Assembly: GCF_900176145.1 (NCBI RefSeq)
Contig: NZ_FWWY01000001.1
Location: 1,411,819-1,475,818 of the forward strand
DNA: 64,000 bases
Direction of reading: 5' to 3'
Source of the DNA: Sulfobacillus thermosulfidooxidans DSM 9293
Lineage (GTDB): Bacteria; Bacillota; Sulfobacillia; Sulfobacillales; Sulfobacillaceae
Position 1 is the stretch's first letter, and every line of letters begins with the position of its first letter. Under the pieces are notes generated by a model that did not search any database, was not told where the DNA came from, and saw only the letters and a list, made by a program, of their open reading frames with translations. Positions 1-64,000 of this stretch are shown in pieces. The translations under genes were made by a program, and so were the position numbers.

Positions 1-346
1 TTCGGTAGGCCTTGTGGCGACTTAAGAATCCATTATGGGCAAATGCATAGGTTCTCAGAGGATCGCAATAGGGCTGGGCATTGCGGGGACTTTGTGTCGT
101 CATGAGGCTTGGCCGTCTAAGGTGAATAAACGCACGACGGGTCCGCACGTCCCTTAAGGCATCATTCGCATAGGGATCCTTGCGTAAGCCATAAAGGGAG
201 CGGTAACGGTGAAGGCCCGTTTCATCGATCCAGGCTAAGCCCCAGCCATAGCCAGCAACGCCCAGTTCCTCAAGATTCCTGGCCCACGCCAAGAGTTCTG
301 ACATATTGACAAAATCGGGGGATGAAACGGCTAACATTTCACACAT
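1..346 (-). CDS. Class II glutamine amidotransferase, C-terminus off the left edge
   Basis: The reading frame begins with ATG at 346 behind AGGAGGAC and stays open to the left edge (115 codons). The protein starts MCEMLAVSS; Cys2 becomes the N-terminal nucleophile after Met removal, as in Ntn-type GATase2 enzymes. A later AYAFAHNG-like segment (read as TYAFAHNGFL) fits the conserved HNG glutamine-binding loop. This suggests a YafJ-like stand-alone amidotransferase that hydrolyses glutamine or a related amide in the cytoplasm; the substrate is unknown. The remainder of the gene is not in the window, so any further domain cannot be judged. It is divergent from the IclR gene. Confidence 0.8.
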   Translation of the reverse strand, partial: MCEMLAVSSPDFVNMSELLAWARNLEELGVAGYGWGLAWIDETGLHRYRSLYGLRKDPYANDALRDVRTRRAFIHLRRPSLMTTQSPRNAQPYCDPLRTYAFAHNGFLSRHKAYR

Positions 347-492
347 GATGGTCCTCCTATACGTTCAATTTTGACACAGTGAATTCGTTGAGTTTCTTCA
401 GGTTTCCTGCCTGTTTGGGAATTTCAAAGAATTTTTGGCAATCTATCCAGGTCAAGAAGGAATTTTTGTTGAGATGACGAAGTTATTTTAAG

Positions 493-514
493 AAATGGAA
501 TATACTTTTCATTT
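493..514. promoter_or_regulatory. Possible autoregulatory operator of the IclR gene
   Basis: AAATGGAA and TTTTCATTT form an imperfect inverted repeat around TATAC, about 50 bases upstream of the IclR start and in the divergent intergenic region. IclR proteins commonly autoregulate from such sites. This is inference from position and symmetry only. Confidence 0.25.
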
Positions 515-562
515 TACCGAATTGGTCTTAAATTGTCAGGGGGAATGAAGAAGGGAGATGTC

Positions 563-1318
563 ATGGAACCTCAGCAAGAAGAATCTCACATACCATCACT
601 CCGGGCCCTAGAACGAGGTCTTCAATTATTAGACTACCTCATCCGGGTGAAAGAAGCTCGCTTGCATAAAATTGCGGAAGAAACCTCTTTGCCACCATCA
701 ACCACGCACCGCTTATTACAGGCTTTAGAACGCCATGGCTACGTGACAGGGACCCAGCATGGATTCTATAAGCTAGGGCTGAAAGGCTTTTGGTTAACGG
801 GAGTGCGTGAAAGCCTTCGTCATGTCCTAGAAGATTTGCAGAAGAAAACCGGGGAAACCGTCAACCTGGCCATGCTCGTGCAAGATGAAATGGAGTATGT
901 CGAGCGAGCGGTATCTGATCATGCCTTGTCTTTTGTGGTATCTGTCGGCCAGCGCGTTCCCCTAAATTGTAGCGCGCTGGGAAAGGCGGTCCTGGCTTAT
1001 CAGCCCGATCTTCTTGCCCATATAAGCCTAAAACAGAGAACTTCTCATTCCATTACGGATCTGGTTGAGCTCAAGGCCGAACTCGAAGTGGCCAGACACC
1101 GGGGCTTTACGCTTGATAACGAGGAATATTTTGATGGGGTGTTTTGTGTGGCTGTGCCGGTTTTTGATCAACGTGGGGAAGCCATTGGGGGTGTATCCAT
1201 TTCAGGTCCCACGGTGCGCTTTTCCCGTGAACAAGCCTTTCAATATGCGCCGCTGTTAAAAGCGGCGGGAGAACGGATTTCCCAATTACTGCAAACCCAT
1301 GAAGGAGGAGAAACGTAA
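563..1318 (+). CDS. IclR-family transcriptional regulator
   Basis: A 251-residue protein with an N-terminal winged helix-turn-helix (ALERGLQLLDYL, then LHKIAEETSLPPSTTHRLLQAL) and a C-terminal IclR effector domain (VPLNCSALGKAVLA, NEEYFDGVFCVAVPVFD, GGVSISGP). IclR proteins bind as dimers or tetramers and respond to small catabolic ligands. I chose ATG 563 because AAGGGAG lies 6 bases upstream; a TTG 30 bases earlier is in frame but has no good ribosome site. The stop almost touches the cupin gene start, so the two are cotranscribed. The cupin and SDR downstream are the probable targets, suggesting control of a small sugar or aromatic acid route. The ligand cannot be told. Confidence 0.9.
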   Translation: MEPQQEESHIPSLRALERGLQLLDYLIRVKEARLHKIAEETSLPPSTTHRLLQALERHGYVTGTQHGFYKLGLKGFWLTGVRESLRHVLEDLQKKTGETVNLAMLVQDEMEYVERAVSDHALSFVVSVGQRVPLNCSALGKAVLAYQPDLLAHISLKQRTSHSITDLVELKAELEVARHRGFTLDNEEYFDGVFCVAVPVFDQRGEAIGGVSISGPTVRFSREQAFQYAPLLKAAGERISQLLQTHEGGET

Positions 1319-1319
1319 C

Positions 1320-1766
1320 ATGGCCAATGACACGTCCCCACAAGAACAGGGATATTTTGTCCAACCAGAAAACCGTGTGGTCGAGGTTTCTGAAGATTTT
1401 CTGCCCCAATATATCAACATCGATCAATTACCGATTTCCTTAGTATCAGAGGGCGTTGGCCTTAAAGGGGTATTTGGGCACAATCTGATGTTGTCTTTTG
1501 TCTACATGAAGCCTCATTCGGTGGCGGCATTACATAGTCACCCAGAAGAGCAAATTGGGCTCGTGTTAGAGGGAGAATACGAATTTGAGTTAAATGGCGT
1601 GAGGAAATTGATTGGCAAAGGGGATGTGTACATCGTGCCTCCTGGGGTACCCCATGGCGCCAGGACTCATGATAAAGCGTGCCTGGCTTTAGATATCTTT
1701 GCACCGCCCCGCTCGGGATACCGAGAAATGCTTGAAGCCACGCATAAAGTGATGACCTTTGATTAA
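1320..1766 (+). CDS. Cupin-domain protein
   Basis: A 148-residue single-domain cupin. The first cupin motif is seen as HSHPEEQIGLVLEGEYEFELNG, with two His and one Glu as likely metal ligands, and the second as GDVYIVPPGVPHGA with the last His. Residues fit a metal-binding beta-barrel of the KdgF/YdbB type (pectin-derived ketosugar handling or small-molecule isomerisation). ATG 1320 follows GAAGGAGGAG with 10 bases of spacing and begins one base after the IclR stop. It sits between an IclR regulator and an SDR protein, an arrangement often seen in uronate or hydroxy acid catabolism. Substrate not determinable. Confidence 0.85.
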   Translation: MANDTSPQEQGYFVQPENRVVEVSEDFLPQYINIDQLPISLVSEGVGLKGVFGHNLMLSFVYMKPHSVAALHSHPEEQIGLVLEGEYEFELNGVRKLIGKGDVYIVPPGVPHGARTHDKACLALDIFAPPRSGYREMLEATHKVMTFD

Positions 1767-1844
1767 GCCCACGATATTGTATCTAGGCGAAGGCGAGAAG
1801 ATTGACCACTCAGTGTGGACATTATTTTTAAGGAGCGAGATGAC

Positions 1845-2585
1845 GTGGATTTAGGACTTCATGGTCAAGTGGCGATTGTAAGTGGCGGATCACGCGGCGT
1901 CGGTCAAGCCATTGTGCAAGAACTGTTGGATGAAGGGGTTAAGGTTGCAACGGGAAGCCGCCATCCTGAGGATTTTGAGCGCGACCTCGTGGATTCCACA
2001 AACGTGATGATCCGTGACCTGGATGTCACCGATCCCGCCAGCATTGATGCTTTTGTTACCGAAGTCACAGAGCGATTTGGGAAAGTCGATATGCTTGTCA
2101 ACAACGCGGGCAAGGCCTATCCAGGATCCTTTGCCACCTTAAGTGATGACGATTGGCAGCGCGATATCAATGTGAAACTGATGGCACAGGTGCGGATGGC
2201 ACGCCGGGTCTTGCCAGTCATGCCAGATGGTGGACGCATTATCAATATGTCAGCAGTGTTTGGCAAGCAACCCGATCCGAGGTTTTTTGCCTCCAGCGTC
2301 AACCGAGCTTCGTGTTTGTCGTTCACAAAAACCTTAGCCAAAGAATTGGCGCCCCGCCTTATCCGGGTGAATGCGGTCAATATTGGCTTTGCCTATTCCG
2401 GGCAATGGGAGGGGAAAACCCCGGAATTCTTTGCAGAATTATGCGAGGCGTTTGATGTGCCCTTAAGACGGTTTGGCGAGCCTAGGGAAGTGGCCGCCGT
2501 CGTTGCCTTTCTCCTCTCACAACGGGCGTCGTATGTGACCGGGACCATTGTCGATGTCGACGGTGGACTGGCAAAGTATTTATAG
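1845..2585 (+). CDS. SDR-superfamily protein with altered active site
   Basis: A 246-residue Rossmann protein. The cofactor loop is seen as SGGSRGVGQ near residue 14, NNAG near residue 83, and the C-terminal DVDGGLAKYL is typical of FabG-like SDRs. GTG 1845 is preferred, with AAGGAG 9 bases upstream; a GTG 30 bases earlier adds residues unlike an SDR start. The Ser of the catalytic tetrad is present (INMSAVFG), but the YxxxK position reads SSVNR: aligned on the following ASCLSFTKTLAKEL, Tyr is replaced by Ser and Lys by Arg. The protein may therefore be catalytically altered or non-enzymatic. It probably belongs to the IclR-cupin operon. Confidence 0.85.
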   Translation: MDLGLHGQVAIVSGGSRGVGQAIVQELLDEGVKVATGSRHPEDFERDLVDSTNVMIRDLDVTDPASIDAFVTEVTERFGKVDMLVNNAGKAYPGSFATLSDDDWQRDINVKLMAQVRMARRVLPVMPDGGRIINMSAVFGKQPDPRFFASSVNRASCLSFTKTLAKELAPRLIRVNAVNIGFAYSGQWEGKTPEFFAELCEAFDVPLRRFGEPREVAAVVAFLLSQRASYVTGTIVDVDGGLAKYL

Positions 2586-2691
2586 CGTCTGCAAAGAAAG
2601 GGACTTAAGACACCTGAGATTTCATGACGGCTTGACGTGTTCCGGTATGATGGATGAAGAAGTCCAAGTGACGCGTCATAGGGGGACAGTG

Positions 2692-3366
2692 GTGAAACTT
2701 TTGGTGGTCGAAGATGAACACTCGCTTGCGCGTTTAATGCATCTGGAACTAGAGCACGCGGGATTTTCGGTCGATGTTGTGCATAGTGGTCATGATGCCC
2801 TGCGTTATTTTGCGGAACATCATTATGACTGTATTTTGTTGGATGTCATGCTGCCCGATTTGAGTGGTTTTGAGATTTGCCGACGGATCCGACTTCAGGC
2901 ATCCGTTCCCATTCTTATGGTGACAGCGCGGGGACAGACGCCTGATATTGTGGCAGGACTCGAACTCGGTGGCGACGACTATATCGTCAAGCCCGTGAAT
3001 TTCGAAGAATTGACAGCCCGAATTCGCGCCGTGACTCGCCGAAACCAGACCAGGGAGCATGATGCCGGGAAACTGGCAATTCAGAACCTGTGCCTGATTA
3101 TTGATGAATTCCGGGCTGAGGTGGCGGGCAAGCCCTTGTCTCTAAGCGCACTCGAATTTCGGCTACTGGAACATTTTGTCCGGAATCAAAAGTTGGTTCA
3201 GAGTCGAGAGGCCCTACTGGAACATGTTTGGGGTATCGATTTCCGGGGAGAAAGCAACATGGTTGATGTGAGTGTCGGCCGCTTGCGCCGAAAATTACGC
3301 CAAGCTGGCAGTGATGTGGACATTGAAACCATTCGAGGTGTGGGCTATGTCTTGCGAGACGAGTAA
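2692..3366 (+). CDS. OmpR/PhoB-type response regulator
   Basis: A 224-residue two-domain regulator. The receiver domain begins MKLLVVEDEH with the acidic pocket at residues 7-8, phospho-acceptor Asp51 in LLLD-VMLPDLSGFE, and the conserved Lys in YIVKP near residue 100. The C-terminal winged helix shows LSALEFRLLEHFVRN, REALLEHVWG and VDVSVGRLRRKL. The GTG at 2692 gives the canonical receiver start and follows a GGGGGAC site; longer in-frame starts overlap the SDR gene and add unrelated residues. The histidine kinase begins 7 bases after the stop, so the two form a cognate pair. A tandem direct repeat at 4804-4822 is a likely DNA target. Confidence 0.93.
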   Translation: MKLLVVEDEHSLARLMHLELEHAGFSVDVVHSGHDALRYFAEHHYDCILLDVMLPDLSGFEICRRIRLQASVPILMVTARGQTPDIVAGLELGGDDYIVKPVNFEELTARIRAVTRRNQTREHDAGKLAIQNLCLIIDEFRAEVAGKPLSLSALEFRLLEHFVRNQKLVQSREALLEHVWGIDFRGESNMVDVSVGRLRRKLRQAGSDVDIETIRGVGYVLRDE

Positions 3367-3372
3367 AAAGAT

Positions 3373-4755
3373 ATGGGATTAGCTGGCCGTCTAACCGTCT
3401 CCCTTATTGCCGCCCTATTAGTTGTTTTTGTTTTGTTGGGCGGCAGCCTCGTGTTAAATCTCAGCCATCATTTGGTGCTTCAGGCCTTAGATGAAGCACA
3501 AACCACAGCCCGTCAATCCGCCCGCTTAGCGTCAGACAGTGGGGTTAAGGGCCAACATCTTTCCCTTAATGATCCGGGGATGGTTGCCGCTGCCGAAGGC
3601 CGGTCCACGCTCTATTTGCAAGTATCCCAGGGTAAAAACATCGTTCAACGTTCCAGCAATTTGAGCACCGCGACACTTCCCCTTCAGCCCCTCTCGCCCC
3701 GGCTATTGCACTGGGGACAGATACCGCTTTGGGGATCGTCCGCTCCTCTTATCACGCTCCCCCAGGGGCCGGCTGTCCTTGCTTGGGCTCCGATATGGCA
3801 ACAAGGTCAAAAAATTGGGGAAATCGAGGCGGCGGTCTCACTCCAAGGGACATTAAATGCGATTCAAACCGTGGGACAAGGCTTGTTGGGGGTCGGCATC
3901 ACGGCATTAGTTTTGGCTTCTTTGGTGAGTGCGTTGTTGGTCTACCGGTCCTATGCTCGGGTGCGGTGGCTCAAAAACGCGGTGGCTCAAATTCGGTCTG
4001 GCAATGATTTGGCCCAACGTCTTATCGTTGTGGGACCCCATGATGAAGTATATGACCTGGCTAAAGCCTTTAATCATATGGTGAATCAATTAGACGAGAG
4101 TTTTCAGCGCCAGCGACTTGTCGTCGCCCACGCCTCTCACCAATTGCGCACTCCTATTGCGACAGCCATTGGCTATGCCAATATGTTAAGAAATTGGGGA
4201 CAAACGGAACCGGACTTAGTCGCAGAAGGGCTCGAAGTCATTCATGAACAACTCGAACGGCTTCACAGGACGATTGAGGCCGTTCTCAAATTGGCGGAGG
4301 CCGAAGATGCCAAGGACCTGAAGAGGGAGGCGATTGTTCTCGGGCCTTACCTGGCGACGTGGGTTATCTCGCAGACGATCCCTGTGGAGTTGGATGGAGA
4401 GCCTCACGTGACGGTCAATTTTCACCCGGACATGTTTGCCGAACTGTTGAATATCTTTTGCGAAAATGCCCGGCGATATGGCGGATTGAGCCCGCAACTG
4501 CGAATTCAGTGGGAGTTAGATATCAAGATGTCTAGGGTTATATTGACGCTGACAGACAATGGCCCGGGATTTCCTGTCGATCTATTGCCACATCTTTTTC
4601 ACCCCTTTGTGAAGCATACCGAAAGCCCAGGGTCGGGTTTGGGTTTGGCATTGGCTCGGACCATCGTGGAGCGTCATGGCGGTCGCATTTTTGCCACCAA
4701 TAGTCCCTATGGTGGAGCTCAGATTACTATTGTCTTGCCCCAATTGGCGTCATAA
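3373..4755 (+). CDS. Membrane-bound sensor histidine kinase
   Basis: A 460-residue class I sensor kinase. Membrane segments lie at about residues 7-30 and 168-191, flanking an extracytoplasmic sensor region of about 135 residues with no recognisable domain. A HAMP linker follows (about 192-245), then the H-box HASHQLRTP with His256, an N-box FCENARRYGG, G1 DNGPGFP and G2 GSGLGLALA. It autophosphorylates on His256 and passes phosphate to the regulator encoded directly upstream. The ribosome site is weak (AAAAAG), consistent with coupling to the regulator. Position before the haem/flavin gene set suggests the sensor may follow a redox or envelope signal; this is inference. Confidence 0.93.
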   Translation: MGLAGRLTVSLIAALLVVFVLLGGSLVLNLSHHLVLQALDEAQTTARQSARLASDSGVKGQHLSLNDPGMVAAAEGRSTLYLQVSQGKNIVQRSSNLSTATLPLQPLSPRLLHWGQIPLWGSSAPLITLPQGPAVLAWAPIWQQGQKIGEIEAAVSLQGTLNAIQTVGQGLLGVGITALVLASLVSALLVYRSYARVRWLKNAVAQIRSGNDLAQRLIVVGPHDEVYDLAKAFNHMVNQLDESFQRQRLVVAHASHQLRTPIATAIGYANMLRNWGQTEPDLVAEGLEVIHEQLERLHRTIEAVLKLAEAEDAKDLKREAIVLGPYLATWVISQTIPVELDGEPHVTVNFHPDMFAELLNIFCENARRYGGLSPQLRIQWELDIKMSRVILTLTDNGPGFPVDLLPHLFHPFVKHTESPGSGLGLALARTIVERHGGRIFATNSPYGGAQITIVLPQLAS

Positions 4756-4803
4756 GGCGGATGGGAAGTTAATCTTCTGTTTGTTCAGGCACTTGTTCTA
4801 ACT

Positions 4804-4822
4804 TTGTCATGTCATTGTCATG
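4804..4822 (+). promoter_or_regulatory. Tandem TTGTCATG direct repeat, likely response-regulator box
   Basis: TTGTCATG occurs at 4804-4811 and again at 4815-4822, a period of 11 bases. OmpR/PhoB-family regulators bind as head-to-tail dimers to direct repeats spaced one helical turn. The box lies just after the kinase gene and about 90 bases before the small secreted protein gene, where a promoter is expected. Confidence 0.5.
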
Positions 4823-4911
4823 TTCCCTTCACTTCCGTGTTAACCAGGAAAGATAAGCTGGGGATGTGGGATCCGAAAGGTTTCCCGCCATCATCATTAG
4901 GAGGGCAACTC

Positions 4912-5217
4912 ATGGCTATATGGTATGTCAAGCCTATGATAGGGCTTATCGCCACTGCAGGACTGGTTGGGGCTGCAACCGCTATCGCGAGTGCTCACTC
5001 CTTGCCGTCTCAAGTCGTGCCAGTGCATAAGGTGCTGGTGACAGCGAGTACGAATCAGACCAACGGCATCGATCACGGAGTGAATGACCAAAGCGGTGCG
5101 GATGTCCAGTCTGGTCCCGATGTAGAGTCAGGCCTTAATGTGCAGTCGAATGTTCAAAGTGTAGGGGGCGGGCCTGACAATCAGGCGGCAGTCCCTGGGC
5201 AAGAAACGGATCAATAA
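4912..5217 (+). CDS. Small secreted repeat protein of unknown function
   Basis: A 101-residue protein. ATG 4912 follows TAGGAGGG with good spacing. Residues 6-28 form a signal peptide or anchor (GLIATAGLVGAATAIASAHS), with likely cleavage after ASA. The mature part is short, acidic and low in complexity, with imperfect repeats of the type SGxDVQ (SGADVQ, SGPDVE, SGLNVQ, SNVQS) and a Gln/Gly/Pro-rich tail. I do not recognise a family. It stands directly behind the two-component system and its putative binding box, so it may be a regulated cell-surface protein or a partner of the redox proteins that follow. Confidence 0.6.
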   Translation: MAIWYVKPMIGLIATAGLVGAATAIASAHSLPSQVVPVHKVLVTASTNQTNGIDHGVNDQSGADVQSGPDVESGLNVQSNVQSVGGGPDNQAAVPGQETDQ

Positions 5218-5677
5218 CGAGTAGCGGGCGAGGTGTAAGAGTGAAATCAATAAGGCTCTTGCAGCTCGCCATATTGTGTAATAGGACCTCAACTGTGTCT
5301 AGCGGTTACCGGATTTTAAAAAGAAGTTCTTGATCATCGTCACCATCCTATTTCGAGTTTTTTTAAGACGGAATCGTGATGACGATGAATCCACAAAGCC
5401 TTATGGAATGGATTAACCCCCCCTTTGTTCAAATGATTTTCCTCCTTTAGAACCTTGTACTCTTTTGACATGCCAGGAATAAATCCATGATAGAGAATAA
5501 GCCAATTAATATTGGCTTTGTTTGGGTTTCCTCATTATACTAAAAGCCAATATGATGCCTTCTTGGTAATGAACCCGTAACATAACTGTGTAATGCTTTC
5601 TTCTATTCCCCGGGAAACTGTTGTTTTGACGAACAAGAAATGGACCAGCACATCAAAGGCGGTAGCGAGGAGAAGAC
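5218..5677. other. 460-base gap between the small secreted protein and the haem protein
   Basis: No convincing gene is seen. There is a loose 9-base inverted repeat (TCATCGTCA at 5334, TGACGATGA at 5390) and a hairpin at 5499-5518. The section next to the haem protein probably contains its promoter, but I see no clear -35/-10 pair. Confidence 0.4.
5499..5530 (+). terminator. Hairpin AAGCCAAT/ATTGGCTT followed by a T-rich stretch
   Basis: An 8-base perfect stem with loop TAAT is followed by TGTTTGGGTTT. It could terminate readthrough from the two-component/secreted-protein unit or act as an attenuator before the haem protein gene. Confidence 0.4.
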
Positions 5678-6364
5678 ATGAAATCAGTAACGAAATTGTG
5701 GGGCCCCATTCTTTGGTTGGAACTGCTAGCGGGGTTTTTGGGATTTTTGGCCTATCGCTGGATTGTGCTGCATCCCACTTTACGTCCCTTATGGACGTGG
5801 TTGCTCGCACGGGCCACAGGGATTGGGGCGTATAGCCTGTTAACTATCGTTGTGATCATGGGTATAGGGATGAGCCATCCGGTATGGAAACGCCACCTTA
5901 ACCGTCGGTTTTTTGTTTGGCACCGGGGACTGGCCTTAAGTGTTCTCGCTTTAATTGCCTTACATGGTTTGTCCTTGGCATTAGATAGGTATGCCCACGT
6001 GGGTTGGACGGGTCTTTTGGTGCCGGGTTTTTCCCATTACCGTCCCTATGGAGTAGCCTTTGGCGTGATTGCAGCGGAAGGGCTTGTCTTAGTTTCCCTC
6101 TCAGCCTATCTCGCTCAAAATTTTGGGCGTCTCAAATGGATGACGGTTCACCGGGGAGCCTTATTGATGTGGGTGTTAGTGCTTATCCATGGGTTATGGA
6201 GCGGTTCGGACACCAGGGCACTCGCATTATTTTATGAAGCATCGGCAGGGCTTGTGGGAATGGCCGTGATATTGCGTTATGGCATGGAACGGGTTACCCG
6301 GGCTAAGACTGTGATCGAGTACCCTGGGGACCGGCAAATCCAGGAGAAAAAGAAGGACATTTAA
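5678..6364 (+). CDS. Ferric-reductase-like transmembrane haem protein
   Basis: A 228-residue membrane protein with about six transmembrane segments. Two His pairs lie in helices: WHRG with ALHG 14 residues later, and VHRG with LIHG 13 residues later. This is the bis-haem ligand pattern of the ferric reductase-like/cytochrome b561-type superfamily that includes MsrQ and NOX. It likely moves electrons across the membrane. ATG 5678 follows GAGGAGAAG. The soluble NADPH/FAD domain of true ferric reductases is absent, so electrons must come from quinol or another protein. Two proteins with a putative flavin attachment motif and an ApbE flavin transferase follow, so a flavoprotein is the probable electron partner. 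Substrate unknown. Confidence 0.75.
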   Translation: MKSVTKLWGPILWLELLAGFLGFLAYRWIVLHPTLRPLWTWLLARATGIGAYSLLTIVVIMGIGMSHPVWKRHLNRRFFVWHRGLALSVLALIALHGLSLALDRYAHVGWTGLLVPGFSHYRPYGVAFGVIAAEGLVLVSLSAYLAQNFGRLKWMTVHRGALLMWVLVLIHGLWSGSDTRALALFYEASAGLVGMAVILRYGMERVTRAKTVIEYPGDRQIQEKKKDI

Positions 6365-6406
6365 AGAAATTTTACGTTTTAAGTTTACGCTTAAGGAGAG
6401 ATCAGT

Positions 6407-6850
6407 ATGAATATCTGGAGCAAAAGAGGATTAACGGGTCTTGGTACGGTCGCTTCACTGCTCGGAATTCACTGGGCAGCAAGTGCGGCGCCGCCACCTC
6501 TTTCTCCTGCCTTACCGTCTGCCAGGGTGTATGCCAATGCCGAAGTCACAACCCGGCAAGAAGACACGGCGTTACAATCAGCGGTGCGCCAGGCATCTCA
6601 AAGTGATGCGGAGATAACGGCCAGCACCGCATCTTTGCAAGCCGAATTAAACCAGGCGCAGAAGACTTTAGCCCAATTGCAAGCCCTTGAAAGCACGGAT
6701 CGAACCCGGTTAAGTGCTGTGAAAGCGGCCATTCAGGCAGCACAGACCGTGTCCCAACCTCCTGTTGTGCATACTGTAACCGGGGCATCGGGGAAGCCCA
6801 GTGATGATAATGGCGGGGGCGATGACAGCAATGGTGGAACCGACGACTAA
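6407..6850 (+). CDS. Secreted coiled-coil protein with TGAS flavinylation-like motif (protein 1)
   Basis: A 147-residue protein starting at ATG 6407 behind AAGGAGAG. Residues 1-27 are a signal peptide (KR near the N-terminus, hydrophobic core, ASA cleavage site). Residues about 55-110 are an Ala/Gln-rich coiled coil. Residues 118-131 read PPVVHTVTGASGKP, with TGAS at 125-128. The last 16 residues are Asp/Gly/Asn-rich. (S/T)GA(S/T) is the core of the ApbE target motif, where FMN is bound through a phosphoester to the final Ser/Thr; the usual Asp five to six residues before is a His here. No FMN-binding fold is visible, so the motif would be a free-standing tag. The next gene overlaps by 20 bases and shares the motif. 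Confidence 0.65.
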   Translation: MNIWSKRGLTGLGTVASLLGIHWAASAAPPPLSPALPSARVYANAEVTTRQEDTALQSAVRQASQSDAEITASTASLQAELNQAQKTLAQLQALESTDRTRLSAVKAAIQAAQTVSQPPVVHTVTGASGKPSDDNGGGDDSNGGTDD

Positions 6851-7331
6851 ACTATCCGGCCCGTATTCGGGTCATAAAACAACATGGAAAACGGTCATGG
6901 CTATGACGGTCATTACCATGACCAGTGTAGCCGTTCCCCTTATTTGGGTGGGACAGAAAGTGTCTGCCCAAATTGCTCTACAAGACCGCCACGTGCGAAA
7001 TATTCGTGCGGCGTGGGAGGTCGATGCCCACCAGACTGAGCAATTGCGCCAGCAATTGACGCAGTTATTGGCGAAAGGTCGCGCTGAGAAGGCTCAACAT
7101 GACGCGACCGCGAAGGCTTTAACCCAGACCACTGATCAAATTATTGCCACCGAAAAAGCTATTAATCACACTGTGGCACAAATGGATCATTTGACAGGCA
7201 CTCCCGTCACCAATTTACTGCCGCTTTCCCCGGCGTTGTCTTCTAGCGCTCTGACTCCCATGACCCTGCCAGCAATGCCCACTACACCACCGGTCATCCA
7301 TACGGTAACCGGAGCTTCCGGCAAACCGTAA
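6831..7331 (+). CDS. Membrane-anchored coiled-coil protein with C-terminal TGAS motif (protein 2)
   Basis: A 166-residue protein. ATG 6831 is preferred; earlier in-frame ATGs from 6801 have no better ribosome site. One membrane segment lies at about residues 20-41, followed by a coiled coil (about 60-120), a Ser/Pro-rich linker, and a terminus PPVIHTVTGASGKP at 153-166 that ends the protein. The 14-residue segment matches protein 1 at 13 positions, although 10 of the 14 codons differ synonymously, so selection acts on the peptide. The start overlaps the previous gene by 20 bases, suggesting translational coupling. If the Ser163 carries FMN, the protein would hold a flavin on a flexible stalk next to the haem protein. 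Confidence 0.65.
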   Translation: MVEPTTKLSGPYSGHKTTWKTVMAMTVITMTSVAVPLIWVGQKVSAQIALQDRHVRNIRAAWEVDAHQTEQLRQQLTQLLAKGRAEKAQHDATAKALTQTTDQIIATEKAINHTVAQMDHLTGTPVTNLLPLSPALSSSALTPMTLPAMPTTPPVIHTVTGASGKP

Positions 7332-7402
7332 ATCCTTAAGACGACCCGGATAATCCAAGCAGAGAGAAGGAGTCTGTTCTGATTGAAAGATGCTGGCGAC
7401 AA

Positions 7403-8308
7403 ATGGCTTCTCCGGTTCAGTGGCTTATTGATGCGGACACCTTCGAGGGCATCGAACGACTGGAAAAGGACTTGCGGGCATTGTTTGAGACAGTTGAACG
7501 CCGACTGTCGCGATTTCAGGAGGACAGTGAAGCCGTTTGGCTCAACCGGAATTTGGGGCAATGGATGAGCGTGTCGGACGTGCTGTATGCGGCTTTAGCA
7601 CTGAGTCATCGTGCATGGCGCCTCACCGGGGGACTGTTTGATCCCCGGATCATTACCGATCTCGAACGCTTAGGATATGTGGGGGTCGAGATTCCCCAGG
7701 GAGCCTATGCAAAAGCCCAGTGGCTTGAACGCAGACCTCGGTCACGCCAAGTCCGGTTAAATGCCCCAGTGGATTTTGGCGGCATTGGCAAAAGTTTAGC
7801 CGTATATTGGGGAGCCCGACTCATTACCCGCTATTTTATGGCAATCCACCAGCCTGTTCCTCCTATGCTCCTCAATGCGGGAGGCGACATGCAAATGCTA
7901 GGAGCCTCTGTTCCAGAACCTATGGGATGGCAGGTAGGGGTTGAGCATCCGGTGGTCCCCAATCAGATAGGGATGGTCTTAACCTTTCCCGTTTCCATGG
8001 CGGTTTGTACTTCATCCATTCGCATTCATCAGTGGTCACACCACGGAAAAAGAGTTCACCATCTCATTAATCCCTTGACCCATGAACCCGGTGGGGAGGG
8101 GATTCTTAGCGTAACTGTTGCGCACCACAGGCCGACCTGGGCAGAAGTTTGGAGCAAGGCATTGTTTTTACAGGGCGCTACAGGCATAGCGGATTTTGCC
8201 CATAAACGCCGTCTGTATGCCTGGTGGTTTACCGATGACGGTAAAGTTGGTGTCACTCACGATGCATGGCGTTACCTAACTTGGCTTCACCCAGCATTCA
8301 TGATCTAA
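7403..8308 (+). CDS. apbE: FAD:protein FMN transferase, ApbE family
   Basis: At least 301 residues. ApbE enzymes transfer FMN from FAD to a Ser/Thr of a target protein with Mg2+. Visible family motifs are TGGLFDP (75-81), DFGGIGKSLA (124-133), LLNAGGDMQMLG (156-167), and a C-terminal PTWAEVWSKALF, where the usual metal-binding Asp of the aDAlaTAlf segment is a Glu. ATG 7403 has no ribosome site, whereas AGAAGGAG at 7365-7372 is spaced 6 bases from an in-frame CTG at 7379, which would add eight residues (LIERCWRQ) where ApbE proteins normally start. No signal peptide or lipobox is seen, so the enzyme is predicted cytoplasmic. The two upstream TGAS proteins are the obvious targets. Confidence 0.85.
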   Translation: MASPVQWLIDADTFEGIERLEKDLRALFETVERRLSRFQEDSEAVWLNRNLGQWMSVSDVLYAALALSHRAWRLTGGLFDPRIITDLERLGYVGVEIPQGAYAKAQWLERRPRSRQVRLNAPVDFGGIGKSLAVYWGARLITRYFMAIHQPVPPMLLNAGGDMQMLGASVPEPMGWQVGVEHPVVPNQIGMVLTFPVSMAVCTSSIRIHQWSHHGKRVHHLINPLTHEPGGEGILSVTVAHHRPTWAEVWSKALFLQGATGIADFAHKRRLYAWWFTDDGKVGVTHDAWRYLTWLHPAFMI

Positions 8309-8678
8309 TTTTGCCATTCGCGATGATGTTATTACTTTCCCGTATAAACTGAGAAAGGCTGCTTAAGCAATGATCCGTGCTGTTTACGGTGTGCAGCCAT
8401 TGAGGCTTAATCCCGGTATTGCTCTATGCTGTGACATCTTGCGATGGGAGCTATTCTGTGGCGAGAGGAATCATCACGATTAACACCAAGCCAGGATCTG
8501 CCTTGTATTCGGGATGGAAACGGTGGCTCGTTTTTAACCCGCCAGGACGCGAAATTCACCCTATCAAATGGACTGAATGTTTGAGAAAATAGGGCTATAA
8601 ACCAAGACGTGAAGCAGGAGACCTTTGACTCGTATAACAACGGACCCGTCCAAGGACAAAAAGGGAGAATAAAATACC
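8309..8678. other. 370-base gap after apbE
   Basis: I see no gene, clear terminator or repeat. The MBL-fold gene downstream has its own ribosome site, and the promoter is probably in this stretch. Confidence 0.4.
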
Positions 8679-9338
8679 ATGTTTCGACCCGTATTGCCAA
8701 AAATTTGGCGCTGGGAAACACCGGATCCGAAAGATGATTGGATTATGGTTGGGCACTTAATCCAGGAAGAGCACCGGGTAATCATCATCGATCCGCCCAT
8801 GACACCGAACTTGCCCACCGATCTGCGGGTTTTGGGAGGGATCGAGGCGATTATTCTCACCACGCACGATCACACTCGGGGAGCCAGGTATTTAGCGGAA
8901 TATTTTCAGTGTCCTGTTTATGTTCCTGAGCAGGCCAGAGCGGAAACACTGCGTCGAGCTGGGCTCGAGCATGTGCACTTTTATGCGGAAGGAACTAGAT
9001 TGCCTGGGGGTATTCACGCGCTACGGTGTCAAGTACCGCAACCCATGTGGCAAGCAGACGATGCACCATATTTGGATGAAATGGCTTTGATCTTGCCATG
9101 CCAGGCGGTTGTTTGTGGAGATATTGCCATGGGCTCTTTGGAGCGGCATTTATGGGTCTGCCCTGAAGGCTTTAATCATCCTGCAGACAGTCAAAAAGTT
9201 GAAGCCGCTTTCCGTGTATTTGATCATGTTGTCCCTGCTGAAGTGACAACGTTGCTTGCGGGTCATGGGACAGATTTGGTGGGAACCTTGCAACAAGAAA
9301 TATTGAAACGGAAAAGTGGGGGATTTCCATCATCCTAA
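8679..9338 (+). CDS. Metallo-beta-lactamase-fold protein with degenerate metal motif
   Basis: A 219-residue protein; ATG 8679 follows AAAGGGAG. The sequence has the MBL-fold order: strand pair VIIIDPPM, then LTTHDHTRGARYLAEYF where HxHxDH is expected, VCGDIAMGS where the bridging Asp loop lies, and a last LLAGHGTDLVG with the C-terminal His. The first motif keeps two His but lacks the DH part, so metal content may be mononuclear or lost. Such proteins are usually hydrolases of thioesters, lactones or similar. It is on its own transcription unit. Substrate not determinable. Confidence 0.7.
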   Translation: MFRPVLPKIWRWETPDPKDDWIMVGHLIQEEHRVIIIDPPMTPNLPTDLRVLGGIEAIILTTHDHTRGARYLAEYFQCPVYVPEQARAETLRRAGLEHVHFYAEGTRLPGGIHALRCQVPQPMWQADDAPYLDEMALILPCQAVVCGDIAMGSLERHLWVCPEGFNHPADSQKVEAAFRVFDHVVPAEVTTLLAGHGTDLVGTLQQEILKRKSGGFPSS

Positions 9339-9816
9339 TTGTGCAGTCAGGTCGTTCCGACGAACATCACCTATGACACCTGGCAATGGTGTTCCTTGAC
9401 GGTACGTCCTCTCGCCATTGTTCGATTCTTTAGGCGAAATTACTTAAGCCTAATCACAATCGATGAAGGTTTTAAGATGAGGTTTCAATTTGTTCCGCGT
9501 GCTTTCCCACAGACCATGTTGACCCTTCATCCTTTGTGCCTACTGATTGATGTTTCGATATCGCAGTACTTTTAAACTCACTTAGTGGTCACTGGGATGA
9601 TTTGTGAGCACGTGGGCAGGCTATGCTAAGGTCCATCATATGTGTCTGAACGATTTAAAACCCTGTGAGTTGTGTCAACCTACACTTCGCAGTATGATAA
9701 ATTCAGACATCAGATGTCTGACGATACTGTCAAGTGTCGGAACATTCAATCGAATAAGAGCATTTTCTCCTGTACATGGGCAGACTTCCATTGATTTCAG
9801 ATGGGGAGGAAACATA
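9339..9816. other. 478-base gap before the MFS gene
   Basis: No believable gene. The main feature is a 19-base palindrome at 9703-9721, listed separately. Short open frames here lack ribosome sites. Confidence 0.45.
9703..9721. promoter_or_regulatory. 19-base palindromic operator-like site
   Basis: TCAGACATC and GATGTCTGA are exact inverted arms around a single A. It is 96 bases upstream of the MFS start, in the position of a repressor operator. The GntR-type regulator at 16568-17389 is one candidate binder; no second copy was found by eye near deoC. Confidence 0.45.
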
Positions 9817-10977
9817 ATGTCAGAAACACGAACGGCATTGCGCGAAGAACGGTGGACTGCCACCGATACCTGGTCGTTTTGGGCCTTCGGGCTCGGGATG
9901 TTGCTGGAAGCTTATATTTTTGGCATGGCGACGATCGCCACAGGATGGGTTCACATGCCGCCCAATTTGCGATCGTTACTACTGTCATGGGCGCCGTTGT
10001 GGTTGATTATTGGTATTGCTGTGGCAGGACCCTTATCGGATAAAGTGGGCCGCAAAAACACCTTTTATTTGACCATGGCATTATATGGATTAGGTGCGGT
10101 GGGTATTGTCTTCAGCTATTCATATGAATTGATTCTCTTGTTTTTGGCGGTGTTATTGTTTGCTGCGGGCGGTGAAATGAATACGATTATGGCGGCATCC
10201 CATGAAATGATGCCGAGTAAGCACCGCGGCAAAACCATGATGATGGAACTCAATTTTATCAATTTAGGCGGCTTTTTATTGGCCCTGGTTTCTTTGGTGA
10301 GTGCCTACAACTCGGTAGCCTTTCAACGCGGTATGATTGCTATCACCATTTTAGTCGTTTTATTTGTGTTATTTCTGGCTCGAAATCACACCCCCGAATC
10401 AATTCGGTGGCTGGAACAACGGGGTTTAATGGAACGCGCGCAACAAGAAGCCGCCAAGTATTATGGGGAAGACGAGTACCAAGTGCGTCAAGCTATCCGC
10501 CAACAAAATGAGGGTAAGCCAGTGGCTCAAGTCTCTTTAGCGGTGCGCTTATATGCGACGATTGCTATTGCATTTGCGGGAACGGCGGGATTTGGATTAA
10601 TGACTTATGTGTTAGGACCTAGTTACTTTAAGCATTATACGGCGATGATTCTATTGGTTGCTACCGGGGTCGGATTCTTTTCCGGATTCTTGGGCCTTTT
10701 GGCCGACAAGTGGAGTCGTAAAAGCATGCTGCTTTGGGGTTACGGGGGAACCTTTGTGATTACCGTCATCATTTATTTGACGGTTAATCAGTGGACCAAA
10801 ACCATTGCCTTGTTTTGGTTTTTACTGGTCGTATTGAACCTGTTTGTCAATATCAGTTATCTGACCGAAGATACGTTAAAAGCTGAAGTGTGGCCCACGA
10901 AAAGGCGTGGGACCTATACCGCCATTGTCCGTTTTATCAGTATCGGCCTCTATATTGTCACGATTTACATGAGCTAA
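9817..10977 (+). CDS. MFS transporter, cut short by an in-frame stop
   Basis: A 386-residue product with about eleven membrane segments. The MFS signature loop is seen as GPLSDKVGRKNTF between helices 2 and 3, repeated as GLLADKWSRKSML in the second half. ATG 9817 follows GGGAGGAA. MFS proteins of this type (sugar or organic acid symporters) carry twelve helices. Here TAA at 10975 ends the protein, but the same frame continues with a clean helix and basic tail up to 11112. Position upstream of the deo operon suggests import of a nucleoside, deoxyribose or related compound; the substrate is inference. Confidence 0.85.
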   Translation: MSETRTALREERWTATDTWSFWAFGLGMLLEAYIFGMATIATGWVHMPPNLRSLLLSWAPLWLIIGIAVAGPLSDKVGRKNTFYLTMALYGLGAVGIVFSYSYELILLFLAVLLFAAGGEMNTIMAASHEMMPSKHRGKTMMMELNFINLGGFLLALVSLVSAYNSVAFQRGMIAITILVVLFVLFLARNHTPESIRWLEQRGLMERAQQEAAKYYGEDEYQVRQAIRQQNEGKPVAQVSLAVRLYATIAIAFAGTAGFGLMTYVLGPSYFKHYTAMILLVATGVGFFSGFLGLLADKWSRKSMLLWGYGGTFVITVIIYLTVNQWTKTIALFWFLLVVLNLFVNISYLTEDTLKAEVWPTKRRGTYTAIVRFISIGLYIVTIYMS

Positions 10978-11112
10978 TCTTATAGTTTGCATCAATATAT
11001 GTTGTTCAATCTCATTATTTGGGCCATTGGCCTCAGTGGCGCTTTGCTCTGGGCGTTTAAGGGCAATGAAACCGGTAAAGGGGCCAGTATCGAGTCGGCT
11101 TCGGGAGAATAA
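10978..11112 (+). pseudogene. In-frame remainder of the MFS transporter (helix 12 and tail)
   Basis: After the TAA at 10975-10977 the same frame encodes LHQYMLFNLIIWAIGLSG then ALLWAFKGNETGKG, and ends with TAA at 11110. This is what the last MFS helix and cytoplasmic tail should look like. One base change from a sense codon explains the stop. Full length would be 431 residues. Confidence 0.7.
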
Positions 11113-11242
11113 GACGTGAACGGTCGGAACCTTTAAAGAAAGAGAAAGACGGACGGCAACAAACGTAACAATAGAATACGAACAACGTGGTGTCCTTGAT
11201 ATTTTTTGTTTTTTGGGTAGCCAGTGAAATGAGTAGTGTTAA

Positions 11243-11291
11243 ATCCGTGCCGATAGGAGAGCGAATCTGGACTTTCTGCTCTGACACGGAT
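11243..11291 (+). promoter_or_regulatory. Hairpin in the deoC leader
   Basis: ATCCGTG (11243-11249) pairs with CACGGAT (11285-11291), with a nested AGAGC/GCTCT stem inside. It lies about 105 bases before deoC and may be a terminator-like or regulatory element between the MFS and deo units. No known riboswitch core was recognised. Confidence 0.3.
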
Positions 11292-11394
11292 GGTCGAATG
11301 CTATCGCGTGTCCCAAGAATTTAATCCCGGTGTTCATAGCCGTCATCCACCACCCTTTGGCAATGGGGCAACAAGAAAGTGAGGATATCCATTC

Positions 11395-12162
11395 ATGAAG
11401 TCTCAGATTACAGAAGCAACGATGAGATTAGAGCCCATCTTAAAAGAGGATGAAAAAGAACGGCTGGCCCATATTCATCGCGAGCCCTTGACATCTTTAC
11501 CTGCCCAAGGGAATTTGGCGGCATTTATTGATCATACCTTGTTAAATCCGGCTGCAACCCCTCGCGATATTATTCAGCTCTGTGAAGAAGCCGTGAATTG
11601 GCAAACGTATGCTGTTTGTATCAATTCCTGGCTTGTACCCACGGCTCAGAATATTTTACAGGGAAGTCCCGTAAAAATTGCTGCCGTAGTCGGTTTTCCG
11701 CTGGGCGCTAATGCGTCTTCAGTGAAAGCCTATGAAAGTGGTTGGGTTACCGATCAGGGCGCAGATGAAATTGATATGGTGATCAACCGCGGCGCGTTAA
11801 AAGCAGGCGCTTGGCGGCTTGTCATCGATGATATCCGGGCCGTTAGAGAACAAGCACCGCCACCTGTTATTCTCAAAGTCATTTTAGAAACAGCGGTCTT
11901 AACCTCAGAGGAAAAGATTATCGGTGCATTATGCAGTGTGGCGGCGGGAGCGGATTTTGTCAAAACTTCTACCGGATTTGACCGGGGTGGGGCGACTCGG
12001 GAGGATGTGCGCTTGCTTCGGGAGGTCGTGGGACGAGATATTGGCGTGAAAGCGGCCGGCGGGATTCACCGGAGGGAAGACGCCATGGCCATGATTATGG
12101 CGGGAGCAAGCCGTATTGGGGCGAGTCATACGCAAGAAATCTTACAGTCACACAATCAGTAA
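11395..12162 (+). CDS. deoC: Deoxyribose-phosphate aldolase
   Basis: A 255-residue class I aldolase that splits 2-deoxyribose 5-phosphate into glyceraldehyde 3-phosphate and acetaldehyde in the cytoplasm. Lys190 in GADFVKTSTGF is the Schiff-base residue, Asp127 (EIDMVI) and Lys219 (VKAAGGIH) form the proton relay. FIDHTLLNP marks the start of the barrel at about residue 44, so this protein has an N-terminal extension of about 35 residues compared with usual DeoC; an internal ATG at residue 10 does not remove it. The gene is first in a four-gene deo cluster and is followed 15 bases later by the phosphorylase. Confidence 0.95.
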   Translation: MKSQITEATMRLEPILKEDEKERLAHIHREPLTSLPAQGNLAAFIDHTLLNPAATPRDIIQLCEEAVNWQTYAVCINSWLVPTAQNILQGSPVKIAAVVGFPLGANASSVKAYESGWVTDQGADEIDMVINRGALKAGAWRLVIDDIRAVREQAPPPVILKVILETAVLTSEEKIIGALCSVAAGADFVKTSTGFDRGGATREDVRLLREVVGRDIGVKAAGGIHRREDAMAMIMAGASRIGASHTQEILQSHNQ

Positions 12163-12177
12163 GCCAGGAGGGTCATC

Positions 12178-13458
12178 ATGATTTCATTGATCGCCAAAAC
12201 ACGGGATGGAAAGCCGTTGTCGCATGAAGAAATTGATGAACTGGTCCAAGGCACTGTCACGGGCCTTTGGCCCGATTATCAGCTTGCGGCATGGCTCATG
12301 GCGGTATATTGCCGGGGTTTAAGTGAAGACGAAGTGTTTGCATTGACAGGGGCTATGGCCTTTACCGGGGCGCCTCCTTTAGAACCCTTAGGAATTGTGG
12401 ATAAGCACTCAACCGGCGGAGTGGGAGATAAGACGACGTTAGTGTTAGCCCCGGTTATGGCCGCTTTAGGCCTGCCTATGGCCAAAATGTCGGGACGGGG
12501 ACTCGGGCATACGGGCGGGACACTCGATAAACTCGAAAGTATCCCGGGATTTCGTACAGAACTCACCACCCAAGAACTGCGCCAACAAATGGATACCATT
12601 GGCGTGGCGGTAATAGCCCAATCCAAAGAGTTGGCACCGGCCGATAAACGGCTTTATGCCTTACGGGACGTGACGGCAACCGTCGATTCGATTCCTTTGA
12701 TTGCAGCCTCAGTGATGTCAAAAAAATTGGCGGGAGGCACCAAACACTTGGTGTTGGATGTTAAGGTGGGAAACGGGGCCTTTATGGCCCAGATTGATGA
12801 TGCCCGGCTATTAGCCCGCCTGATGGTGAAAATTGGCCATCACCATGATCGTCGCGTCAGCGCCTTGTTAACGACGATGAATCAGCCACTTGGCTTTGCC
12901 GTGGGCAATGCCATTGAAGTGAATGAGGCGGCTTTATGTCTCAAAGGGCAAGGACCATTAGACCTCCGGGAAGAAGTCATTCTCTTAGCCAGGGAGCTTG
13001 TGCATCTTGTGACACACGAGCCGTTAACCCAAGCGGAAGAACGCATCAGGCAAGTGATCGATAGCGGGCAGGCTTGGGAACATTTCGGACGTTGGATTCG
13101 GGCGCAAGGGGGCCAGTTTAACGCCGTCGAAGAGGGCTTGCCCTTAGCGCCCATCAAAAAAGAGTGGCGGGCAGAGAAAGCCGGAACGATAAGCGCTATC
13201 GATACCCGGGCTATTGGTGAAGTGGCGCTAAATTTGGGGGCAGGGCGAAAGAGATTGGATGATGCGGTCAATCCTCATGTCGGCCTTCTCTGTTATGCCA
13301 AAATTGGGCGCCATTTTGAACCCGGGGAGATCGTTGCCACCGTGTTTGCTGACAATGAGACTGAAGGGGATAGAGCTCTTAGAGATTTGCAAAAGGCCAT
13401 GACATGGGGAGATGGTCCTTTAGTGCCCCAACCCTTAGTTTTAGACCGCATTCATTAG
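12178..13458 (+). CDS. pdp: Pyrimidine-nucleoside phosphorylase
   Basis: A 426-residue enzyme of the thymidine/pyrimidine-nucleoside phosphorylase family (DeoA/Pdp), cleaving nucleosides with phosphate to base and (deoxy)ribose 1-phosphate. Family signature seen: KHSTGGVGDKTTLVLAPVMAALG (about residues 80-102) and SGRGLGHTGGTLDKLESIPGF, with VMSKKLAGG later. The C-terminal domain is complete. ATG 12178 follows CAGGAGGG. Products pass to DeoB and DeoC encoded alongside. Length and motifs fit Gram-positive Pdp, which accepts both uridine and thymidine, better than E. coli DeoA; specificity is inference. Confidence 0.93.
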   Translation: MISLIAKTRDGKPLSHEEIDELVQGTVTGLWPDYQLAAWLMAVYCRGLSEDEVFALTGAMAFTGAPPLEPLGIVDKHSTGGVGDKTTLVLAPVMAALGLPMAKMSGRGLGHTGGTLDKLESIPGFRTELTTQELRQQMDTIGVAVIAQSKELAPADKRLYALRDVTATVDSIPLIAASVMSKKLAGGTKHLVLDVKVGNGAFMAQIDDARLLARLMVKIGHHHDRRVSALLTTMNQPLGFAVGNAIEVNEAALCLKGQGPLDLREEVILLARELVHLVTHEPLTQAEERIRQVIDSGQAWEHFGRWIRAQGGQFNAVEEGLPLAPIKKEWRAEKAGTISAIDTRAIGEVALNLGAGRKRLDDAVNPHVGLLCYAKIGRHFEPGEIVATVFADNETEGDRALRDLQKAMTWGDGPLVPQPLVLDRIH

Positions 13459-13522
13459 AGAGGGTTCATCTCTTGGGGCTCGGGAATGAGACGATCATCA
13501 TGAGGATAAGGGGAGACAGCTT

Positions 13523-14422
13523 TTGCGCATTGTACTGCTTGTCATTGATTCAGGAGGCATTGGCGCCGCGCCAGATGCTGACCGCTTTGGGGATCAGGGC
13601 GCCAATACCATAGGCCATGTCGCGCAAAACACGCCACAATTTTCCTTGCCGCATATGGCTGCCATGGGATTAAATAGATTGGTCGCCTTACCCGGCGATG
13701 ACAGTGTGCCATTACAAGGTGTGGCCTTTCCTATGATCCCCCTAGCCAATGGTAAAGATACGCTCGCGGGGCATTGGGAAATGATGGGTATTACCATTGG
13801 TGAACCTTTTCAGACATTTCCCCAAGGATTTCCTGATCCTATTCTGAGCCTCTTAGAACGGGTCATCGGCCGTCCCATTTTAGGGAATGAAGTCGCCTCG
13901 GGTACGGAAATTATTGCTCGGCTTGGCGAGAAACATTTACAGACAGGATACCCGATTGTCTATACCTCAGCCGACAGCGTATTGCAAATTGCGACGCATG
14001 AAGAGATTATTCCGCCACAATTGTTATATCATTGGTGTAACACCTTGCGACAGGTCCTCGATGAGGAGCATTACCGCATCGGACGGGTTATTGCCCGCCC
14101 GTTTACCGGAACACCGGAACACTTTGTCCGGACACCCAGGCGTCACGATTTTACTGTGAGGCCGCCAGGACCTACGGTTATTGACCATCTGGCCCAACAC
14201 GGCATTGAGACGACAGCCATCGGGAAAATTGGCGATATTTTTTCAGGCCAGGGATTTCGCCGGCATATTGTGACGAACTCGAACCGCGATGGGTTGGAAA
14301 AGACGTTAAGCGCTTTAGACCGGGACCCAGATGGCAATGAATTCATTTTCACAAATTTGGTGGAGTTTGACTCCCATTTTGGGCACCGACGCGACGTGTT
14401 GGGATATGCTCAGGCATTACAA
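13523..14422 (+). pseudogene. deoB: Phosphopentomutase, 5' part, interrupted by an insertion sequence
   Basis: This is the first 300 codons of deoB, from TTG 13523 (behind GGGGAG) to the target duplication TTACAA. Motifs: VIDSGGIGAAPDAD (metal site and start), KDTLAGHWEMMG, and FTNLVEFDSHFGHRRD. DeoB interconverts (deoxy)ribose 1- and 5-phosphates and links Pdp to DeoC. The frame runs 31 codons into the insertion sequence before stopping at 14515, so any product would lack the C-terminal metal ligands. Joining codon 300 to 16286 restores a 387-residue protein, the normal length for the family. Confidence 0.92.
14417..14422 (+). repeat. Left target-site duplication TTACAA
   Basis: TTACAA here and at 16280-16285 flanks the insertion; one copy belongs to the original deoB codons TTA CAA. 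Confidence 0.85.
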
Positions 14423-16279
14423 CACGTATTTCGCACCCTTTGGTACGTGGTTTGGGCATTTTTTTTATTCCCGTTTCGGAGGGTTGGGGGGCTCCGTATA
14501 CACGGTCTCGGGTAACGCTAAGGCCTCCAAAATGGCCAAAAATGTCGCCTGAAAGCGTTGCGGTACGGCGACTTGCCGCGCCCCTGACGGCAACGGAATC
14601 ACCTGGACGGAATGGAGGTGTCGGATGATTTCGTGGCCCGTCGGGTGCGTGAGCACCCGCCGCGCCGGCGAGGGAATGGACACGGCACTGCGGCGCGCGC
14701 GCCGCTCCATCACACTATATAACAAGCACGCCATCAGGAGCACATAGCCTAACGCTTCCACCCGTTCGGGCTTTTTCACAAACAAGGCATCCACAAACAA
14801 CGGATCTTTCAAAAAGTGGAAATGGCGTTCACAGTGCACTTGCCCTTTATATTCCTGCAAGAGGGCACGCGCGTCCCAGTCGCGGCGATCTAACGGGGTG
14901 ATCAACACGAAGGTGGCCTGGCGTTCCCATTCGCGTTGCCGTTGGGCGGCGTTCACCGCGCCGATGGTGGCCGTGACGCGCCACCCGATTTTGGTCTGGG
15001 GTTCCTCCGTTTTCGGCGGTCGGCCCCGGCGGCTACCGGGGGAGGCGCTGCACTTCTTCATGGAGGGTCGTCTCCACCGCAAACCACGCAGTTTCGCGGC
15101 GGGCTTGCCACTGGCGGGCCGCCTGAGCGGCGTCCTCGCGACAGTCATAGAGCGTCTGGGACAGGACGTGGGCGGCGTCGGCCAAGGCTTTGCGGGCGTT
15201 GGCGATTTGCTGATCCAGGGTTTTTTCTTTGTGGGTCTCCAGCCGGGAAGATCGGTAGACGACCAGCCGATAGGGCACGTCATCGATCATAGCCTGTTGC
15301 TCGGAGGCCCAATACTCCGCCGCGTCGCGGCGGGCGGCGACCGACCCGAGGAAGGTCCAGGCATCTTGAGCCCACGCCGTCTCTTTCGCGGTCTGCGCCA
15401 CGGCAAATGTCGAAGGACACCGCGAGATGAAGCGGAGGTTGGCCTGACGCAGGCCGGCGAGATTGGGCTTCGTGACTAAGGACGAGTCGGCGACATAGAT
15501 CACATCGTGAAGCTCTTGGGGCGAAAAGGCGGCCACTAACTCCTCAATCATCCGGCGATTGAGGGTTTTGTCCGAGGTATTGCCCGAGGCCACCGACCCA
15601 AAGCGCAAGACCCCTTCCCCATTCACAAACACCGTTAAGAGCACTTGTTTGAGATCGGGGCGCCGATCTTTCGAATGGCCGCGCCGGGGCATCGCACGGG
15701 GAGGGACGGCGGCATCGTCGACCGCCGTGGGGTCGCAGGGCTCTGTGTCGTCTTCGGCGGACCGATAGGCCCCCTGCAACGATCGGGAGGTACTGTCCCA
15801 ATGCCCCGAACGCAGTTCAATCGCTTCTCGAGCATAAGCCTGCGCGGCTACCGCCGTAAACACCGCGGCGGGCCCGGCCTGAAACAGTTTATCCAACGCC
15901 CGCCCCAGCGCATCATCGGTAAAATCCGCGGCCGTACGGCCGCGCCCGAGCAACAAGGGCACATCCGTTTCTGCGAGACGATCCGGGACGCGATACAGAG
16001 GGGATTTGCCCGTCAAAATGTCGAGCACCATCGCCAAAATGCGTTCACCCGGCGATGTCCGACATTGCTGCGCATCCCAAACCAATAAGGTATTTAAGAG
16101 ATCCACGAATCCGATAGCATCCGCGATCCCGCGAATTACGGGCGCGGCGCCGACAACCCGACTGGGCAACTCGACAAGTTTCATAAAGAGAATATTCGAC
16201 ACGCGACCGCCAAATCCTTTGCGAGAACATTCCGTCTATAATTAATACTAAATGGAAAAATTTAGGTGCGGAAAACCTG
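14423..16279 (-). mobile_element. IS1634-type insertion sequence, 1857 bp, inside deoB
   Basis: Ends are imperfect inverted repeats: CACGTATTTCGCACC on the left and CAGGTTTTCCGCACC (reverse complement) on the right, 12 of 15 identical. It is flanked by a 6-base duplication TTACAA. The single transposase reads on the minus strand. Base composition is clearly richer in G+C than the flanking deo genes, suggesting a donor with higher GC. Family placement rests on the transposase layout, size and 6-base duplication. The element is related to the one at 38521-40324. Confidence 0.88.
14465..16202 (-). pseudogene. IS1634-family transposase, two frames
   Basis: The first frame runs from ATG 16202 to a TAG at 15033 (389 residues) and includes GRGRTAADFTDDALGRALD, HWDSTSRSL, GHSKDRRPDLKQVLLT and YVADSSLV, the DDE region around the first catalytic Asp residues. 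The rest (GRPPKTEE, ATIGAV, FVLITPLDRRDWDARALLQEYKGQ, HFHFLKDPLFVDALFVKKPERVEAL) is in the +1 frame down to 14465. The switch falls at a run of five C (CTC CCC CGG TAG); four C would give one 578-residue protein matching the intact copy at 38611. Either a one-base insertion killed it or +1 slippage makes the full enzyme. Confidence 0.82.
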
Positions 16280-16285
16280 TTACAA
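16280..16285 (+). repeat. Right target-site duplication TTACAA
   Basis: Second copy of the 6-base duplication generated by the insertion in deoB. Confidence 0.85.
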
Positions 16286-16549
16286 GAATTCGATGCGTTT
16301 ATTCCACGTTTTTGGGAGATCTTGAGGGGTGACGATCAGTTATGGATTACGGCGGATCATGGGTGTGACCCGACATTTACTGGCACCGATCATACCCGGG
16401 AAATGGTGCCATGGTTGGCCTATGGCCCTCGCTTAACGCCTTTTGTGGGTCAAGCCCGGGTAGGTCTTGGGGATATCGGTGCCACATTAACTGCTTTGTG
16501 GAATCTTCCTGGGGCTTTTTCAGGGCAGGTTGCTACAGCATTACTTTAG
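16286..16549 (+). pseudogene. deoB: Phosphopentomutase, 3' part
   Basis: The last 87 codons of deoB, in frame with the 5' part when the insertion is removed. It starts EFDAFIPRFWEIL and includes the alkaline phosphatase-superfamily metal motif ITADHGCDPTFTGTDHTREMVPWL. Without its own start it is not expected to give an active enzyme. Confidence 0.92.
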
Positions 16550-16567
16550 TGTTGAGGAGGGTACCGG

Positions 16568-17389
16568 ATGTCTTGTGCCGGGGACAAAATCCCTAATCAA
16601 GGATTACACAGCAGTGCGAGGAGCAAGAAATCCATGGCGCCTGATACTTTGGGCGAGAATAGCGCCAAGGCCTTACCCACTCGGCTTCCCTTACCCCGGC
16701 AAGTGGCCTCAGCCATTCGTTCCCGGATTATTAGTCGTGAATGGGAACCGGGAGATCAAATTCCTTCAGAAGATGAATTGGCCAAGCTGTTTGCGGTGAG
16801 CCGCGCGACCGTTCGAGAAGCGGTGTCCCTTTTGAGTGTGCAAGGCTATTTAATTAAAAAACGGGGAATTGGAACTTTTGTTGCCCAGGCACAAGCGATA
16901 TCGGGTGGTCTTGAATCGTTAATCAGTATTACGGAGTGGATTGAACGGCATGGATATCAGGCTGGCACAAGCTATATCGACATGAAAGCGCGGGTACCGA
17001 CGTCAAACGAACGCACATTATTTCAGGCGTGGGATCTGGAAGAGGTCATGGAAATTCACCGGGTGCGGACCGCGAATGGCGTTCCTGTACTCTATTGTGT
17101 TGATGTGATGCCGAAAGTCTTTGCCCCTGAAAATCCTGGCCAGCTTGATGAATCGCTCTTTCAATATTTGGAGCGAAAATGGGGACAAGTGGTCATTTTT
17201 GCGCAAACCGAGATTGATGTGAGTCAAGCCTCACGCACCATGGCACATCATTTACAAGTGGCTCAAGACACACCCCTTTTGCGCTTGCGCCAAGCCCATT
17301 TCAATCAGAAATCGCTGCCCATTTTATGGTCGCAGGATCATTTTGTCACGGACCGTTTCCGTTTTGAGGTGATGCGTCACCGTCAATAA
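16568..17389 (+). CDS. GntR-family (HutC/UTRA) transcriptional regulator
   Basis: A 273-residue regulator. After an unusual N-terminal extension of about 40 residues comes the GntR winged helix (about 43-105): LPRQVASAIRSRIIS, PSEDELAKLFAVSRATVREAVSLL, GYLIKKRGIGTFVA. The C-terminal half is a UTRA-type ligand domain, seen in WDLEEVMEIHRVRTANGVPVLYCVDVM and PILWSQDHF. ATG 16568 follows GAGGAGGG, 16 bases after the deoB stop. Placement at the end of the deo cluster makes it the likely local regulator, with deoxyribose or a nucleoside sugar phosphate as effector; that is inference. The deoB insertion is polar to it unless it has its own promoter. Confidence 0.9.
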   Translation: MSCAGDKIPNQGLHSSARSKKSMAPDTLGENSAKALPTRLPLPRQVASAIRSRIISREWEPGDQIPSEDELAKLFAVSRATVREAVSLLSVQGYLIKKRGIGTFVAQAQAISGGLESLISITEWIERHGYQAGTSYIDMKARVPTSNERTLFQAWDLEEVMEIHRVRTANGVPVLYCVDVMPKVFAPENPGQLDESLFQYLERKWGQVVIFAQTEIDVSQASRTMAHHLQVAQDTPLLRLRQAHFNQKSLPILWSQDHFVTDRFRFEVMRHRQ

Positions 17390-17418
17390 GGCCATCAAAA
17401 TTATACTGGATGAATTCA

Positions 17419-17445
17419 CAACGCCAGATGACGCATCTGGCGTTG
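17419..17445 (+). terminator. Terminator-like hairpin after the deo regulator
   Basis: CAACGCCAGATG and CATCTGGCGTTG form a perfect 12-base stem with loop ACG, 30 bases after the regulator stop. There is no T run, so termination may be weak or factor-aided; it could also serve the gene on the opposite strand. Confidence 0.6.
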
Positions 17446-17511
17446 TGTCATCACCAGACGATGAGCCACGGTGGTTCCCGTATAACAAGATATACAGGCA
17501 AGAAAACGCCA

Positions 17512-17751
17512 TCACAAGGTGTCTACGTCTACCGGCTCGTAGAGAATACGCAAGATGGACGTGGTCTTAGGCGATGCGTAGCGGTGACAAATGACCACAT
17601 ACTCATCGTCATAACGAATCCGGATGCTTTCTCCCTCATTACATGGATAGGTTTGAAGGACTTCTTCTAATTGCACGCGTAATGCTTGTGCTTCAAACAC
17701 ATCAAATTGTTTTAAGTCGCGCAAGGCAAAATCTGACCAAGAAATATGCAT
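17512..17751 (-). CDS. Small hypothetical protein
   Basis: A 79-residue acidic protein from ATG 17751, starting MHISWSDFALRDLKQFDVFE. A good AGGAGG lies 13 bases upstream, which is long, so the exact start is uncertain; an in-frame extension to 17895 looks non-coding. The sequence VFEAQALRVQLEEVLQTYP with IRYDDEYVVICHRY suggests a compact alpha/beta fold. I do not recognise a family. It converges on the deo regulator. Confidence 0.5.
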   Translation of the reverse strand: MHISWSDFALRDLKQFDVFEAQALRVQLEEVLQTYPCNEGESIRIRYDDEYVVICHRYASPKTTSILRILYEPVDVDTL

Positions 17752-18218
17752 TGAAATATCATGGCCTCCTATGAAGAAATGATGGTGCGAAAGGAAATGA
17801 TCGGTACTAGATGCCTGGCCAGGTTGTAACCGGAAAACATTTTTTATCCGCAACATTTGTCGAACGATGACGATTGTAACCTCCAGGCAACACAAATGCT
17901 ATTGAAAATAAATGGAAAAAACGGATAAAACAGAAATGACATAAATTACACAAAATCAAGGCTGGTAAAGGATTTGCTGAGCAGATTCAGTCCTTGGATG
18001 TTGGCAGAGGTTGCTCTCACCAGCAATATTTGAAAGACATTTCTCGAAGGTGACAATAAGGGATCAAGTTGGGGGCAACCCTGGGGAACTACCGGCGGTA
18101 TAATAAGTTTAGAAAACAAGATGTATGGTTTAGGGGAAACGTTTTGGAATTGTGATGGTAAGAAATGGGTTAGATTAGCGCGGGGACATTGATCAGAACC
18201 GGAAGGAAGCGACCCATT
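17752..18218. other. 467-base gap before the TatA-like gene
   Basis: A TATAAT is present at 18099-18104 but no convincing -35 at 16-18 bases. No gene or strong repeat is seen. It is a divergent region serving the small protein on the minus strand and the TatA-like gene. Confidence 0.35.
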
Positions 18219-18434
18219 ATGGACGATTTACTGGCTCCCATGCACATTATCGTATTATTGATTGTGGCTCTTTTAGTCTTCGGCCCGAAAAGGCTTCCCC
18301 ATTTAGGATCGGATTTAGCCAAAGGGATTAAAGCCTTTCAACAGGAATTGCACGGTTCAAACACTCTGTCAGCTGGTGTTCCTTCTGAGGATAGCCAAAG
18401 CCCTAACAGTTCATCTAATGATCGTGGGTCGTGA
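18219..18434 (+). CDS. tatA: TatA/E-like twin-arginine translocase subunit
   Basis: A 71-residue protein with one N-terminal membrane helix (IIVLLIVALLVF), the hallmark hinge FGPKRLPHLG, an amphipathic helix (SDLAKGIKAFQQEL) and a short polar tail. TatA forms the pore of the Tat system for folded, often cofactor-bearing proteins. ATG 18219 follows AAGGAAG; a longer start at 18189 is less likely. No tatC is in the window, so this is a detached copy. It could be TatA or TatE; they are not separable here. Confidence 0.85.
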   Translation: MDDLLAPMHIIVLLIVALLVFGPKRLPHLGSDLAKGIKAFQQELHGSNTLSAGVPSEDSQSPNSSSNDRGS

Positions 18435-18489
18435 GCTGATGTGAATTACTGACAATTCATGCCACATGGCGGGATGGAAGGATAAGTTG

Positions 18490-19710
18490 ATGTCAGTATG
18501 TGCTATTACCGGAATGGGAATCATTTCCTCGTTAGGACTAAACGTCGATGATTTTTGGTTTAACTTGTTAGCAGGACGTCACGCGATAGAGCCGGCGTTT
18601 ATTCTCGGAGAATCCTCACCCATCTGGCAATCTCCTGTTGGTACGGCTTTTCATCCCGAAGAATTTGTCAGCGATCCGAGAGTGTTACGCAATGCCAGTC
18701 GCTTTAGTCTGTATGCATTAGCGGCCACAACGGAGGCACTGAAAGGCGCGGGCTTAGAAGAACTCGATAGCGAGCGCACAGGCGTCATTTTCGGTACGTC
18801 AATGGGTGGTGTTCCAGAACTCGTTGACGCTCAAGCCCGTTATGATAGTCAGGGAATCCATAAGGTGCCCGCGCGACTCATGGCGGCCGTCATTCCCAAT
18901 ATGGCTGCATCGCAAATTGCGATGCGATATCAGCTGCATGGTCCACAACTGACACTCAGCACAGCTTGTGCATCCAGTATTGATAGTATTGGAATGGCAT
19001 TCTCTTTGATTTCCGCTGGGGTGATTGATGTGGCCATTTGCGGGGGAATGGAAAATCTCCTCACACCGGTAGTAAGTGCCAGCTTGTGGCATGCCCATGC
19101 GTTGTCACAAGGTGAGCGCGCTGAGGAAGCTTCCATGCCGTTTGACCAACACCGTACCGGTTTTGTCATGGGGGAAGGCGCAGCTGTCGTGATCCTCGAA
19201 TCCTTAGCCCATGCACAAGCTCGAAACGTTCCCGTTTTGGCTTATGTTCACGGCTATGGATCATTGGCCGACGCCTATCATGTGACAGCACCCGAGCCTT
19301 CGGGGCAATGGGAAGCCATGGCCATGAATAAGGCCCTGCGATCGTCGGGCTTTTCCCCTTGGGATATTGATCTGGTGATGGCGCACGGCACCAGTACTCC
19401 CGTGGGCGATCAGGCGGAAATTCGAGCCATCGGGCAGGTCTATGCCCATGCTCATCCCATTGTGACATCAATTAAAGGGCATATTGGGCATAGTATGGGC
19501 GCTTCAGGGGCTATGTCCGTTATTGCTGCCATCAAAGCCATGCACGAGGGAAGGGCTCCGCACACTTTAGGGACCCGGGAACTCGATGAAGAGGTCAATT
19601 TTGATGTTGTGTTAGGTGAGCCCCGGGTCAAGGACATTAAAACCGTGCAGGTCAATGCGTTTGGATTTGGAGGCCAAAATGCTTCTTTGGTCATTGCAAT
19701 TTCCCAATGA
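18490..19710 (+). CDS. Beta-ketoacyl-ACP synthase II-like enzyme
   Basis: A 406-residue thiolase-fold condensing enzyme. The Cys-His-His triad is seen at LSTACASS (Cys160), AHGTSTPVGD (about residue 300) and KGHIGHSMGASG (about 335). The C-terminal FGFGGQNASLV is typical of FabF. It adds malonyl-ACP units to acyl chains. ATG 18490 follows AAGGA with 7 bases of spacing and yields the usual KAS start (VCAITGMGIISSLG). It stands away from a fab cluster and converges on an acyl-CoA ligase, so a special lipid, lipoyl precursor or polyketide-like role is possible rather than housekeeping FabF. Confidence 0.9.
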   Translation: MSVCAITGMGIISSLGLNVDDFWFNLLAGRHAIEPAFILGESSPIWQSPVGTAFHPEEFVSDPRVLRNASRFSLYALAATTEALKGAGLEELDSERTGVIFGTSMGGVPELVDAQARYDSQGIHKVPARLMAAVIPNMAASQIAMRYQLHGPQLTLSTACASSIDSIGMAFSLISAGVIDVAICGGMENLLTPVVSASLWHAHALSQGERAEEASMPFDQHRTGFVMGEGAAVVILESLAHAQARNVPVLAYVHGYGSLADAYHVTAPEPSGQWEAMAMNKALRSSGFSPWDIDLVMAHGTSTPVGDQAEIRAIGQVYAHAHPIVTSIKGHIGHSMGASGAMSVIAAIKAMHEGRAPHTLGTRELDEEVNFDVVLGEPRVKDIKTVQVNAFGFGGQNASLVIAISQ

Positions 19711-19721
19711 GGGTTGGCCTG

Positions 19722-21323
19722 TTAGTCTCGGCTACGGAGAAGTTCTTTGCTGCCGCCCTCATTGAGCCACTCACGAAGTCGAAACTTTTGGATTTTACCA
19801 CTTGGGGTTTTGGGCATTTCTTCGATAATTTCGAGGCGTTCAGGCCAAAATTGTTTGGTTAACCGGCAGCGGTCTAGGTATTGGGTGAGTTCTGACAAGC
19901 TCAAATGCGCTCCGGGCTGCAAAACCACCACAGCGCACGCCCGTTGTCCAAGACGGGGATCAGGGATTCCCACCAGTGCGGCTTCTTTGATGGCAGGATG
20001 GCGGTATAATAATTCTTCGACATCGGCAATCGGAATTTTCTCCCCACCGCGGTTAATCATATCCCGGGCTCGGCCGGTAATGCGAATATACCCCGCATCA
20101 TCCATGATGGCGAGATCCCCGGTTCGAAGCCATCCTCCTGGCCTAAAAAGACTTTGTGTGGTGTCTGGGTCATCAAAGTAGCCCATGAAGTTTTGAGGTC
20201 CTTTCACTTCCAGTTCGCCTTCTGTTCCTGAGGGTAAAATTTCACCCGCTTCGTTGACAATACGGCAGGCCATTTGGGGCACAGGCCGTCCATCGGTCGT
20301 ATAGGTTTTCTCCAATTCGTCTTCGGGGCGAACGAGTGTGACAAGGGAATTTTCGGACATACCCCATCCGGCTAAAATATGGACGCCAAACTGGGTGTGA
20401 GCTTTTTCAACCAAGATTCGGGGAATAGGGGCGCCGGCACTAATAAAAATCTTCAACGCCGATAAGTCATGCTGACCAGGACGGTAATGGGTGGTTAAAT
20501 CACTCAAAAATGGCGTGGCACCCATCGAAAACGTCACCCGCCAGCGGGAGAGTAACGAGAGGGCAACTTCCGGATCCCAAATATCTTGGTAGACAGCAGG
20601 GATGCCTAGAAGAAGGGGAAATAAAACGCCATATAAAAATCCCGTTTGATGGGCAAAGGGGGATGGCATAAAGATGACGTCGCTATCACCTAAATGGAGG
20701 AAATCCTTTTGCAACAGGAGGCCTGTTAAGAGTGTCCTGTGCGAGTGCATGACCCCTTTCGGACGACCGGTAGTTCCTGAGGTAAACACGATCTCTGCTA
20801 AGTCATCCAGTGCAGGCAGACTAAGGGGAACGTTCTTGACTCCTGATGTTTGACCTAGGATGTGTTCGAGAGCTGGAAAGTCTTGTCCACCCCGCATCCA
20901 AATGGTCAAGTGAGGAAATTCGCCAGCCAAATGTTCGGCCATTTCGGTAAATGTCAGATGGCGAAAAGTCTTGGGCAAAACCCATAACTTAGCATGAGTT
21001 TTTTCGAGGATTTGACGCACTTCATGTTCACGGAAAATCGGCATAATCGGGCAAATGACCGCGCCTAATTGCCAGGTTGCGATGGTTAAGGCGACAAATT
21101 CCCAGTTATTCGGTAATTGCACGGCGACGACATCGTGCGCTCGAACCCCGGCATCATATAAGGCAAGGGTTGCAGCGTGGACCCTATCAGCAAATTCGCG
21201 GTAGGTCCATATCACTTCTTCGCGTTCTAAACTGTGATCGACAAGATATAAGGCATCGGGCTTGTGGCTCAGCCAATGCTGCAAATATTGCGGGATGACT
21301 TCTGTGCCGCGTAGATCATTCAT
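19722..21323 (-). CDS. AMP-dependent acyl-CoA synthetase/ligase
   Basis: A 533-residue member of the ANL superfamily that activates a carboxylic acid as acyl-AMP and then thioester. Motifs in order: VFTSGTTGRPKGVMHSHRT (P-loop), GWGMSEN, YIRITGRARDMINRGGEKI (hinge and A8 region), KTPSGKIQKF with the catalytic Lys. ATG 21323 has a GGCGGTGA site; a TTG/GTG-type extension to 21359 is unlikely. The sequence resembles medium-chain or cyclohexanecarboxylate-type ligases; the acid is unknown. Its 3' end is 12 bases from the end of the convergent ketoacyl synthase gene. Confidence 0.92.
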   Translation of the reverse strand: MNDLRGTEVIPQYLQHWLSHKPDALYLVDHSLEREEVIWTYREFADRVHAATLALYDAGVRAHDVVAVQLPNNWEFVALTIATWQLGAVICPIMPIFREHEVRQILEKTHAKLWVLPKTFRHLTFTEMAEHLAGEFPHLTIWMRGGQDFPALEHILGQTSGVKNVPLSLPALDDLAEIVFTSGTTGRPKGVMHSHRTLLTGLLLQKDFLHLGDSDVIFMPSPFAHQTGFLYGVLFPLLLGIPAVYQDIWDPEVALSLLSRWRVTFSMGATPFLSDLTTHYRPGQHDLSALKIFISAGAPIPRILVEKAHTQFGVHILAGWGMSENSLVTLVRPEDELEKTYTTDGRPVPQMACRIVNEAGEILPSGTEGELEVKGPQNFMGYFDDPDTTQSLFRPGGWLRTGDLAIMDDAGYIRITGRARDMINRGGEKIPIADVEELLYRHPAIKEAALVGIPDPRLGQRACAVVVLQPGAHLSLSELTQYLDRCRLTKQFWPERLEIIEEMPKTPSGKIQKFRLREWLNEGGSKELLRSRD

Positions 21324-21818
21324 CGATTCACCGCCTTTGTCAAAAGATTGTGAACCCATTTGTTAGAGGATTTCTTATTAAAGGCAGATAGAATAATCTT
21401 TAAAATTGTCATCGTGAATATCATTATCCTATCACTAAATAATGGGATTGGGACAAGAAGTTTGGCGTGGAGCAACCACATAGCGGTTTTCTTATGGATC
21501 ATCTCTCTATAATACTTAAGATATAATCATATGCTTGTGCACCAGCACAAACGCTAAACACGGACTTTTTGTAGAATTTATGGGGATTTGCTATTTGTGG
21601 CATGAGAAATGTGACAACAGGTATGGTACTTGGGTTTTATTGAGACGGTCATAGTATCTAGATACCATCTTTACCGTGGTCGTGCTCCTGTCTCAGAGAG
21701 ATAAAGAATTGACGGAAACAACAGCATTCTATATTATTATATTAACAGTGCTCACCACGCCTAGCGCATAAGCGATGCGAAAATCGGTGAGCCATTTGCT
21801 TTATATTGGGGAATATTT
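21324..21818. other. Divergent gap of about 495 bases upstream of the Abi gene
   Basis: AT-rich, with an inverted repeat GCTCACC (21750-21756)/GGTGAGC (21786-21792) enclosing a second imperfect stem close to the Abi start. It may shape the Abi mRNA leader. No gene is apparent. Confidence 0.35.
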
Positions 21819-22703
21819 ATGGCAAATAGTGCGAAGCCGGCCACCACCATTGATCAGCAAGTTACTCTCCTTAAAAGTCGAGGCCTGATAATTGCCGACG
21901 AGGTTGATGCCAAGGCGGTTTTACAGCGCATCAGTTACTACCGGCTTTCAGGATATCTTGTGGAATTCAAACGGCCAGATAACACCTACATACCAGGGAC
22001 CCAATTGTCAACCGTTTACGCGATTTATGAGTTTGATCGCCGCTTTCGGAATCTTTTGTTAGCGATAATCGAACCTATCGAAATTTCTATTCGGACGAAG
22101 CTTGCGCAGTACCTTGCGGTAGCTTGTGATCCCCTAGCATATCGTGACCCAAAACATTTTGTAAATCCAAGTGAACATACGGCTCAATTGACTGTGATAG
22201 ATATGACGATTGAGCGGAGTCGCGAACCATTTGCTGATCATTACCGAAAATACTATGGAGGAACTTTTCCGATTTGGGTGGCAGTCGAAATGATGTCCTT
22301 TGGCTCGGTATCCAAGGTGTTTGGCAATTTGGTTCGTAGCCATCGCCAACACATTGCTAAATCCCATTATGGTCTCAACGAAAAAGTCATTGCTCAATGG
22401 CTTTTGAGTTTGGTGACGGTACGGAATTCCTGCGCGCACTTTTCCCGTCTGTACCGCCGGACTCCTACGTTTCAGCCCAAAATATGTCATGATGATCGCC
22501 CAGATATTCCAGAACCTCAGTCATGGTTCTCGGTTCTGATGGCCGCACGACATCTCTATGAACCGTGGACCGACTGGAGTCATTTTGTGACAGCACTAGA
22601 AACGTTATGCGATGAATATCAGGGGATTATCGACCTTCGTGCCATGGGATTTCCGCCGAATTGGGAACGTCTCTTACGCCGACCTTGTCGGCGCCACCCC
22701 TAA
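21819..22703 (+). CDS. Abi-family (AbiD/AbiF-like) abortive infection protein
   Basis: A 294-residue protein of the Abi_2 family. The N-terminus has QVTLLKSRGLII and ISYYRLSGYLVEF (38-50), followed by IYEFDRRFRNLLLAIIEPIEISIRTKLAQYL, all characteristic. RNSCAH at 202-207 is an Rx4H motif of HEPN ribonucleases. Members block phage growth, probably by RNA cleavage. No partner gene adjoins it: the flanking genes are an acyl-CoA ligase and a peptidase on the opposite strand. ATG 21819 is preceded by GGGGAA. A solitary defence island gene, probably acquired by transfer, though no mobile remnants are visible. Confidence 0.88.
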   Translation: MANSAKPATTIDQQVTLLKSRGLIIADEVDAKAVLQRISYYRLSGYLVEFKRPDNTYIPGTQLSTVYAIYEFDRRFRNLLLAIIEPIEISIRTKLAQYLAVACDPLAYRDPKHFVNPSEHTAQLTVIDMTIERSREPFADHYRKYYGGTFPIWVAVEMMSFGSVSKVFGNLVRSHRQHIAKSHYGLNEKVIAQWLLSLVTVRNSCAHFSRLYRRTPTFQPKICHDDRPDIPEPQSWFSVLMAARHLYEPWTDWSHFVTALETLCDEYQGIIDLRAMGFPPNWERLLRRPCRRHP

Positions 22704-22865
22704 CAAGACCTTGGTCGGCCTACGAACGCAGATTGTCGTGATTGATTTATGCATTATTGTATCTAAATTTCCTTTATTGCGGTAGATGGGGAAAAGATTC
22801 TATAAGACTATGGCGCTAGGTTTGGCCTACCATGCGGAAAGATAGACGACTGATTGAAAGGATGA

Positions 22866-22909
22866 ACCGCGGGCAACTGCTAAAATTCTCATATCAGTTT
22901 GCCCGCGGT
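22866..22909 (-). terminator. Strong hairpin after the S9 peptidase gene
   Basis: ACCGCGGGCAACTG and CAGTTTGCCCGCGGT pair almost perfectly (one bulged T) 15 bases past the stop of the minus-strand peptidase gene; the transcript then reads TTCATCCTTTC. Confidence 0.65.
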
Positions 22910-22924
22910 CATATGGTCAAGAAG

Positions 22925-24859
22925 TTAGGCAAGATTTTCGATGGGAACGGGGTCAATGGCCTCGGCCAACGAAAATCCGAGAACACGGCTGTAAAAATAT
23001 AATTCGGCTTCGGTGGCGCGTTTGATATTTTGAGCTTGACGAAATCCATGGCCTTCTTCGGGAAACGCGATATAGGCTACGGGTATATGATTTTCCTTCA
23101 GTTTCTCTACCATCATTTCGGCTTGATTAGGGAGAACGATTTTGTCATCGAGGCCTTGAAAAAAGATGACCGGCGCTTTGATCTGGTCCGCATGAAACAA
23201 AGGCGAGCGCTTACGGTATAACGCTTCCGCTTCAGGCCAAGGACCGACCATACTGTCCATATAGCGTGATTCAAATTTGTGGGTTTCCCTGGCTAAGGCC
23301 CCGAGATCACTGACACCAAAATAGCTGGCTCCGGCCCGAAAGACATTGCGAAAGGCTAAGCAGGCCAAGGTGGTAAATCCTCCTGCACTTCCCCCGCGAA
23401 TGACCATGCGGTTCTGATCGACGAGTCCTTGTTGCGCTAAATATAGGGCTGCATTGGTGCAGTCTTCCACATCGACAACGCCCCATTGCCCTTCTAAGCG
23501 GCGACGGTAGGCACGTCCATAACCACTTGAACCACCGTAATCCACATCAGCTACAGCAAATCCGCGTGTTGTCCAGTATTGTATGGCGAGATGAAATAAA
23601 GGGGTTCCGCTGCTGGTCGGTCCGCCATGACTGATGACCATGAGCGGTGGTTTTTCACCGGGCACACCGGTAAACGCATGATTTTTAGGAGGGTAAAGAT
23701 GCATATAGGCCTCTTGGTTATGGGCCGTAGGAAAAGTGATAAACGACGGCACGCTAATGTCTTCAGGATTCATGACGACGTTTTGAGATCGTTTGATGAC
23801 CTGAATTTCTGTGTGTTCCCCCTGCCATGTCACGAGGGCAGCGGGTTCTTGCCAGGATCCAGCAATCATCGCGACATGGTGGTGATGAGTGACAGGCAAG
23901 GCAAAATAGGTGTAGGGCGTTTTAATCTCTGTCAAGGTATGTTTTTTGAGATCAATGAGCCCTAAATGTCGTGAACCATTTTCCATATACACGGCCACAA
24001 TCTGATCAGGGGTTAAATACCCGTAAGTGGTCATGCCAAATACCCAAGGTGGCGTCCCGAATTCGGCCGCCATGGGATAAATCGCTTGGGCGGTGCCATC
24101 GACCCACTGATAGAGATTCCACCACCCACTTTCATCAGACAAAAATGTTAAGACGCCAGCGGGAGAAAACAGGGGTTGCAAAATCGATTCCGTACTTGAC
24201 CCTTTAAGACGTTGTGAATTGGTGGGGTATCCTTCATGGTTTAAATCGGCGAGCCAGAGTTCTGTTCCGTCCCACGGCATTTGGGGATGATTCCATGCCA
24301 GCCAGGTTAACTGTTGACCATCAGGAGAAAGACGGGGATCGCTATAGAAATCATGACCAGACACTAACACGGTACCGCATTCATCCCCTTCGGGGTTGAT
24401 GCTGACAATCGTGGTGGTCGCCTGAATATCGGAAATTCGGTGATCTTCCCTCACAGCGATAATGCGGTGGTGATGCGTATCAAAAATCATATCGGCATAG
24501 CGGATGGGGAGATCAGACGTGATGGGTTCGGGTTTTCCTCCTTGAATTTGCCGGTAAAGACGCTGGTCTTGGAAATTGCAAAAGAAGATGTCCCCATCAT
24601 GAACCACGTATGCTCGTCCACCGTATTCATGAGCCCTGGTGCGGGCGTTAAAGCCAGGGGGAGTCATATCTTGAATCTCTTGGGTCAGCGGATTGAAACG
24701 GACAATGACATTACGTCCTTGCTCATGAGGACGCGTTTCAATCCAATACAGCGTGTCCCCATCGAATTGTGGTTGATCGAACGTCACGGTGTTTTGCGTA
24801 AGCATCTCTGTGCTGACGGGAGAACTCCATGATCCGTAAGGTTTTACTGCCAACACCAT
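22925..24859 (-). CDS. S9 family prolyl oligopeptidase-type peptidase
   Basis: A 644-residue cytoplasmic serine peptidase. An N-terminal beta-propeller (about 1-380) contains repeated LSPDG-like turns; the C-terminal alpha/beta hydrolase domain shows HGGPTS, YGGSSGYGRAYRRRL, the nucleophile elbow GGSAGG near residue 490 and the catalytic His in EEGHGFR. The sequence order fits acylaminoacyl peptidase/dipeptidyl peptidase-like S9C enzymes, which cleave short peptides. ATG 24859 follows GGAAAGGGG. No signal peptide is seen. It is a single-gene unit with its own terminator. Confidence 0.92.
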   Translation of the reverse strand: MVLAVKPYGSWSSPVSTEMLTQNTVTFDQPQFDGDTLYWIETRPHEQGRNVIVRFNPLTQEIQDMTPPGFNARTRAHEYGGRAYVVHDGDIFFCNFQDQRLYRQIQGGKPEPITSDLPIRYADMIFDTHHHRIIAVREDHRISDIQATTTIVSINPEGDECGTVLVSGHDFYSDPRLSPDGQQLTWLAWNHPQMPWDGTELWLADLNHEGYPTNSQRLKGSSTESILQPLFSPAGVLTFLSDESGWWNLYQWVDGTAQAIYPMAAEFGTPPWVFGMTTYGYLTPDQIVAVYMENGSRHLGLIDLKKHTLTEIKTPYTYFALPVTHHHHVAMIAGSWQEPAALVTWQGEHTEIQVIKRSQNVVMNPEDISVPSFITFPTAHNQEAYMHLYPPKNHAFTGVPGEKPPLMVISHGGPTSSGTPLFHLAIQYWTTRGFAVADVDYGGSSGYGRAYRRRLEGQWGVVDVEDCTNAALYLAQQGLVDQNRMVIRGGSAGGFTTLACLAFRNVFRAGASYFGVSDLGALARETHKFESRYMDSMVGPWPEAEALYRKRSPLFHADQIKAPVIFFQGLDDKIVLPNQAEMMVEKLKENHIPVAYIAFPEEGHGFRQAQNIKRATEAELYFYSRVLGFSLAEAIDPVPIENLA

Positions 24860-25192
24860 ATCCCCTTTCCCATATCAGAAGTTGACTTCATTTATCATGA
24901 ATTGTTGGGTTTGCTCTAAGCCTATCACATCTTCATGGTCGGCTCCGGTTTAAATGATGAACTCCCTGTTGGGATAATGCTGTGCGTCAAGTGAAGGTCA
25001 TTGATAACGAGTGCCAGATGAAGACAGGATGATGTCGGTCCGACTTCCCGAAGAGGATTTTTCTTGTTCCGGTAGGCAGCAATGATGAGTGTTGGTGTAC
25101 TCTAAAATCGTAACGATTGGGGTGTTGTTAACGGTCAGTTTACCGGATAAATAGAATATAGTTTCGATGGCAGAGAGGAGATCATTGGGACG
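24860..25192. other. 333-base divergent promoter region
   Basis: It lies between the minus-strand peptidase and the plus-strand hydrolase. I see no gene and no clear operator. Confidence 0.35.
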
Positions 25193-25993
25193 ATGAGTGA
25201 ATTGATCACGCGGCAGGGGACGATTTATTACGAGGTAACGGGTAATGGGCCGAGTGTGCTGTTCCTCCATTCTGCTCTTACTGATCACAGACAGTGGCGC
25301 GATCAAGTTAATGCATTGTCCCCGAGCTACCGTTGTATTACCTATGATTTGTTGGGATCGGGATTGAGCGACAATGCCCCTGACGATTACGATCCCACAG
25401 ATACGCTTCTCGCGCTTTTAGATCATTTGAAGGTGGATAGGGTGGCATTGGTGGGATCGTCCATGGGCGGCTCAATATCGATCCATGCAGCGACCCGTTA
25501 CCCTGGTCGCATCCAATCGATCGTCTTGATGGGTACCGGACTCTTTGGCTTTCAACCCGTGCTCAATACCCCTGAGCCGACTATCTACCAGGAATATGAA
25601 GCGGCTTTAGCAAACCATGATATTGACCGACTTGTCGATTTGGCCGAGGCCATTTGGCTCATTGGCATCAGCGGTCGTGAAGAGCATGTGTCCAAGCCTT
25701 ATCGCGAGTTGTTCCGCTTGATGTACCGGGAATTGCTTAGGAAACATGGGGAATTTCCCCAGTACCGGGATATGGATGATACAGGCGCGACCAGAAATCT
25801 CAACATGCCCGTTATGGTCGTTGTCGGGGATCATGATACGGCTTTTTGCTTAGCGGTGACTAACTATTTCGAACAGACTTTGCCGGGGGTCAACATTATC
25901 CGCATGCCGGGTGTCGCCCATTTCCCCAACTTGTCCAAGCCCCAGGTCGTAAATGAATTACTCTTAGAGTGGCTTAAAAAGAACAACGAATAA
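25193..25993 (+). CDS. Alpha/beta-fold hydrolase
   Basis: A 266-residue hydrolase of the 3-oxoadipate enol-lactonase/esterase group. Seen: oxyanion region LFLHSALTDHRQW, nucleophile elbow GSSMGG with Ser90, acidic residue in VVGDHD, and catalytic His in GVAHFPN. ATG 25193 follows GAGAGGAGAT. No signal peptide. The neighbours give no hint at the substrate. It forms a single-gene unit. Confidence 0.88.
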   Translation: MSELITRQGTIYYEVTGNGPSVLFLHSALTDHRQWRDQVNALSPSYRCITYDLLGSGLSDNAPDDYDPTDTLLALLDHLKVDRVALVGSSMGGSISIHAATRYPGRIQSIVLMGTGLFGFQPVLNTPEPTIYQEYEAALANHDIDRLVDLAEAIWLIGISGREEHVSKPYRELFRLMYRELLRKHGEFPQYRDMDDTGATRNLNMPVMVVVGDHDTAFCLAVTNYFEQTLPGVNIIRMPGVAHFPNLSKPQVVNELLLEWLKKNNE

Positions 25994-26712
25994 GACGTCA
26001 AGACCTTTCGCTAAACAAAAGCGTCAAATATATGAAGGGAATAATCGACTTTCGCAGCCGTAAGCTCTTGATTATCTGAGGTGCTTAGGCAAAAGACGGT
26101 ATGATGAAAAGGCTTAAACAGCACCCGGGTTTTAGAGTGGTTAATAGGATTCTTGGATTAGCAAAAAACTATGAGTTCATCAGCGATCGTAGCATCCCGT
26201 TTGAGCTGAGCGTATATCTAAATCTGTTTGGGAATGCCTCTTTGCCGTCAACTGCCAAACGGATGCGACTTAGGTACGTTTTGGCGTTCTTTTGTTGCAT
26301 GGATTTCATCACTCTTCGCACTGCTCTCCAACAGGCTAAAGAGATGGTTTTTCGTTCATGCTATGGACCACCCCGTTTATACCTCTGCATAAACCATCAT
26401 CCCTCATAGACGCAACATGTACTCGAAGGGGCTCTTCAGGGGAGAAATGCTATCTGGGGACGACATGTGGTTGGTGTTTATCAAATTTCCATGGCGAAGG
26501 TCAACTCTTCTGTCCTGACAGGAAGGATTTCCGTGCCCAAAATATCTGAATACGTTAAGCCTAACATCGAGACAGATAGGAATTTTAGGCCCTGGTCATT
26601 TTCGATCACCCATTAGCAGCTCCCAGGAAAGCATTTCTCTTAGCCGTTGAAAACCGATTTTCTTATTTTATGATCTTTCATCAATAGGAAAATTTATCTC
26701 ATATCAGCGAGA
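25994..26712. other. 719-base gap without a convincing gene
   Basis: An open frame of 102 codons starts at 26101 but has no ribosome site and no family resemblance, so I do not call it. The region may hold decayed sequence. No repeats were noticed. Confidence 0.4.
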
Positions 26713-28218
26713 CTAGTTTTTTCCTAGATGAGCACGTAAGGGTGGTTTTTCTGTTTGATATTGCCTCCATAACGAGGTCATTAACACTAACGGGATCAAA
26801 GGGGCCCACGCAATATGATGCAGAACGGTGGCTAACAGCAGAACCAATCCAGAAGCCATCACGGCGGCGACATGATAGTTGTCCCCTGCCGTTTTACTTT
26901 GGATACTTTTCATCAGGGCTGTTGCTTCTCCTAATACCCATGACAAAATTAAAGAAGTGACAAAGAGCAGATGCATGCCTGTCAAGGGGATACTCAAAGG
27001 CAAAATCCACCAAAATCCGGTCGTGAGGAGAAATACGATAAGGACAGGTAGTATGCTGCTTTGAATAAAGTGAAGCACGATGGAATCGGGCCAAAATTGA
27101 TAAAGAAAGGGATTTGTGACATCCTCGATGAAGATTTGGGATAGATGCCCACGGCGAAACCGGTAGGCGATAAATAGCCAAAACAGCCAGGCCCAGTGAT
27201 TAGATGTTTTAGCCAATAGCACAATGCCTGCTCGGAATAATAGGGATAGTTCCACGAGCGTCAACAGATAACGGGGTTGACGTGAAAGCGTGATGACAAA
27301 ACGTCCGATTTCGAAATAGGGCTTTGGCCACGAGGGAAGACGACCAATTACTCGTTTTTTCGCTAAACGCTTTCGGGTGTGAATCTGTTGAACCAGATCG
27401 CGGTTGGGTAAATAAATGATTCCCAAATCTGCGATATCCGCATAAAGTTCACTGGCCTCTTGTACGCTTAAGAGATTGATGTGCGAAGCGACCAAGAACC
27501 CCAAAAACCACAGTCCCCCTAAGAGGAGTGTTAGCTCCACAAAGTGAGAGGGGTAGGGCTCAACCCTTTGCGCCACGATAATAAGGTCTTGGTGAAAGAG
27601 AAAGACAAGGGTGAGGAGAGAAATCAAAACGGCCACCCAAAAATACCGGTAAGGCTTAGCATGCCGCGAATAATGAATGGCAGCGATAATCCATCCTAAA
27701 CTATTTGCTGTAACCATCCACAAGGCGAAAGAGACAGCCAAGACTGCTTCATGTGGAGTATGAAGGAATAGAGCCGCTAAAGAGACGATTAAATACGACA
27801 GAAGAAACAGCCGGATTTGTCTGGGAATAACATAAAAGGGAACAAACAGGCGGGGAGAAATGGGCGACGATAACGCCCACTCGATATCGCCATGGGTAAG
27901 ATATAGCGGGGAGCGAGCGACCGTGAGGGTTATGCTGAGCACGGCAGCGAGAATGGCGATGGGAGGCAAAATCGCCCCAAGGGGTTTGTGCAGGGTATGG
28001 CCCAGGTGCCACGCTAAGGTCAGAAGGCCCGAATAACTCACCCCGACCCAAATCCCTACAATGATGAAAATGTAGACAATATAGAGACGGGAAAAAATAT
28101 CCCGGTTGTTGGGATCAATGCCGATACTGCGTAACCAATAAAGACTTTGGGCTTTAAATCGCCGCCAGTAAATTTCCCCCAGTACTTGCCAGCCCGTTTT
28201 GGAATACATCCTATTCAT
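26713..28218 (-). CDS. ABC-2-type exporter permease
   Basis: A 501-residue membrane protein with about ten to twelve hydrophobic helices and a cytoplasmic loop rich in Arg/Lys near the middle (IHTRKRLAKKRVIGRLP). It overlaps the end of the ATPase gene: ATG 28218 lies inside the last codons of that gene, so translation is coupled. A five-codon longer start is possible. Together they form a two-component ABC exporter, comparable in layout to EcsAB. The exported substrate is unknown. Confidence 0.8.
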   Translation of the reverse strand: MNRMYSKTGWQVLGEIYWRRFKAQSLYWLRSIGIDPNNRDIFSRLYIVYIFIIVGIWVGVSYSGLLTLAWHLGHTLHKPLGAILPPIAILAAVLSITLTVARSPLYLTHGDIEWALSSPISPRLFVPFYVIPRQIRLFLLSYLIVSLAALFLHTPHEAVLAVSFALWMVTANSLGWIIAAIHYSRHAKPYRYFWVAVLISLLTLVFLFHQDLIIVAQRVEPYPSHFVELTLLLGGLWFLGFLVASHINLLSVQEASELYADIADLGIIYLPNRDLVQQIHTRKRLAKKRVIGRLPSWPKPYFEIGRFVITLSRQPRYLLTLVELSLLFRAGIVLLAKTSNHWAWLFWLFIAYRFRRGHLSQIFIEDVTNPFLYQFWPDSIVLHFIQSSILPVLIVFLLTTGFWWILPLSIPLTGMHLLFVTSLILSWVLGEATALMKSIQSKTAGDNYHVAAVMASGLVLLLATVLHHIAWAPLIPLVLMTSLWRQYQTEKPPLRAHLGKN

Positions 28219-28963
28219 GGGAAAACTCCGCACCTGCGCTATCCTCTAAAAGGCTGTAAGTTAGCCGGTATGGTAAACTGCTCACCGCTCCGGGATACTT
28301 CTCGATGACCATATCCCATGACTGATCTAGAAGAATACGTCCCTGGTTTAGAAACACTAAGTGATCAGGCTGAATGGATTCAGGCAGTAAGTGCGTGCTA
28401 ACAATGACGGTCATGTGTTCGTCGCGGCATAATCTGCCTAGGACTGTTGCTAATTGCGATTGAGAAGCGGGATCGAGAGGTCCAAAGGGTTCATCTAATA
28501 ACAAAAGATCGGGTTTGACTAATAATGAGAGCAGCAAGGCGAGTTTATATTGCATGCCGCGAGAATAGCTCGCAGGATAGGCGTTTTTATGCTGGTCGAG
28601 AGAAAAGAGCTGAAAAAGCTTTTGAGCGTGAATATTCCAGTCTTCTAGATGATGTAGGGTAGCGACAAGCTCGGCATGTTCCCATGCCGTTAATTCTGCA
28701 TAAAATGCTGGCGTATCCGGGACAAACTTAATACGTGAGCGCAAGATCCGTTCGTCATGTTCTGTATTATACCCGTCAATCGCGATCGAGCCTTCAGTAG
28801 GACGCATCCAAATCGCTAAACAACGTAACAGGGTGGATTTGCCCGCGCCGTTTTCTCCGAGCAATATCCAATATTCGCCCCCGGGGATATTCAAAGACAC
28901 GTGTTGTAAGGCTTGATAACTGCCATACTTGACGGACAGGTCATTAACCTCGACATGAACCAA
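28211..28963 (-). CDS. ABC transporter ATP-binding protein
   Basis: A 250-residue ATPase. Walker A is GENGAGKSTLL, the signature region reads YSRGMQYKLALLLSLL (SRGM in place of SGGQ, as usual for ABC-2 exporters), Walker B is LLLLDEPFGPLD, and the H-loop is STHLL. The start is TTG 28963 with AAAGAAAGG 11 bases upstream. It powers the permease encoded next. Confidence 0.93.
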   Translation of the reverse strand: MVHVEVNDLSVKYGSYQALQHVSLNIPGGEYWILLGENGAGKSTLLRCLAIWMRPTEGSIAIDGYNTEHDERILRSRIKFVPDTPAFYAELTAWEHAELVATLHHLEDWNIHAQKLFQLFSLDQHKNAYPASYSRGMQYKLALLLSLLVKPDLLLLDEPFGPLDPASQSQLATVLGRLCRDEHMTVIVSTHLLPESIQPDHLVFLNQGRILLDQSWDMVIEKYPGAVSSLPYRLTYSLLEDSAGAEFSHE

Positions 28964-29220
28964 ATCAGTACAAACCTTTCTTTTAACACGCCAAAAAATG
29001 GCGAGAGAATGGATACAGTTGACAACCCATCATTGGACAGTAGCTATTCATTACTCGTTATGATAACGAAGAATACGATATTTTTGATACGGATTAAAAA
29101 ATTTTGGTATCCCGTAAGGCTATTTAAGGCTGTAGCTGTTCATTGCACCATGACATTCTGAAAGCGATGTCTGTCTAAGACAGCTTAAGACGCTTCTCCT
29201 CATAATAATCACCTGAGTTG

Positions 29221-31131
29221 CTAAAGAGACGGTTTACCTTGGTCGTGGGTGTGTCCGGATGATACCGGCCGCCATCGACCACCATCAGTGGTCTCGTAAA
29301 GAAGATTATAGAGCTTGGGTGCTGCATGGACTAATTTTTTGATGGGACCGGGTTTGTGGATGAGTTTGGATGACTTCACAAATTTGGTGACTATGACCCA
29401 CCCATTTTGGGTATTGCGAAAATCAATAGCGTTGACAACGTATGTAATCCGGTGGGAGGAATGAAAAGTGAGTGCGGTGTTTTGGATGAAACCTGTCGTC
29501 GTTTCCAGTACCAACGAATTCGTAGTGGCCGATGTGTTTTTGGTGGGAGGGGAAAATATCCAGAGCTGATGAGGGTTTACCATGCTCACCATGTCAGCCG
29601 AGGTTAGATGAAGTTTTAGGCGTGTCCAGTGTCTGCCGTTGTCTGTACTCAACTCAAGCTGATTGGAGAGTCCCATATTTGTCTGAACCCTCATCATCCA
29701 GACTCCTTTTCCGAGATATTGTATAGCGAGTACGGTGAGATGAGGAAGCGAACTCGACTTTTGCCATGTCCGTCCTCCATTATGGGATGCATAGAGCTGC
29801 GCGACTTGTTCTGCTTGGGGTCCAACATTGGTATCAAAAGCGGCTAGCCCTAATGTGGAAGAAAATGCATAGGCGTTGAAAGCTTTGGGTGTTGTTGAAG
29901 TTTGACAGGTCCATTGTTGACCGCCGTCTTTGGTGAAAACGATAGCTTTATTATCACTGGGAACACCCATGTCATAACCGATTTGGGGCGTGATAAAATC
30001 AAGCGAGTTAGGCGTCTTCGGAGGCCACGAAATGGTCCAGTGCTGGCCATTGTCTACCGTGTGGGCTAAAAAATCAACACCCGAAGCGGCATGGGAGATA
30101 ACCCATCCTTCTCCTAACCCCGTCATTTTTATGGCCTGAATTGCCCAGCCGTCTTGGTTTTTTGCAAAATGCCAGGTTTTGCCGTCATTGTTCGTGACCA
30201 TAAGTCCATCCGGTACAAATCCTAACGCTCCATTGGTTGTCCCGATCCATCCCGTCTCGCCATCAAAAGCCATGGCTGATGCATATCCGAAAACATGGAG
30301 TTGACTGAAATGGGTGCTGGGCGTGATGGTCAACCACTGTTTCCCATCATTGGTTGTCTTCAGTAGGGGGCCAAATGCCATATAGCCTCCCGGTGCACCT
30401 TCAAGAACTTCACCGCTACCATGTGATTGTAAACTCATAGCGATAATGCTATGAGAAGTGGTGAGGATCGTATGAAAGTGAAGGCCGTCATTCGTGGCCA
30501 ATAGAGACTCTATTGGGATGGCGCGTGGGCTACGGGCGGAAACCCAGCCTTTTGTTGAGTTCACGAAATCCAATCCCACTGGAATATCTCCGGATGGTAA
30601 GCGGATTTGAGTCCAGTGGGTGCCTCCGTCTCGGGTATGATATGGGCGGTTTGCTAAAATGGCCCATCCGTTTTCAGCCGAGATCATGTCCAATGTCCCT
30701 TGACCGATGGCACGAGGGGCCTCAAATTGTCTCTGCCAGTGCCGTCCTCCATCACGGGTCTTGTAGATCGTGGGGTGATTCCAAGAGGTACCGGCCCAAG
30801 CCAAGAGCCAGCCAGTATGCGAATTAACAAAGTCGATGGCCTCTGGATTCGTATGCGGTGGCAGAAGCTCGGTAGTCCAACTCTTGCCGTTGTTGTTAGT
30901 AAATACAAGAGTTCTATTGATGAGGGCTGCAATTGTTGTCGAGGAAATTAGCGATAAACTGGGAGTACCTTGGTTGATCCCGGAAATATTGGGCGCTTCG
31001 GCAATTTTGTAGTTGTCGAAGGCCCCTGGTGCGTGGAGATGCCCCTGCGTGCTATCCCCATTGCCGTAGGAGACTAGAAATCCTGCTGTGGCAACACATG
31101 CGGTAATTGCGGTGATGAGTGATTTATTCAT
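29221..31131 (-). CDS. Secreted Asp-box beta-propeller protein (YCF48/sialidase-like)
   Basis: A 636-residue protein with an N-terminal signal peptide (about residues 1-22) and at least nine Asp-box/BNR turns of the form TxDGGxxW: TRDGGRHW, TRDGGTHW, TNDGKQW, TNNDGKTW, TVDNGQHW, TKDGGQQW, SHNGGRTW, STDNGRHW, TTDGGRW. Between them, recurring GWVxSxxxxG strands fit a six- to eight-bladed propeller. This is the architecture of photosystem-assembly-type YCF48 and of many secreted propellers of unknown role in Bacillota. No sialidase catalytic residues are evident. It probably binds something outside the cell. It is upstream of, but separate from, the ABC exporter. Confidence 0.82.
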   Translation of the reverse strand: MNKSLITAITACVATAGFLVSYGNGDSTQGHLHAPGAFDNYKIAEAPNISGINQGTPSLSLISSTTIAALINRTLVFTNNNGKSWTTELLPPHTNPEAIDFVNSHTGWLLAWAGTSWNHPTIYKTRDGGRHWQRQFEAPRAIGQGTLDMISAENGWAILANRPYHTRDGGTHWTQIRLPSGDIPVGLDFVNSTKGWVSARSPRAIPIESLLATNDGLHFHTILTTSHSIIAMSLQSHGSGEVLEGAPGGYMAFGPLLKTTNDGKQWLTITPSTHFSQLHVFGYASAMAFDGETGWIGTTNGALGFVPDGLMVTNNDGKTWHFAKNQDGWAIQAIKMTGLGEGWVISHAASGVDFLAHTVDNGQHWTISWPPKTPNSLDFITPQIGYDMGVPSDNKAIVFTKDGGQQWTCQTSTTPKAFNAYAFSSTLGLAAFDTNVGPQAEQVAQLYASHNGGRTWQKSSSLPHLTVLAIQYLGKGVWMMRVQTNMGLSNQLELSTDNGRHWTRLKLHLTSADMVSMVNPHQLWIFSPPTKNTSATTNSLVLETTTGFIQNTALTFHSSHRITYVVNAIDFRNTQNGWVIVTKFVKSSKLIHKPGPIKKLVHAAPKLYNLLYETTDGGRWRPVSSGHTHDQGKPSL

Positions 31132-31843
31132 TGGCCCTACTTCCGTTCTATTTTCAGCAAAATAATAGACTCTTTCTTACTATCAAAACGGTTGTGGTTC
31201 CTTTGGGGTTACCGAATAAAGGCTGATAGAAAAACAAAATGAGAGGACGCCTATTTTTATGTGGGACACAGTAGTATCGGTGTGATGTCTAAACCAGCTT
31301 ATATCCAGTAATTATCAGCGATTCGACCAACCTAACCACGCGAAATAAGAAAGATTAACGAATCGTCTTTAACCCATTGTGGGTCTGCCTATTATGGTTG
31401 TCTATATTCCAGCATATCGTCTAAAAAATTCTCTGTGGTCATGGACCCCGGACTCTTGACGTTGTCTGAACCATCGTCCATACAAAAATACGGGTAGAAT
31501 CTACACTCGATTGCTTAAATGCCACACAAAGTTATTGCCTTCAGGCGATGTGGAAGGAACTGTATAAGTCTGGACGACATGATTGATTTTGAACCCAACA
31601 TCATGATAGAGATATCTTTGCCAAAAGTTGGACTTGTGCATCTGCCTCCTACATTGACGCTGTCAAGAATTCTGTTTCCTCGTCGGTATGATTTTCTGCG
31701 TTTAATAATAACGGGTTGAAGATTTTGTGGAATTATCAGATATTCTAAGGCAAGAAAACGACATGAATAAACCCCTGTGGAAAATAGGCTGAGCGGTGTT
31801 TCCGATTAGCCCATTTTCCCAGGATTTTGTAGTGACAAGAGAA
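31132..31843. other. 712-base gap
   Basis: I find no gene with a ribosome site, no tRNA and no clear repeat. The part near 31132 must contain the propeller gene promoter. Confidence 0.4.
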
Positions 31844-33571
31844 TTATTGTAAAGACCAGTAATTAGGGTAGATCAGACCAGAAACCAAATTCATAGACTG
31901 TTTATATCCATGTAAAGATTTGTTTACCACATAGAAGTTTGCGGCATATGGCATCCAGATCACCGGAATGTGATGTGCTGCAAATTCTTGGTATTGATCA
32001 AGTCGTTGAATTTCTTGCGTTGTAGACTGATAGGGGGAATAAGTCAAATTAATCAAATGATTCATTTCGGAATTACTGTAGCCTTCGCCATTGAGCGCGG
32101 CATTCGTTTTGAATAGTGCACCCCCAGTTGGATAATAGTCGGGAGCATAAATCCAACTACCCAAACCTAACCAAATCATTGACCACTTATCATTGGGCAG
32201 AGCTATGAGCTCGTCAAAGGGCGTGGACACTAATTTGACGTTAATGCCTTCCTGTGCCCAATCGCTCTTTAGTAACTCAGCAATATCTGTGACGGTCTGA
32301 CTACCTGCATTATAGTTTAACGTAAAGGACAAGGTTTTTCCGTTTTTGGTCATGACGCCGTCAATTTCTTTCCAGCCATGGTCTATTAATAGGGCTTTTC
32401 CTGTATGCGGGTTAAATGCATAGACAGGATTTTTTAACTGCTGGTCGAAATACGGCGTGACTGGACGTGATGGAATAGGGCCACTTTCAGAGATCCCTTG
32501 GCCGTCGAAAAAGGACTGAATAATCCCAGGTTGGTTAATGCCATATGCTAAAGCTTGACGGATATATAATTTTTTAAATAGTGACCCGATGTCATTGGGA
32601 GCATTGTGATGCATATTGGGTTGCAGATAGCTCATGCCCCACACATACCCTGGAATAATGGTATCGATATTAGCCAGTTGTTGACGCGATTTATAGAGAC
32701 TGAGAGGTAAGTATCCTACGGTGATAGTTCCTTTTTTCAGGGCCGCGAATTCATTATCGCTCGATGTTTCATATTGAAAAATTAGTGTTTTGATTTGAGA
32801 TTTTTTTCCTCCATAGTGGGGATTGGCAACGAAACTCCACGACTCATTAGGTTTGACTTGGGAGAACATATACGGACCATCGACTACACGAAATACGGAT
32901 GCGGTGGGATTATTAGCTATATTCTTGATATAGGTCAATTCTTCTATGATGTTGTTTGGATATTTGTCCCAGACAGATGCGGGTACGGGATTCATTTGTC
33001 CGAGTCCATTTAGAAGAAACCATTGTGGATTGACCGCCGTGTTTAGTGTCACTTTCACTGTTTGTGAATTAATCGCGGTGACGGATTTAAAATCATTGGG
33101 CACCCCACCACTGCCAGCTCCACCATAATTCCATGGAAGCGACGAACTGTTGCCACTCGCGGCTTTCATCAAGTTCCACGTAAAAATGATATCGGATGCG
33201 CTAATGGGATGTCCATTGGACCAATGATAACGTGGATTGATGTTTAAGGTCACCGCGGTATCTGTCTTATTCCACGTTGCCTTGGATATTAACGAATGAG
33301 AAAAATCGATAGTATCGTGCGGCGTTACATCAAATAACGGTTTGTATAAAAGAGCGTCGAGTTCAATGTTCACGGCACTAAATGTATTGGTCGAAAAGAC
33401 AGGAAAAAACCAATTGGGTGCCGTTTGTACGGGTAGAGCAATGACGACGGTTTTCGAAGAATTTGGGGAAGGACTTTTCGACGATACTGATGCTCCACAC
33501 CCCGCTACAATAGGAAGAAGAACGCTAACGCTAACAAGGGATAAAGTGCGGAAAGATAAATGCAAAACCAT
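31844..33571 (-). CDS. Oligopeptide/dipeptide ABC transporter substrate-binding lipoprotein
   Basis: A 575-residue family 5 solute-binding protein. The signal peptide ends in a lipobox, LPIVAGC, so it is lipid-anchored outside the membrane. Conserved parts: VTLNINPRYHWSNGHPISASDIIFTW, YIRQALAYGINQPGI, FTLNYNAGSQTVTDIAELLKSDWAQEGINVKL. ATG 33571 follows AAAGGAAG; an ATG 18 bases earlier lacks a ribosome site. It is an orphan: no permease or ATPase genes adjoin it, so it must work with components encoded elsewhere. Confidence 0.92.
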   Translation of the reverse strand: MVLHLSFRTLSLVSVSVLLPIVAGCGASVSSKSPSPNSSKTVVIALPVQTAPNWFFPVFSTNTFSAVNIELDALLYKPLFDVTPHDTIDFSHSLISKATWNKTDTAVTLNINPRYHWSNGHPISASDIIFTWNLMKAASGNSSSLPWNYGGAGSGGVPNDFKSVTAINSQTVKVTLNTAVNPQWFLLNGLGQMNPVPASVWDKYPNNIIEELTYIKNIANNPTASVFRVVDGPYMFSQVKPNESWSFVANPHYGGKKSQIKTLIFQYETSSDNEFAALKKGTITVGYLPLSLYKSRQQLANIDTIIPGYVWGMSYLQPNMHHNAPNDIGSLFKKLYIRQALAYGINQPGIIQSFFDGQGISESGPIPSRPVTPYFDQQLKNPVYAFNPHTGKALLIDHGWKEIDGVMTKNGKTLSFTLNYNAGSQTVTDIAELLKSDWAQEGINVKLVSTPFDELIALPNDKWSMIWLGLGSWIYAPDYYPTGGALFKTNAALNGEGYSNSEMNHLINLTYSPYQSTTQEIQRLDQYQEFAAHHIPVIWMPYAANFYVVNKSLHGYKQSMNLVSGLIYPNYWSLQ

Positions 33572-34191
33572 CGCTTCCTTTCTTTTCATCTGTTAATTCA
33601 TACAGTGTTTAAGGGAACGCTAGTGGCAAACGAGAATGTTTTACCATTAACATGAATATCCAAAAATAAGGATAAGTTATGCATATTCATGATACTCTTC
33701 ATTACAAATTCGAACCACTTGATAAATCCGTTTTCGATAAATCCGGTGCTTTTTGTTAAAAATGACAAGATTCGACTATGATTGTTCCACAGGCGCAATG
33801 AATCAACATTTCTATAGGACATAGTAGCCGGCTTATCGAGAATTTCTCGGTTTTTGAGGATGTCACGACATCGCTTCTTATGTTTACTGAACTTCCTAAA
33901 CCGGAAAATGTTTAGTAGCGTTCTATTCGTGGTCAGGTATAGCACTATCGTTTTCTTTATGTCGTTTTCCCTTTACGGAACTGAACAGAGAATAAGAAAT
34001 ATGGAACGAACGGTCCCTTGAGGCTTGGGTCAAAAGCTCCTAGTGAGTATGCCAAGGAGGTTTCAGACTGAGAATCATCACAATGTGCTGCACAATCCAC
34101 TAAAGAAACGATGTTCTGTTTCGTCTTCTGCTGTAAGACCCAACAGGACGTCGATTCCTTGTGATCACGAAGGAGGTACGAACGAGGTACG
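33572..34191. other. 620-base gap
   Basis: A 115-codon open frame on the minus strand (33598-33945) has no ribosome site or family match and is not called. The last 30 bases contain two GAGGTACGA repeats, GGAGGTACGA and CGAGGTACGA, directly before the next gene, the first being a good ribosome site at long spacing. Confidence 0.4.
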
Positions 34192-35307
34192 ATGAAAGAC
34201 TTGGAGAGTATTCCCGCGATCGATCAGGATGTGTTAATGGATGAATTCTTGGAAGAAGCCCAACAACCCGAAGTCTTAGATGCCGCGATTAAATTGCTGA
34301 AGGCACTAGAAATTCTTAATGACAGTGGAATCGTCGATATGCTGACGACATTGGTGGAATTTATGGGCATGTATCCTGATGCCATTGATACCGATCAGCT
34401 ATCAGATAAAGTGGGATCTTTGTATCAATCGCACCAGGAGCTCATTCAGAACGCCCTGCGTATTCGTCCTGACAACTTGATGAAGTTGACACAATTGATG
34501 AGTGAAGATCGTATTGCCCATCCGCTAATGAATTTGGCGGAGGCTATTGAATCGATTGAGGATCCTAAAAAGGTGCAGGCATTGCTGAAGGGACTCGGTA
34601 AAATAACGAGTGATCTTCCGGTCGACTCTGTGGTGCGTGTGGCAGAGGATATGACCCATCCTGCAATGCTTGATGCTTTGCCAAAACTACTCACCGCGCT
34701 AGAAATTGCTAATGAGCGTGGAGTTTTTGATGATTTACTCTTAGCGTTGGACTATTTGGATGAACTGACGGAGATATTGCCTCCCGGAGAAACTATCGAT
34801 CAAATATTCCGCTGGGTTAATGACAATCATGTGATTGAATCCATGCGCTCCACTGACTGGAAAAACCTCATTCAATTGACCGCCTTGGCGAGTCAAAGTC
34901 ACGTCGTTGCAATGTTGTTTGCCGCCTTAGAGGTCATTAAAGATGTCCCTCAAAACACTTTGACACAACTGTTGAAAGTGGGCACCGAAGTGTTGCAATT
35001 TATCGATGCGCAGCACGGATGGGATCTGGTCCGTCAAGCGCTTGGGATGGCTGAGACCTTAAAGACAGCTATCCCATGGAAGGAACTGTTCCCCGGATTA
35101 TGGACGACAGAAGGCCAATTTAATGTGGACGGGATTATTCAAACGGTGAAAGACGTGGCTGAACAAACTCAAAAAAAGACATCCACATTTGGGGGGGTCC
35201 GCGGCATGATGGCGATGATGAAAGACCCCGATGTTCAAAAAGGGTTACAGTTTATGACGGCTCTTCTCGGACGATTCGTGCATATGGTGATGAGCCCAAC
35301 ACCATAA
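34192..35307 (+). CDS. DUF1641-domain helical repeat protein
   Basis: A 371-residue all-helical, acidic soluble protein. The C-terminal segment [26 protein letters not shown] is the DUF1641 signature. The rest is built of repeated helical units, e.g. [24 protein letters not shown] (near 30) and [25 protein letters not shown] (near 158). Shorter DUF1641 proteins are often encoded beside sulfide:quinone oxidoreductase-like flavoproteins or formate dehydrogenases; here none adjoins. This version is much longer than the usual 100-170 residues. The role is unknown; a scaffold or accessory for membrane redox enzymes is a guess. Confidence 0.78.
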
Positions 35308-35647
35308 ATGGGATATGCATCGGACCCGGTGTGAGAGACCTAAGATGGATTTCCATAAAGAATCACGACATTTGTTCCGCCTTCTTTCGGTTCTTTTAAA
35401 GAAGGCGGTTTTTATGGCAATGGCTTAAGGTCTGCTTTTGTCGGAGTAAGGGATAAGCACGGGAAATTTATGTGGAAAATTTTTCTCTATCCATAAAATC
35501 ACGTGTAATATGGCGAAAGACAACGAGAAATGACGATAAGGAAAAATGAATTGTGCAAATAACCAATAAAAATTTTTCAAATTCTTGTTACCAACAACTC
35601 GTTTGTGACGTTATGGTAAATATAAAAGCAAGTAAAGGAGAATGGTT
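35308..35647. other. 340-base gap holding a terminator and the zinc ribbon promoter
   Basis: After the terminator at 35377-35413 the DNA is AT-rich and leads to AAAGGAG before the next gene. No other feature is seen. Confidence 0.4.
35377..35413 (+). terminator. Rho-independent terminator after the DUF1641 gene
   Basis: CCGCCTTCTTT and AAAGAAGGCGG form an 11-base perfect stem with a 10-base loop, followed by TTTTT. Confidence 0.88.
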
Positions 35648-35866
35648 ATGCGAGTGACGTATCCCGTTTGTCCTGAATGCGGCAACCGTTGGGTTGGAAG
35701 GCTAACCGCTCCCGGCTGGTTCTTTTGCTCTACATGTACGATTGAATTTAAATATGATGTTGACGGTCTAATTGTCTATAACATTACTCCTGATGGCATG
35801 AGAAAACGGGCTCATCGCCGTAGGCGGCGTCCGGCTGTCCAGAGGGAGGCGTATCAAACCTCTTAA
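35648..35866 (+). CDS. Small zinc-ribbon protein
   Basis: A 72-residue protein. CPECGNRW and FFCSTCTIEF provide two CxxC knuckles for one zinc ion. The tail RKRAHRRRRRP is very basic and could bind nucleic acid. ATG 35648 has AAAGGAG at 7 bases; an ATG 6 bases earlier is too near the ribosome site. Widespread small zinc ribbons of this type have no defined role. It is a single-gene unit ending in a small hairpin. Confidence 0.75.
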   Translation: MRVTYPVCPECGNRWVGRLTAPGWFFCSTCTIEFKYDVDGLIVYNITPDGMRKRAHRRRRRPAVQREAYQTS

Positions 35867-35873
35867 GGCATAT

Positions 35874-35896
35874 CCCAGTTAATGTGAAGAACTGGG
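35874..35896 (+). terminator. Possible terminator hairpin after the zinc ribbon gene
   Basis: CCCAGTT/AACTGGG, 7-base stem and 9-base loop, followed by AACCTGAAATTTTC. Confidence 0.45.
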
Positions 35897-36080
35897 AACC
35901 TGAAATTTTCGCAAAATACTGACGGATTAATCTGCGAATCATGGGGAACATGGTGGTGCCCAGGCTGTGAACAGGCTGGTTAGAGAGAAAAATGGACCCT
36001 GTGTCGTTAATTGTGCCCAGACGCAGTTTTGATGGATAAATCAAAGAACTACTATTATGAATTCGAAGCGAAAAATGTAA

Positions 36081-36112
36081 ACCGTGCAAGGGATTTATTT
36101 CCTTTGCACGGT
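36081..36112 (-). terminator. Terminator of the secreted repeat protein gene
   Basis: On the minus strand ACCGTGCAAAGG pairs with CCTTGCACGGT (one bulged base) and is followed by TTTACATTTTT. Confidence 0.75.
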
Positions 36113-36177
36113 GGTCAGTGTTTCTCTGGTGCTCTTAGTTTAATTGTGATTACGTTGCTGTCACAGTCACAGGGCCT

Positions 36178-37677
36178 TTAGAAACTATTGGTAATCAGCT
36201 CGAGAAAAATGCTTTGGTCTACAGGTGGAAGATTATTGCCGGGAGGAGAACCGAATAAGGCTAAAACGTCCGGGCTATTGTCCTTGGAACCGCTGTTATA
36301 GAGGAAATACAAATGGTTCTCTCCCGCCTTTTCGAAGCTCAAGGTAGATGGAGTCGAACGCTTATTTTGGTAAAGAGATATCTGAGTACTGGTCGTCAAG
36401 CCTAATTCCGGCAGGCCTAAAATAGGCTGCCCCGATGAGGTTTGTAGTTGTAACTGGATGACATAGGAATGATTGGGTAGGATACCCCCAACGGTCTGAA
36501 TGTCCCCGCTGGATGTTTTCACTAAGGCGCTTGGGGTGATGGCCGATGAGGAGCCTTTGGGGGTGACGGCTGTGACTAGGGCTTGCACTGGGGCTTGTGG
36601 ACTCAAAGCAAATACAACGGGAGTAGAGGACGGAAGCACAGCCTGATTATCAGTAAACGCGATGCCTTTTGTACTGACATAGGGGGAACTCAGTATATCG
36701 CAATAGGGCCAAGAAAAGTCACATCCACCGATGTAGACCTGGGGATCGGCGGCAACATCCACCTTATCTGCTAAAGTCCCGGGTACAATTTGGCCGTGGG
36801 CATTGACGGGTTCAATCAAAAACGTCGAGGATCCGTTGGGATATGCAGGATGTTCCCCGGATACGGGTGAAGGTTGGGAGCTATCGGTAAACACACGCCA
36901 TCCAACCTGTTTTGTTGTATCGGGCACGCTCGTCAGTTGTTGCGTATCTTGACTACCAGATGATCCGAAAATCAAGTCTGCTGATTGCCAAGGCGTATTT
37001 CCGCTCTTCACCTGGATGATTCCTGTACCGTCGTGAAGAGAAACATTGACGGTACCCGAACTGACCCATGATGATCCATTCCAAATGGAAAAGTTATGGG
37101 ACGAACCAGACAAGGTCACGGGGATGCTGCCTGAATAGGATTGGTCCACTTGATAAGACGATGTTAACCCGTCAATCATGATGTCTTTGGTCTGACCCAC
37201 AATCACGTCTGGAAATCCCACTAAGGGGAGGATCGTGGAGGGAGGAGTCGAGGATGCTGATATGGGACTGCCTATAGGGGCCGGTAATTGTGAAACCGTA
37301 TAAATGTTGTCCCATTGAAAGCCGTGAGCCACAAATATTTGAGCGGAAGCAATCCAGTGTAATGTCCCTTGAGAGTACCAATAAACCTGAGGCTTGTTGG
37401 GTAATTTAAAAAGATCGACGGCACTGCCAATAGGAGCGGGTAAAGTGTTTACGACATGGAGTTCTGTGAATTGGTAGCCTAAATCATAGAAGATGGTTTC
37501 ATTGGCAATGGCATGCATTTTTCCATTGCGCTCGATATAGACTGTGGGCTTGTCCGCCAGTTTATAAATGGGACCCGGCAGACTAAAGGCATTGACAGTT
37601 GCAGGCGCAAATGACGACAATGTGGTGAGACTAAAAGCTAATGCCGATGTCAGTAAAATGGCATGCTGGGATTTCAT
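36178..37677 (-). CDS. Secreted protein with two 50-residue repeats, unknown function
   Basis: A 499-residue exported protein. ATG 37677 follows GGAGGTG; residues 1-30 are a signal peptide ending ATVNA. Two repeats at 38-88 and 90-140 share K-L-x-x-K-P-x-V-Y, a central G-x-x-H-x-I-A and an end LPAPIGS; such repeats occur in envelope proteins of Gram-positive bacteria and may bind cell wall or other surface polymers. The remaining 360 residues are Ser/Thr/Gly-rich beta-sheet-like, with Ig-like spacing (GSIPVTLSGSSHNFSIWNGSSW), and contain two Cys pairs in CDFSWPYCDI. I do not recognise the rest. Single-gene unit. Confidence 0.65.
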   Translation of the reverse strand: MKSQHAILLTSALAFSLTTLSSFAPATVNAFSLPGPIYKLADKPTVYIERNGKMHAIANETIFYDLGYQFTELHVVNTLPAPIGSAVDLFKLPNKPQVYWYSQGTLHWIASAQIFVAHGFQWDNIYTVSQLPAPIGSPISASSTPPSTILPLVGFPDVIVGQTKDIMIDGLTSSYQVDQSYSGSIPVTLSGSSHNFSIWNGSSWVSSGTVNVSLHDGTGIIQVKSGNTPWQSADLIFGSSGSQDTQQLTSVPDTTKQVGWRVFTDSSQPSPVSGEHPAYPNGSSTFLIEPVNAHGQIVPGTLADKVDVAADPQVYIGGCDFSWPYCDILSSPYVSTKGIAFTDNQAVLPSSTPVVFALSPQAPVQALVTAVTPKGSSSAITPSALVKTSSGDIQTVGGILPNHSYVIQLQLQTSSGQPILGLPELGLTTSTQISLYQNKRSTPSTLSFEKAGENHLYFLYNSGSKDNSPDVLALFGSPPGNNLPPVDQSIFLELITNSF

Positions 37678-38165
37678 GGTAGGCACCTCCGTAAGAGAAA
37701 ACATCACAATAAAATTTTGTGAGTATTCTTTCTATTTAAGGATAATGTTACCACCTCATTATAAACAAAATTCATGGGCGATAAGGGGATGAATGGTCAT
37801 CGTCTCCTTAAAGTGCAATTTTGGGATAATGTCAGTGGCAAAGAGGAACAATCCTTTTCCATATTCGCGTTGTGATAACGATAATATCATCTTATCTACA
37901 ATCAGTTGCCACATCTTAAGATCATCGGGCGGTGGTCACGACGCTTGATGACCCAAGCAGAGGAACGAAAATTTCCGTGATGCGTTGTGTTTTTCTGTTT
38001 GATTTGGGAACACCCCAAAATATCCCAAAACCTCCCCATGGATAACGACATGTTTGGGTTTAGTAAGCGAGCATTTCTCAATGATCGTCACACGACATGG
38101 AAAATGATCTCTTGGAAAATGTGTGATATTTGTTATAGTTGTAATATAACAGAGGTGACACAATA
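37678..38165. other. 488-base divergent region with the gntR promoter
   Basis: The gntR side holds TTGGAA (38112-38117), 16 bases, TATAGT (38134-38139) as a promoter candidate, overlapped by an inverted repeat. Nothing else is evident. Confidence 0.45.
38131..38151. promoter_or_regulatory. Inverted repeat operator before gntR
   Basis: TGTTATA and TATAACA are perfect 7-base arms separated by 7 bases, overlapping the -10 region and ending 15 bases before the gntR start. YtrA-type GntR repressors often bind such AT-rich inverted repeats in their own promoters. Confidence 0.5.
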
Positions 38166-38675
38166 ATGATTTTCGTGGTGGATGAACATCGTAATGAGCC
38201 ACTTTATATGCAGCTTCGTAATCAGGTGGTTGAGGCGATAGCGCGAAACGAATTACGCCCGGGAGATGTCTTGCCACCGATTCGCACCGTGGCAGAGCTC
38301 TTGGCGATTAATTTGCACACGGTAAATAAGGCGTATCAAATCTTAGAGCAAGACGGTTATATTGTGCTGACCAGACGCAGTGGTGGGGTGATTAAGCCGA
38401 AACCGCCATCCGATTTTGATCTGGTCTGGCGGGAACGATTAACTTTGGTGCTTGCAGAAGCTCGCGCCTTTAGTATGGACGATATGGCGATAATTGAAGC
38501 CTGTCGTGAAATCCTAACAACTTACCTTCCGCACGTGGTGAGAACAAAAAATTATTTTTTTGGGGCTGATCGCAAAGGAGATAGTGCCTTGCATGGCGAA
38601 GTAATCTCTTATGAACACACCAATGCCTACACCGCTCGTTGTGGGAGCCGGACCGGTCATCCGGGCCCTCTGTGA
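38166..38675 (+). CDS. GntR-family (YtrA-type) regulator, C-terminus replaced by insertion
   Basis: The first 118 residues are native: a GntR winged helix (EPLYMQLRNQVVEAIARNEL, GDVLPPIRTVAELLAINLHTVNKAYQILEQDGYIV) plus the short YtrA-type tail. The insertion sequence at 38521 then adds a foreign tail of about 51 residues to the stop at 38675. Removing the element joins codon 118 to 40331 and gives a 129-residue protein ending RFPSVGEGEAQ, whose TAA overlaps the ATG of the DUF1648 gene (TAATG). The DNA-binding domain is intact, so repression may persist. ATG 38166 follows AGAGGTGA. Confidence 0.85.
   Translation: MIFVVDEHRNEPLYMQLRNQVVEAIARNELRPGDVLPPIRTVAELLAINLHTVNKAYQILEQDGYIVLTRRSGGVIKPKPPSDFDLVWRERLTLVLAEARAFSMDDMAIIEACREILTTYLPHVVRTKNYFFGADRKGDSALHGEVISYEHTNAYTARCGSRTGHPGPL
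38515..38520 (+). repeat. Left target-site duplication TAACAA
   Basis: TAACAA here and at 40325-40330 flanks the insertion sequence in gntR. Confidence 0.85.
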
Positions 38676-40324
38676 GGAAATCGGATTAGTCGAGGCCGTG
38701 AATCAGACCGTGGCGTGGGATGCGCAGCGTTGCCATCTGTCGCCCGGTGAACGGATTTTCGCGCTTATCGTCAATTTGCTCACCGCTCGTCAACCGCTGT
38801 ATCGCGTTCACGAGCAATTTCAGTTGACCGATGTGCCCTTATTATTTGGATCCGGCCGCACCGCGGCCGATTTTACCGATGACGCGCTCGGACGCGCTTT
38901 GGACAAAGTCGCCGCGGCCGGCGGTGCCACCGTTTTCAGTGCCGTCGCAACGCGAGCCCTCGTGCACGACCACGTGTGGACGCCCGATCATCCGGTGTTT
39001 GTCCACTGGGATAGTACGACTCGCTCGGTCTATGGCACGTATCCGGACCCTGACTCGGCAAGCGGAGTGCATCCCACCTATGGCCATTCCAAGGATCATC
39101 GTCCCGATCTCCGCCAAATTCTTCTGACGCTATTGGGGACCCGGGAAGGCATTCCCGTGGTGGGCACGGTGCAAGACGGGAATCTGAGTGATAAAACCCT
39201 CAATGCCGAGATGATTGCGGCCTTAGACGATTACTTTTCGCCCCAGCAACTCCAACAACTCGTCTATGTGGCCGATTCCGCTCTCGTCACGGGCCCCAAC
39301 TTAAAGGCGATGGCTGATCGTTCGCTCCGCTTTCTCTCGCGTTGTCCGGATACCTTTCGGGCGGCGCAAGAGGCGAAAACGGCCGCCTTGGCGGCCAACG
39401 CCTGGGTTCCCCTCGGCAAAATCGGGGAGCGTACCGATGCCACTTCCTATGCGGCCGCAGAACAGACCGGCCACATTGAGGGTCGATCCTATCGCCTTGT
39501 GGTTTATCGTTCCGATCATCTGGCTGAGCGAAAAGCTCACACCATCGCCCGCCAGATCGACCGGGCCTATGATCAGTTAACCCGGGCAGCGACTCGCCTC
39601 GCGGGGACCGTGTTTGCCTGTGCTCATGATGCCGAAGCGGCCGTGGCCGCTTGGCAGGCTACCGCGCAATGGCATCATGTCGAAGCGACGGTCGTCGCGG
39701 AAACACAAGTCACCCAACGCGCGACTCGCGGGCGTCCTCGCCACGATGCGCCCGATCCGGCCACCACCACGGTATACCGGGTCCGTCCCACCATCGGGGC
39801 GGTCGATGCGCAACGCGTGCAGGCCGCACAGGACCGCGCAGCGACCTTTGTGCTCATCACGAATCTGCCCTCCACGCCTTTTGATGCCCGCCGATTGCTC
39901 GAAGAATACAAAGGGCAGACGGTCATTGAACAACGCTTTCGCTTTTTAAAAGATCCGACCTTTGTGGATGCGCTCTATGTGCAAAAGCCGGAACGGGTCG
40001 AGGCCTTAGGCTATGTGCTCTTGCTCGCCGCATTGGTGCTCAGCCTCATCGAACGCCGGGCTCGGCAGGCCCCGCCCCTTCCCACGCCAACCCGTGGTCT
40101 ATTGGCGCGGCCCACCGGGCAGGAAGTGTTACATCATCTGCGTGGACTCATTGTCATGCCCCTCGATGCTCAGACCCGTCAACTCTTTGTCCCGGCGGTT
40201 CACACCCAGCCGGTAGCGGCCATTTTGGCCGCCTTGGGTTTCACAGACACGATTTACACGCAGGTGCCATCGAGACCCTCGGGATAAATTCCTCTGCTTT
40301 CACCCATCACGTGCGGAAGAGGAG
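38521..40324 (+). mobile_element. IS1634-type insertion sequence, 1804 bp, inside gntR
   Basis: Terminal inverted repeats are CTTACCTTCCGCACGTG and, on the other strand at the right end, CTCCTCTTCCGCACGTG (14 of 17 identical). TAACAA is duplicated on both sides. It carries one intact transposase. The shared TTCCGCAC at the same distance from the tip links it to the element at 14423-16279. G+C is clearly above that of the surrounding genes. Confidence 0.88.
38611..40287 (+). CDS. IS1634-family transposase, intact
   Basis: A 558-residue DDE transposase. Conserved blocks: WDAQRCHLSPGERIFALIVNLL, GSGRTAADFTDDALGRALD, VHWDSTTRSVYGTY, YGHSKDHRPDLRQILLTLLG, LVYVADSALVTG, and EEYKGQTVIEQRFRFLKDPTFVDALYVQKPERVEALGYVLLLA, the last containing the catalytic Glu helix and YREK-like region. 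It matches the split transposase of the other element throughout, without a frameshift. The ribosome site is weak, usual for transposases. Transcription is in the same direction as the interrupted gntR operon. Confidence 0.92.
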   Translation: MNTPMPTPLVVGAGPVIRALCEEIGLVEAVNQTVAWDAQRCHLSPGERIFALIVNLLTARQPLYRVHEQFQLTDVPLLFGSGRTAADFTDDALGRALDKVAAAGGATVFSAVATRALVHDHVWTPDHPVFVHWDSTTRSVYGTYPDPDSASGVHPTYGHSKDHRPDLRQILLTLLGTREGIPVVGTVQDGNLSDKTLNAEMIAALDDYFSPQQLQQLVYVADSALVTGPNLKAMADRSLRFLSRCPDTFRAAQEAKTAALAANAWVPLGKIGERTDATSYAAAEQTGHIEGRSYRLVVYRSDHLAERKAHTIARQIDRAYDQLTRAATRLAGTVFACAHDAEAAVAAWQATAQWHHVEATVVAETQVTQRATRGRPRHDAPDPATTTVYRVRPTIGAVDAQRVQAAQDRAATFVLITNLPSTPFDARRLLEEYKGQTVIEQRFRFLKDPTFVDALYVQKPERVEALGYVLLLAALVLSLIERRARQAPPLPTPTRGLLARPTGQEVLHHLRGLIVMPLDAQTRQLFVPAVHTQPVAAILAALGFTDTIYTQVPSRPSG

Positions 40325-40330
40325 TAACAA
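40325..40330 (+). repeat. Right target-site duplication TAACAA
   Basis: Second copy of the 6-base target duplication; the native gntR codons continue from 40331. Confidence 0.85.
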
Positions 40331-40364
40331 GATTTCCAAGTGTTGGGGAAGGAGAGGCACAATA

Positions 40365-41453
40365 ATGGGACCCAATCTCTTAAGTGATGGCATAGCATTT
40401 TTGGTGCTATTGACCTATGCGTTTATGCCCTATTTGACACCCAAGACGCTCGCTTTTGGTGTGCGAATTCCTGAGGAACGACAACCAGATCCCTTTTTGC
40501 AGCAAGTGCGGCGCGATTACTTTATAGGATTATTCGTCGTCTTGCTGATGACGATAGGGATTAATCATTACACCCATTCCTTGACTGAAAATTTTCGATT
40601 CCTGATCACACTTGGTGTCCTTTTCGTATTACTCATGGGAAACTATGAAATCGCTCATACACGGGTTGAGAGAAGAAAACAGCATGAACAATGGTATCAA
40701 GGATATCCTGAGGCCATGATGGCGATCATTGAGCCAGAAGATGTCAAAACCCTACGAAAACCTTTCACCTTGTGGTTAATCGTGAACGCCTTCTTCGTTT
40801 TTCTTTTAGCTGTGATAACCATTGGTGTTTATCCCCATTTGCCCAAAACGCTTCCTATTCACTGGTCATCTCAGGGATTTGTTGAGAACCGGGTGTCTAA
40901 AACGTGGTGGACCGTATTGCAACCTTTGTTCACCTTGGTGGTGGTGATGGTGGGAATCAGTCTTTTTGAGATATATTTGCTGAGCCACCTGCGCCCTGAT
41001 ATTGATCCTCACAATCCTCAGGCATCGCGGATGCAATATTTTCTCTTTGTTCGGCGCATGCTTCATGCCCTAGGCATTGTGCAATTTGGCATTGTTCTGT
41101 CATTTGGACTAACGGATTTTAGTATGTGGGGATGGATTAAACATCCTTCGTCTATTATTTTGACGGGGCCAGCCTTATTAGCGGTTTTAGCTGTCATGGC
41201 GATCACGTTTGTCACGGGTCAAGAAGGAAGTCGTCTTGCCGTCACCCCTCACGATAACACACCCTATCGCCACCGCAATGATGATGCGCAATGGAAAGCT
41301 GGTTTGTGGTACTATAATCCGTCCGATCCCAAATGGCTGGTAACCAAACGGTTTGGTGTAGGATGGACATTAAATTTTGCTCATCCCATTTCTTGGCTGA
41401 TGATCGGGGTAATTTTAGCGTTGGTGATAGTTTCGATTGCCTTTCACCATTGA
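40365..41453 (+). CDS. DUF1648/DUF5808 membrane protein
   Basis: A 362-residue membrane protein with about eight helices. LPKTLPIHWSSQGFVENRVSK is the DUF1648 motif, and WKAGLWYYNPSDPKWLVTKRFGVGWTLNFAHP is the DUF5808 motif at the C-terminus. Such proteins are commonly paired with YtrA-type GntR regulators (SdpI-like immunity or stress-linked membrane proteins). The native arrangement was a TAATG overlap with gntR; ATG 40365 follows GGAGAGG. After the insertion its expression must depend on readthrough from the transposase or an end promoter of the element. Longer in-frame starts reach into the insertion and are not real. Confidence 0.82.
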   Translation: MGPNLLSDGIAFLVLLTYAFMPYLTPKTLAFGVRIPEERQPDPFLQQVRRDYFIGLFVVLLMTIGINHYTHSLTENFRFLITLGVLFVLLMGNYEIAHTRVERRKQHEQWYQGYPEAMMAIIEPEDVKTLRKPFTLWLIVNAFFVFLLAVITIGVYPHLPKTLPIHWSSQGFVENRVSKTWWTVLQPLFTLVVVMVGISLFEIYLLSHLRPDIDPHNPQASRMQYFLFVRRMLHALGIVQFGIVLSFGLTDFSMWGWIKHPSSIILTGPALLAVLAVMAITFVTGQEGSRLAVTPHDNTPYRHRNDDAQWKAGLWYYNPSDPKWLVTKRFGVGWTLNFAHPISWLMIGVILALVIVSIAFHH

Positions 41454-41845
41454 TATCTTAGGGGATTTAAATTTCTCAAATCGTAAGTTCCATCCCGAAA
41501 AGTTAGCTTACCCGCTCTTGGCCAACGTGAGAAGAGCGGGATTTAATATTTTCAAGACCGGAATCGACGAAAGAAATGAAGGGGAGAAAACATGCGTTCA
41601 AAGTCATGAGCTTGCAAGCCAGTAAAGATAACGCATGGGTATATAGGATGATAATACCTGGCGTGAAAATAGTTTGAGTATGATGAGAATAGGGGGAAAG
41701 CCTGGTTGAAAAGCGTCACACGACTTTCAGCCGTTTAATATCTCTAAAAAACATGTTAAGTGAAAATTCCGTTGTCTTATAATAAGTTATAGTAAGAAAT
41801 GACAGATCGCGCCAACGGCGTAGGAAGCGAGAAAGGCAGGCCGGT
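41454..41845. other. 392-base gap
   Basis: Holds the terminator at 41511 and presumably the NERD gene promoter; no gene is evident. Confidence 0.4.
41511..41546 (+). terminator. Terminator after the DUF1648 gene
   Basis: CCCGCTCTT and AAGAGCGGG form a perfect 9-base stem with a 12-base loop, followed by ATTTAATATTTT. Confidence 0.75.
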
Positions 41846-42667
41846 ATGGGGGTTGTATTTGCGGGAACATTGATTTTAATTACGGTAACCATTTTGGTTC
41901 TCGCGCTGCGTCCACCTAACGCTTATGTCCGTGGAAAGCAAGGAGAAATCATTGTCCAAGGTGCTTTACGGCTTTTAGATCCCCTGGAATATGACGTGTT
42001 TCATGATATTATCGTGCCTTGTACCTCGACCGCGTCAGGCATTTGTCAGATTGACCATATTGTGGTAGGACCCTCCGCTATTTTTGTGATTGAAACCAAG
42101 AATATCCAAGGGGCTTTGCATGGTAAGCGGCGCGAAGTGTACTGGACCCACGTGGTGGGGATGCAGAAACGGCGGATTTATGCCCCACACCGCCAAAATG
42201 CGGCGCATATCAAGACCTTACGCCGAGCCTTCCCCGATTTACCGAAAGATGTATGGTTTTCCTTAATTGCGGTGCCTAATTCCTTGCAACTTTATATTGA
42301 AGAAATCTCGGGTGCCTATATTGTCCAGTTTTCTCACTTGGTCGATTTTATTACCCGCTCCAATGCCAGTGTGCCTCAACCGCTCTCACCCGCACAACGG
42401 GAATATGTGATTCGGACATTACTGCAATGGAAACGCCGACGGGCCATTAAACATAGCTGGCTCGGCAGAATTGGCCGCCGCAAGCGGGATCTGGGCAACA
42501 GTTTAGACGTGGCGAGTGGGCGTTGCCCTGTTTGCGGTAGCCCTTTGCAGGTCGTGAAAGATGCCAATGGATCCAAAATGGTGTGCACGAAACCTTCTTG
42601 CACCTTTTCCACGACCGTGCTGTCAATTACGGCGCTGCGTCAGCCCAAGGATCATACGAAAACATAA
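41846..42667 (+). CDS. NERD-domain nuclease-related protein with zinc ribbon
   Basis: A 273-residue protein. An N-terminal membrane helix (about residues 4-21) precedes a NERD domain (about 30-150): GKQGEIIVQGALRLL, QIDHIVVGPSAIFVIETKNIQGAL, matching the restriction-endonuclease-like D...ExK core (Asp-His-Ile-Val-Val and Glu-Thr-Lys). The C-terminus has a zinc ribbon CPVCGSPLQVV...CTKPSC. NERD proteins are thought to act on DNA in processing or defence, but experimental roles are scarce. ATG 41846 follows AAAGGCAGG. Single-gene unit. Confidence 0.85.
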   Translation: MGVVFAGTLILITVTILVLALRPPNAYVRGKQGEIIVQGALRLLDPLEYDVFHDIIVPCTSTASGICQIDHIVVGPSAIFVIETKNIQGALHGKRREVYWTHVVGMQKRRIYAPHRQNAAHIKTLRRAFPDLPKDVWFSLIAVPNSLQLYIEEISGAYIVQFSHLVDFITRSNASVPQPLSPAQREYVIRTLLQWKRRRAIKHSWLGRIGRRKRDLGNSLDVASGRCPVCGSPLQVVKDANGSKMVCTKPSCTFSTTVLSITALRQPKDHTKT

Positions 42668-42750
42668 AGGCGCTTGTTCTCACCCATCTTTAATACTGCC
42701 ATATCTCGACGTGCTAGGGTGTGTAATGGTTGCCTAAAGTTCTTTTGACA

Positions 42751-43899
42751 TTAATACCCGTTATGGGGATAACTCCACAGGTGATGGCCAATGGGATTGT
42801 GCCCTCCTGGTACAATGCCTGGGGGCAATAAGTCTAATCCATCTGGAATATTGAGATAGCCTGGGGCCGTTCCCGGGATGCCTGTATGTCCATATTGCCA
42901 GACAATTTGATTGGTCTTGGGGTTAATCACAATCACGCGATCGTTATAGTCGTCATTGAGGAGGACCAAACCATTAGGTAATTTCACGGCTAAAGATGGG
43001 CGATCGAGACGACCAGGGCCACTTAACGGACGGTATAACCATAGGACTTTGCCCGTCGGACTCATCTCCACAACGGCCCCTGGATTGGTATAAAAAGCCA
43101 CGATAATATTGCCATGAGGCGTGAAATTGGCATCGGAGGGATAGGACAAGAATGACGGGAAATGCACGGTATAGCGCACCTGATTGTGCCGGTTAAGTAA
43201 CATCGCATCATTGCCATTAATTTGGGTCACGAGCATTCCTCCATGGGGAGCGGGAAAATCTCCGTTGGGAGCGGAATACGTTGCGGGAGGGTTAACCGCC
43301 ATGACCCCGGTTTGCCCATATTGTTTAAGAATTTGGTGGGTTTTTCGTGAAATAAAGAGAATACGCTGGTTTCGAATGTCGGCGACAGTAATGATATCCC
43401 CTTTAGGCTTAGCATACAGAAAGGCATCGTCAGGCGTATTCAAATATCCGGGAAGACTTCCCGGTACCCCTGCGTGACCATAATTCCAAACGACTTGCCG
43501 GGTTTTAAAATTAATAATGGATATAACATTGTAGCCTTCTTGATTGGTAATAATTTCGTCAAAATGGGGACCGAAAAATACGTCGTCATCATCATGTAAC
43601 AACGAGGGTTGTCCCGGTTTGGGATACTGCCAGACAATCTTTTTTTGTGGGGTGACCAGTAAGATGCGGTTATTATGCGAATCGGCAATTAAGATATCCC
43701 CGGGCAAAATCGAACTGGCCGCTGTGGCACCCCATGGTACTAAGGATTTGGACTGGGGAGATTGGCGGTGGCTCGTCTTAGGAGATGCGGGAGCTTTTGC
43801 TGAATGCTTGGATGATGCAGTGGATGGGTTGAAACCACACGCTGAGAGAGCGAAGGATACCGCTACTGTAAACACGACGCGAAAAAATGGACGATGCAC
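42751..43899 (-). CDS. Lipoprotein with NHL/PQQ-like beta-propeller
   Basis: A 382-residue exported lipoprotein: signal peptide with lipobox LSAC near residue 21, a Ser/Lys-rich linker, then repeats of the type GDILIADSHNNRILLVTPQKKIVWQYPKPG, with recurring IVWQYG(H/Q)TGxPG at each blade end. Six blades can be traced. Blades of this type bind ligands or support proteins outside the cell; some are arylsulfotransferase-like (ASST), where such propellers also occur, but the key catalytic His/Arg residues cannot be assigned. Function unknown. Confidence 0.8.
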   Translation of the reverse strand: MHRPFFRVVFTVAVSFALSACGFNPSTASSKHSAKAPASPKTSHRQSPQSKSLVPWGATAASSILPGDILIADSHNNRILLVTPQKKIVWQYPKPGQPSLLHDDDDVFFGPHFDEIITNQEGYNVISIINFKTRQVVWNYGHAGVPGSLPGYLNTPDDAFLYAKPKGDIITVADIRNQRILFISRKTHQILKQYGQTGVMAVNPPATYSAPNGDFPAPHGGMLVTQINGNDAMLLNRHNQVRYTVHFPSFLSYPSDANFTPHGNIIVAFYTNPGAVVEMSPTGKVLWLYRPLSGPGRLDRPSLAVKLPNGLVLLNDDYNDRVIVINPKTNQIVWQYGHTGIPGTAPGYLNIPDGLDLLPPGIVPGGHNPIGHHLWSYPHNGY

Positions 43900-44196
43900 G
43901 CTCTGTCAAAACCCCTTTCTCCGGATAAGCTGAATTTCCTCGGACGGATGACACTGTTTACGATCATACAGTATAAGATAGATGCTCTGATAGCCTTTAA
44001 GATTTGTGCCTCTTTTTCTTCCCGCATTGCACAAGCTTCTAGCATGGACGTAACGATAGGATGGATAATGAGATGTTTTGATCATTTTTTCGATAGTAGT
44101 TCTTCTAAACCGATTTCTCTATACTGATAATGACAATCACTGTCAAACAGGGTAAAGAGAATAGACAGACCTAAACCAGAGCAGGAGGCATTCATT

Positions 44197-44421
44197 ATGA
44201 AGAGTAAAGTCAGCGCAGGCATTTTGGCTTTATTTTTTGGATTTGTGGGCGTGCATAAATTTTATCTTGGTCAAAGGACCCAGGGCATCCTTTATATTCT
44301 CTTTTGCTGGACCTTTATCCCTATGATTGTGGCTTTCGTGGAAGCGATTCGCCTCTTTTCCATGTCCGATGAGGACTTTGATGCGCGGTATAACAAGGCG
44401 ATGATCCAACAGTCTCTATAG
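44197..44421 (+). CDS. TM2-domain membrane protein
   Basis: A 74-residue protein with two membrane helices and the TM2 motif: AGILALFFGFVGVHKFYLGQRTQGILYILF, then WTFIPMIVAFVEAIRLFSMSDEDFDARYN. ATG 44197 follows CAGGAGG. TM2 proteins are widespread and of unclear role. Single-gene unit. Confidence 0.9.
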   Translation: MKSKVSAGILALFFGFVGVHKFYLGQRTQGILYILFCWTFIPMIVAFVEAIRLFSMSDEDFDARYNKAMIQQSL

Positions 44422-44523
44422 TCTTTTAAGTAGATGCGAAAAGAAGAGAAATGCAAATGATTACAGCACGCGTTTTTCAGTGATGCGGGGTGATGCGTTA
44501 TGTCCTGTCTTAGGAGGAACAAT

Positions 44524-45714
44524 TCAAGCACGCCTTGCACGGGGTTTCAAACATATTTTTATTGCGCCCTGGCTTTTATTCTCCAAGGTGGCAAAGGCGT
44601 TTTGGTATTCGTCTAAGAAAAACGTGTGGGTAATCAGTTGTTCAATGGGAATGCTTGTCGTATGTAATAGAGTTAATGCGTGTTGAAATGTTTGGTCTGG
44701 AGAAGGACCATAGCCAAACGTCCCATACAAGGTTATGTCTTTAGACCACAAAGGAGTAAAATCCCATGACATTTCACTGGCTGCTCCTAATAACAAGAGT
44801 TGCCCGCCAGGACGCACACAGCTGATGGCTCCTCGTAGAGAGGACGATGATCCAACCGCATCAATAACGAGGTCAAACCCGCGAGGACGCCAGGGGAGAG
44901 TATGCCAAATGTGGGGATAGGGTATCCCTGTGATTTCCGTTATGGCGGGAGCCTCTAGGTTGGATACAACCTCAGCACCGAGTCTTTTCGCCCACTGTTG
45001 CTGCTGAGGATAGCGGGCAACGGCCATGAGCAAATCTTGGGTCAGACCCGTTTCCCGCAGGGCAAAGAGGGTGAGAAGACCTATGGGCCCTGAACCAATG
45101 ACTAAAACGCGCTTCACCGAAGACCACTGAATATGAGACAACCCATAAAGAACAATGCTTAACGGTTCACTTAAAACGGCCCGTTCTGGGCTCATCTTGG
45201 GAGGAACTGGGTAAAGCTGATGGGAAGGGACCCACATCCGTTCCGCAAATCCTCCTGGAAAATGAGTATGAAAACCTAGGAGAAGACCCATGTCGTGTCG
45301 ACCGCGGTAATAACAGAGATCGGGACGACCGTGGCGACACGCGGGACAGGGATCCTTTAGGCCTAATGACGTGCAGGATAAGGCGGGATTGACGACAACT
45401 ACAGTCCCCTTGGACCACTCGGGCGAGTCTTCTACAACACGTCCAACAACTTCGTGGCCTAAGACAGCAGGAAATCTTGTTAAGGGCGCTAAATAGGGAG
45501 AGCTATGTCCTCGAATCAACCCGACATCTGATCCGCAAATACCCGATAATAGCGGGAGGATCTCTACACTGTTAGACGATGTAGCCCAAGAAGGTTTTAT
45601 CACCTCTTCATAGTGGAGAGAAGACAGCGCACGCCATTGCCTGGTAGAAGGAATAAGCTTCTGGCGTAACACACGAGGCCAAGATAAATGATAGCGAAGA
45701 CCCATGACCCTCAT
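44524..45714 (-). CDS. Zinc-dependent alcohol dehydrogenase-like (MDR) protein
   Basis: A 396-residue medium-chain dehydrogenase. Catalytic zinc ligands are seen in SGICGSDVG and GHEVVGRV; the structural zinc loop is CPACRHGRPDLCYY; the Rossmann motif is VIGSGPIGLL. It should oxidise a polyol or secondary alcohol with NAD(P). ATG 45714 overlaps the stop of the aldolase gene (ATGA), so the two are translated together and probably act on the same sugar or polyol. The first 50 residues are longer than in most relatives; an ATG at residue 4 is an alternative start. Confidence 0.9.
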   Translation of the reverse strand: MRVMGLRYHLSWPRVLRQKLIPSTRQWRALSSLHYEEVIKPSWATSSNSVEILPLLSGICGSDVGLIRGHSSPYLAPLTRFPAVLGHEVVGRVVEDSPEWSKGTVVVVNPALSCTSLGLKDPCPACRHGRPDLCYYRGRHDMGLLLGFHTHFPGGFAERMWVPSHQLYPVPPKMSPERAVLSEPLSIVLYGLSHIQWSSVKRVLVIGSGPIGLLTLFALRETGLTQDLLMAVARYPQQQQWAKRLGAEVVSNLEAPAITEITGIPYPHIWHTLPWRPRGFDLVIDAVGSSSSLRGAISCVRPGGQLLLLGAASEMSWDFTPLWSKDITLYGTFGYGPSPDQTFQHALTLLHTTSIPIEQLITHTFFLDEYQNAFATLENKSQGAIKICLKPRARRA

Positions 45715-46892
45715 TGCATCGGAACCTGGCGGACAACACGGTCATGGATTCGAGATAAAATTTCTTCAGGGCTATCACCGGTGATTGTTAGCCCATGATT
45801 TTTTAACCCGATCACGGCATGCGCGGGATCATCTGCGAATGCGAGCTGTTTAGCTACCTCATCCGCCAATTCTTTACTGCCGCAAGGATAGTTAAATTCT
45901 GTGGCCACTATGCCTGGCATCCAGGCGTGTACATGTATAATTGCGCCGACCTGCGGATATTGTTGATAAATCTTCCAATGTTCAATCGCATCCACGGAGA
46001 CACGCCGTGGAGTGAGGTTTTCAGGAACACTTAAGTGAATGCTTTCATCTGCGACATCAAACCCCGTGACCAGAAGAATGTCCCGGCCGATGTCATGGAG
46101 CCGGCTTTTATCCACCCCACTAGCACTCATCCAAAAACTTCCGTCCTCGTGCCGCACACTGAGATTTCCGTAACTTAATCCGCCAATACCAAACAAGCGG
46201 CGAACATGGGCCATGTCTTCGGCAGAGAGATAATCTTCCATGGGAAAAGGTGCCGGAAGAAGATCCCAACTTTCGAGAATTTGTCCTGCACGCGATAGGC
46301 TAGAGGTGTGCCGTGTGCCATTCCATAAAGAGGGTTGTAGATCGGGGTGAAAGTGGTTGCGGATGATTAAGTGGCTGCGCATTAATGGGGCAATGCGATC
46401 GACGAGCTTTTGGTAGCGTTGTTCTAACGTATTCTCCTGTGATGATAACAACACCGCGCCTCGTTCTAGCGTCGTAATGACAAAAGTCGGATCATCGAGA
46501 GAGCCTGCGACCACAATGAGAATATTGGATAGGGACCGGATATGGGTGGAATAAAATTGCTTTAAGAGGTCGTAATGCGGATCCAATGTGGGTACAAAGC
46601 TAACACCGATGACATAAACGGCATAATGTTGCCGACGAAAGGGACGCGTCTTGTCGTTGACAATTTGGAACACCACGTTGGCGTTTTCAACTTGTGATGT
46701 CAAGGCAAAACCGGCCTCCAAAAGGCTGTGTACCAAACGGCTTTGAAAATCTTTAGCGATGGGATTTTCTTGAAAGGACGGGGTAAACCAGAACTGATCC
46801 AAATATGTCACGCTCCTTGATGAATCGGATCTCATAAAGACAATGCCAAAGAGCGGTGTGTGAATATCAGGGCCAAATGCACCGTGTAACAT
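45711..46892 (-). CDS. Class II aldolase/adducin domain fused to an unknown N-terminal domain
   Basis: A 393-residue protein. Residues about 205-393 are a class II aldolase/adducin domain: GIGGLSYGNLSVRHEDGSFWMSASGVDKSRL, zinc ligands in AIIHVHAWMPGI and the last His in GLKNHGLTITG. Such domains act as fuculose- or ribulose-phosphate aldolases/epimerases. The first 200 residues (LDQFWFTPSFQENPIAKDFQS, YAVYVIGVSFV, NILIVVAGSLDDPTFVITTLERG) form a separate alpha/beta domain that I do not recognise. It is coupled to the dehydrogenase gene by a 4-base overlap. Start codon at 46892 without a strong ribosome site; a later start at residue 20 is possible. Confidence 0.75.
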   Translation of the reverse strand: MLHGAFGPDIHTPLFGIVFMRSDSSRSVTYLDQFWFTPSFQENPIAKDFQSRLVHSLLEAGFALTSQVENANVVFQIVNDKTRPFRRQHYAVYVIGVSFVPTLDPHYDLLKQFYSTHIRSLSNILIVVAGSLDDPTFVITTLERGAVLLSSQENTLEQRYQKLVDRIAPLMRSHLIIRNHFHPDLQPSLWNGTRHTSSLSRAGQILESWDLLPAPFPMEDYLSAEDMAHVRRLFGIGGLSYGNLSVRHEDGSFWMSASGVDKSRLHDIGRDILLVTGFDVADESIHLSVPENLTPRRVSVDAIEHWKIYQQYPQVGAIIHVHAWMPGIVATEFNYPCGSKELADEVAKQLAFADDPAHAVIGLKNHGLTITGDSPEEILSRIHDRVVRQVPMQ

Positions 46893-47394
46893 ATTCCAAG
46901 CGGATCAATCTTTCTGTCCATCCCTATAACACATCGTTTCAGGTTTTGCATGGCTTCCAGTAAAAATGTTTAAGAAAGATGTGACCTAACAGCTATGTGC
47001 AATCTTTAAGATGTCTATTCGATGATGACGCTTTATGGTCTTTCACGGGAGAGGGCTAGATGTGTCGTCCGTGAAGGATGACCTTGATCAAGAGACGTTC
47101 AAATCTTATCCCCTCTTAATTTGTTGGCCTAGGCTTTTACAAGAATGACAGGATAAATTACCAATGGTCTTTTTCTTAAGACTCCTGCAGGTCGCGGACA
47201 ACTTCGTTATCATGGATACGGTACAAACAGAGCGGGGGAGATTTTCTGTGGCTGTATAGGTCTTGGGATTGATGTTTTTTACTCTAGCGGTCTGAATGGA
47301 TTTTTACTTAGGATAGTTCCTGACCGCCCTAGAGGACTCTAAATCTTAAGGCGGGGCAAGTGCGGGTTTTTGTCAGAGGAAGCGAGGGACTGTT
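46893..47394. other. 502-base gap
   Basis: Divergent region between the aldolase and hydrolase genes. No gene, repeat or clear promoter is recognised. Confidence 0.35.
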
Positions 47395-48231
47395 ATTAAA
47401 ATATACGCGCAAGTTAGTGGCCAAGGCGATCCTGTGATTTTTTTACCCGCCATGGGATGGACGGCGGAATCCGCGGGGCCTTTGGTCAGCGTATTGGAAG
47501 AACGATATCATTTCCACCGTTTAGATTTGCCCGGATTAGGCCGCAGTGAACCCTTGAGCAAAATTCCTACTTGGAAAGATTTAGCGTTATGGATTCATCA
47601 ATATTGTGAACAACATCAGTGGAATCAGGTCCGTATTATTGGCCACTCACTAGGGGGAATTATGGCATTAGCCTATGCGGATCACTTTCCAGACCGTGTT
47701 TATCAATTAGTTCTCTTGGATGCTGGCTATCAACCCATTCCCCGTTTTCCTCAAGATATCGCCACACCCTTTCGTTATTTGGTCCCCGCCGTAAACATTT
47801 TGGCTTCTTTGGGTGGCGTTAAACTGTTAACGCGTTGGATCGGAGAGAGGCGTGTTCCTGGAAATGCCTTGTCAGTGCCTGATACGTGGGAACAGGAGTT
47901 TCAAGAATTTGTTGAGCATCAGCATTTATTGATAACCAATGAATTACGCGAGGCTTTTTACACCGCCCGAAAACTGGTCACGATTAATCCCTTGGCGGTA
48001 AATTTATTGCTAGGCATTTACCGGAGCAAACCGGTAACCGCTTTTAGTCGGCTTAAACCGGCAACATTGTTGGTGGTTCCTGAACATATGACTCACTATT
48101 CTCCCTTAACACAGATTGACGAGAAGGGATTGCCAATTTTGCTCTACGAAGTCAATGGAGGGCATTTTGTGCATTACGCGCATCCTGAAGTAGCTTATGT
48201 GATCCGTGATTTCTTTGACCACTGGAATTAG
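47395..48231 (+). CDS. Alpha/beta-fold hydrolase with probable ATT start
   Basis: A 278-residue hydrolase if read from ATT 47395; a GTG at 47434 gives 265 residues. The longer form starts (M)KIYAQVSGQGDPVIFLPAMGW, the usual first strand of this family, and GCGAGGG precedes it at proper spacing, while nothing precedes the GTG. Catalytic features: GHSLGG (Ser near residue 85), LPGLGRSEP, and a final GGHFVHYAHPE with His. It belongs with small esterases or haloperoxidase-like hydrolases. Substrate unknown; single-gene unit. Confidence 0.82.
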   Translation: MKIYAQVSGQGDPVIFLPAMGWTAESAGPLVSVLEERYHFHRLDLPGLGRSEPLSKIPTWKDLALWIHQYCEQHQWNQVRIIGHSLGGIMALAYADHFPDRVYQLVLLDAGYQPIPRFPQDIATPFRYLVPAVNILASLGGVKLLTRWIGERRVPGNALSVPDTWEQEFQEFVEHQHLLITNELREAFYTARKLVTINPLAVNLLLGIYRSKPVTAFSRLKPATLLVVPEHMTHYSPLTQIDEKGLPILLYEVNGGHFVHYAHPEVAYVIRDFFDHWN

Positions 48232-48609
48232 GGACTCAGCATAAACGCAAGGAACCTCGTGCGTGGCTTGTGCTGCTGGGATGTCCCCCATATCAATGGC
48301 ATGAACTCCCGCTTTTCATCAGATGTGACGAATACCCAAGATTTTCTTTCCGGCTTATAGACCTATGCATCACGAGATTCAGAGGTCAGATTCATGAATC
48401 TTATTCCCTGGGCTTATGAAAGCAAAAAATAATGCTGTCTTGTTCAGTAACCATGATTTAGAAACCGGCACTAGAAAATCAGACAGACTATTCTGTACAA
48501 TGGATGATGAGGGTCGTTTTTAAAGTGGTCACCGCTTTATGAGACATTTCATTCCCTTTGTAAGACATGGAACAGCATCTTTGTGACATTACATCTTAAG
48601 GAGTGAATA
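48232..48609. other. 378-base gap
   Basis: Promoter region of the permease gene. No gene or obvious repeat seen. Confidence 0.35.
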
Positions 48610-50160
48610 ATGATGAATAGTCTCAAACGAGATCTCGATTTGAAAGATCTCATTATCATTGGTGTCGCCGGTGCCGTGGGTACCGGCGTGTTGTTTTCTA
48701 CGGCAGGTATGACGGCTTTAGCGGGCCCCGGTGTTGTGATTGCGTGGATCGTCGGCGCTATTATGTATTTGTTTGTCGGATTAACCTACGTGGATTTAAG
48801 TGCTTTATATCCTGAGGCCGGAGGACCGTCCCGGTACAGTCTTTATAGTTATGGCAGGATTACCAATCTGATTAACGCTTTTGCGGATTTGATATGGTAC
48901 CTGTTTATTCCCCCTGTGGAAGCCTTAGCGTCGGTGGAGGGAATCAATTATTTTTATCCTCATTTGATTAACACGGCTGGCAGTCCGACCACTTTAGGTG
49001 CTTTATTAGGCGTCATCTTAATGGTGCTCTTCTTTCCGTTCAATTATTTTGGTATTCGCGCTTTTGCCAAATCGACCGATTTTCTGGGGGTGATTAAACT
49101 CCTGTTATATATCTTAGTAGCCATTGGATTTATTGCTTTTGCCCGGTTTTCCAATTTTACAGCATATGGTGGAATCGTGCCTTTTGGTGTGGGAGGCATA
49201 TTTGCGGCGATTCCGCTCGGAATGTTCGCGTTTGGTAGTATTCGGGTTATTCCGGATTATGCGGAAGAGGTGCGTTCTCCCAAAATTATTGGCCGGGCCA
49301 TTATTTGGGTCGTTTTGGGGCAAACCTTGATTTATGTCTTATTAGCCGTGGGCTTTTTGACGTCCATCAACTGGGTGGCCCTGAAATTACATGCGGGATC
49401 TTGGAGTGCCATTTCCTCGATTGCGGGGAATCCCTTTTTAACGATTGCGAGTGGCGCTCACATTGGATGGCTCATTGCCTTTACCGTTATTATTGCCATT
49501 CTTGGGCCTTTTGTAACAGGTTACATTTATCAAGGAGCCGGAACCCGGATTCTTTTAGCTATGAGCCGTACCGGGCTTGTCAGCGCACGCATGAAAGAAA
49601 TTAACCAGCATTATGCCATTCCGGTATGGGCCCTTGTGGTGTTTACCGTGGTTGGTGCGATTGTGGCCTATATTGCTGCGCCCCTCCCTTCGATTTATAA
49701 CCTGATCAGCGACGCGGTGGTTGCCGGTTACTTAGGTTTTGCGGTGAATCCGGTGGTCATGTTAGCCCTTCGCAAACAAGGTCGCGAAGGAAAATTGCAG
49801 CAAGGTGGTCTTGTGGCCGCTATTGCCTTTGCCTCCGCTTCATTAATTGTTTATTGGAGCGGTTGGCCTTCCGTTCCTTATGCCAGCATTTTGCTGATTG
49901 CGGCGTCCATCATTTTCGGGTTGGCATACAAAGTTCATGAAGGGGCAAAAAATGCGATCTGGTATGTGGCCTACATTGCGTTTTTGACGGCGATGACCTA
50001 TATCGGCAGTGTCGGCGCCAAAAAATGGATCAATATTGATGTAGGCAGCCTCATTGTGGTGTTAGTCAGCTTAATCGTTTTCTTGCCATGGGGTGTCGCG
50101 TCCCGCCTGATGCAAATCGACGAAAATACGACAACACCGCAAATAGCCGAAATCCCCTAA
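48610..50160 (+). CDS. APC-family amino acid permease
   Basis: A 516-residue transporter with about twelve to fourteen membrane helices. The N-terminus DLKDLIIIGVAGAVGTGVLFSTAGMTALAGPG is the helix 1 substrate-binding signature of APC permeases, followed by YPEAGGPSRYSLYSYG. The loop TRILLAMSRTGLVSARMKEINQHYAIPVWAL is also conserved. It likely imports an amino acid or amine with protons. ATG 48610 (or the next ATG) follows AAGGAG. A strong hairpin closes the gene. Confidence 0.92.
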   Translation: MMNSLKRDLDLKDLIIIGVAGAVGTGVLFSTAGMTALAGPGVVIAWIVGAIMYLFVGLTYVDLSALYPEAGGPSRYSLYSYGRITNLINAFADLIWYLFIPPVEALASVEGINYFYPHLINTAGSPTTLGALLGVILMVLFFPFNYFGIRAFAKSTDFLGVIKLLLYILVAIGFIAFARFSNFTAYGGIVPFGVGGIFAAIPLGMFAFGSIRVIPDYAEEVRSPKIIGRAIIWVVLGQTLIYVLLAVGFLTSINWVALKLHAGSWSAISSIAGNPFLTIASGAHIGWLIAFTVIIAILGPFVTGYIYQGAGTRILLAMSRTGLVSARMKEINQHYAIPVWALVVFTVVGAIVAYIAAPLPSIYNLISDAVVAGYLGFAVNPVVMLALRKQGREGKLQQGGLVAAIAFASASLIVYWSGWPSVPYASILLIAASIIFGLAYKVHEGAKNAIWYVAYIAFLTAMTYIGSVGAKKWINIDVGSLIVVLVSLIVFLPWGVASRLMQIDENTTTPQIAEIP

Positions 50161-50208
50161 AACCGTGATAGGCTCGTGTGACTTGCGATTACGACCAAAC
50201 CTTAAGAG

Positions 50209-50245
50209 TTCAAAAGGCAAGGCTTTAGAGGCCTTGCCTTTTGAA
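50209..50245. terminator. Bidirectional terminator between permease and sat
   Basis: TTCAAAAGGCAAGGC and GCCTTGCCTTTTGAA make a perfect 15-base stem with a 7-base loop, between converging genes. The right arm and part of the loop lie inside the last codons of sat (FKRQGL). Confidence 0.8.
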
Positions 50246-51382
50246 ATGATAGTAATGGTATAAAATTTCGGATACATCTTTGCGCATGAATTCTTCAGGA
50301 ATCGGTTCGCCCTCTTTAAGTCGTCTTCTTACCTCGGAGCCGGATAAGCGAACCCAATACGATTCGTCATGGGGACATACCTTTGCTGAGGTCATACCCT
50401 GACATTGGCGACAGTAAAAGGCATCGTCAAACAACAGGGGGATAATGCCAAGTTCTCCAGGACGAAACTGGTCAAAGATGTGGTGGGCATCATAAGGACC
50501 ATAAAATTGGCCTACACCGCCGTGATCGCGCCCAACAATAAAATGGGTACATCCGTAGTTGCGGCGTACAATCGCATGTAAAACAGCTTCTTTGGGACCG
50601 GCGTAACGCATGGCGCCGGTATAGGCTGCTAACAGCACGCGATCTTTTCGGTACCATTTGTCAATGACCCGTTGATACGTTTTTATGCGCACAGCGGGAG
50701 GAATATCATCATCTTTGGTCGGGCCCACCAACGGGTGGATCAACAGTCCATCTAGGGTTTCTAAAGCGGTTTTTTGAATATATTCATGAGCTCTGTGGAT
50801 GGGATTGCGCGTTTGAAATCCCACAACACGTTTGAAGCCCCGCTCTGAAATAGCGCGGCGCACATCAGAAGGTCGCCAAATTAGAGAGGCATAAGCTAAC
50901 TCGGGAATGTGATCGACGCTAACTGGCCCTCCTATATAGACCGGTTTTCGGCTTAATAAATAGCGGACACCGGGATGGGATATGTCGGTGGTGTGATAAA
51001 CCCATTTGGCTTCACGGCGCAAATTCGGCCGGTAAATGCTGGTGACCGTCATCCGTCCCCGTATTAAGTGGTGACTGTCAATCAGAACAATTTCTTGATC
51101 GAGATGCAAATGACGAGCGACGTCTTCGTCGACTGCCAAGGTGATGGGAATGGGCCAGGGAGCGCCGCTTGTCAGGTGCATGTCCGAACAAACCAAGAGG
51201 TAGTCGGCCTCTTCTAAAAATCCTGTTAAAGGGGCATAAGCTCCTGTGGCAATTTGGTATAAGTCTGCGATGGTCCGATCATCAAGTATAACAGGCATGA
51301 GGGAAGAAAAAGGGGAGCTGTCGTAATGCTTCATGCTATCTTCTGCCCATGGCAATGAATGCCCTCCCTTTTCGCGCGTCAT
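50225..51382 (-). CDS. sat: Sulfate adenylyltransferase (ATP sulfurylase)
   Basis: A 385-residue monomeric-type ATP sulfurylase making APS and pyrophosphate from ATP and sulfate. Motifs: GFQTRNPIHRAHEYIQK (QxRN and HxxH ATP-binding), GRDHGGVG, and the C-terminal SGSEVRRRLKEGEPIPEEFMR. ATG 51382 overlaps the sulfotransferase stop (ATGA) and has GGGAGGG upstream; longer starts run back into the sulfotransferase gene. Together with cysC it makes PAPS. The last codons lie in the shared terminator. Confidence 0.95.
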   Translation of the reverse strand: MTREKGGHSLPWAEDSMKHYDSSPFSSLMPVILDDRTIADLYQIATGAYAPLTGFLEEADYLLVCSDMHLTSGAPWPIPITLAVDEDVARHLHLDQEIVLIDSHHLIRGRMTVTSIYRPNLRREAKWVYHTTDISHPGVRYLLSRKPVYIGGPVSVDHIPELAYASLIWRPSDVRRAISERGFKRVVGFQTRNPIHRAHEYIQKTALETLDGLLIHPLVGPTKDDDIPPAVRIKTYQRVIDKWYRKDRVLLAAYTGAMRYAGPKEAVLHAIVRRNYGCTHFIVGRDHGGVGQFYGPYDAHHIFDQFRPGELGIIPLLFDDAFYCRQCQGMTSAKVCPHDESYWVRLSGSEVRRRLKEGEPIPEEFMRKDVSEILYHYYHFKRQGL

Positions 51383-52248
51383 GATCTTTTTCCCTCCCAT
51401 AACTGCATTTTGATGAGCCTCATCCAAAAGCTGAGTCGGTACTTTTGCATGGTGGGCCATGGTGTGTGGGGCACTTGAAAAGAACGGGCAAGCTCTAGGA
51501 CTTCGTGGTCTAAGGCGAAGTCCTGTTTACGCCAGTTTAGAAGAGCAGTCCACATGGTGTGAGCTAACGGCGAAATTTGTGCGATGGCTCCAGAAGAGCT
51601 TAAGCCATACTGGCCATGGCCGAGCTCTGGATGAATAACAGGCAAAGGCATTTTTGAGCTACCGTCTTTCTCTAAAAAGGCCTGCAGCCGTTCAAGCTGT
51701 GCCTTGGCCGACGAGCCCGTTAAATCTTCATAAAAGACGACAAGACGGCGGGTCTGTTGCGTGTTAAACAGAGCTTGTGTGGTGTAAAGGAGCCAAAGCG
51801 TCAGCGCGCGTTCTTGTGTCATATGATCACGCCGGTAAAGAGATAACGCGACATCTAGCGGATTGCGGATGCAGATGATATAGCGCACATCACGGATTAA
51901 CGGTTTCCAAAAGGGCAACGTGAGCGTTAATCTCGGATCTTTCCAGGTTGCTTGGGGCGTGGGGATCTGCTGAATAAAAGCTTGGGCTTGGCGCTTTAAG
52001 GGGACAAGTTCTGGCGCGTCTTCCCATTGTGGTCGAAAATGTGGCGCGACGTGCCAGTCACCTCCCAATGCATAAAGAATGCGCCGGTTAATCGTGACGA
52101 GATCGGATGTTTCCCAATAACCCTGTGGATTGTAGCGATTTCCTTGCCGCAAAAACTCTTCAGGTCCCGTCACACGCCAGCCGAGTTCATGACAGAGTTG
52201 AGCAGTAAGTGATGTCCCACTGCGGTGCATTCCGATGACACAAGTCAA
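51379..52248 (-). CDS. PAPS-dependent sulfotransferase
   Basis: A 289-residue sulfotransferase. The 5'-phosphosulfate loop is seen at GMHRSGTSLTAQL (residues 6-18) and the 3'-phosphate motif at RNPLDVALSLYRR (about 130). It should move sulfate from PAPS to a hydroxyl or amine of an acceptor, perhaps a surface glycan. The start is TTG 52248. It lies between cysC and sat, with a 4-base overlap to sat, so donor and transferase are made together. Membership among bacterial carbohydrate-type sulfotransferases is likely; the acceptor is unknown. No signal peptide or membrane anchor. Confidence 0.88.
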   Translation of the reverse strand: MTCVIGMHRSGTSLTAQLCHELGWRVTGPEEFLRQGNRYNPQGYWETSDLVTINRRILYALGGDWHVAPHFRPQWEDAPELVPLKRQAQAFIQQIPTPQATWKDPRLTLTLPFWKPLIRDVRYIICIRNPLDVALSLYRRDHMTQERALTLWLLYTTQALFNTQQTRRLVVFYEDLTGSSAKAQLERLQAFLEKDGSSKMPLPVIHPELGHGQYGLSSSGAIAQISPLAHTMWTALLNWRKQDFALDHEVLELARSFQVPHTPWPTMQKYRLSFWMRLIKMQLWEGKRS

Positions 52249-52331
52249 TTGCTCCGTGGTGTTTCCTCCTCCTCAGGTAAGTCTCTCGTTTGTGGGCGCA
52301 TGCTGCCTGCTATCCAGCGCGCAGACGAACC

Positions 52332-52925
52332 TCAAAAATGCTTCGGTGATATAAGAGGATATCGATCTTGTAAAAATTGCCAAATGACATCTAAACTTTG
52401 CGTAACGTTCAATTTATCGGTGGGGATGCGGAGATCGGGTCGAAGTGGCCGTTCATAGGGCGAAGAAATGCCGGTAAATTCCCGAACGAGTCCAGCTTGA
52501 GCCTTTTGATACAAGTGTTTAGGATCCCGCTGCTGGCAAATTTCTAAGGGACAGTCTACATGGACTTCGATAAATTGTTCGGGTGAAAACAGTTGGCGCA
52601 GCATTTGTCGATCTTTTTCAAATGGTGTAATGAAGGCGGACAACACCATAATGCCGGCATCCACTAAAATTTTGGCAACATGTCCCGCTCGCCGAATATT
52701 TTCATGTCGGTCTTGAGGCGAAAACCCTAAATCTTGGCATAAACCCCTTCGCAGAACATCCCCGTCTAATACAGTCGTCGGGTAACCTAAGGTTTTGAGT
52801 CGGGAAGCGAGTCCCTGGGCTAAAGTTGATTTGCCGACTCCCGACAATCCCGTAAACCATATGACAAAACGAGAATCGATCCGGTCATCATAGCCCACAG
52901 CATCCGCTCCTTTTTTGATGTTCAT
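52332..52925 (-). CDS. cysC: Adenylyl-sulfate kinase
   Basis: A 197-residue P-loop kinase that phosphorylates APS to PAPS. Walker A GLSGVGKS at 26-33; DGDVLRRGLCQDLGFSPQDRHENIRR is the APS-binding segment; FITPFEKDRQMLRQLF and FIEVHVDCPLEICQQRDPKHLYQKA follow as usual. It is first in the cysC-sulfotransferase-sat operon, 83 bases before the next gene. No PAPS reductase gene is in the window, so sulfation rather than assimilation is suggested. Confidence 0.95.
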   Translation of the reverse strand: MNIKKGADAVGYDDRIDSRFVIWFTGLSGVGKSTLAQGLASRLKTLGYPTTVLDGDVLRRGLCQDLGFSPQDRHENIRRAGHVAKILVDAGIMVLSAFITPFEKDRQMLRQLFSPEQFIEVHVDCPLEICQQRDPKHLYQKAQAGLVREFTGISSPYERPLRPDLRIPTDKLNVTQSLDVIWQFLQDRYPLISPKHF

Positions 52926-53265
52926 ACGCGACGTCGTTCCTTATGGCCTGAGCGTATGGCATTACCGATAATAGCAGAAGGAATTACATCTCACTGATAA
53001 TTCCACTGAAATTCAGCGAAGTTTCAGTTTCTGATAGCGTTTAGGCAAAATTCGTACGATGAAAAATCAGATCACATGAATGGGATTTGTCCAAAGAAAC
53101 TCATGCGACCTTGCGGTCTGTAGTATGCTTTTCCCAGGGGGAGACATCAGAAGGGAGTCTTGATCGTGGGCTTTCATTTGACACAACAAGGGGTATACCT
53201 CCCTTCACTAAAGATGATCACTCATCTGAGCACTAAGATGGATCAATAAGGATCACTGGGACTCA
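52926..53265. other. 340-base gap with a 14-base direct repeat
   Basis: CACTAAGATGGATC occurs at 53231-53244 and again at 53264-53277, the second copy covering the stop and last codons of the SH3-like gene. Several GATC-containing partial copies lie between. The cysC promoter must be at the other end. No gene. Confidence 0.45.
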
Positions 53266-53616
53266 CTAAGATGGATCGTGTGCTAAGTTTTCGAGAGGTA
53301 CCCATCCTTCTTTTCCGGACGCATTTTGGCACCATACCCAACCGCCAAGAATTTTGAGACCCCAAACCGATTCGCCGACATGAACGCTCAGTTCGGTGCC
53401 GTCATAATCGGTCGTGATTTCAGCACGGGACCCTCGGCCGTTACGCAATAAGATTTCAGGGACCCATCCCGAGATTCCCGAGTCATGGGTGCACCAAACC
53501 CATGCGCGCCAATGAGAATCTCGTTCACCAACGCTAAGACGATCGCCAGCCTTCAATATTAAAGGTCGATCATAGGTTTTGATATGGGTTTTCATGACCC
53601 GGTAAGGAATCTTCAT
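53266..53616 (-). CDS. SH3-like domain protein
   Basis: A 116-residue protein with two SH3b-like modules. Each ends in a similar block: WVWCTHDSGISGWVPEILL and WVWCQNASGKEGWVPLENL. ATG 53616 follows AGAGGAAAA; the longer frame to 53664 is rejected. No signal peptide is visible, so it is probably cytoplasmic. Small tandem SH3 proteins of this kind are found near diverse genes and their ligand is unknown. Confidence 0.75.
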   Translation of the reverse strand: MKIPYRVMKTHIKTYDRPLILKAGDRLSVGERDSHWRAWVWCTHDSGISGWVPEILLRNGRGSRAEITTDYDGTELSVHVGESVWGLKILGGWVWCQNASGKEGWVPLENLAHDPS

Positions 53617-53931
53617 GTTTTTCCTCTTTTTAAGCTCTTTTGTGTCTCTTCTTAGTCGCGTCATATCTCAAACGCTATCGTTATCCACTTTATTGCTGTA
53701 TACCTAATTGCCAATTTTTCTTGGGAATCTCGTGCCGGGAACAGGATAGAGGGACATGACGGGCGATTTCTGATGCCCTTAAGTTTCGATACCGTTTTAA
53801 CGTTAAAAAGTGCCGGATACCATGTCCTCGGAATTGTCCACCATACTTTCTGCCATTACCAAGATAACACGAGTGGGATTTCTGTGAGGCATTCTTCTCC
53901 CGAACATGACGGGAAAAGATGCCTCACCGAT
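53617..53931. other. 315-base gap with the acyltransferase terminator
   Basis: Besides the hairpin at 53884-53927 nothing is recognised; a plus-strand open frame here has no ribosome site. Confidence 0.4.
53884..53927 (-). terminator. Terminator hairpin after the acyltransferase gene
   Basis: GTGAGGCAT pairs with ATGCCTCAC and an inner CTCCCG/CGGGA stem extends it, starting 4 bases past the stop codon of the minus-strand gene. Confidence 0.6.
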
Positions 53932-55866
53932 TTAATGAGACCGATGAAGGGGAAAGAGGTTCGAATGTCGTTCTTCGAGCATTTTCACCGTATGAGCAAT
54001 TAATGAGGCGTAATAAGCCGCACCTTGCGGGTTTAGATGCACGCCATCAGGATAAAAATAGCTAGATTTTCCGGCACTGGCTTGGTACCAGTTCACAATG
54101 TGAACGTGGCCCGGGAATTGCTGGGCGCCTTGTGCCAGCGTGCTATTGACGATATTTTGCCAGGGCCGCGGAACCCGGGTATTGACGAAAATAATTTGGC
54201 GGTGACCGAGCGAGGCAATCAACGCGTCAAGTTGTTGCAAGGTAAACGGTCCATTCGTTCCCAGTTCGACAATAACGTAATGTCCAAGCAATCCATCCTG
54301 GCGCAATTGGGCAATGACCGCAGGCGCTTGAATGAATTGCCGACCGATTTGAGCGCTTATCACGATTCCCGGTAACAATTGGCGCAGGTAGGGCGTGGCA
54401 TCGATCATAATGGAATCGCCAATGGCGGTAATGGTGTCTTGAGAGGTTGGTGAGCTCGAGGGCAAGGCCGAAGAAGATGGCGTCTTGGTGGCTGAGGGTG
54501 AGCCCGAGGATGACGGCATATTCAATGAGGAGCTAGACTTGATAAGATTTTTTGATAAAGACGCCCACGAAGGCGAACTGTTTCCCAAAGTAAGGCCAGA
54601 GGATGATGGAACAATTTGCGTAGTGGTGACCGGATCTGCTGCTTGAACACTGGTTTTATATAAAAGGCCACTCATGGCACTGGTGTCCAGTACCACAAGC
54701 CCCAGCACCAAAATCGCTGTGGCCCATACTTTGTACGAGAGCCTTTTCCACTGGGAGAGATGAATGATTTGCTGAAAGTTTTTGTCCCAGCGCCCTTGCC
54801 GAATAGGCTGTTCAAGAAAGTGCCACGACAACGCTGCAATTCCGATACTCGCCAGAATCTGCAAAAAGCCTCGGAGGATATTGGGGGTACCCATAGTGGC
54901 TAAAGGCGTCGTGAACACAATAACCGGATAATGCCATAGATAAATACCGTAGGAACGCACACCGAGCCATCTTAATGGGCGGCTTCCTACAATCCGGGTG
55001 AGGTAGGACCAAGGAGCCGCTAGAGCCGCCACTAAGAACGCGGTCATGACCGCTAAGAACAGCATCCCACCTTGATACAGGAACGGTTGATATTCATTAG
55101 TGAAAAGAACCATGGCCACAAAGACTAACAGCCCTAACAGTCCAAGCAGGTCTATTAGGTAGCGTTGTTTTAGAGATAGAGTAGGTAGATGGCGACTCGG
55201 CCAGAGTAATGCCAGCGCAGCTCCAATCAAAAGCGCAAAAGCTCGTGTATCGGTGCCGTAATAGACGCGGTTAGGATTAGCCCCGGGATGATAGAGAATA
55301 GCCATGAGTCCTGATGAGATGAGTGCCAACATAACGACCAGGATAAGGCGCGAGTACCTCGTTTTGACAAAACGTAAAAGCCCAAGGAGGACGAGAGGCC
55401 ATAGTAGGTAAAATTGTTCTTCAACGGCTAAGGACCACAAGTGTGTGAGTGGCGAAGGGGGGCCAAATTGTGCAAAATATGAGACGTGATGATAGATATA
55501 CCACCAATTGCTGACATAAAAGAACGCAGCCAACACGTCTTGGCGGATCGCGATGACTTGATGTGGATTAAACACAATGACCCAACTCATGACAATCAAT
55601 AAGAGAGCCCACAAGGCGGGTAACAACCGCCGTGCCCGGCGCACCCAAAAATGGCGAAGATTGAGATTCCCTGTTTTTTCATAATGTGCGAGTAAGAGAT
55701 CCGTAATGAGATATCCTGACAACACAAAGAACACATTGACCCCGAGTAATCCCCCAGGTGCAAAAGGCCACTCTAAATGGTAAAAAATCACGGCTAATAC
55801 CGCTAACGCGCGTAATCCATCAAGGCCGGGCATATAGCGTGCCTGACCCTCTATGGGTTTGGGCAT
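53932..55866 (-). CDS. OafA/OatA-type acyltransferase with C-terminal SGNH domain
   Basis: A 644-residue protein. The N-terminal acyltransferase-3 domain (about 1-370) has ten or so membrane helices and motifs GLDGLRALAVLAVIFYHL, GVNVFFVLSGYLIT, FWVRRARRLLPALW. After one more helix and a Ser/Pro-rich linker comes an extracellular SGNH domain: AIGDSIMID with the nucleophile Ser, VELGTNG, and YPDGVHLNPQG with Asp and His. This two-domain design O-acetylates peptidoglycan or surface polysaccharides (OatA, OafA). ATG 55866 follows GAGGTG. Its mRNA leader is highly structured. Placement near the sulfation operon suggests shared polymer modification. Confidence 0.9.
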   Translation of the reverse strand: MPKPIEGQARYMPGLDGLRALAVLAVIFYHLEWPFAPGGLLGVNVFFVLSGYLITDLLLAHYEKTGNLNLRHFWVRRARRLLPALWALLLIVMSWVIVFNPHQVIAIRQDVLAAFFYVSNWWYIYHHVSYFAQFGPPSPLTHLWSLAVEEQFYLLWPLVLLGLLRFVKTRYSRLILVVMLALISSGLMAILYHPGANPNRVYYGTDTRAFALLIGAALALLWPSRHLPTLSLKQRYLIDLLGLLGLLVFVAMVLFTNEYQPFLYQGGMLFLAVMTAFLVAALAAPWSYLTRIVGSRPLRWLGVRSYGIYLWHYPVIVFTTPLATMGTPNILRGFLQILASIGIAALSWHFLEQPIRQGRWDKNFQQIIHLSQWKRLSYKVWATAILVLGLVVLDTSAMSGLLYKTSVQAADPVTTTQIVPSSSGLTLGNSSPSWASLSKNLIKSSSSLNMPSSSGSPSATKTPSSSALPSSSPTSQDTITAIGDSIMIDATPYLRQLLPGIVISAQIGRQFIQAPAVIAQLRQDGLLGHYVIVELGTNGPFTLQQLDALIASLGHRQIIFVNTRVPRPWQNIVNSTLAQGAQQFPGHVHIVNWYQASAGKSSYFYPDGVHLNPQGAAYYASLIAHTVKMLEERHSNLFPLHRSH

Positions 55867-56293
55867 GATATTCACCTCACGAACTTTCCCAAGAAGACCA
55901 TGACAAGAGTCCCAAAAGAAGGGCTTCGAACCTCGAATACCTACGCCGAGTCCCCGAGGCTTTGCACCTCGGCGCCTGCTTCACTAATGTAACGCCAGTC
56001 TCTTGGGTAATGTTACGGGCCTGATGCCGTGCCCGAAAAAATATTTGGTTCATTATGGTGCCGGGCAAGAGGCTACAGATTCCTCCCAAGCATACGCTCC
56101 TACTTCAGGTGTTTAGAACGCTAAAACGGGTTTGAAAGAGATGATTTTCCCGATCATAAAAAGGTCCCCGACTCAATCTGTCTACCCGGAAGCGCATGCT
56201 CTGAGTTTTTTTTGTGGAGAGCCGGCGCGATTTATCGAAAAAAGTTCTCTTTTTGGGTATGATAGAGATCATAAAATCATGAAGGAGCGAACA
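55867..56293. other. 427-base divergent region
   Basis: One half is the structured leader of the acyltransferase gene; the other leads to the small MNT-like gene and is AT-rich. Open frames crossing it lack ribosome sites. Confidence 0.4.
55915..56035 (-). promoter_or_regulatory. Structured mRNA leader of the acyltransferase gene
   Basis: On the minus strand the leader contains CGCCGAGG TGCAAAG CCTCGG GGA CTCGGCG. CCGAGG can pair with the adjacent CCTCGG, or CGCCGAG with CTCGGCG, but not both. A further TTCGA/TCGAA stem follows, then the ribosome site. Upstream are GTAACATTA and GTTACATTA. Alternative pairing is typical of switches or attenuators. The class is not recognised. Confidence 0.4.
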
Positions 56294-56569
56294 ATGATGC
56301 GTCAAGATACCGAGGCACATATGGCCTTGTATCGCTTTGCTCACGCTTTGGCGTCGCTAGATACCTTAGACAGTCTCTATAGTATGATGATCGATACGGA
56401 TATGCACGTATGGGTCGTTTTGCACGATCTCAGTCGACCGCAAGAAGAAGCGGTATTTGACGCGCAAATTGACACAGACCCTGACTTTTTACTCACCATT
56501 CATTTCACGGACTCGCCGGATACGGTTCCGGCCAATGCTGAAAAAGTGGACCTCCGGTTGGTCGTATGA
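56294..56569 (+). CDS. Small nucleotidyltransferase-like partner protein
   Basis: A 91-residue acidic protein from ATG 56294, which follows AAGGAGCG (a second ATG is next to it). The centre DMHVWVVLHDLSRPQEEAVFDAQIDTDP has the beta-strand/helix pattern of minimal MNT-fold proteins found before small HEPN genes, but the catalytic GSxxxGxxxxxSD motif is missing. Its stop overlaps the next start by 4 bases (ATGA). I infer an antitoxin-like or regulatory partner of the HEPN-like protein. Confidence 0.55.
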   Translation: MMRQDTEAHMALYRFAHALASLDTLDSLYSMMIDTDMHVWVVLHDLSRPQEEAVFDAQIDTDPDFLLTIHFTDSPDTVPANAEKVDLRLVV

Positions 56570-56937
56570 CAAGACTTTTATCCCACGCCGATCAAGTGAT
56601 AGCCAATAACCAGCTCGCACAGCACTTAGAAATTCTCCATGTCGATCTTGTGTTAGGACATGTTAGCCGTCAATGGTTTATCACGTTGTTGTTTTATGAA
56701 TCCGTGCACTGGGTCGAAGACCAACTCCAGCAAAAAAAATATCCCCCGTCCTTCGACCACCGGACACGCAAAAAACGCTTGCGCCAAGTGTGGTTCTCCC
56801 ACAAGACGGCGATTCGTGCTTATTTACTTTTGGAACATTTTTCACGCCAAGCTCGTTATGACGGATGGATTCCAACGGATCAGGATCTTCTAGACGCTCA
56901 GGCCTATCTCCAACACGTCAAGACGTTCATCATATAA
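56566..56937 (+). CDS. Small HEPN-like protein
   Basis: A 123-residue helical protein. QWFITLLFYESVHWVEDQL (36-54), KYPPSFDHRTRKKRLRQV (58-75) and a final AYLLLEHFSRQARYDGW (85-101) match the helical pattern of small HEPN-fold proteins with an SRxARY motif. A strict Rx4-6H nuclease motif is not obvious. Translation is coupled to the preceding MNT-like gene. The pair may be a toxin-antitoxin system or nucleotide-linked regulator; activity is untested here. Confidence 0.6.
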   Translation: MTRLLSHADQVIANNQLAQHLEILHVDLVLGHVSRQWFITLLFYESVHWVEDQLQQKKYPPSFDHRTRKKRLRQVWFSHKTAIRAYLLLEHFSRQARYDGWIPTDQDLLDAQAYLQHVKTFII

Positions 56938-57122
56938 TTCCAACAGGATGCGTTCTCTTCCAGTGTGATGTTCCTCGATATCGTAATCGGTTCCGTACGT
57001 TTCCATAAAGAAACAGTTTTGTTCCACTTCCTGACGCTCTGTACTCCTTTCTGGTTTTTCTATGGAAACACCCTGATGCTCCCGTGTCATCCCTCCCCAT
57101 TCTTCATGGAGGAGGATTTTCG

Positions 57123-57502
57123 ATGAACGCTCAAGATGCACAACGCCTCGTGACCCCCCACATGGAACGCTTTTTAGACGATGGCAGAAAGAGTGGGTCG
57201 ATGATATTCGGTTTAAACTGGGGTTCTCGGGTCCCATGCCCCGGTGCCGTCATGTTCGGCATGGCAAGCGGCGTCTCTTCGATGGTGATGAGTCAAGCGA
57301 TTTGTTCGACGATCGGGTGGTTAACAGGGGGGTATCGGGTAAAAACCGCCTCCTTGAGCACATGCTTCCTTATCAAATATTGTACCAAGGATGGCGGTTT
57401 GGTGATTTTATGCGGTTTTTTGCGACTGATTGGGGGCGAAAATTATCCGACCTTTTGGGGCAGCCCCTTTTAACTAAAAGTGGTTCAAGCCGTTGGCTTT
57501 AG
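57123..57502 (+). pseudogene. Probable frameshifted small gene
   Basis: ATG 57123 has a very good GGAGGA site and begins MNAQDAQRLVTPHMERFLDD. About 20 codons on, this frame loses protein-like character, while another frame from 57182 reads WQKEWVDDIRFKLGFSG and continues smoothly to HMLPYQILYQGWRFGDFMRFFATDWGRKLSDLL and a stop at 57500-57502. Joining them near 57180 needs the gain of one base and gives about 127 residues. No family recognised. It may be a true frameshift or a non-gene. Confidence 0.4.
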
Positions 57503-58039
57503 TTAGGGATTTAACAACGGTTTACCTGGAGTCCAGTTGACAGGACATAGACCACCGGCCTGAATGGCTTGCAAGACACGCAAGGTTTCATCGACCGAAC
57601 GTCCCACATTGAGGTTATGTACTACTTCATATTCGACAATACCCTCAGGATTGATAATAAATAATCCTCGGTAGGCCGCACCTTCTTCAGGAACATAGAC
57701 CATGTAACGGCGCGATACATCATGGGTCCAGTCGCTGGCTAACGGATAACGGATTTGCCCAATGCCTCCTTGATCAGGGCTTTGTGCCATCCACGCCTTG
57801 TGAACATAAGGACTGTCCGTTGACACACCCAAAATTTCGGCATCTAACTCGTGAAACCGGTCATAGGCCTCAGACAATCCCGTGACTTCGGTTGGGCAAA
57901 CAAAGGTGAAGTCATGGGGATAGAAAAAGAGCACAAGCCATTTGCCTCGGTATTGTTCGAGACGGACATGTTCGGTTTCGCCACTTGGCATCACAGCGGG
58001 CATATCAAAAGATGGAGCGGGTTTTCCTACGAGAGCCAT
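57503..58039 (-). CDS. 2-Cys peroxiredoxin (AhpC/Prx1 type)
   Basis: A 178-residue thiol peroxidase. The peroxidatic Cys is in YPHDFTFVCPTE (about residue 49) and the resolving Cys in AGGLCPVNW near the C-terminus. It reduces H2O2 and organic peroxides, recharged by thioredoxin or a similar donor. ATG 58039 follows AAGGAGG. Its end abuts the preceding plus-strand gene. A 7-base hairpin lies in its leader. Confidence 0.93.
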   Translation of the reverse strand: MALVGKPAPSFDMPAVMPSGETEHVRLEQYRGKWLVLFFYPHDFTFVCPTEVTGLSEAYDRFHELDAEILGVSTDSPYVHKAWMAQSPDQGGIGQIRYPLASDWTHDVSRRYMVYVPEEGAAYRGLFIINPEGIVEYEVVHNLNVGRSVDETLRVLQAIQAGGLCPVNWTPGKPLLNP

Positions 58040-58365
58040 AGATATACCTCCTTGAATTTTTCTTTCTATCGGCCTGTGAGAGCTGTGACTCTCACAAAGC
58101 TAGGTTCGACATAGTGTCTCATGCCGAACATAAAGAGAATCGAGTAAGCATGTGGCTTAACCCGATAATCACGTGACTTAGGAAAATCTTTCATGCACAA
58201 ACTAGTGTAACCAATATCACCAGATTTGTGCATTACCCATCAGCATCATTATGAGGACAAGAAGAAAATATCTTGTCGGCAGAAACAGGCCGATGAAACG
58301 GCGTGTGGGGGTTGTGATACCATAGTTTTTATCTGAAGATTTCAGGCTATTTGGGGTGGGAACAA
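58040..58365. other. 326-base divergent region, peroxiredoxin and MMPL genes
   Basis: GTGAGAG (58076-58082)/CTCTCAC (58089-58095) forms a hairpin about 40 bases upstream of the peroxiredoxin start, either an operator or a leader stem. No gene. Confidence 0.4.
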
Positions 58366-60525
58366 ATGGGAAACCGGTGGATTGCCTTTTTGACCCGGCG
58401 AAAATGGTTTGTCATAGCCTTCTGGATTATCCTTTTAGGGATGACTCTACCTTTGGCGTTAAATGTGACAAAACATTTAACGGCAAATGGATTTAACCGG
58501 CCCGGCACTAATGCCACTTGGGCGACGAACCAGTTATCACGACTTCATCCGGCAAAAGCACCGGAGCCGCTTTTGATTACCGGTGTACCATTTCATCAGT
58601 TAACTATTTTGGCCCACCAAGAGCATATTACTAGCAAAACCCTTCACCCAATATCTAGAGGCCAAGTGCTCTATCTGCCAGCACCTAAAACCTCACTCGC
58701 CCAGGTTCATGCGTTTACCCACATAATTCAACAACACCATGGCCAATGGCAAGACGTAACGCAGGACACCGCAGGCAAGACGGTATCCCATGACAGTTCC
58801 AAAACGTTAGCCTTAAGTGGGATCTTGGCGCTTCCTTTTTTGGCGGTTTTGCTGTTTTTTGTCTATGGTTCTTTGGCTGCGATTGCTTTACCTTTAATTA
58901 TTGCGGCCATGGGATCTGAATTGGCATTGGCGGTTGTGTCCGTGATTGAAACGCACATTCAGCTCTCAGTCTTTTTAACAGACATTGTCAGTTTCTTGGC
59001 TTTGGGTGTGGGCATTGATTATGCCTTATTTATTAGCAACCGATTTCGTCTCGCTTTAGCCCGCGGTGAAAATGTGCCACATGCTGTGCACGAAAGCATG
59101 CGTCATGCGGGAAGGTCGGTCCTGTATTCCGGGATTGCTGTGGCATTGGCGGTGGCCGCTTTGCTTCTTGGCGGAGATGCCTATTGGAGAGGTCTGGCAC
59201 TTGGTGGGGCGATAGCAATTTTCTCGGTGCTTCTGGCGACCCATTCCTTACTGCCTGCGATTATGAGCGTAATGGGGAAGCATATTAATTGGGGCAGTCT
59301 TAAACGTGTTCCGCAATTCGGATTCTGGCGGCGTGTGGGAGATTTTGTGACCAACAAACCCGGTTTGTCGATTATCGTGAGTGTGGTCTTGCTCTTACCT
59401 CTCGCTCTCTTTGGACCGCAAATTCGTATGCAAACGCCAGCCAATTTGGCTAGCATGCTTCCCGTCAATAGCCCCATTCGCCAAGCCATTCATAAAGAGC
59501 AACAACTCTTAGGTCCAGGCAGCATTGCGCCATTGGCGGTGGTCATTGATTTACCGTCGTCTTTATCCCAGCCCTTAAGTTGGACCCAAATTTCTCACCT
59601 CACCCAGCACTTACGGTCGTTGCCTGGGGTGAAAAGTGTGGCATCTCCAACCCAAGTAGGGCTCACGTCACAGCAACTAGCCTTTTTGTTCCAACATCCC
59701 TCTTTACAATCCGAGCCCCTTAAAACCGCGTTGAGCAATTTTACCGCACCTGACTCCTCGCACCTGGTCGTGCTTTATGTGACGGCTACGACAGGCCCCG
59801 ATAATCCCAAGACCTCAGATTTGGTCCACCGCATCAATCAAAATCTTCCCAAGTGGCTGCCTAAGGGAACGAAGGCAGGAGTTGGGGGCCAAGTCCCGAT
59901 TTTACGCAGTTTTAACCAGTTAACCCATGCCAGATTACCAGCTATTATTGCGACGGCGTTGGCCGTGGCCCTGATTGTGTTGGCTCTGGCTACCGGATCC
60001 GTGGTTCAAGCTGTCTTAGGGGTACTGTTTGATGCGCTGGTGGCGTTAGCAACGGCGGGTTTACTGGTTTTGGTGGTGCAACAGGGCCGTTTCGGGTTTG
60101 AAGCCCAACCGCTGGATAGTTCCATTACGCCGTTGATCTTTGTCTTATTATTTGGGTTGTCGATGGATTATGAGGTGATTTTATTACACCGGATTCAAGA
60201 GCCCTTAAAAGAGGGGAAGCCTGTACGCCAAGCGGTGCGGCACGGCATCTCGACGACCGGTTCGATGATTACGGGGGCGGGGATGATTATGGTCGTCGTA
60301 TTTTTGGCCTTGTTAATCAGCCCGTTGCAAGTGATGAAAACACTGGCCATTGGTCTCAGTTTTGCGGTGTTGATAGATACGTGGGTGGTGCGATCCTTGT
60401 TAGTTCCCGCTACCATCACGCTTCTTAACACCAAGGCTTATTGGCCGTGGCATTTTTCTGAAGCCGTGCCAACCGATCAAGAGCCTAGGGTATTGCCCGG
60501 GCAATATCAAGAAGAAGAGCAATAA
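58366..60525 (+). CDS. MMPL/RND-superfamily transporter
   Basis: A 719-residue membrane protein with the twofold RND design: one helix, an extracellular domain, five helices, repeated. The GxxxDY proton-relay motifs are seen as GVGIDYALFISNRF and GLSMDYEVILLHRI. MMPL proteins of Gram-positive bacteria move lipids or hydrophobic compounds outward. The first extracellular loop (about 35-150) is short. ATG 58366 follows GGGGTGGGA; a TTG 15 bases upstream is a less likely start. Substrate unknown. Confidence 0.92.
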   Translation: MGNRWIAFLTRRKWFVIAFWIILLGMTLPLALNVTKHLTANGFNRPGTNATWATNQLSRLHPAKAPEPLLITGVPFHQLTILAHQEHITSKTLHPISRGQVLYLPAPKTSLAQVHAFTHIIQQHHGQWQDVTQDTAGKTVSHDSSKTLALSGILALPFLAVLLFFVYGSLAAIALPLIIAAMGSELALAVVSVIETHIQLSVFLTDIVSFLALGVGIDYALFISNRFRLALARGENVPHAVHESMRHAGRSVLYSGIAVALAVAALLLGGDAYWRGLALGGAIAIFSVLLATHSLLPAIMSVMGKHINWGSLKRVPQFGFWRRVGDFVTNKPGLSIIVSVVLLLPLALFGPQIRMQTPANLASMLPVNSPIRQAIHKEQQLLGPGSIAPLAVVIDLPSSLSQPLSWTQISHLTQHLRSLPGVKSVASPTQVGLTSQQLAFLFQHPSLQSEPLKTALSNFTAPDSSHLVVLYVTATTGPDNPKTSDLVHRINQNLPKWLPKGTKAGVGGQVPILRSFNQLTHARLPAIIATALAVALIVLALATGSVVQAVLGVLFDALVALATAGLLVLVVQQGRFGFEAQPLDSSITPLIFVLLFGLSMDYEVILLHRIQEPLKEGKPVRQAVRHGISTTGSMITGAGMIMVVVFLALLISPLQVMKTLAIGLSFAVLIDTWVVRSLLVPATITLLNTKAYWPWHFSEAVPTDQEPRVLPGQYQEEEQ

Positions 60526-60858
60526 ACCAATGGGTCAAGTGATTAATAGACGCATCGGGAATCCTGTGTGTCTCTCAAACAACCGTAGAGGAAATACGAA
60601 AAAATGGTGTCTATGTTAGCAAGGCATTGAGGATTCCGCATGACAACCCATGCTGTGCAGGGAATCCTTCCTAGAGATGACTGAGCCAGTGAGAAAGGTT
60701 AAGTAGTCCACGAAAAAATCCATGAGATGCCGCTTGAGACCGACCAAAAGACTGCATCAATTCCAATAGGGCGATATTCTTAATCTCATCTTCAATACGC
60801 ACGTGCGTCTGACGGATGGTCATGGTTGCGTAAAAGATGATGAGGGAGGATTGAAACA
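60526..60858. other. 333-base gap
   Basis: Holds the hairpin at 60630-60668. A 66-codon minus-strand open frame at 60671-60871 is not supported by a ribosome site. The secreted-protein gene promoter is presumably near 60800. Confidence 0.35.
60630..60668 (+). terminator. Possible terminator after the MMPL gene
   Basis: AGGATTCC/GGAATCCT with an inner GCATG/CATGC stem, followed by TCCTAGAG; no T run. Confidence 0.45.
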
Positions 60859-61593
60859 ATGGCAAGATCACGGTGGAAAATGATGTTCAGTCAACCTGGG
60901 ATAAAAATCACGGCGCTTAGCATGATGTCATTTCTTGGGGTTTTCTCAGTAGGGTCTATGGCTTTGGCGGCTTCGCCCCCTACACCTCCAGGCTCGAATT
61001 TTTCACTCACAAAATTTTCGGCTACTCCAAGTGGGTCATCAACGACCTATACTTTAACTCTGACTGTTGCTCAGACTAGTGCCGATGGCAGCGATTTCGG
61101 GACGGGAGCCAATAGCACGCAAACGGAAGTGCACGCATTTCCTCCTACGATATACCTGGTCTTGCGTACAGCGAATGGGAATATCGTCGATAATACGGCA
61201 ACCAGTCCCTTGGCGGCGACATTGATCTCGAGCACGCCAGCAACGGGTATTACGTATGATAAAAATGAAACCGGATCCGTTTATGCTACGGCCCAGTACC
61301 GTGTGACGATGCCCCAAAACACGGCGTCTTCAGACACGCTGGAAATCTACCCGTATACTGCGGCACCTGGGTCTGCCTTCTCAAATACGCAGTACGTTTT
61401 TCGGATGGGGGCAAGTAATGATGCCTCGTTTGCCGATGATATTGTTAGTGGTGTCACGACTGTGGGAACATTGCCTGTCGGTCAGCTGCCAGAAGTGCCT
61501 TATGCTGCTGGACTTCCTGCTTTGGGATTGGCTGTTGTGTTAATGAGTTGGTGGAGTCGCCAGCGATATGCCAAAGTATCTAAAATATCATAA
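60859..61593 (+). CDS. Exported protein with tripartite C-terminal sorting-like tail
   Basis: A 244-residue protein. Signal peptide about 1-38 ending MALAA; the mature body is a Ser/Thr/Ala-rich beta-sheet-type domain with no Cys. The C-terminus has a short motif (LPEVPYAAGLPALG), one hydrophobic helix (LAVVLMSWW) and a basic end (SRQRYAKVSK). That motif-helix-basic order is the plan of sortase, PEP-CTERM and archaeosortase-type substrates, but the motif is not LPXTG. It may be cleaved by an unidentified sorting enzyme or simply anchored. ATG 60859 has GGGAGGATT upstream; a later ATG at residue 8-9 is possible. Confidence 0.65.
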   Translation: MARSRWKMMFSQPGIKITALSMMSFLGVFSVGSMALAASPPTPPGSNFSLTKFSATPSGSSTTYTLTLTVAQTSADGSDFGTGANSTQTEVHAFPPTIYLVLRTANGNIVDNTATSPLAATLISSTPATGITYDKNETGSVYATAQYRVTMPQNTASSDTLEIYPYTAAPGSAFSNTQYVFRMGASNDASFADDIVSGVTTVGTLPVGQLPEVPYAAGLPALGLAVVLMSWWSRQRYAKVSKIS

Positions 61594-61691
61594 CAACTCG
61601 ACTTAATTTTTCTCCCAGTGGTGAGACAAGATGCGCGAGCCCTCTTTACTGAATACGTTGAATCAAGACGATTGAGTGAGGAGGGCATAGG

Positions 61692-62567
61692 GTGTTTACA
61701 CTCGCATTGTCAGGAGGCGGCTTATTAGGTGCCGCGCATTTAGGAGTATTGGAGGTTTTGGCGGAAAAAGGCGTGAAGCCTATCGCTGTGGCGGGAACTT
61801 CAGCAGGGGGACTCGTTGCTTCCCTCGTCGCTGCTCAGGTTCCGGTGTCCACCATGATTGCCTGGGCCAAAGATGTCACGAGTCATCCCTGGGATTTTTT
61901 CGATTTGAATATTAAGGGGTTGGTCGAGGAGATTTGGCCGGATGATCATGAGCCTGCGACCGGTCTCGTCAATCCCGAAAAGTTTTTAAAAAGCCTTATT
62001 CGTTTAGCCCCAGGCATCAATACGATTAGCGATTGGAAATTGCCGTGCACGATCATTTCCGTGGATATTGCCACCATGGTACCCGTGGCATTTAGTCCCG
62101 TTCCCGGTTTACAGTCCCCTGAACCCGGTTGGCAGATTATTTCCCAAGCGGATTTACTCTGGGCTCTAAATGCGACTATGGCGATGCCGGGCTTATTTGA
62201 CGCGGTGCGCCGGGGAACGCATTTGTATGTTGATGGGGGCATTGCCAATACCTTGCCGAGTGACTGGGCTTACCAGTTAAGCCCCTCCCCTGTGTTAGCG
62301 GTCAATGTGGCGCCGACCACCGTGGTCAATGGCGAGCATATGGGAATTGCTGATATTTTGTCACGATCAGAATCCTTTGTCACCCAATACTTATCGAATG
62401 TGGAAAATCGGGGCTATCCGGTTTTAACGATTAGTCCCCCGACCGAAGGCACGCCCTTCTTTGGATTTCATGATTATGATCACCTTGTAGAAATTGGTCG
62501 TCAAACCGCCCTCAACGCATGGCCACAAATTGAAGCCTTCATCTCTACCCCATTCCCAAAGTCATAG
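61692..62567 (+). CDS. Patatin-like phospholipase
   Basis: A 291-residue lipid acyl hydrolase. The oxyanion loop is SGGGLLGAAHLG (7-18), the nucleophile elbow GTSAGG with Ser37, and the catalytic Asp in YVDGGIANT (about 180). Enzymes of this type cleave phospholipids or other acyl esters. GTG 61692 follows GAGGAGGG. No signal peptide. About 100 bases separate it from the exported protein gene, so cotranscription is possible. Confidence 0.92.
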   Translation: MFTLALSGGGLLGAAHLGVLEVLAEKGVKPIAVAGTSAGGLVASLVAAQVPVSTMIAWAKDVTSHPWDFFDLNIKGLVEEIWPDDHEPATGLVNPEKFLKSLIRLAPGINTISDWKLPCTIISVDIATMVPVAFSPVPGLQSPEPGWQIISQADLLWALNATMAMPGLFDAVRRGTHLYVDGGIANTLPSDWAYQLSPSPVLAVNVAPTTVVNGEHMGIADILSRSESFVTQYLSNVENRGYPVLTISPPTEGTPFFGFHDYDHLVEIGRQTALNAWPQIEAFISTPFPKS

Positions 62568-62603
62568 CGGACTGGAGCTAGATGAAGGCGTTATGGATTA
62601 CCC

Positions 62604-64000
62604 TTATAGTCTCTCGCTTGAGGAAGACTTGCGAATCTGCCAGGAATCTGGCAGATGGTGGATATGAATTCGCCCCTGGCGAACTTCTAGGTCTATCACG
62701 TGATCCGGGGTTAAGGCAATTCCCTCGATGTAGACCCGTCCCAAAGGACCTAGGTCGGCTGGATGCAGGCGGATGGTCTTTTGGGTCATGTCAATGTCCA
62801 TACCCAATAGAATTTGCAAGAGCAAAAACGGAGCCCCCGCTGCCCAGGCTTGAGGACTGCAGGCAGCGGGATAGGGGTAGGGTCCAGAGGGAGCAGGGTC
62901 GCCAGAAAAGAGCTCGGGCAAGCGGCCATAAGGGAAATGACTGGCTGCTTGAAGAAGGCTCCATGAGAGCGTTTGCGCTTCAGCCCAAAGGCCGTACTGG
63001 GCGAGTCCTTTAGCAATGAGCGCACTATCATGCGGCCAAATGCTTCCCCGGTGATAGCTATAAGGATCATAGGTGCGGGCGTCAGATGATAAGGTACGAA
63101 TCCCCCACCCGGAGTATAAAACCGGTGACATTAACGTCTTGGCTACATCGCGGCTGCGTGATTGGGGCACGATGCCAGTCCACAGACATTGTCCGGGATC
63201 CGAGGTTAAGACGTCTAACGGACGGCCTCTTTGGTCTAGTGCTAAAGCATAATAATGTTTTTCGACCAACCAATACCGTTTATGGAACTGGCGTTTTAAG
63301 TGCATTGCCCGTTTTCGTAAATCGTGGGCTTTGTCAGGTTGATCTGTGGCCTGGTAATACTGACTCATTAAGAAAAGTGCCCGGTAGGCATACCCTTGCA
63401 CCTCACTAACTGCCAAAGGTGGGATGGCATGTTCTCCCGTACTATATACCATCGAGTCAAAAGAATCTTTCCACGATTGAATAATGAGTCCATGATCCAC
63501 ATGATTCTGAAAGGAAAATAACCCAGTTTGGGAATCTTGGGCACCGAGAAGCCAATGGAGCGCTTTTTCTGCGGCGGGCATTAAGTCATCCATCAGATGG
63601 TGATTGCCTGTTCGTTTCCATGTCTCAAGTAGCAACATTAAAAATAGCGGCGTGACATCTACCGAACCATAATAACGGGCAAAGGGCACTTGACGGCTCC
63701 GGGCCATTTCTCCTAGCCGAATTTCATGGACCATTTTTCCCGGTTCTTCTTCGGTGGTGGGATCGACCTTATCTCCTTGCCAGGCCGCCAAGGTGTATAA
63801 CGTGTTTTGTGCAATGGACGGATTCCATAGCAAATATTGATAAGAAGCAATGATGGCGTCACGGCCAAAAAAGGTGCCAAACCAGGGAAGCCCAGCCATC
63901 GGCACGGGACCATAACCAAAGTCGGTTAAGAGCATCTGGTAATCTTGATGGGCTTGGGAGATGACTAGATGCCAGGGATATTCCTCAAGATGAAAGCGCG
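62604..64000 (-). CDS. Glycogen debranching-type glycosidase (amylo-alpha-1,6-glucosidase), N-terminus off the right edge
   Basis: 465 codons of a larger gene, open to the right edge. The visible part is an (alpha/alpha)6 barrel: PMAGLPWFGTFFGRDAIIASYQYLLW, EIRLGEMARSRQVPFARYYGSVDVTPLFLMLL, DSFDSMVYSTG, YSYHRGSIWPHDSALIAKGLAQYG, FPYGRLPELFSG, YPAACSPQAWAAGAPFLLLQ. This is the GDE C-terminal/GH-type catalytic domain of trehalase-like glucosidases. ATG 63935 inside the frame is not the true start, since the reading frame and family similarity continue (RFHLEEYPWHLVISQ). It probably trims alpha-1,6 branches of glycogen or acts on a related oligosaccharide. Confidence 0.88.
   Translation of the reverse strand, partial: RFHLEEYPWHLVISQAHQDYQMLLTDFGYGPVPMAGLPWFGTFFGRDAIIASYQYLLWNPSIAQNTLYTLAAWQGDKVDPTTEEEPGKMVHEIRLGEMARSRQVPFARYYGSVDVTPLFLMLLLETWKRTGNHHLMDDLMPAAEKALHWLLGAQDSQTGLFSFQNHVDHGLIIQSWKDSFDSMVYSTGEHAIPPLAVSEVQGYAYRALFLMSQYYQATDQPDKAHDLRKRAMHLKRQFHKRYWLVEKHYYALALDQRGRPLDVLTSDPGQCLWTGIVPQSRSRDVAKTLMSPVLYSGWGIRTLSSDARTYDPYSYHRGSIWPHDSALIAKGLAQYGLWAEAQTLSWSLLQAASHFPYGRLPELFSGDPAPSGPYPYPAACSPQAWAAGAPFLLLQILLGMDIDMTQKTIRLHPADLGPLGRVYIEGIALTPDHVIDLEVRQGRIHIHHLPDSWQIRKSSSSERL

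Follow-up and report, generated by a model that had tools for sequence, protein, structure and literature searches.

A candidate flavinylation-based electron-transfer module with a fold-free C-terminal tag in Sulfobacillus thermosulfidooxidans

In the surveys that we consulted, flavinylated proteins have their FMN within a folded domain or next to one. In MsrQ-like flavinylation systems, a PF01794-like membrane haem protein is clustered with the FMN transferase ApbE, and electrons are proposed to pass through the membrane to an extracytosolic protein that bears FMN (PMC8238504). The locus described here, with its putatively PF01794-like protein and its proposed electron transfer, resembles these systems, but they typically include a protein with an FMN-binding domain and often an NAD-binding domain, and neither is found in our module. 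Huang et al. 2024 (PMC11334425) describe FMN_red proteins whose flavinylation motif lies in a C-terminal extension that is unstructured. By analogy, this is the nearest precedent for the proposed substrates, although in FMN_red proteins the extension lies beside a real flavin-binding fold and our tag proteins have none. The nearest functional precedent would be the engineered Flavin-tag (Tong et al. 2021), a seven-residue terminal motif that, as far as the secondary account in PMC12052999 goes, is sufficient for ApbE on any protein body; that tag is man-made, whereas the one described here looks like its natural equivalent, always with serine as the acceptor. In the literature searched, which excluded most subscription journals, we came across no account of a flavin tag that is both natural and fold-free. 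The survey of Meheust et al. (2021) searched for PF02424 and PF04205 and discarded genes lacking a signal peptide (PMC8238504), so clusters of the present type would have been missed.

The window, a stretch of 64,000 nucleotides from S. thermosulfidooxidans DSM 9293, contains a module of four closely spaced genes on one strand. A preliminary description, made from the DNA alone, had placed a ferric-reductase-like haem protein, two coiled-coil proteins and an ApbE next to one another in that order, and all four open reading frames are indeed found there:

5678..6364, + strand: FRD, a ferric-reductase-domain-like, putatively bis-haem membrane protein, 228 aa (open reading frame, His pattern, AF2 model)
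6407..6850, + strand: tagA, 147 aa (open reading frame; signal-peptide-like N terminus, coiled coil, tag, Gly/Asp-rich acidic tail)
6770..6790, + strand: tag HTVTGAS of tagA, residues 122-128; proposed acceptor Ser128, codon 6788-6790
6831..7331, + strand: tagB, 166 aa (TM anchor, long helix, Pro/Thr-rich disordered linker, C-terminal tag)
7299..7319, + strand: tag HTVTGAS of tagB, residues 157-163; proposed acceptor Ser163, codon 7317-7319
7403..8308, + strand: tag-clade ApbE, an FAD:protein FMN transferase, 301 aa (PF02424, alignment, tree; no signal peptide)

With tagB starting at ATG 6831 (an alternative start is GTG 6801), the tagA and tagB genes overlap by 20 nt. A scan for promoters and terminators gave signal no higher than background. 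Just upstream (2548-5217), we observe genes for a response regulator and a histidine kinase, then one for a small secreted Gln/Ser/Asn-rich protein. These are kept in the close relative G006 and are apparently missing beside the module in G028, and for the latter reason they are probably not part of it.

The two tag proteins share the identical stretch HTVTGASGKP. The signal-peptide-like N terminus of tagA reads MNIWSKRG...ASA/APPP, and the TM anchor of tagB spans approximately residues 22-40. In its AlphaFold model, tagB forms a single helix (residues 19-122) followed by a low-confidence tail (123-166) that holds the tag; by inspection, the length of the helix differs among species, and the plan of anchor, helix, Pro-rich linker and tag remains constant. 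Neither protein matches the FMN_bind profile (PF04205) at an E-value of 1, and no family in a search of protein-family profiles scored above its cut-off for either. The claim that both coiled-coil proteins carry TGAS without an FMN-binding fold is therefore borne out, and the predictions show no folded cradle for a flavin in the tag proteins. The further statement that TGAS ends one of them needs qualification: in the window, three residues (GKP) separate the proposed acceptor of tagB from the stop codon, but the statement is literally true of the orthologues in G467, G468 and G469, where tagB stops exactly at this serine. We also considered the motif as a cell-wall-sorting signal and rejected this, as inspection showed neither a hydrophobic nor a charged tail after it.

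Across the class, we collected 26 copies of the tag from 15 genomes. The core of ApbE targets, [ST]GA[ST], is present in all of them, with GAS invariant and serine always the acceptor; the residue before GAS is Thr in 25/26 and Thr or Ser in every copy. The first position is far less uniform (His 13, Gln 9, Asp 3, Val 1). As the preliminary description had pointed out, the Asp that opens the motif D-x-x-[ST]-G-A-[ST] is missing in both window proteins, which have His instead. It occurs in only 3/26 tags, all of them in tagA, where DTFTGAS (G467), DTVTGAS (G468) and DTTTGAS (G469) are textbook ApbE targets of the form D-x-x-T-G-A-S. From the missing Asp it had been argued that either the enzyme or the target rule would be variant. 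Because orthologues have Gln, Asp or Val at this position, and because an Asp-to-Ala exchange there had only minor effects in the substrate tested (Bertsova 2019, to the extent relayed in PMC12052999), the evidence supports the view that His does not by itself break the rule; the enzyme is a different matter, to which we return below.

Could the motif have arisen by chance in two tails rich in Pro and Thr, or stem from one recent duplication? It is short, and tagA may be related to tagB by a distant duplication (hhalign, 96%). Yet the motif stays invariant where overall identity is only 30-40%, and invariant residues are over-represented in its alignment columns (p 3e-5 and 1.5e-4). The codons of TGASG all vary, with 3-4 codons per invariant residue and synonymous changes only, and this free variation implies conservation of the peptide rather than of the DNA.

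The distribution of the tag points the same way. Eight of the 42 genomes surveyed in the order carry a close relative of the window ApbE. A genome-wide pattern search of the order found real tags in seven genomes only, all with a tag-clade ApbE, so that tags occur in 7/8 genomes with this ApbE vs 0/34 without (Fisher p 3e-7); in the eighth ApbE-bearing genome, G017, the sequence is cut off at ApbE. Absence of such co-occurrence elsewhere had been named beforehand as a possible refutation, and the association was found. The full set of FRD, tagA, tagB and ApbE is present, in two gene orders, in G000, G006, G028, G008, G408, G485, G467, G468, G469 and G248. In G008, which belongs to a different family, the locus has 71% GC and ApbE lies in the opposite orientation. 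G035 has FRD, tagA and tagB on one contig and the tag-clade ApbE on another; this ApbE (L046 5648-6507, G035:C78) is split over two overlapping frames, a decayed gene or an assembly error. A search of 154 genomes of the class for ApbE added 13 tag-clade members in other families. G498 has FRD, one tag and ApbE, and no tags were found near the tag-clade ApbEs of G477, G479, G480, G483 and G484, some of which are on short contigs. A tagB profile run over the 154 genomes recovered only H-type orthologues and four weak coiled-coil matches and therefore under-reports Q/D-type tags; beyond the class, only the H-type tag was searched for. A third HxxTGASG match in G028 (L054) and seven matches in the phylum outside the order were discarded as short ORFs or out of frame, and a reversed control pattern gave a similar background. 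As for ApbE itself, the scan of genome contigs returned only a 30% identical protein in a Patescibacteria MAG, plasmid ApbEs were at most 30% identical among the matches listed, and viral contigs gave no match.

The same tag also occurs on an unrelated protein beside the same ApbE clade. In G024 and G025, a tag-clade ApbE adjoins a 96-aa secreted protein (tagC) ending in KVHAKTGASG and two large membrane proteins, and in G482 a relative of tagC carries an SSGASG tag. Given this third protein, the co-occurrence, the class-wide neighbourhoods and the consensus of the 26 tags, we regard coincidence as refuted, with a practically negligible chance of being right. The loci of the second module are L045 160-4339 (- strand), L047 and L164 9580-10200 (- strand). 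Its small secreted protein has two Cys, ends in VHAKTGASG or VHASSGASG and is unrelated to tagA and tagB. The two membrane proteins, of about 450 aa, have several His in hydrophobic segments and no Pfam match; PDB matches to LasR for this module look spurious and were set aside.

The genome that contains the window (G000; 3.86 Mb, 99.9% complete) encodes two ApbEs and, in its entirety, has no FMN_bind match above the cut-off. Its lone weak candidate (19.9 bits, below the cut-off) neighbors the other ApbE and not the window module, which leaves the window ApbE without an ordinary partner. At this second locus (L003 8523-10866; G000:C1 about 1040522-1042865), the candidate is a secreted, divergent FMN_bind protein with an N-terminal hydrophobic anchor and the stretch YVVTGATAST, also without Asp, and by inspection an NqrB/RnfD-like membrane protein adjoins, so the locus looks like an NQR/RNF-like system. 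Like the tag module, it places a signal-less ApbE beside its own substrate, but it differs in having an FMN_bind domain, divergent and with VTGATAST, an ApbE with the canonical metal-site Asp and Thr and the NqrB/RnfD-like partner.

The ApbEs of the class form three clades that match their neighborhoods: tag-linked, FMN_bind-linked and long-FRD-linked (100/99, 100/99 and 98/96, respectively). The window enzyme matches PF02424 with an E-value of 1.3e-36 (126.9 bits vs a cut-off of 25.6) and aligns to 13 solved ApbE sequences. Its TSS (203-205) and HHL (219-221; His219/220) align with the TSG and H-H/I of the solved enzymes, and both are kept in 19/19 readable tag-clade members. The metal-site Asp and Thr (ADxxxT) are absent from the window ApbE, which has Glu248 and Lys252, and Glu and Lys are likewise found in 19/19 readable members of the clade. 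TSG, Asp and Thr are retained in 13/13 FMN_bind-linked ApbEs, and the long-FRD-linked clade is mixed at the Asp and Thr positions. The earlier suspicion of a variant enzyme thus survives, at a site that had gone unnoticed (TSS, and a Glu/Lys pair where Asp and Thr are canonical). By alignment equivalence, we take the Glu and Lys sites to correspond to Asp284/Thr288 of T. pallidum ApbE and Asp301/Thr305 of Listeria FmnB. The former residues are described in PMC5655446 and the latter in PMC8906456, where alanine at the metal-binding residues of FmnB greatly reduced or abolished activity. With Glu and Lys in these places, the activity of tag-clade ApbEs is therefore not assured. Judged from alignments alone, an altered catalytic site paired with targets that always offer serine is suggestive of enzyme-target co-adaptation and is not proof of activity. 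At L109-L116 and at L176 (Alicyclobacillus fastidiosus plasmid NZ_CP104068), ApbE is paired directly with an FRD protein and no [ST]GA[ST] protein is evident nearby. The long FRD of related genomes has an extracytoplasmic C-terminal part with a conserved NNGHGxGAR stretch.

The differing metal-site residues leave room for the tag to be an unflavinylated peptide that ApbE or FRD recognizes or docks to, with ApbE serving another target, such as FRD, or acting as an FAD pyrophosphatase, as some ApbEs do (PMC4767422). The pairs of ApbE and long FRD without a nearby [ST]GA[ST] protein, in related genomes and on the Alicyclobacillus plasmid, indicate that ApbE can be linked to FRD tag-free. A docking peptide, however, would not account well for a tag that matches the acceptor consensus exactly, in some orthologues as textbook DxxTGAS, and that sits at accessible termini of unrelated proteins paired with one ApbE clade only, and we consider this explanation unlikely.

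The proposed electron donor to the tags is FRD. Two H-13-H pairs, His82/His96 and His158/His171, are invariant in 12 and in 10 homologues, and, at the level of sequence, this pattern is characteristic of a stacked pair of b haems. The AF2 model (pLDDT 83.8) has SpNOX, STEAP and cyt b561 among its closest solved folds (VIA-align Z 11-14), and Foldseek alone gives weak matches (best E 0.03). Since helical bundles can reach such Z values by chance, these scores carry modest weight, and the His pattern is the stronger evidence for the identity of FRD. PF01794 does not match the window protein; two orthologues score 27.4 and 19.5 bits (3.7e-6 and 1.1e-3) vs a cut-off of 28. There is no NAD-binding domain in FRD. 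Residues 66-68 (window 5873-5881) are Ser-His-Pro in all tag-module FRDs and not in the long-FRD paralogues; a docking or haem-edge role is possible.

We consider it probable that the module is a self-contained flavinylation-based system in which electrons pass from the FRD haems to a stalk-tethered FMN. ApbE would move FMN from FAD to tagA and tagB, onto the serine in their C-terminal [ST]GAS tags; this is an inference from the motif and the co-occurrence. Both proteins would be held at the membrane by their N termini with the tags facing outward, and the helical stalk and disordered Pro-rich tether would bear the FMN without a folded flavin domain. Electrons, probably supplied by menaquinol or by a reductant in the cytosol, would cross the membrane through the two putative b haems, reach the tethered FMN and go on to an acceptor that lies in the wall or beyond it. 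From the absence of a signal peptide in ApbE we infer that FMN loading probably takes place in the cytoplasm, with export of the unfolded tag to follow. Such loading would fit the signal-less enzyme, a reaction that in V. cholerae ApbE is favored by alkaline conditions (pKa 8.4, PMC5655446) and an acidic exterior, and an unfolded tag would be suited to Sec export.

The missing signal peptide, set against tags that look exported, counts against this scheme, as does the orientation of tagB, which rests on a modest charge difference. Both points might instead favor flavinylated tags on the cytoplasmic face, through which FRD would receive electrons from NAD(P)H or flavin in the cytosol. The charge of the N-flank of the tagB anchor is equal to or above that of the C-flank, a small difference in the direction of outward tags, and tagA and tagC have signal-peptide-like N termini with strongly positive n-regions. 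No signal peptide is visible in any of the ApbE sequences inspected, including the FMN_bind-linked one of the same genome, whose partner nevertheless has an N-terminal hydrophobic anchor; a missing signal therefore does not put the substrate inside. A cytoplasmic location thus seems to us quite improbable. For the proposed electron-transfer module as a whole speak its conservation, the reuse of the tag on an unrelated protein beside the same ApbE clade and the invariant haem ligands of FRD.

The observation itself is confirmed. Flavinylation of the tag proteins is very likely, in the absence of direct data, and electron flow from the FRD haems to the tethered FMN is the best mechanism that we can infer. 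The core of the preliminary description, a minimal ApbE target without a fold, on a flexible stalk beside a haem protein and with flavin attachment inferred, finds comparative support in the conserved module and tag, the single co-occurring ApbE clade, the DxxTGAS orthologues and the disordered tail. A wider reading, which we offer only tentatively and with some doubt, is of a portable C-terminal flavin tag on at least two unrelated bodies with two membrane partners, which a dedicated ApbE whose metal site is altered would load in the cytoplasm and which, once exported, would shuttle electrons out of the membrane, possibly to Fe(III).

Which enzymes reduce Fe(III) in Sulfobacillus and other acidophiles is unknown (PMC4378227, PMC8790237). 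With its proposed export of electrons across the membrane, the module is a candidate for part of this process; several Sulfobacillus genomes lack it, so it is not a general route. If the proposal is true, current surveys that rely on PF04205 and require a signal peptide overlook whole clusters, ApbE genes seemingly without a substrate would be accounted for, and tag-clade ApbEs would be a natural source of Ser-specific flavin-tagging enzymes. The conclusion that the module widens flavinylation-based extracytosolic electron transfer by a natural, fold-free tag is likely right in its essentials, and it would mean that a tethered, solvent-exposed covalent flavin is on its own a usable electron carrier.
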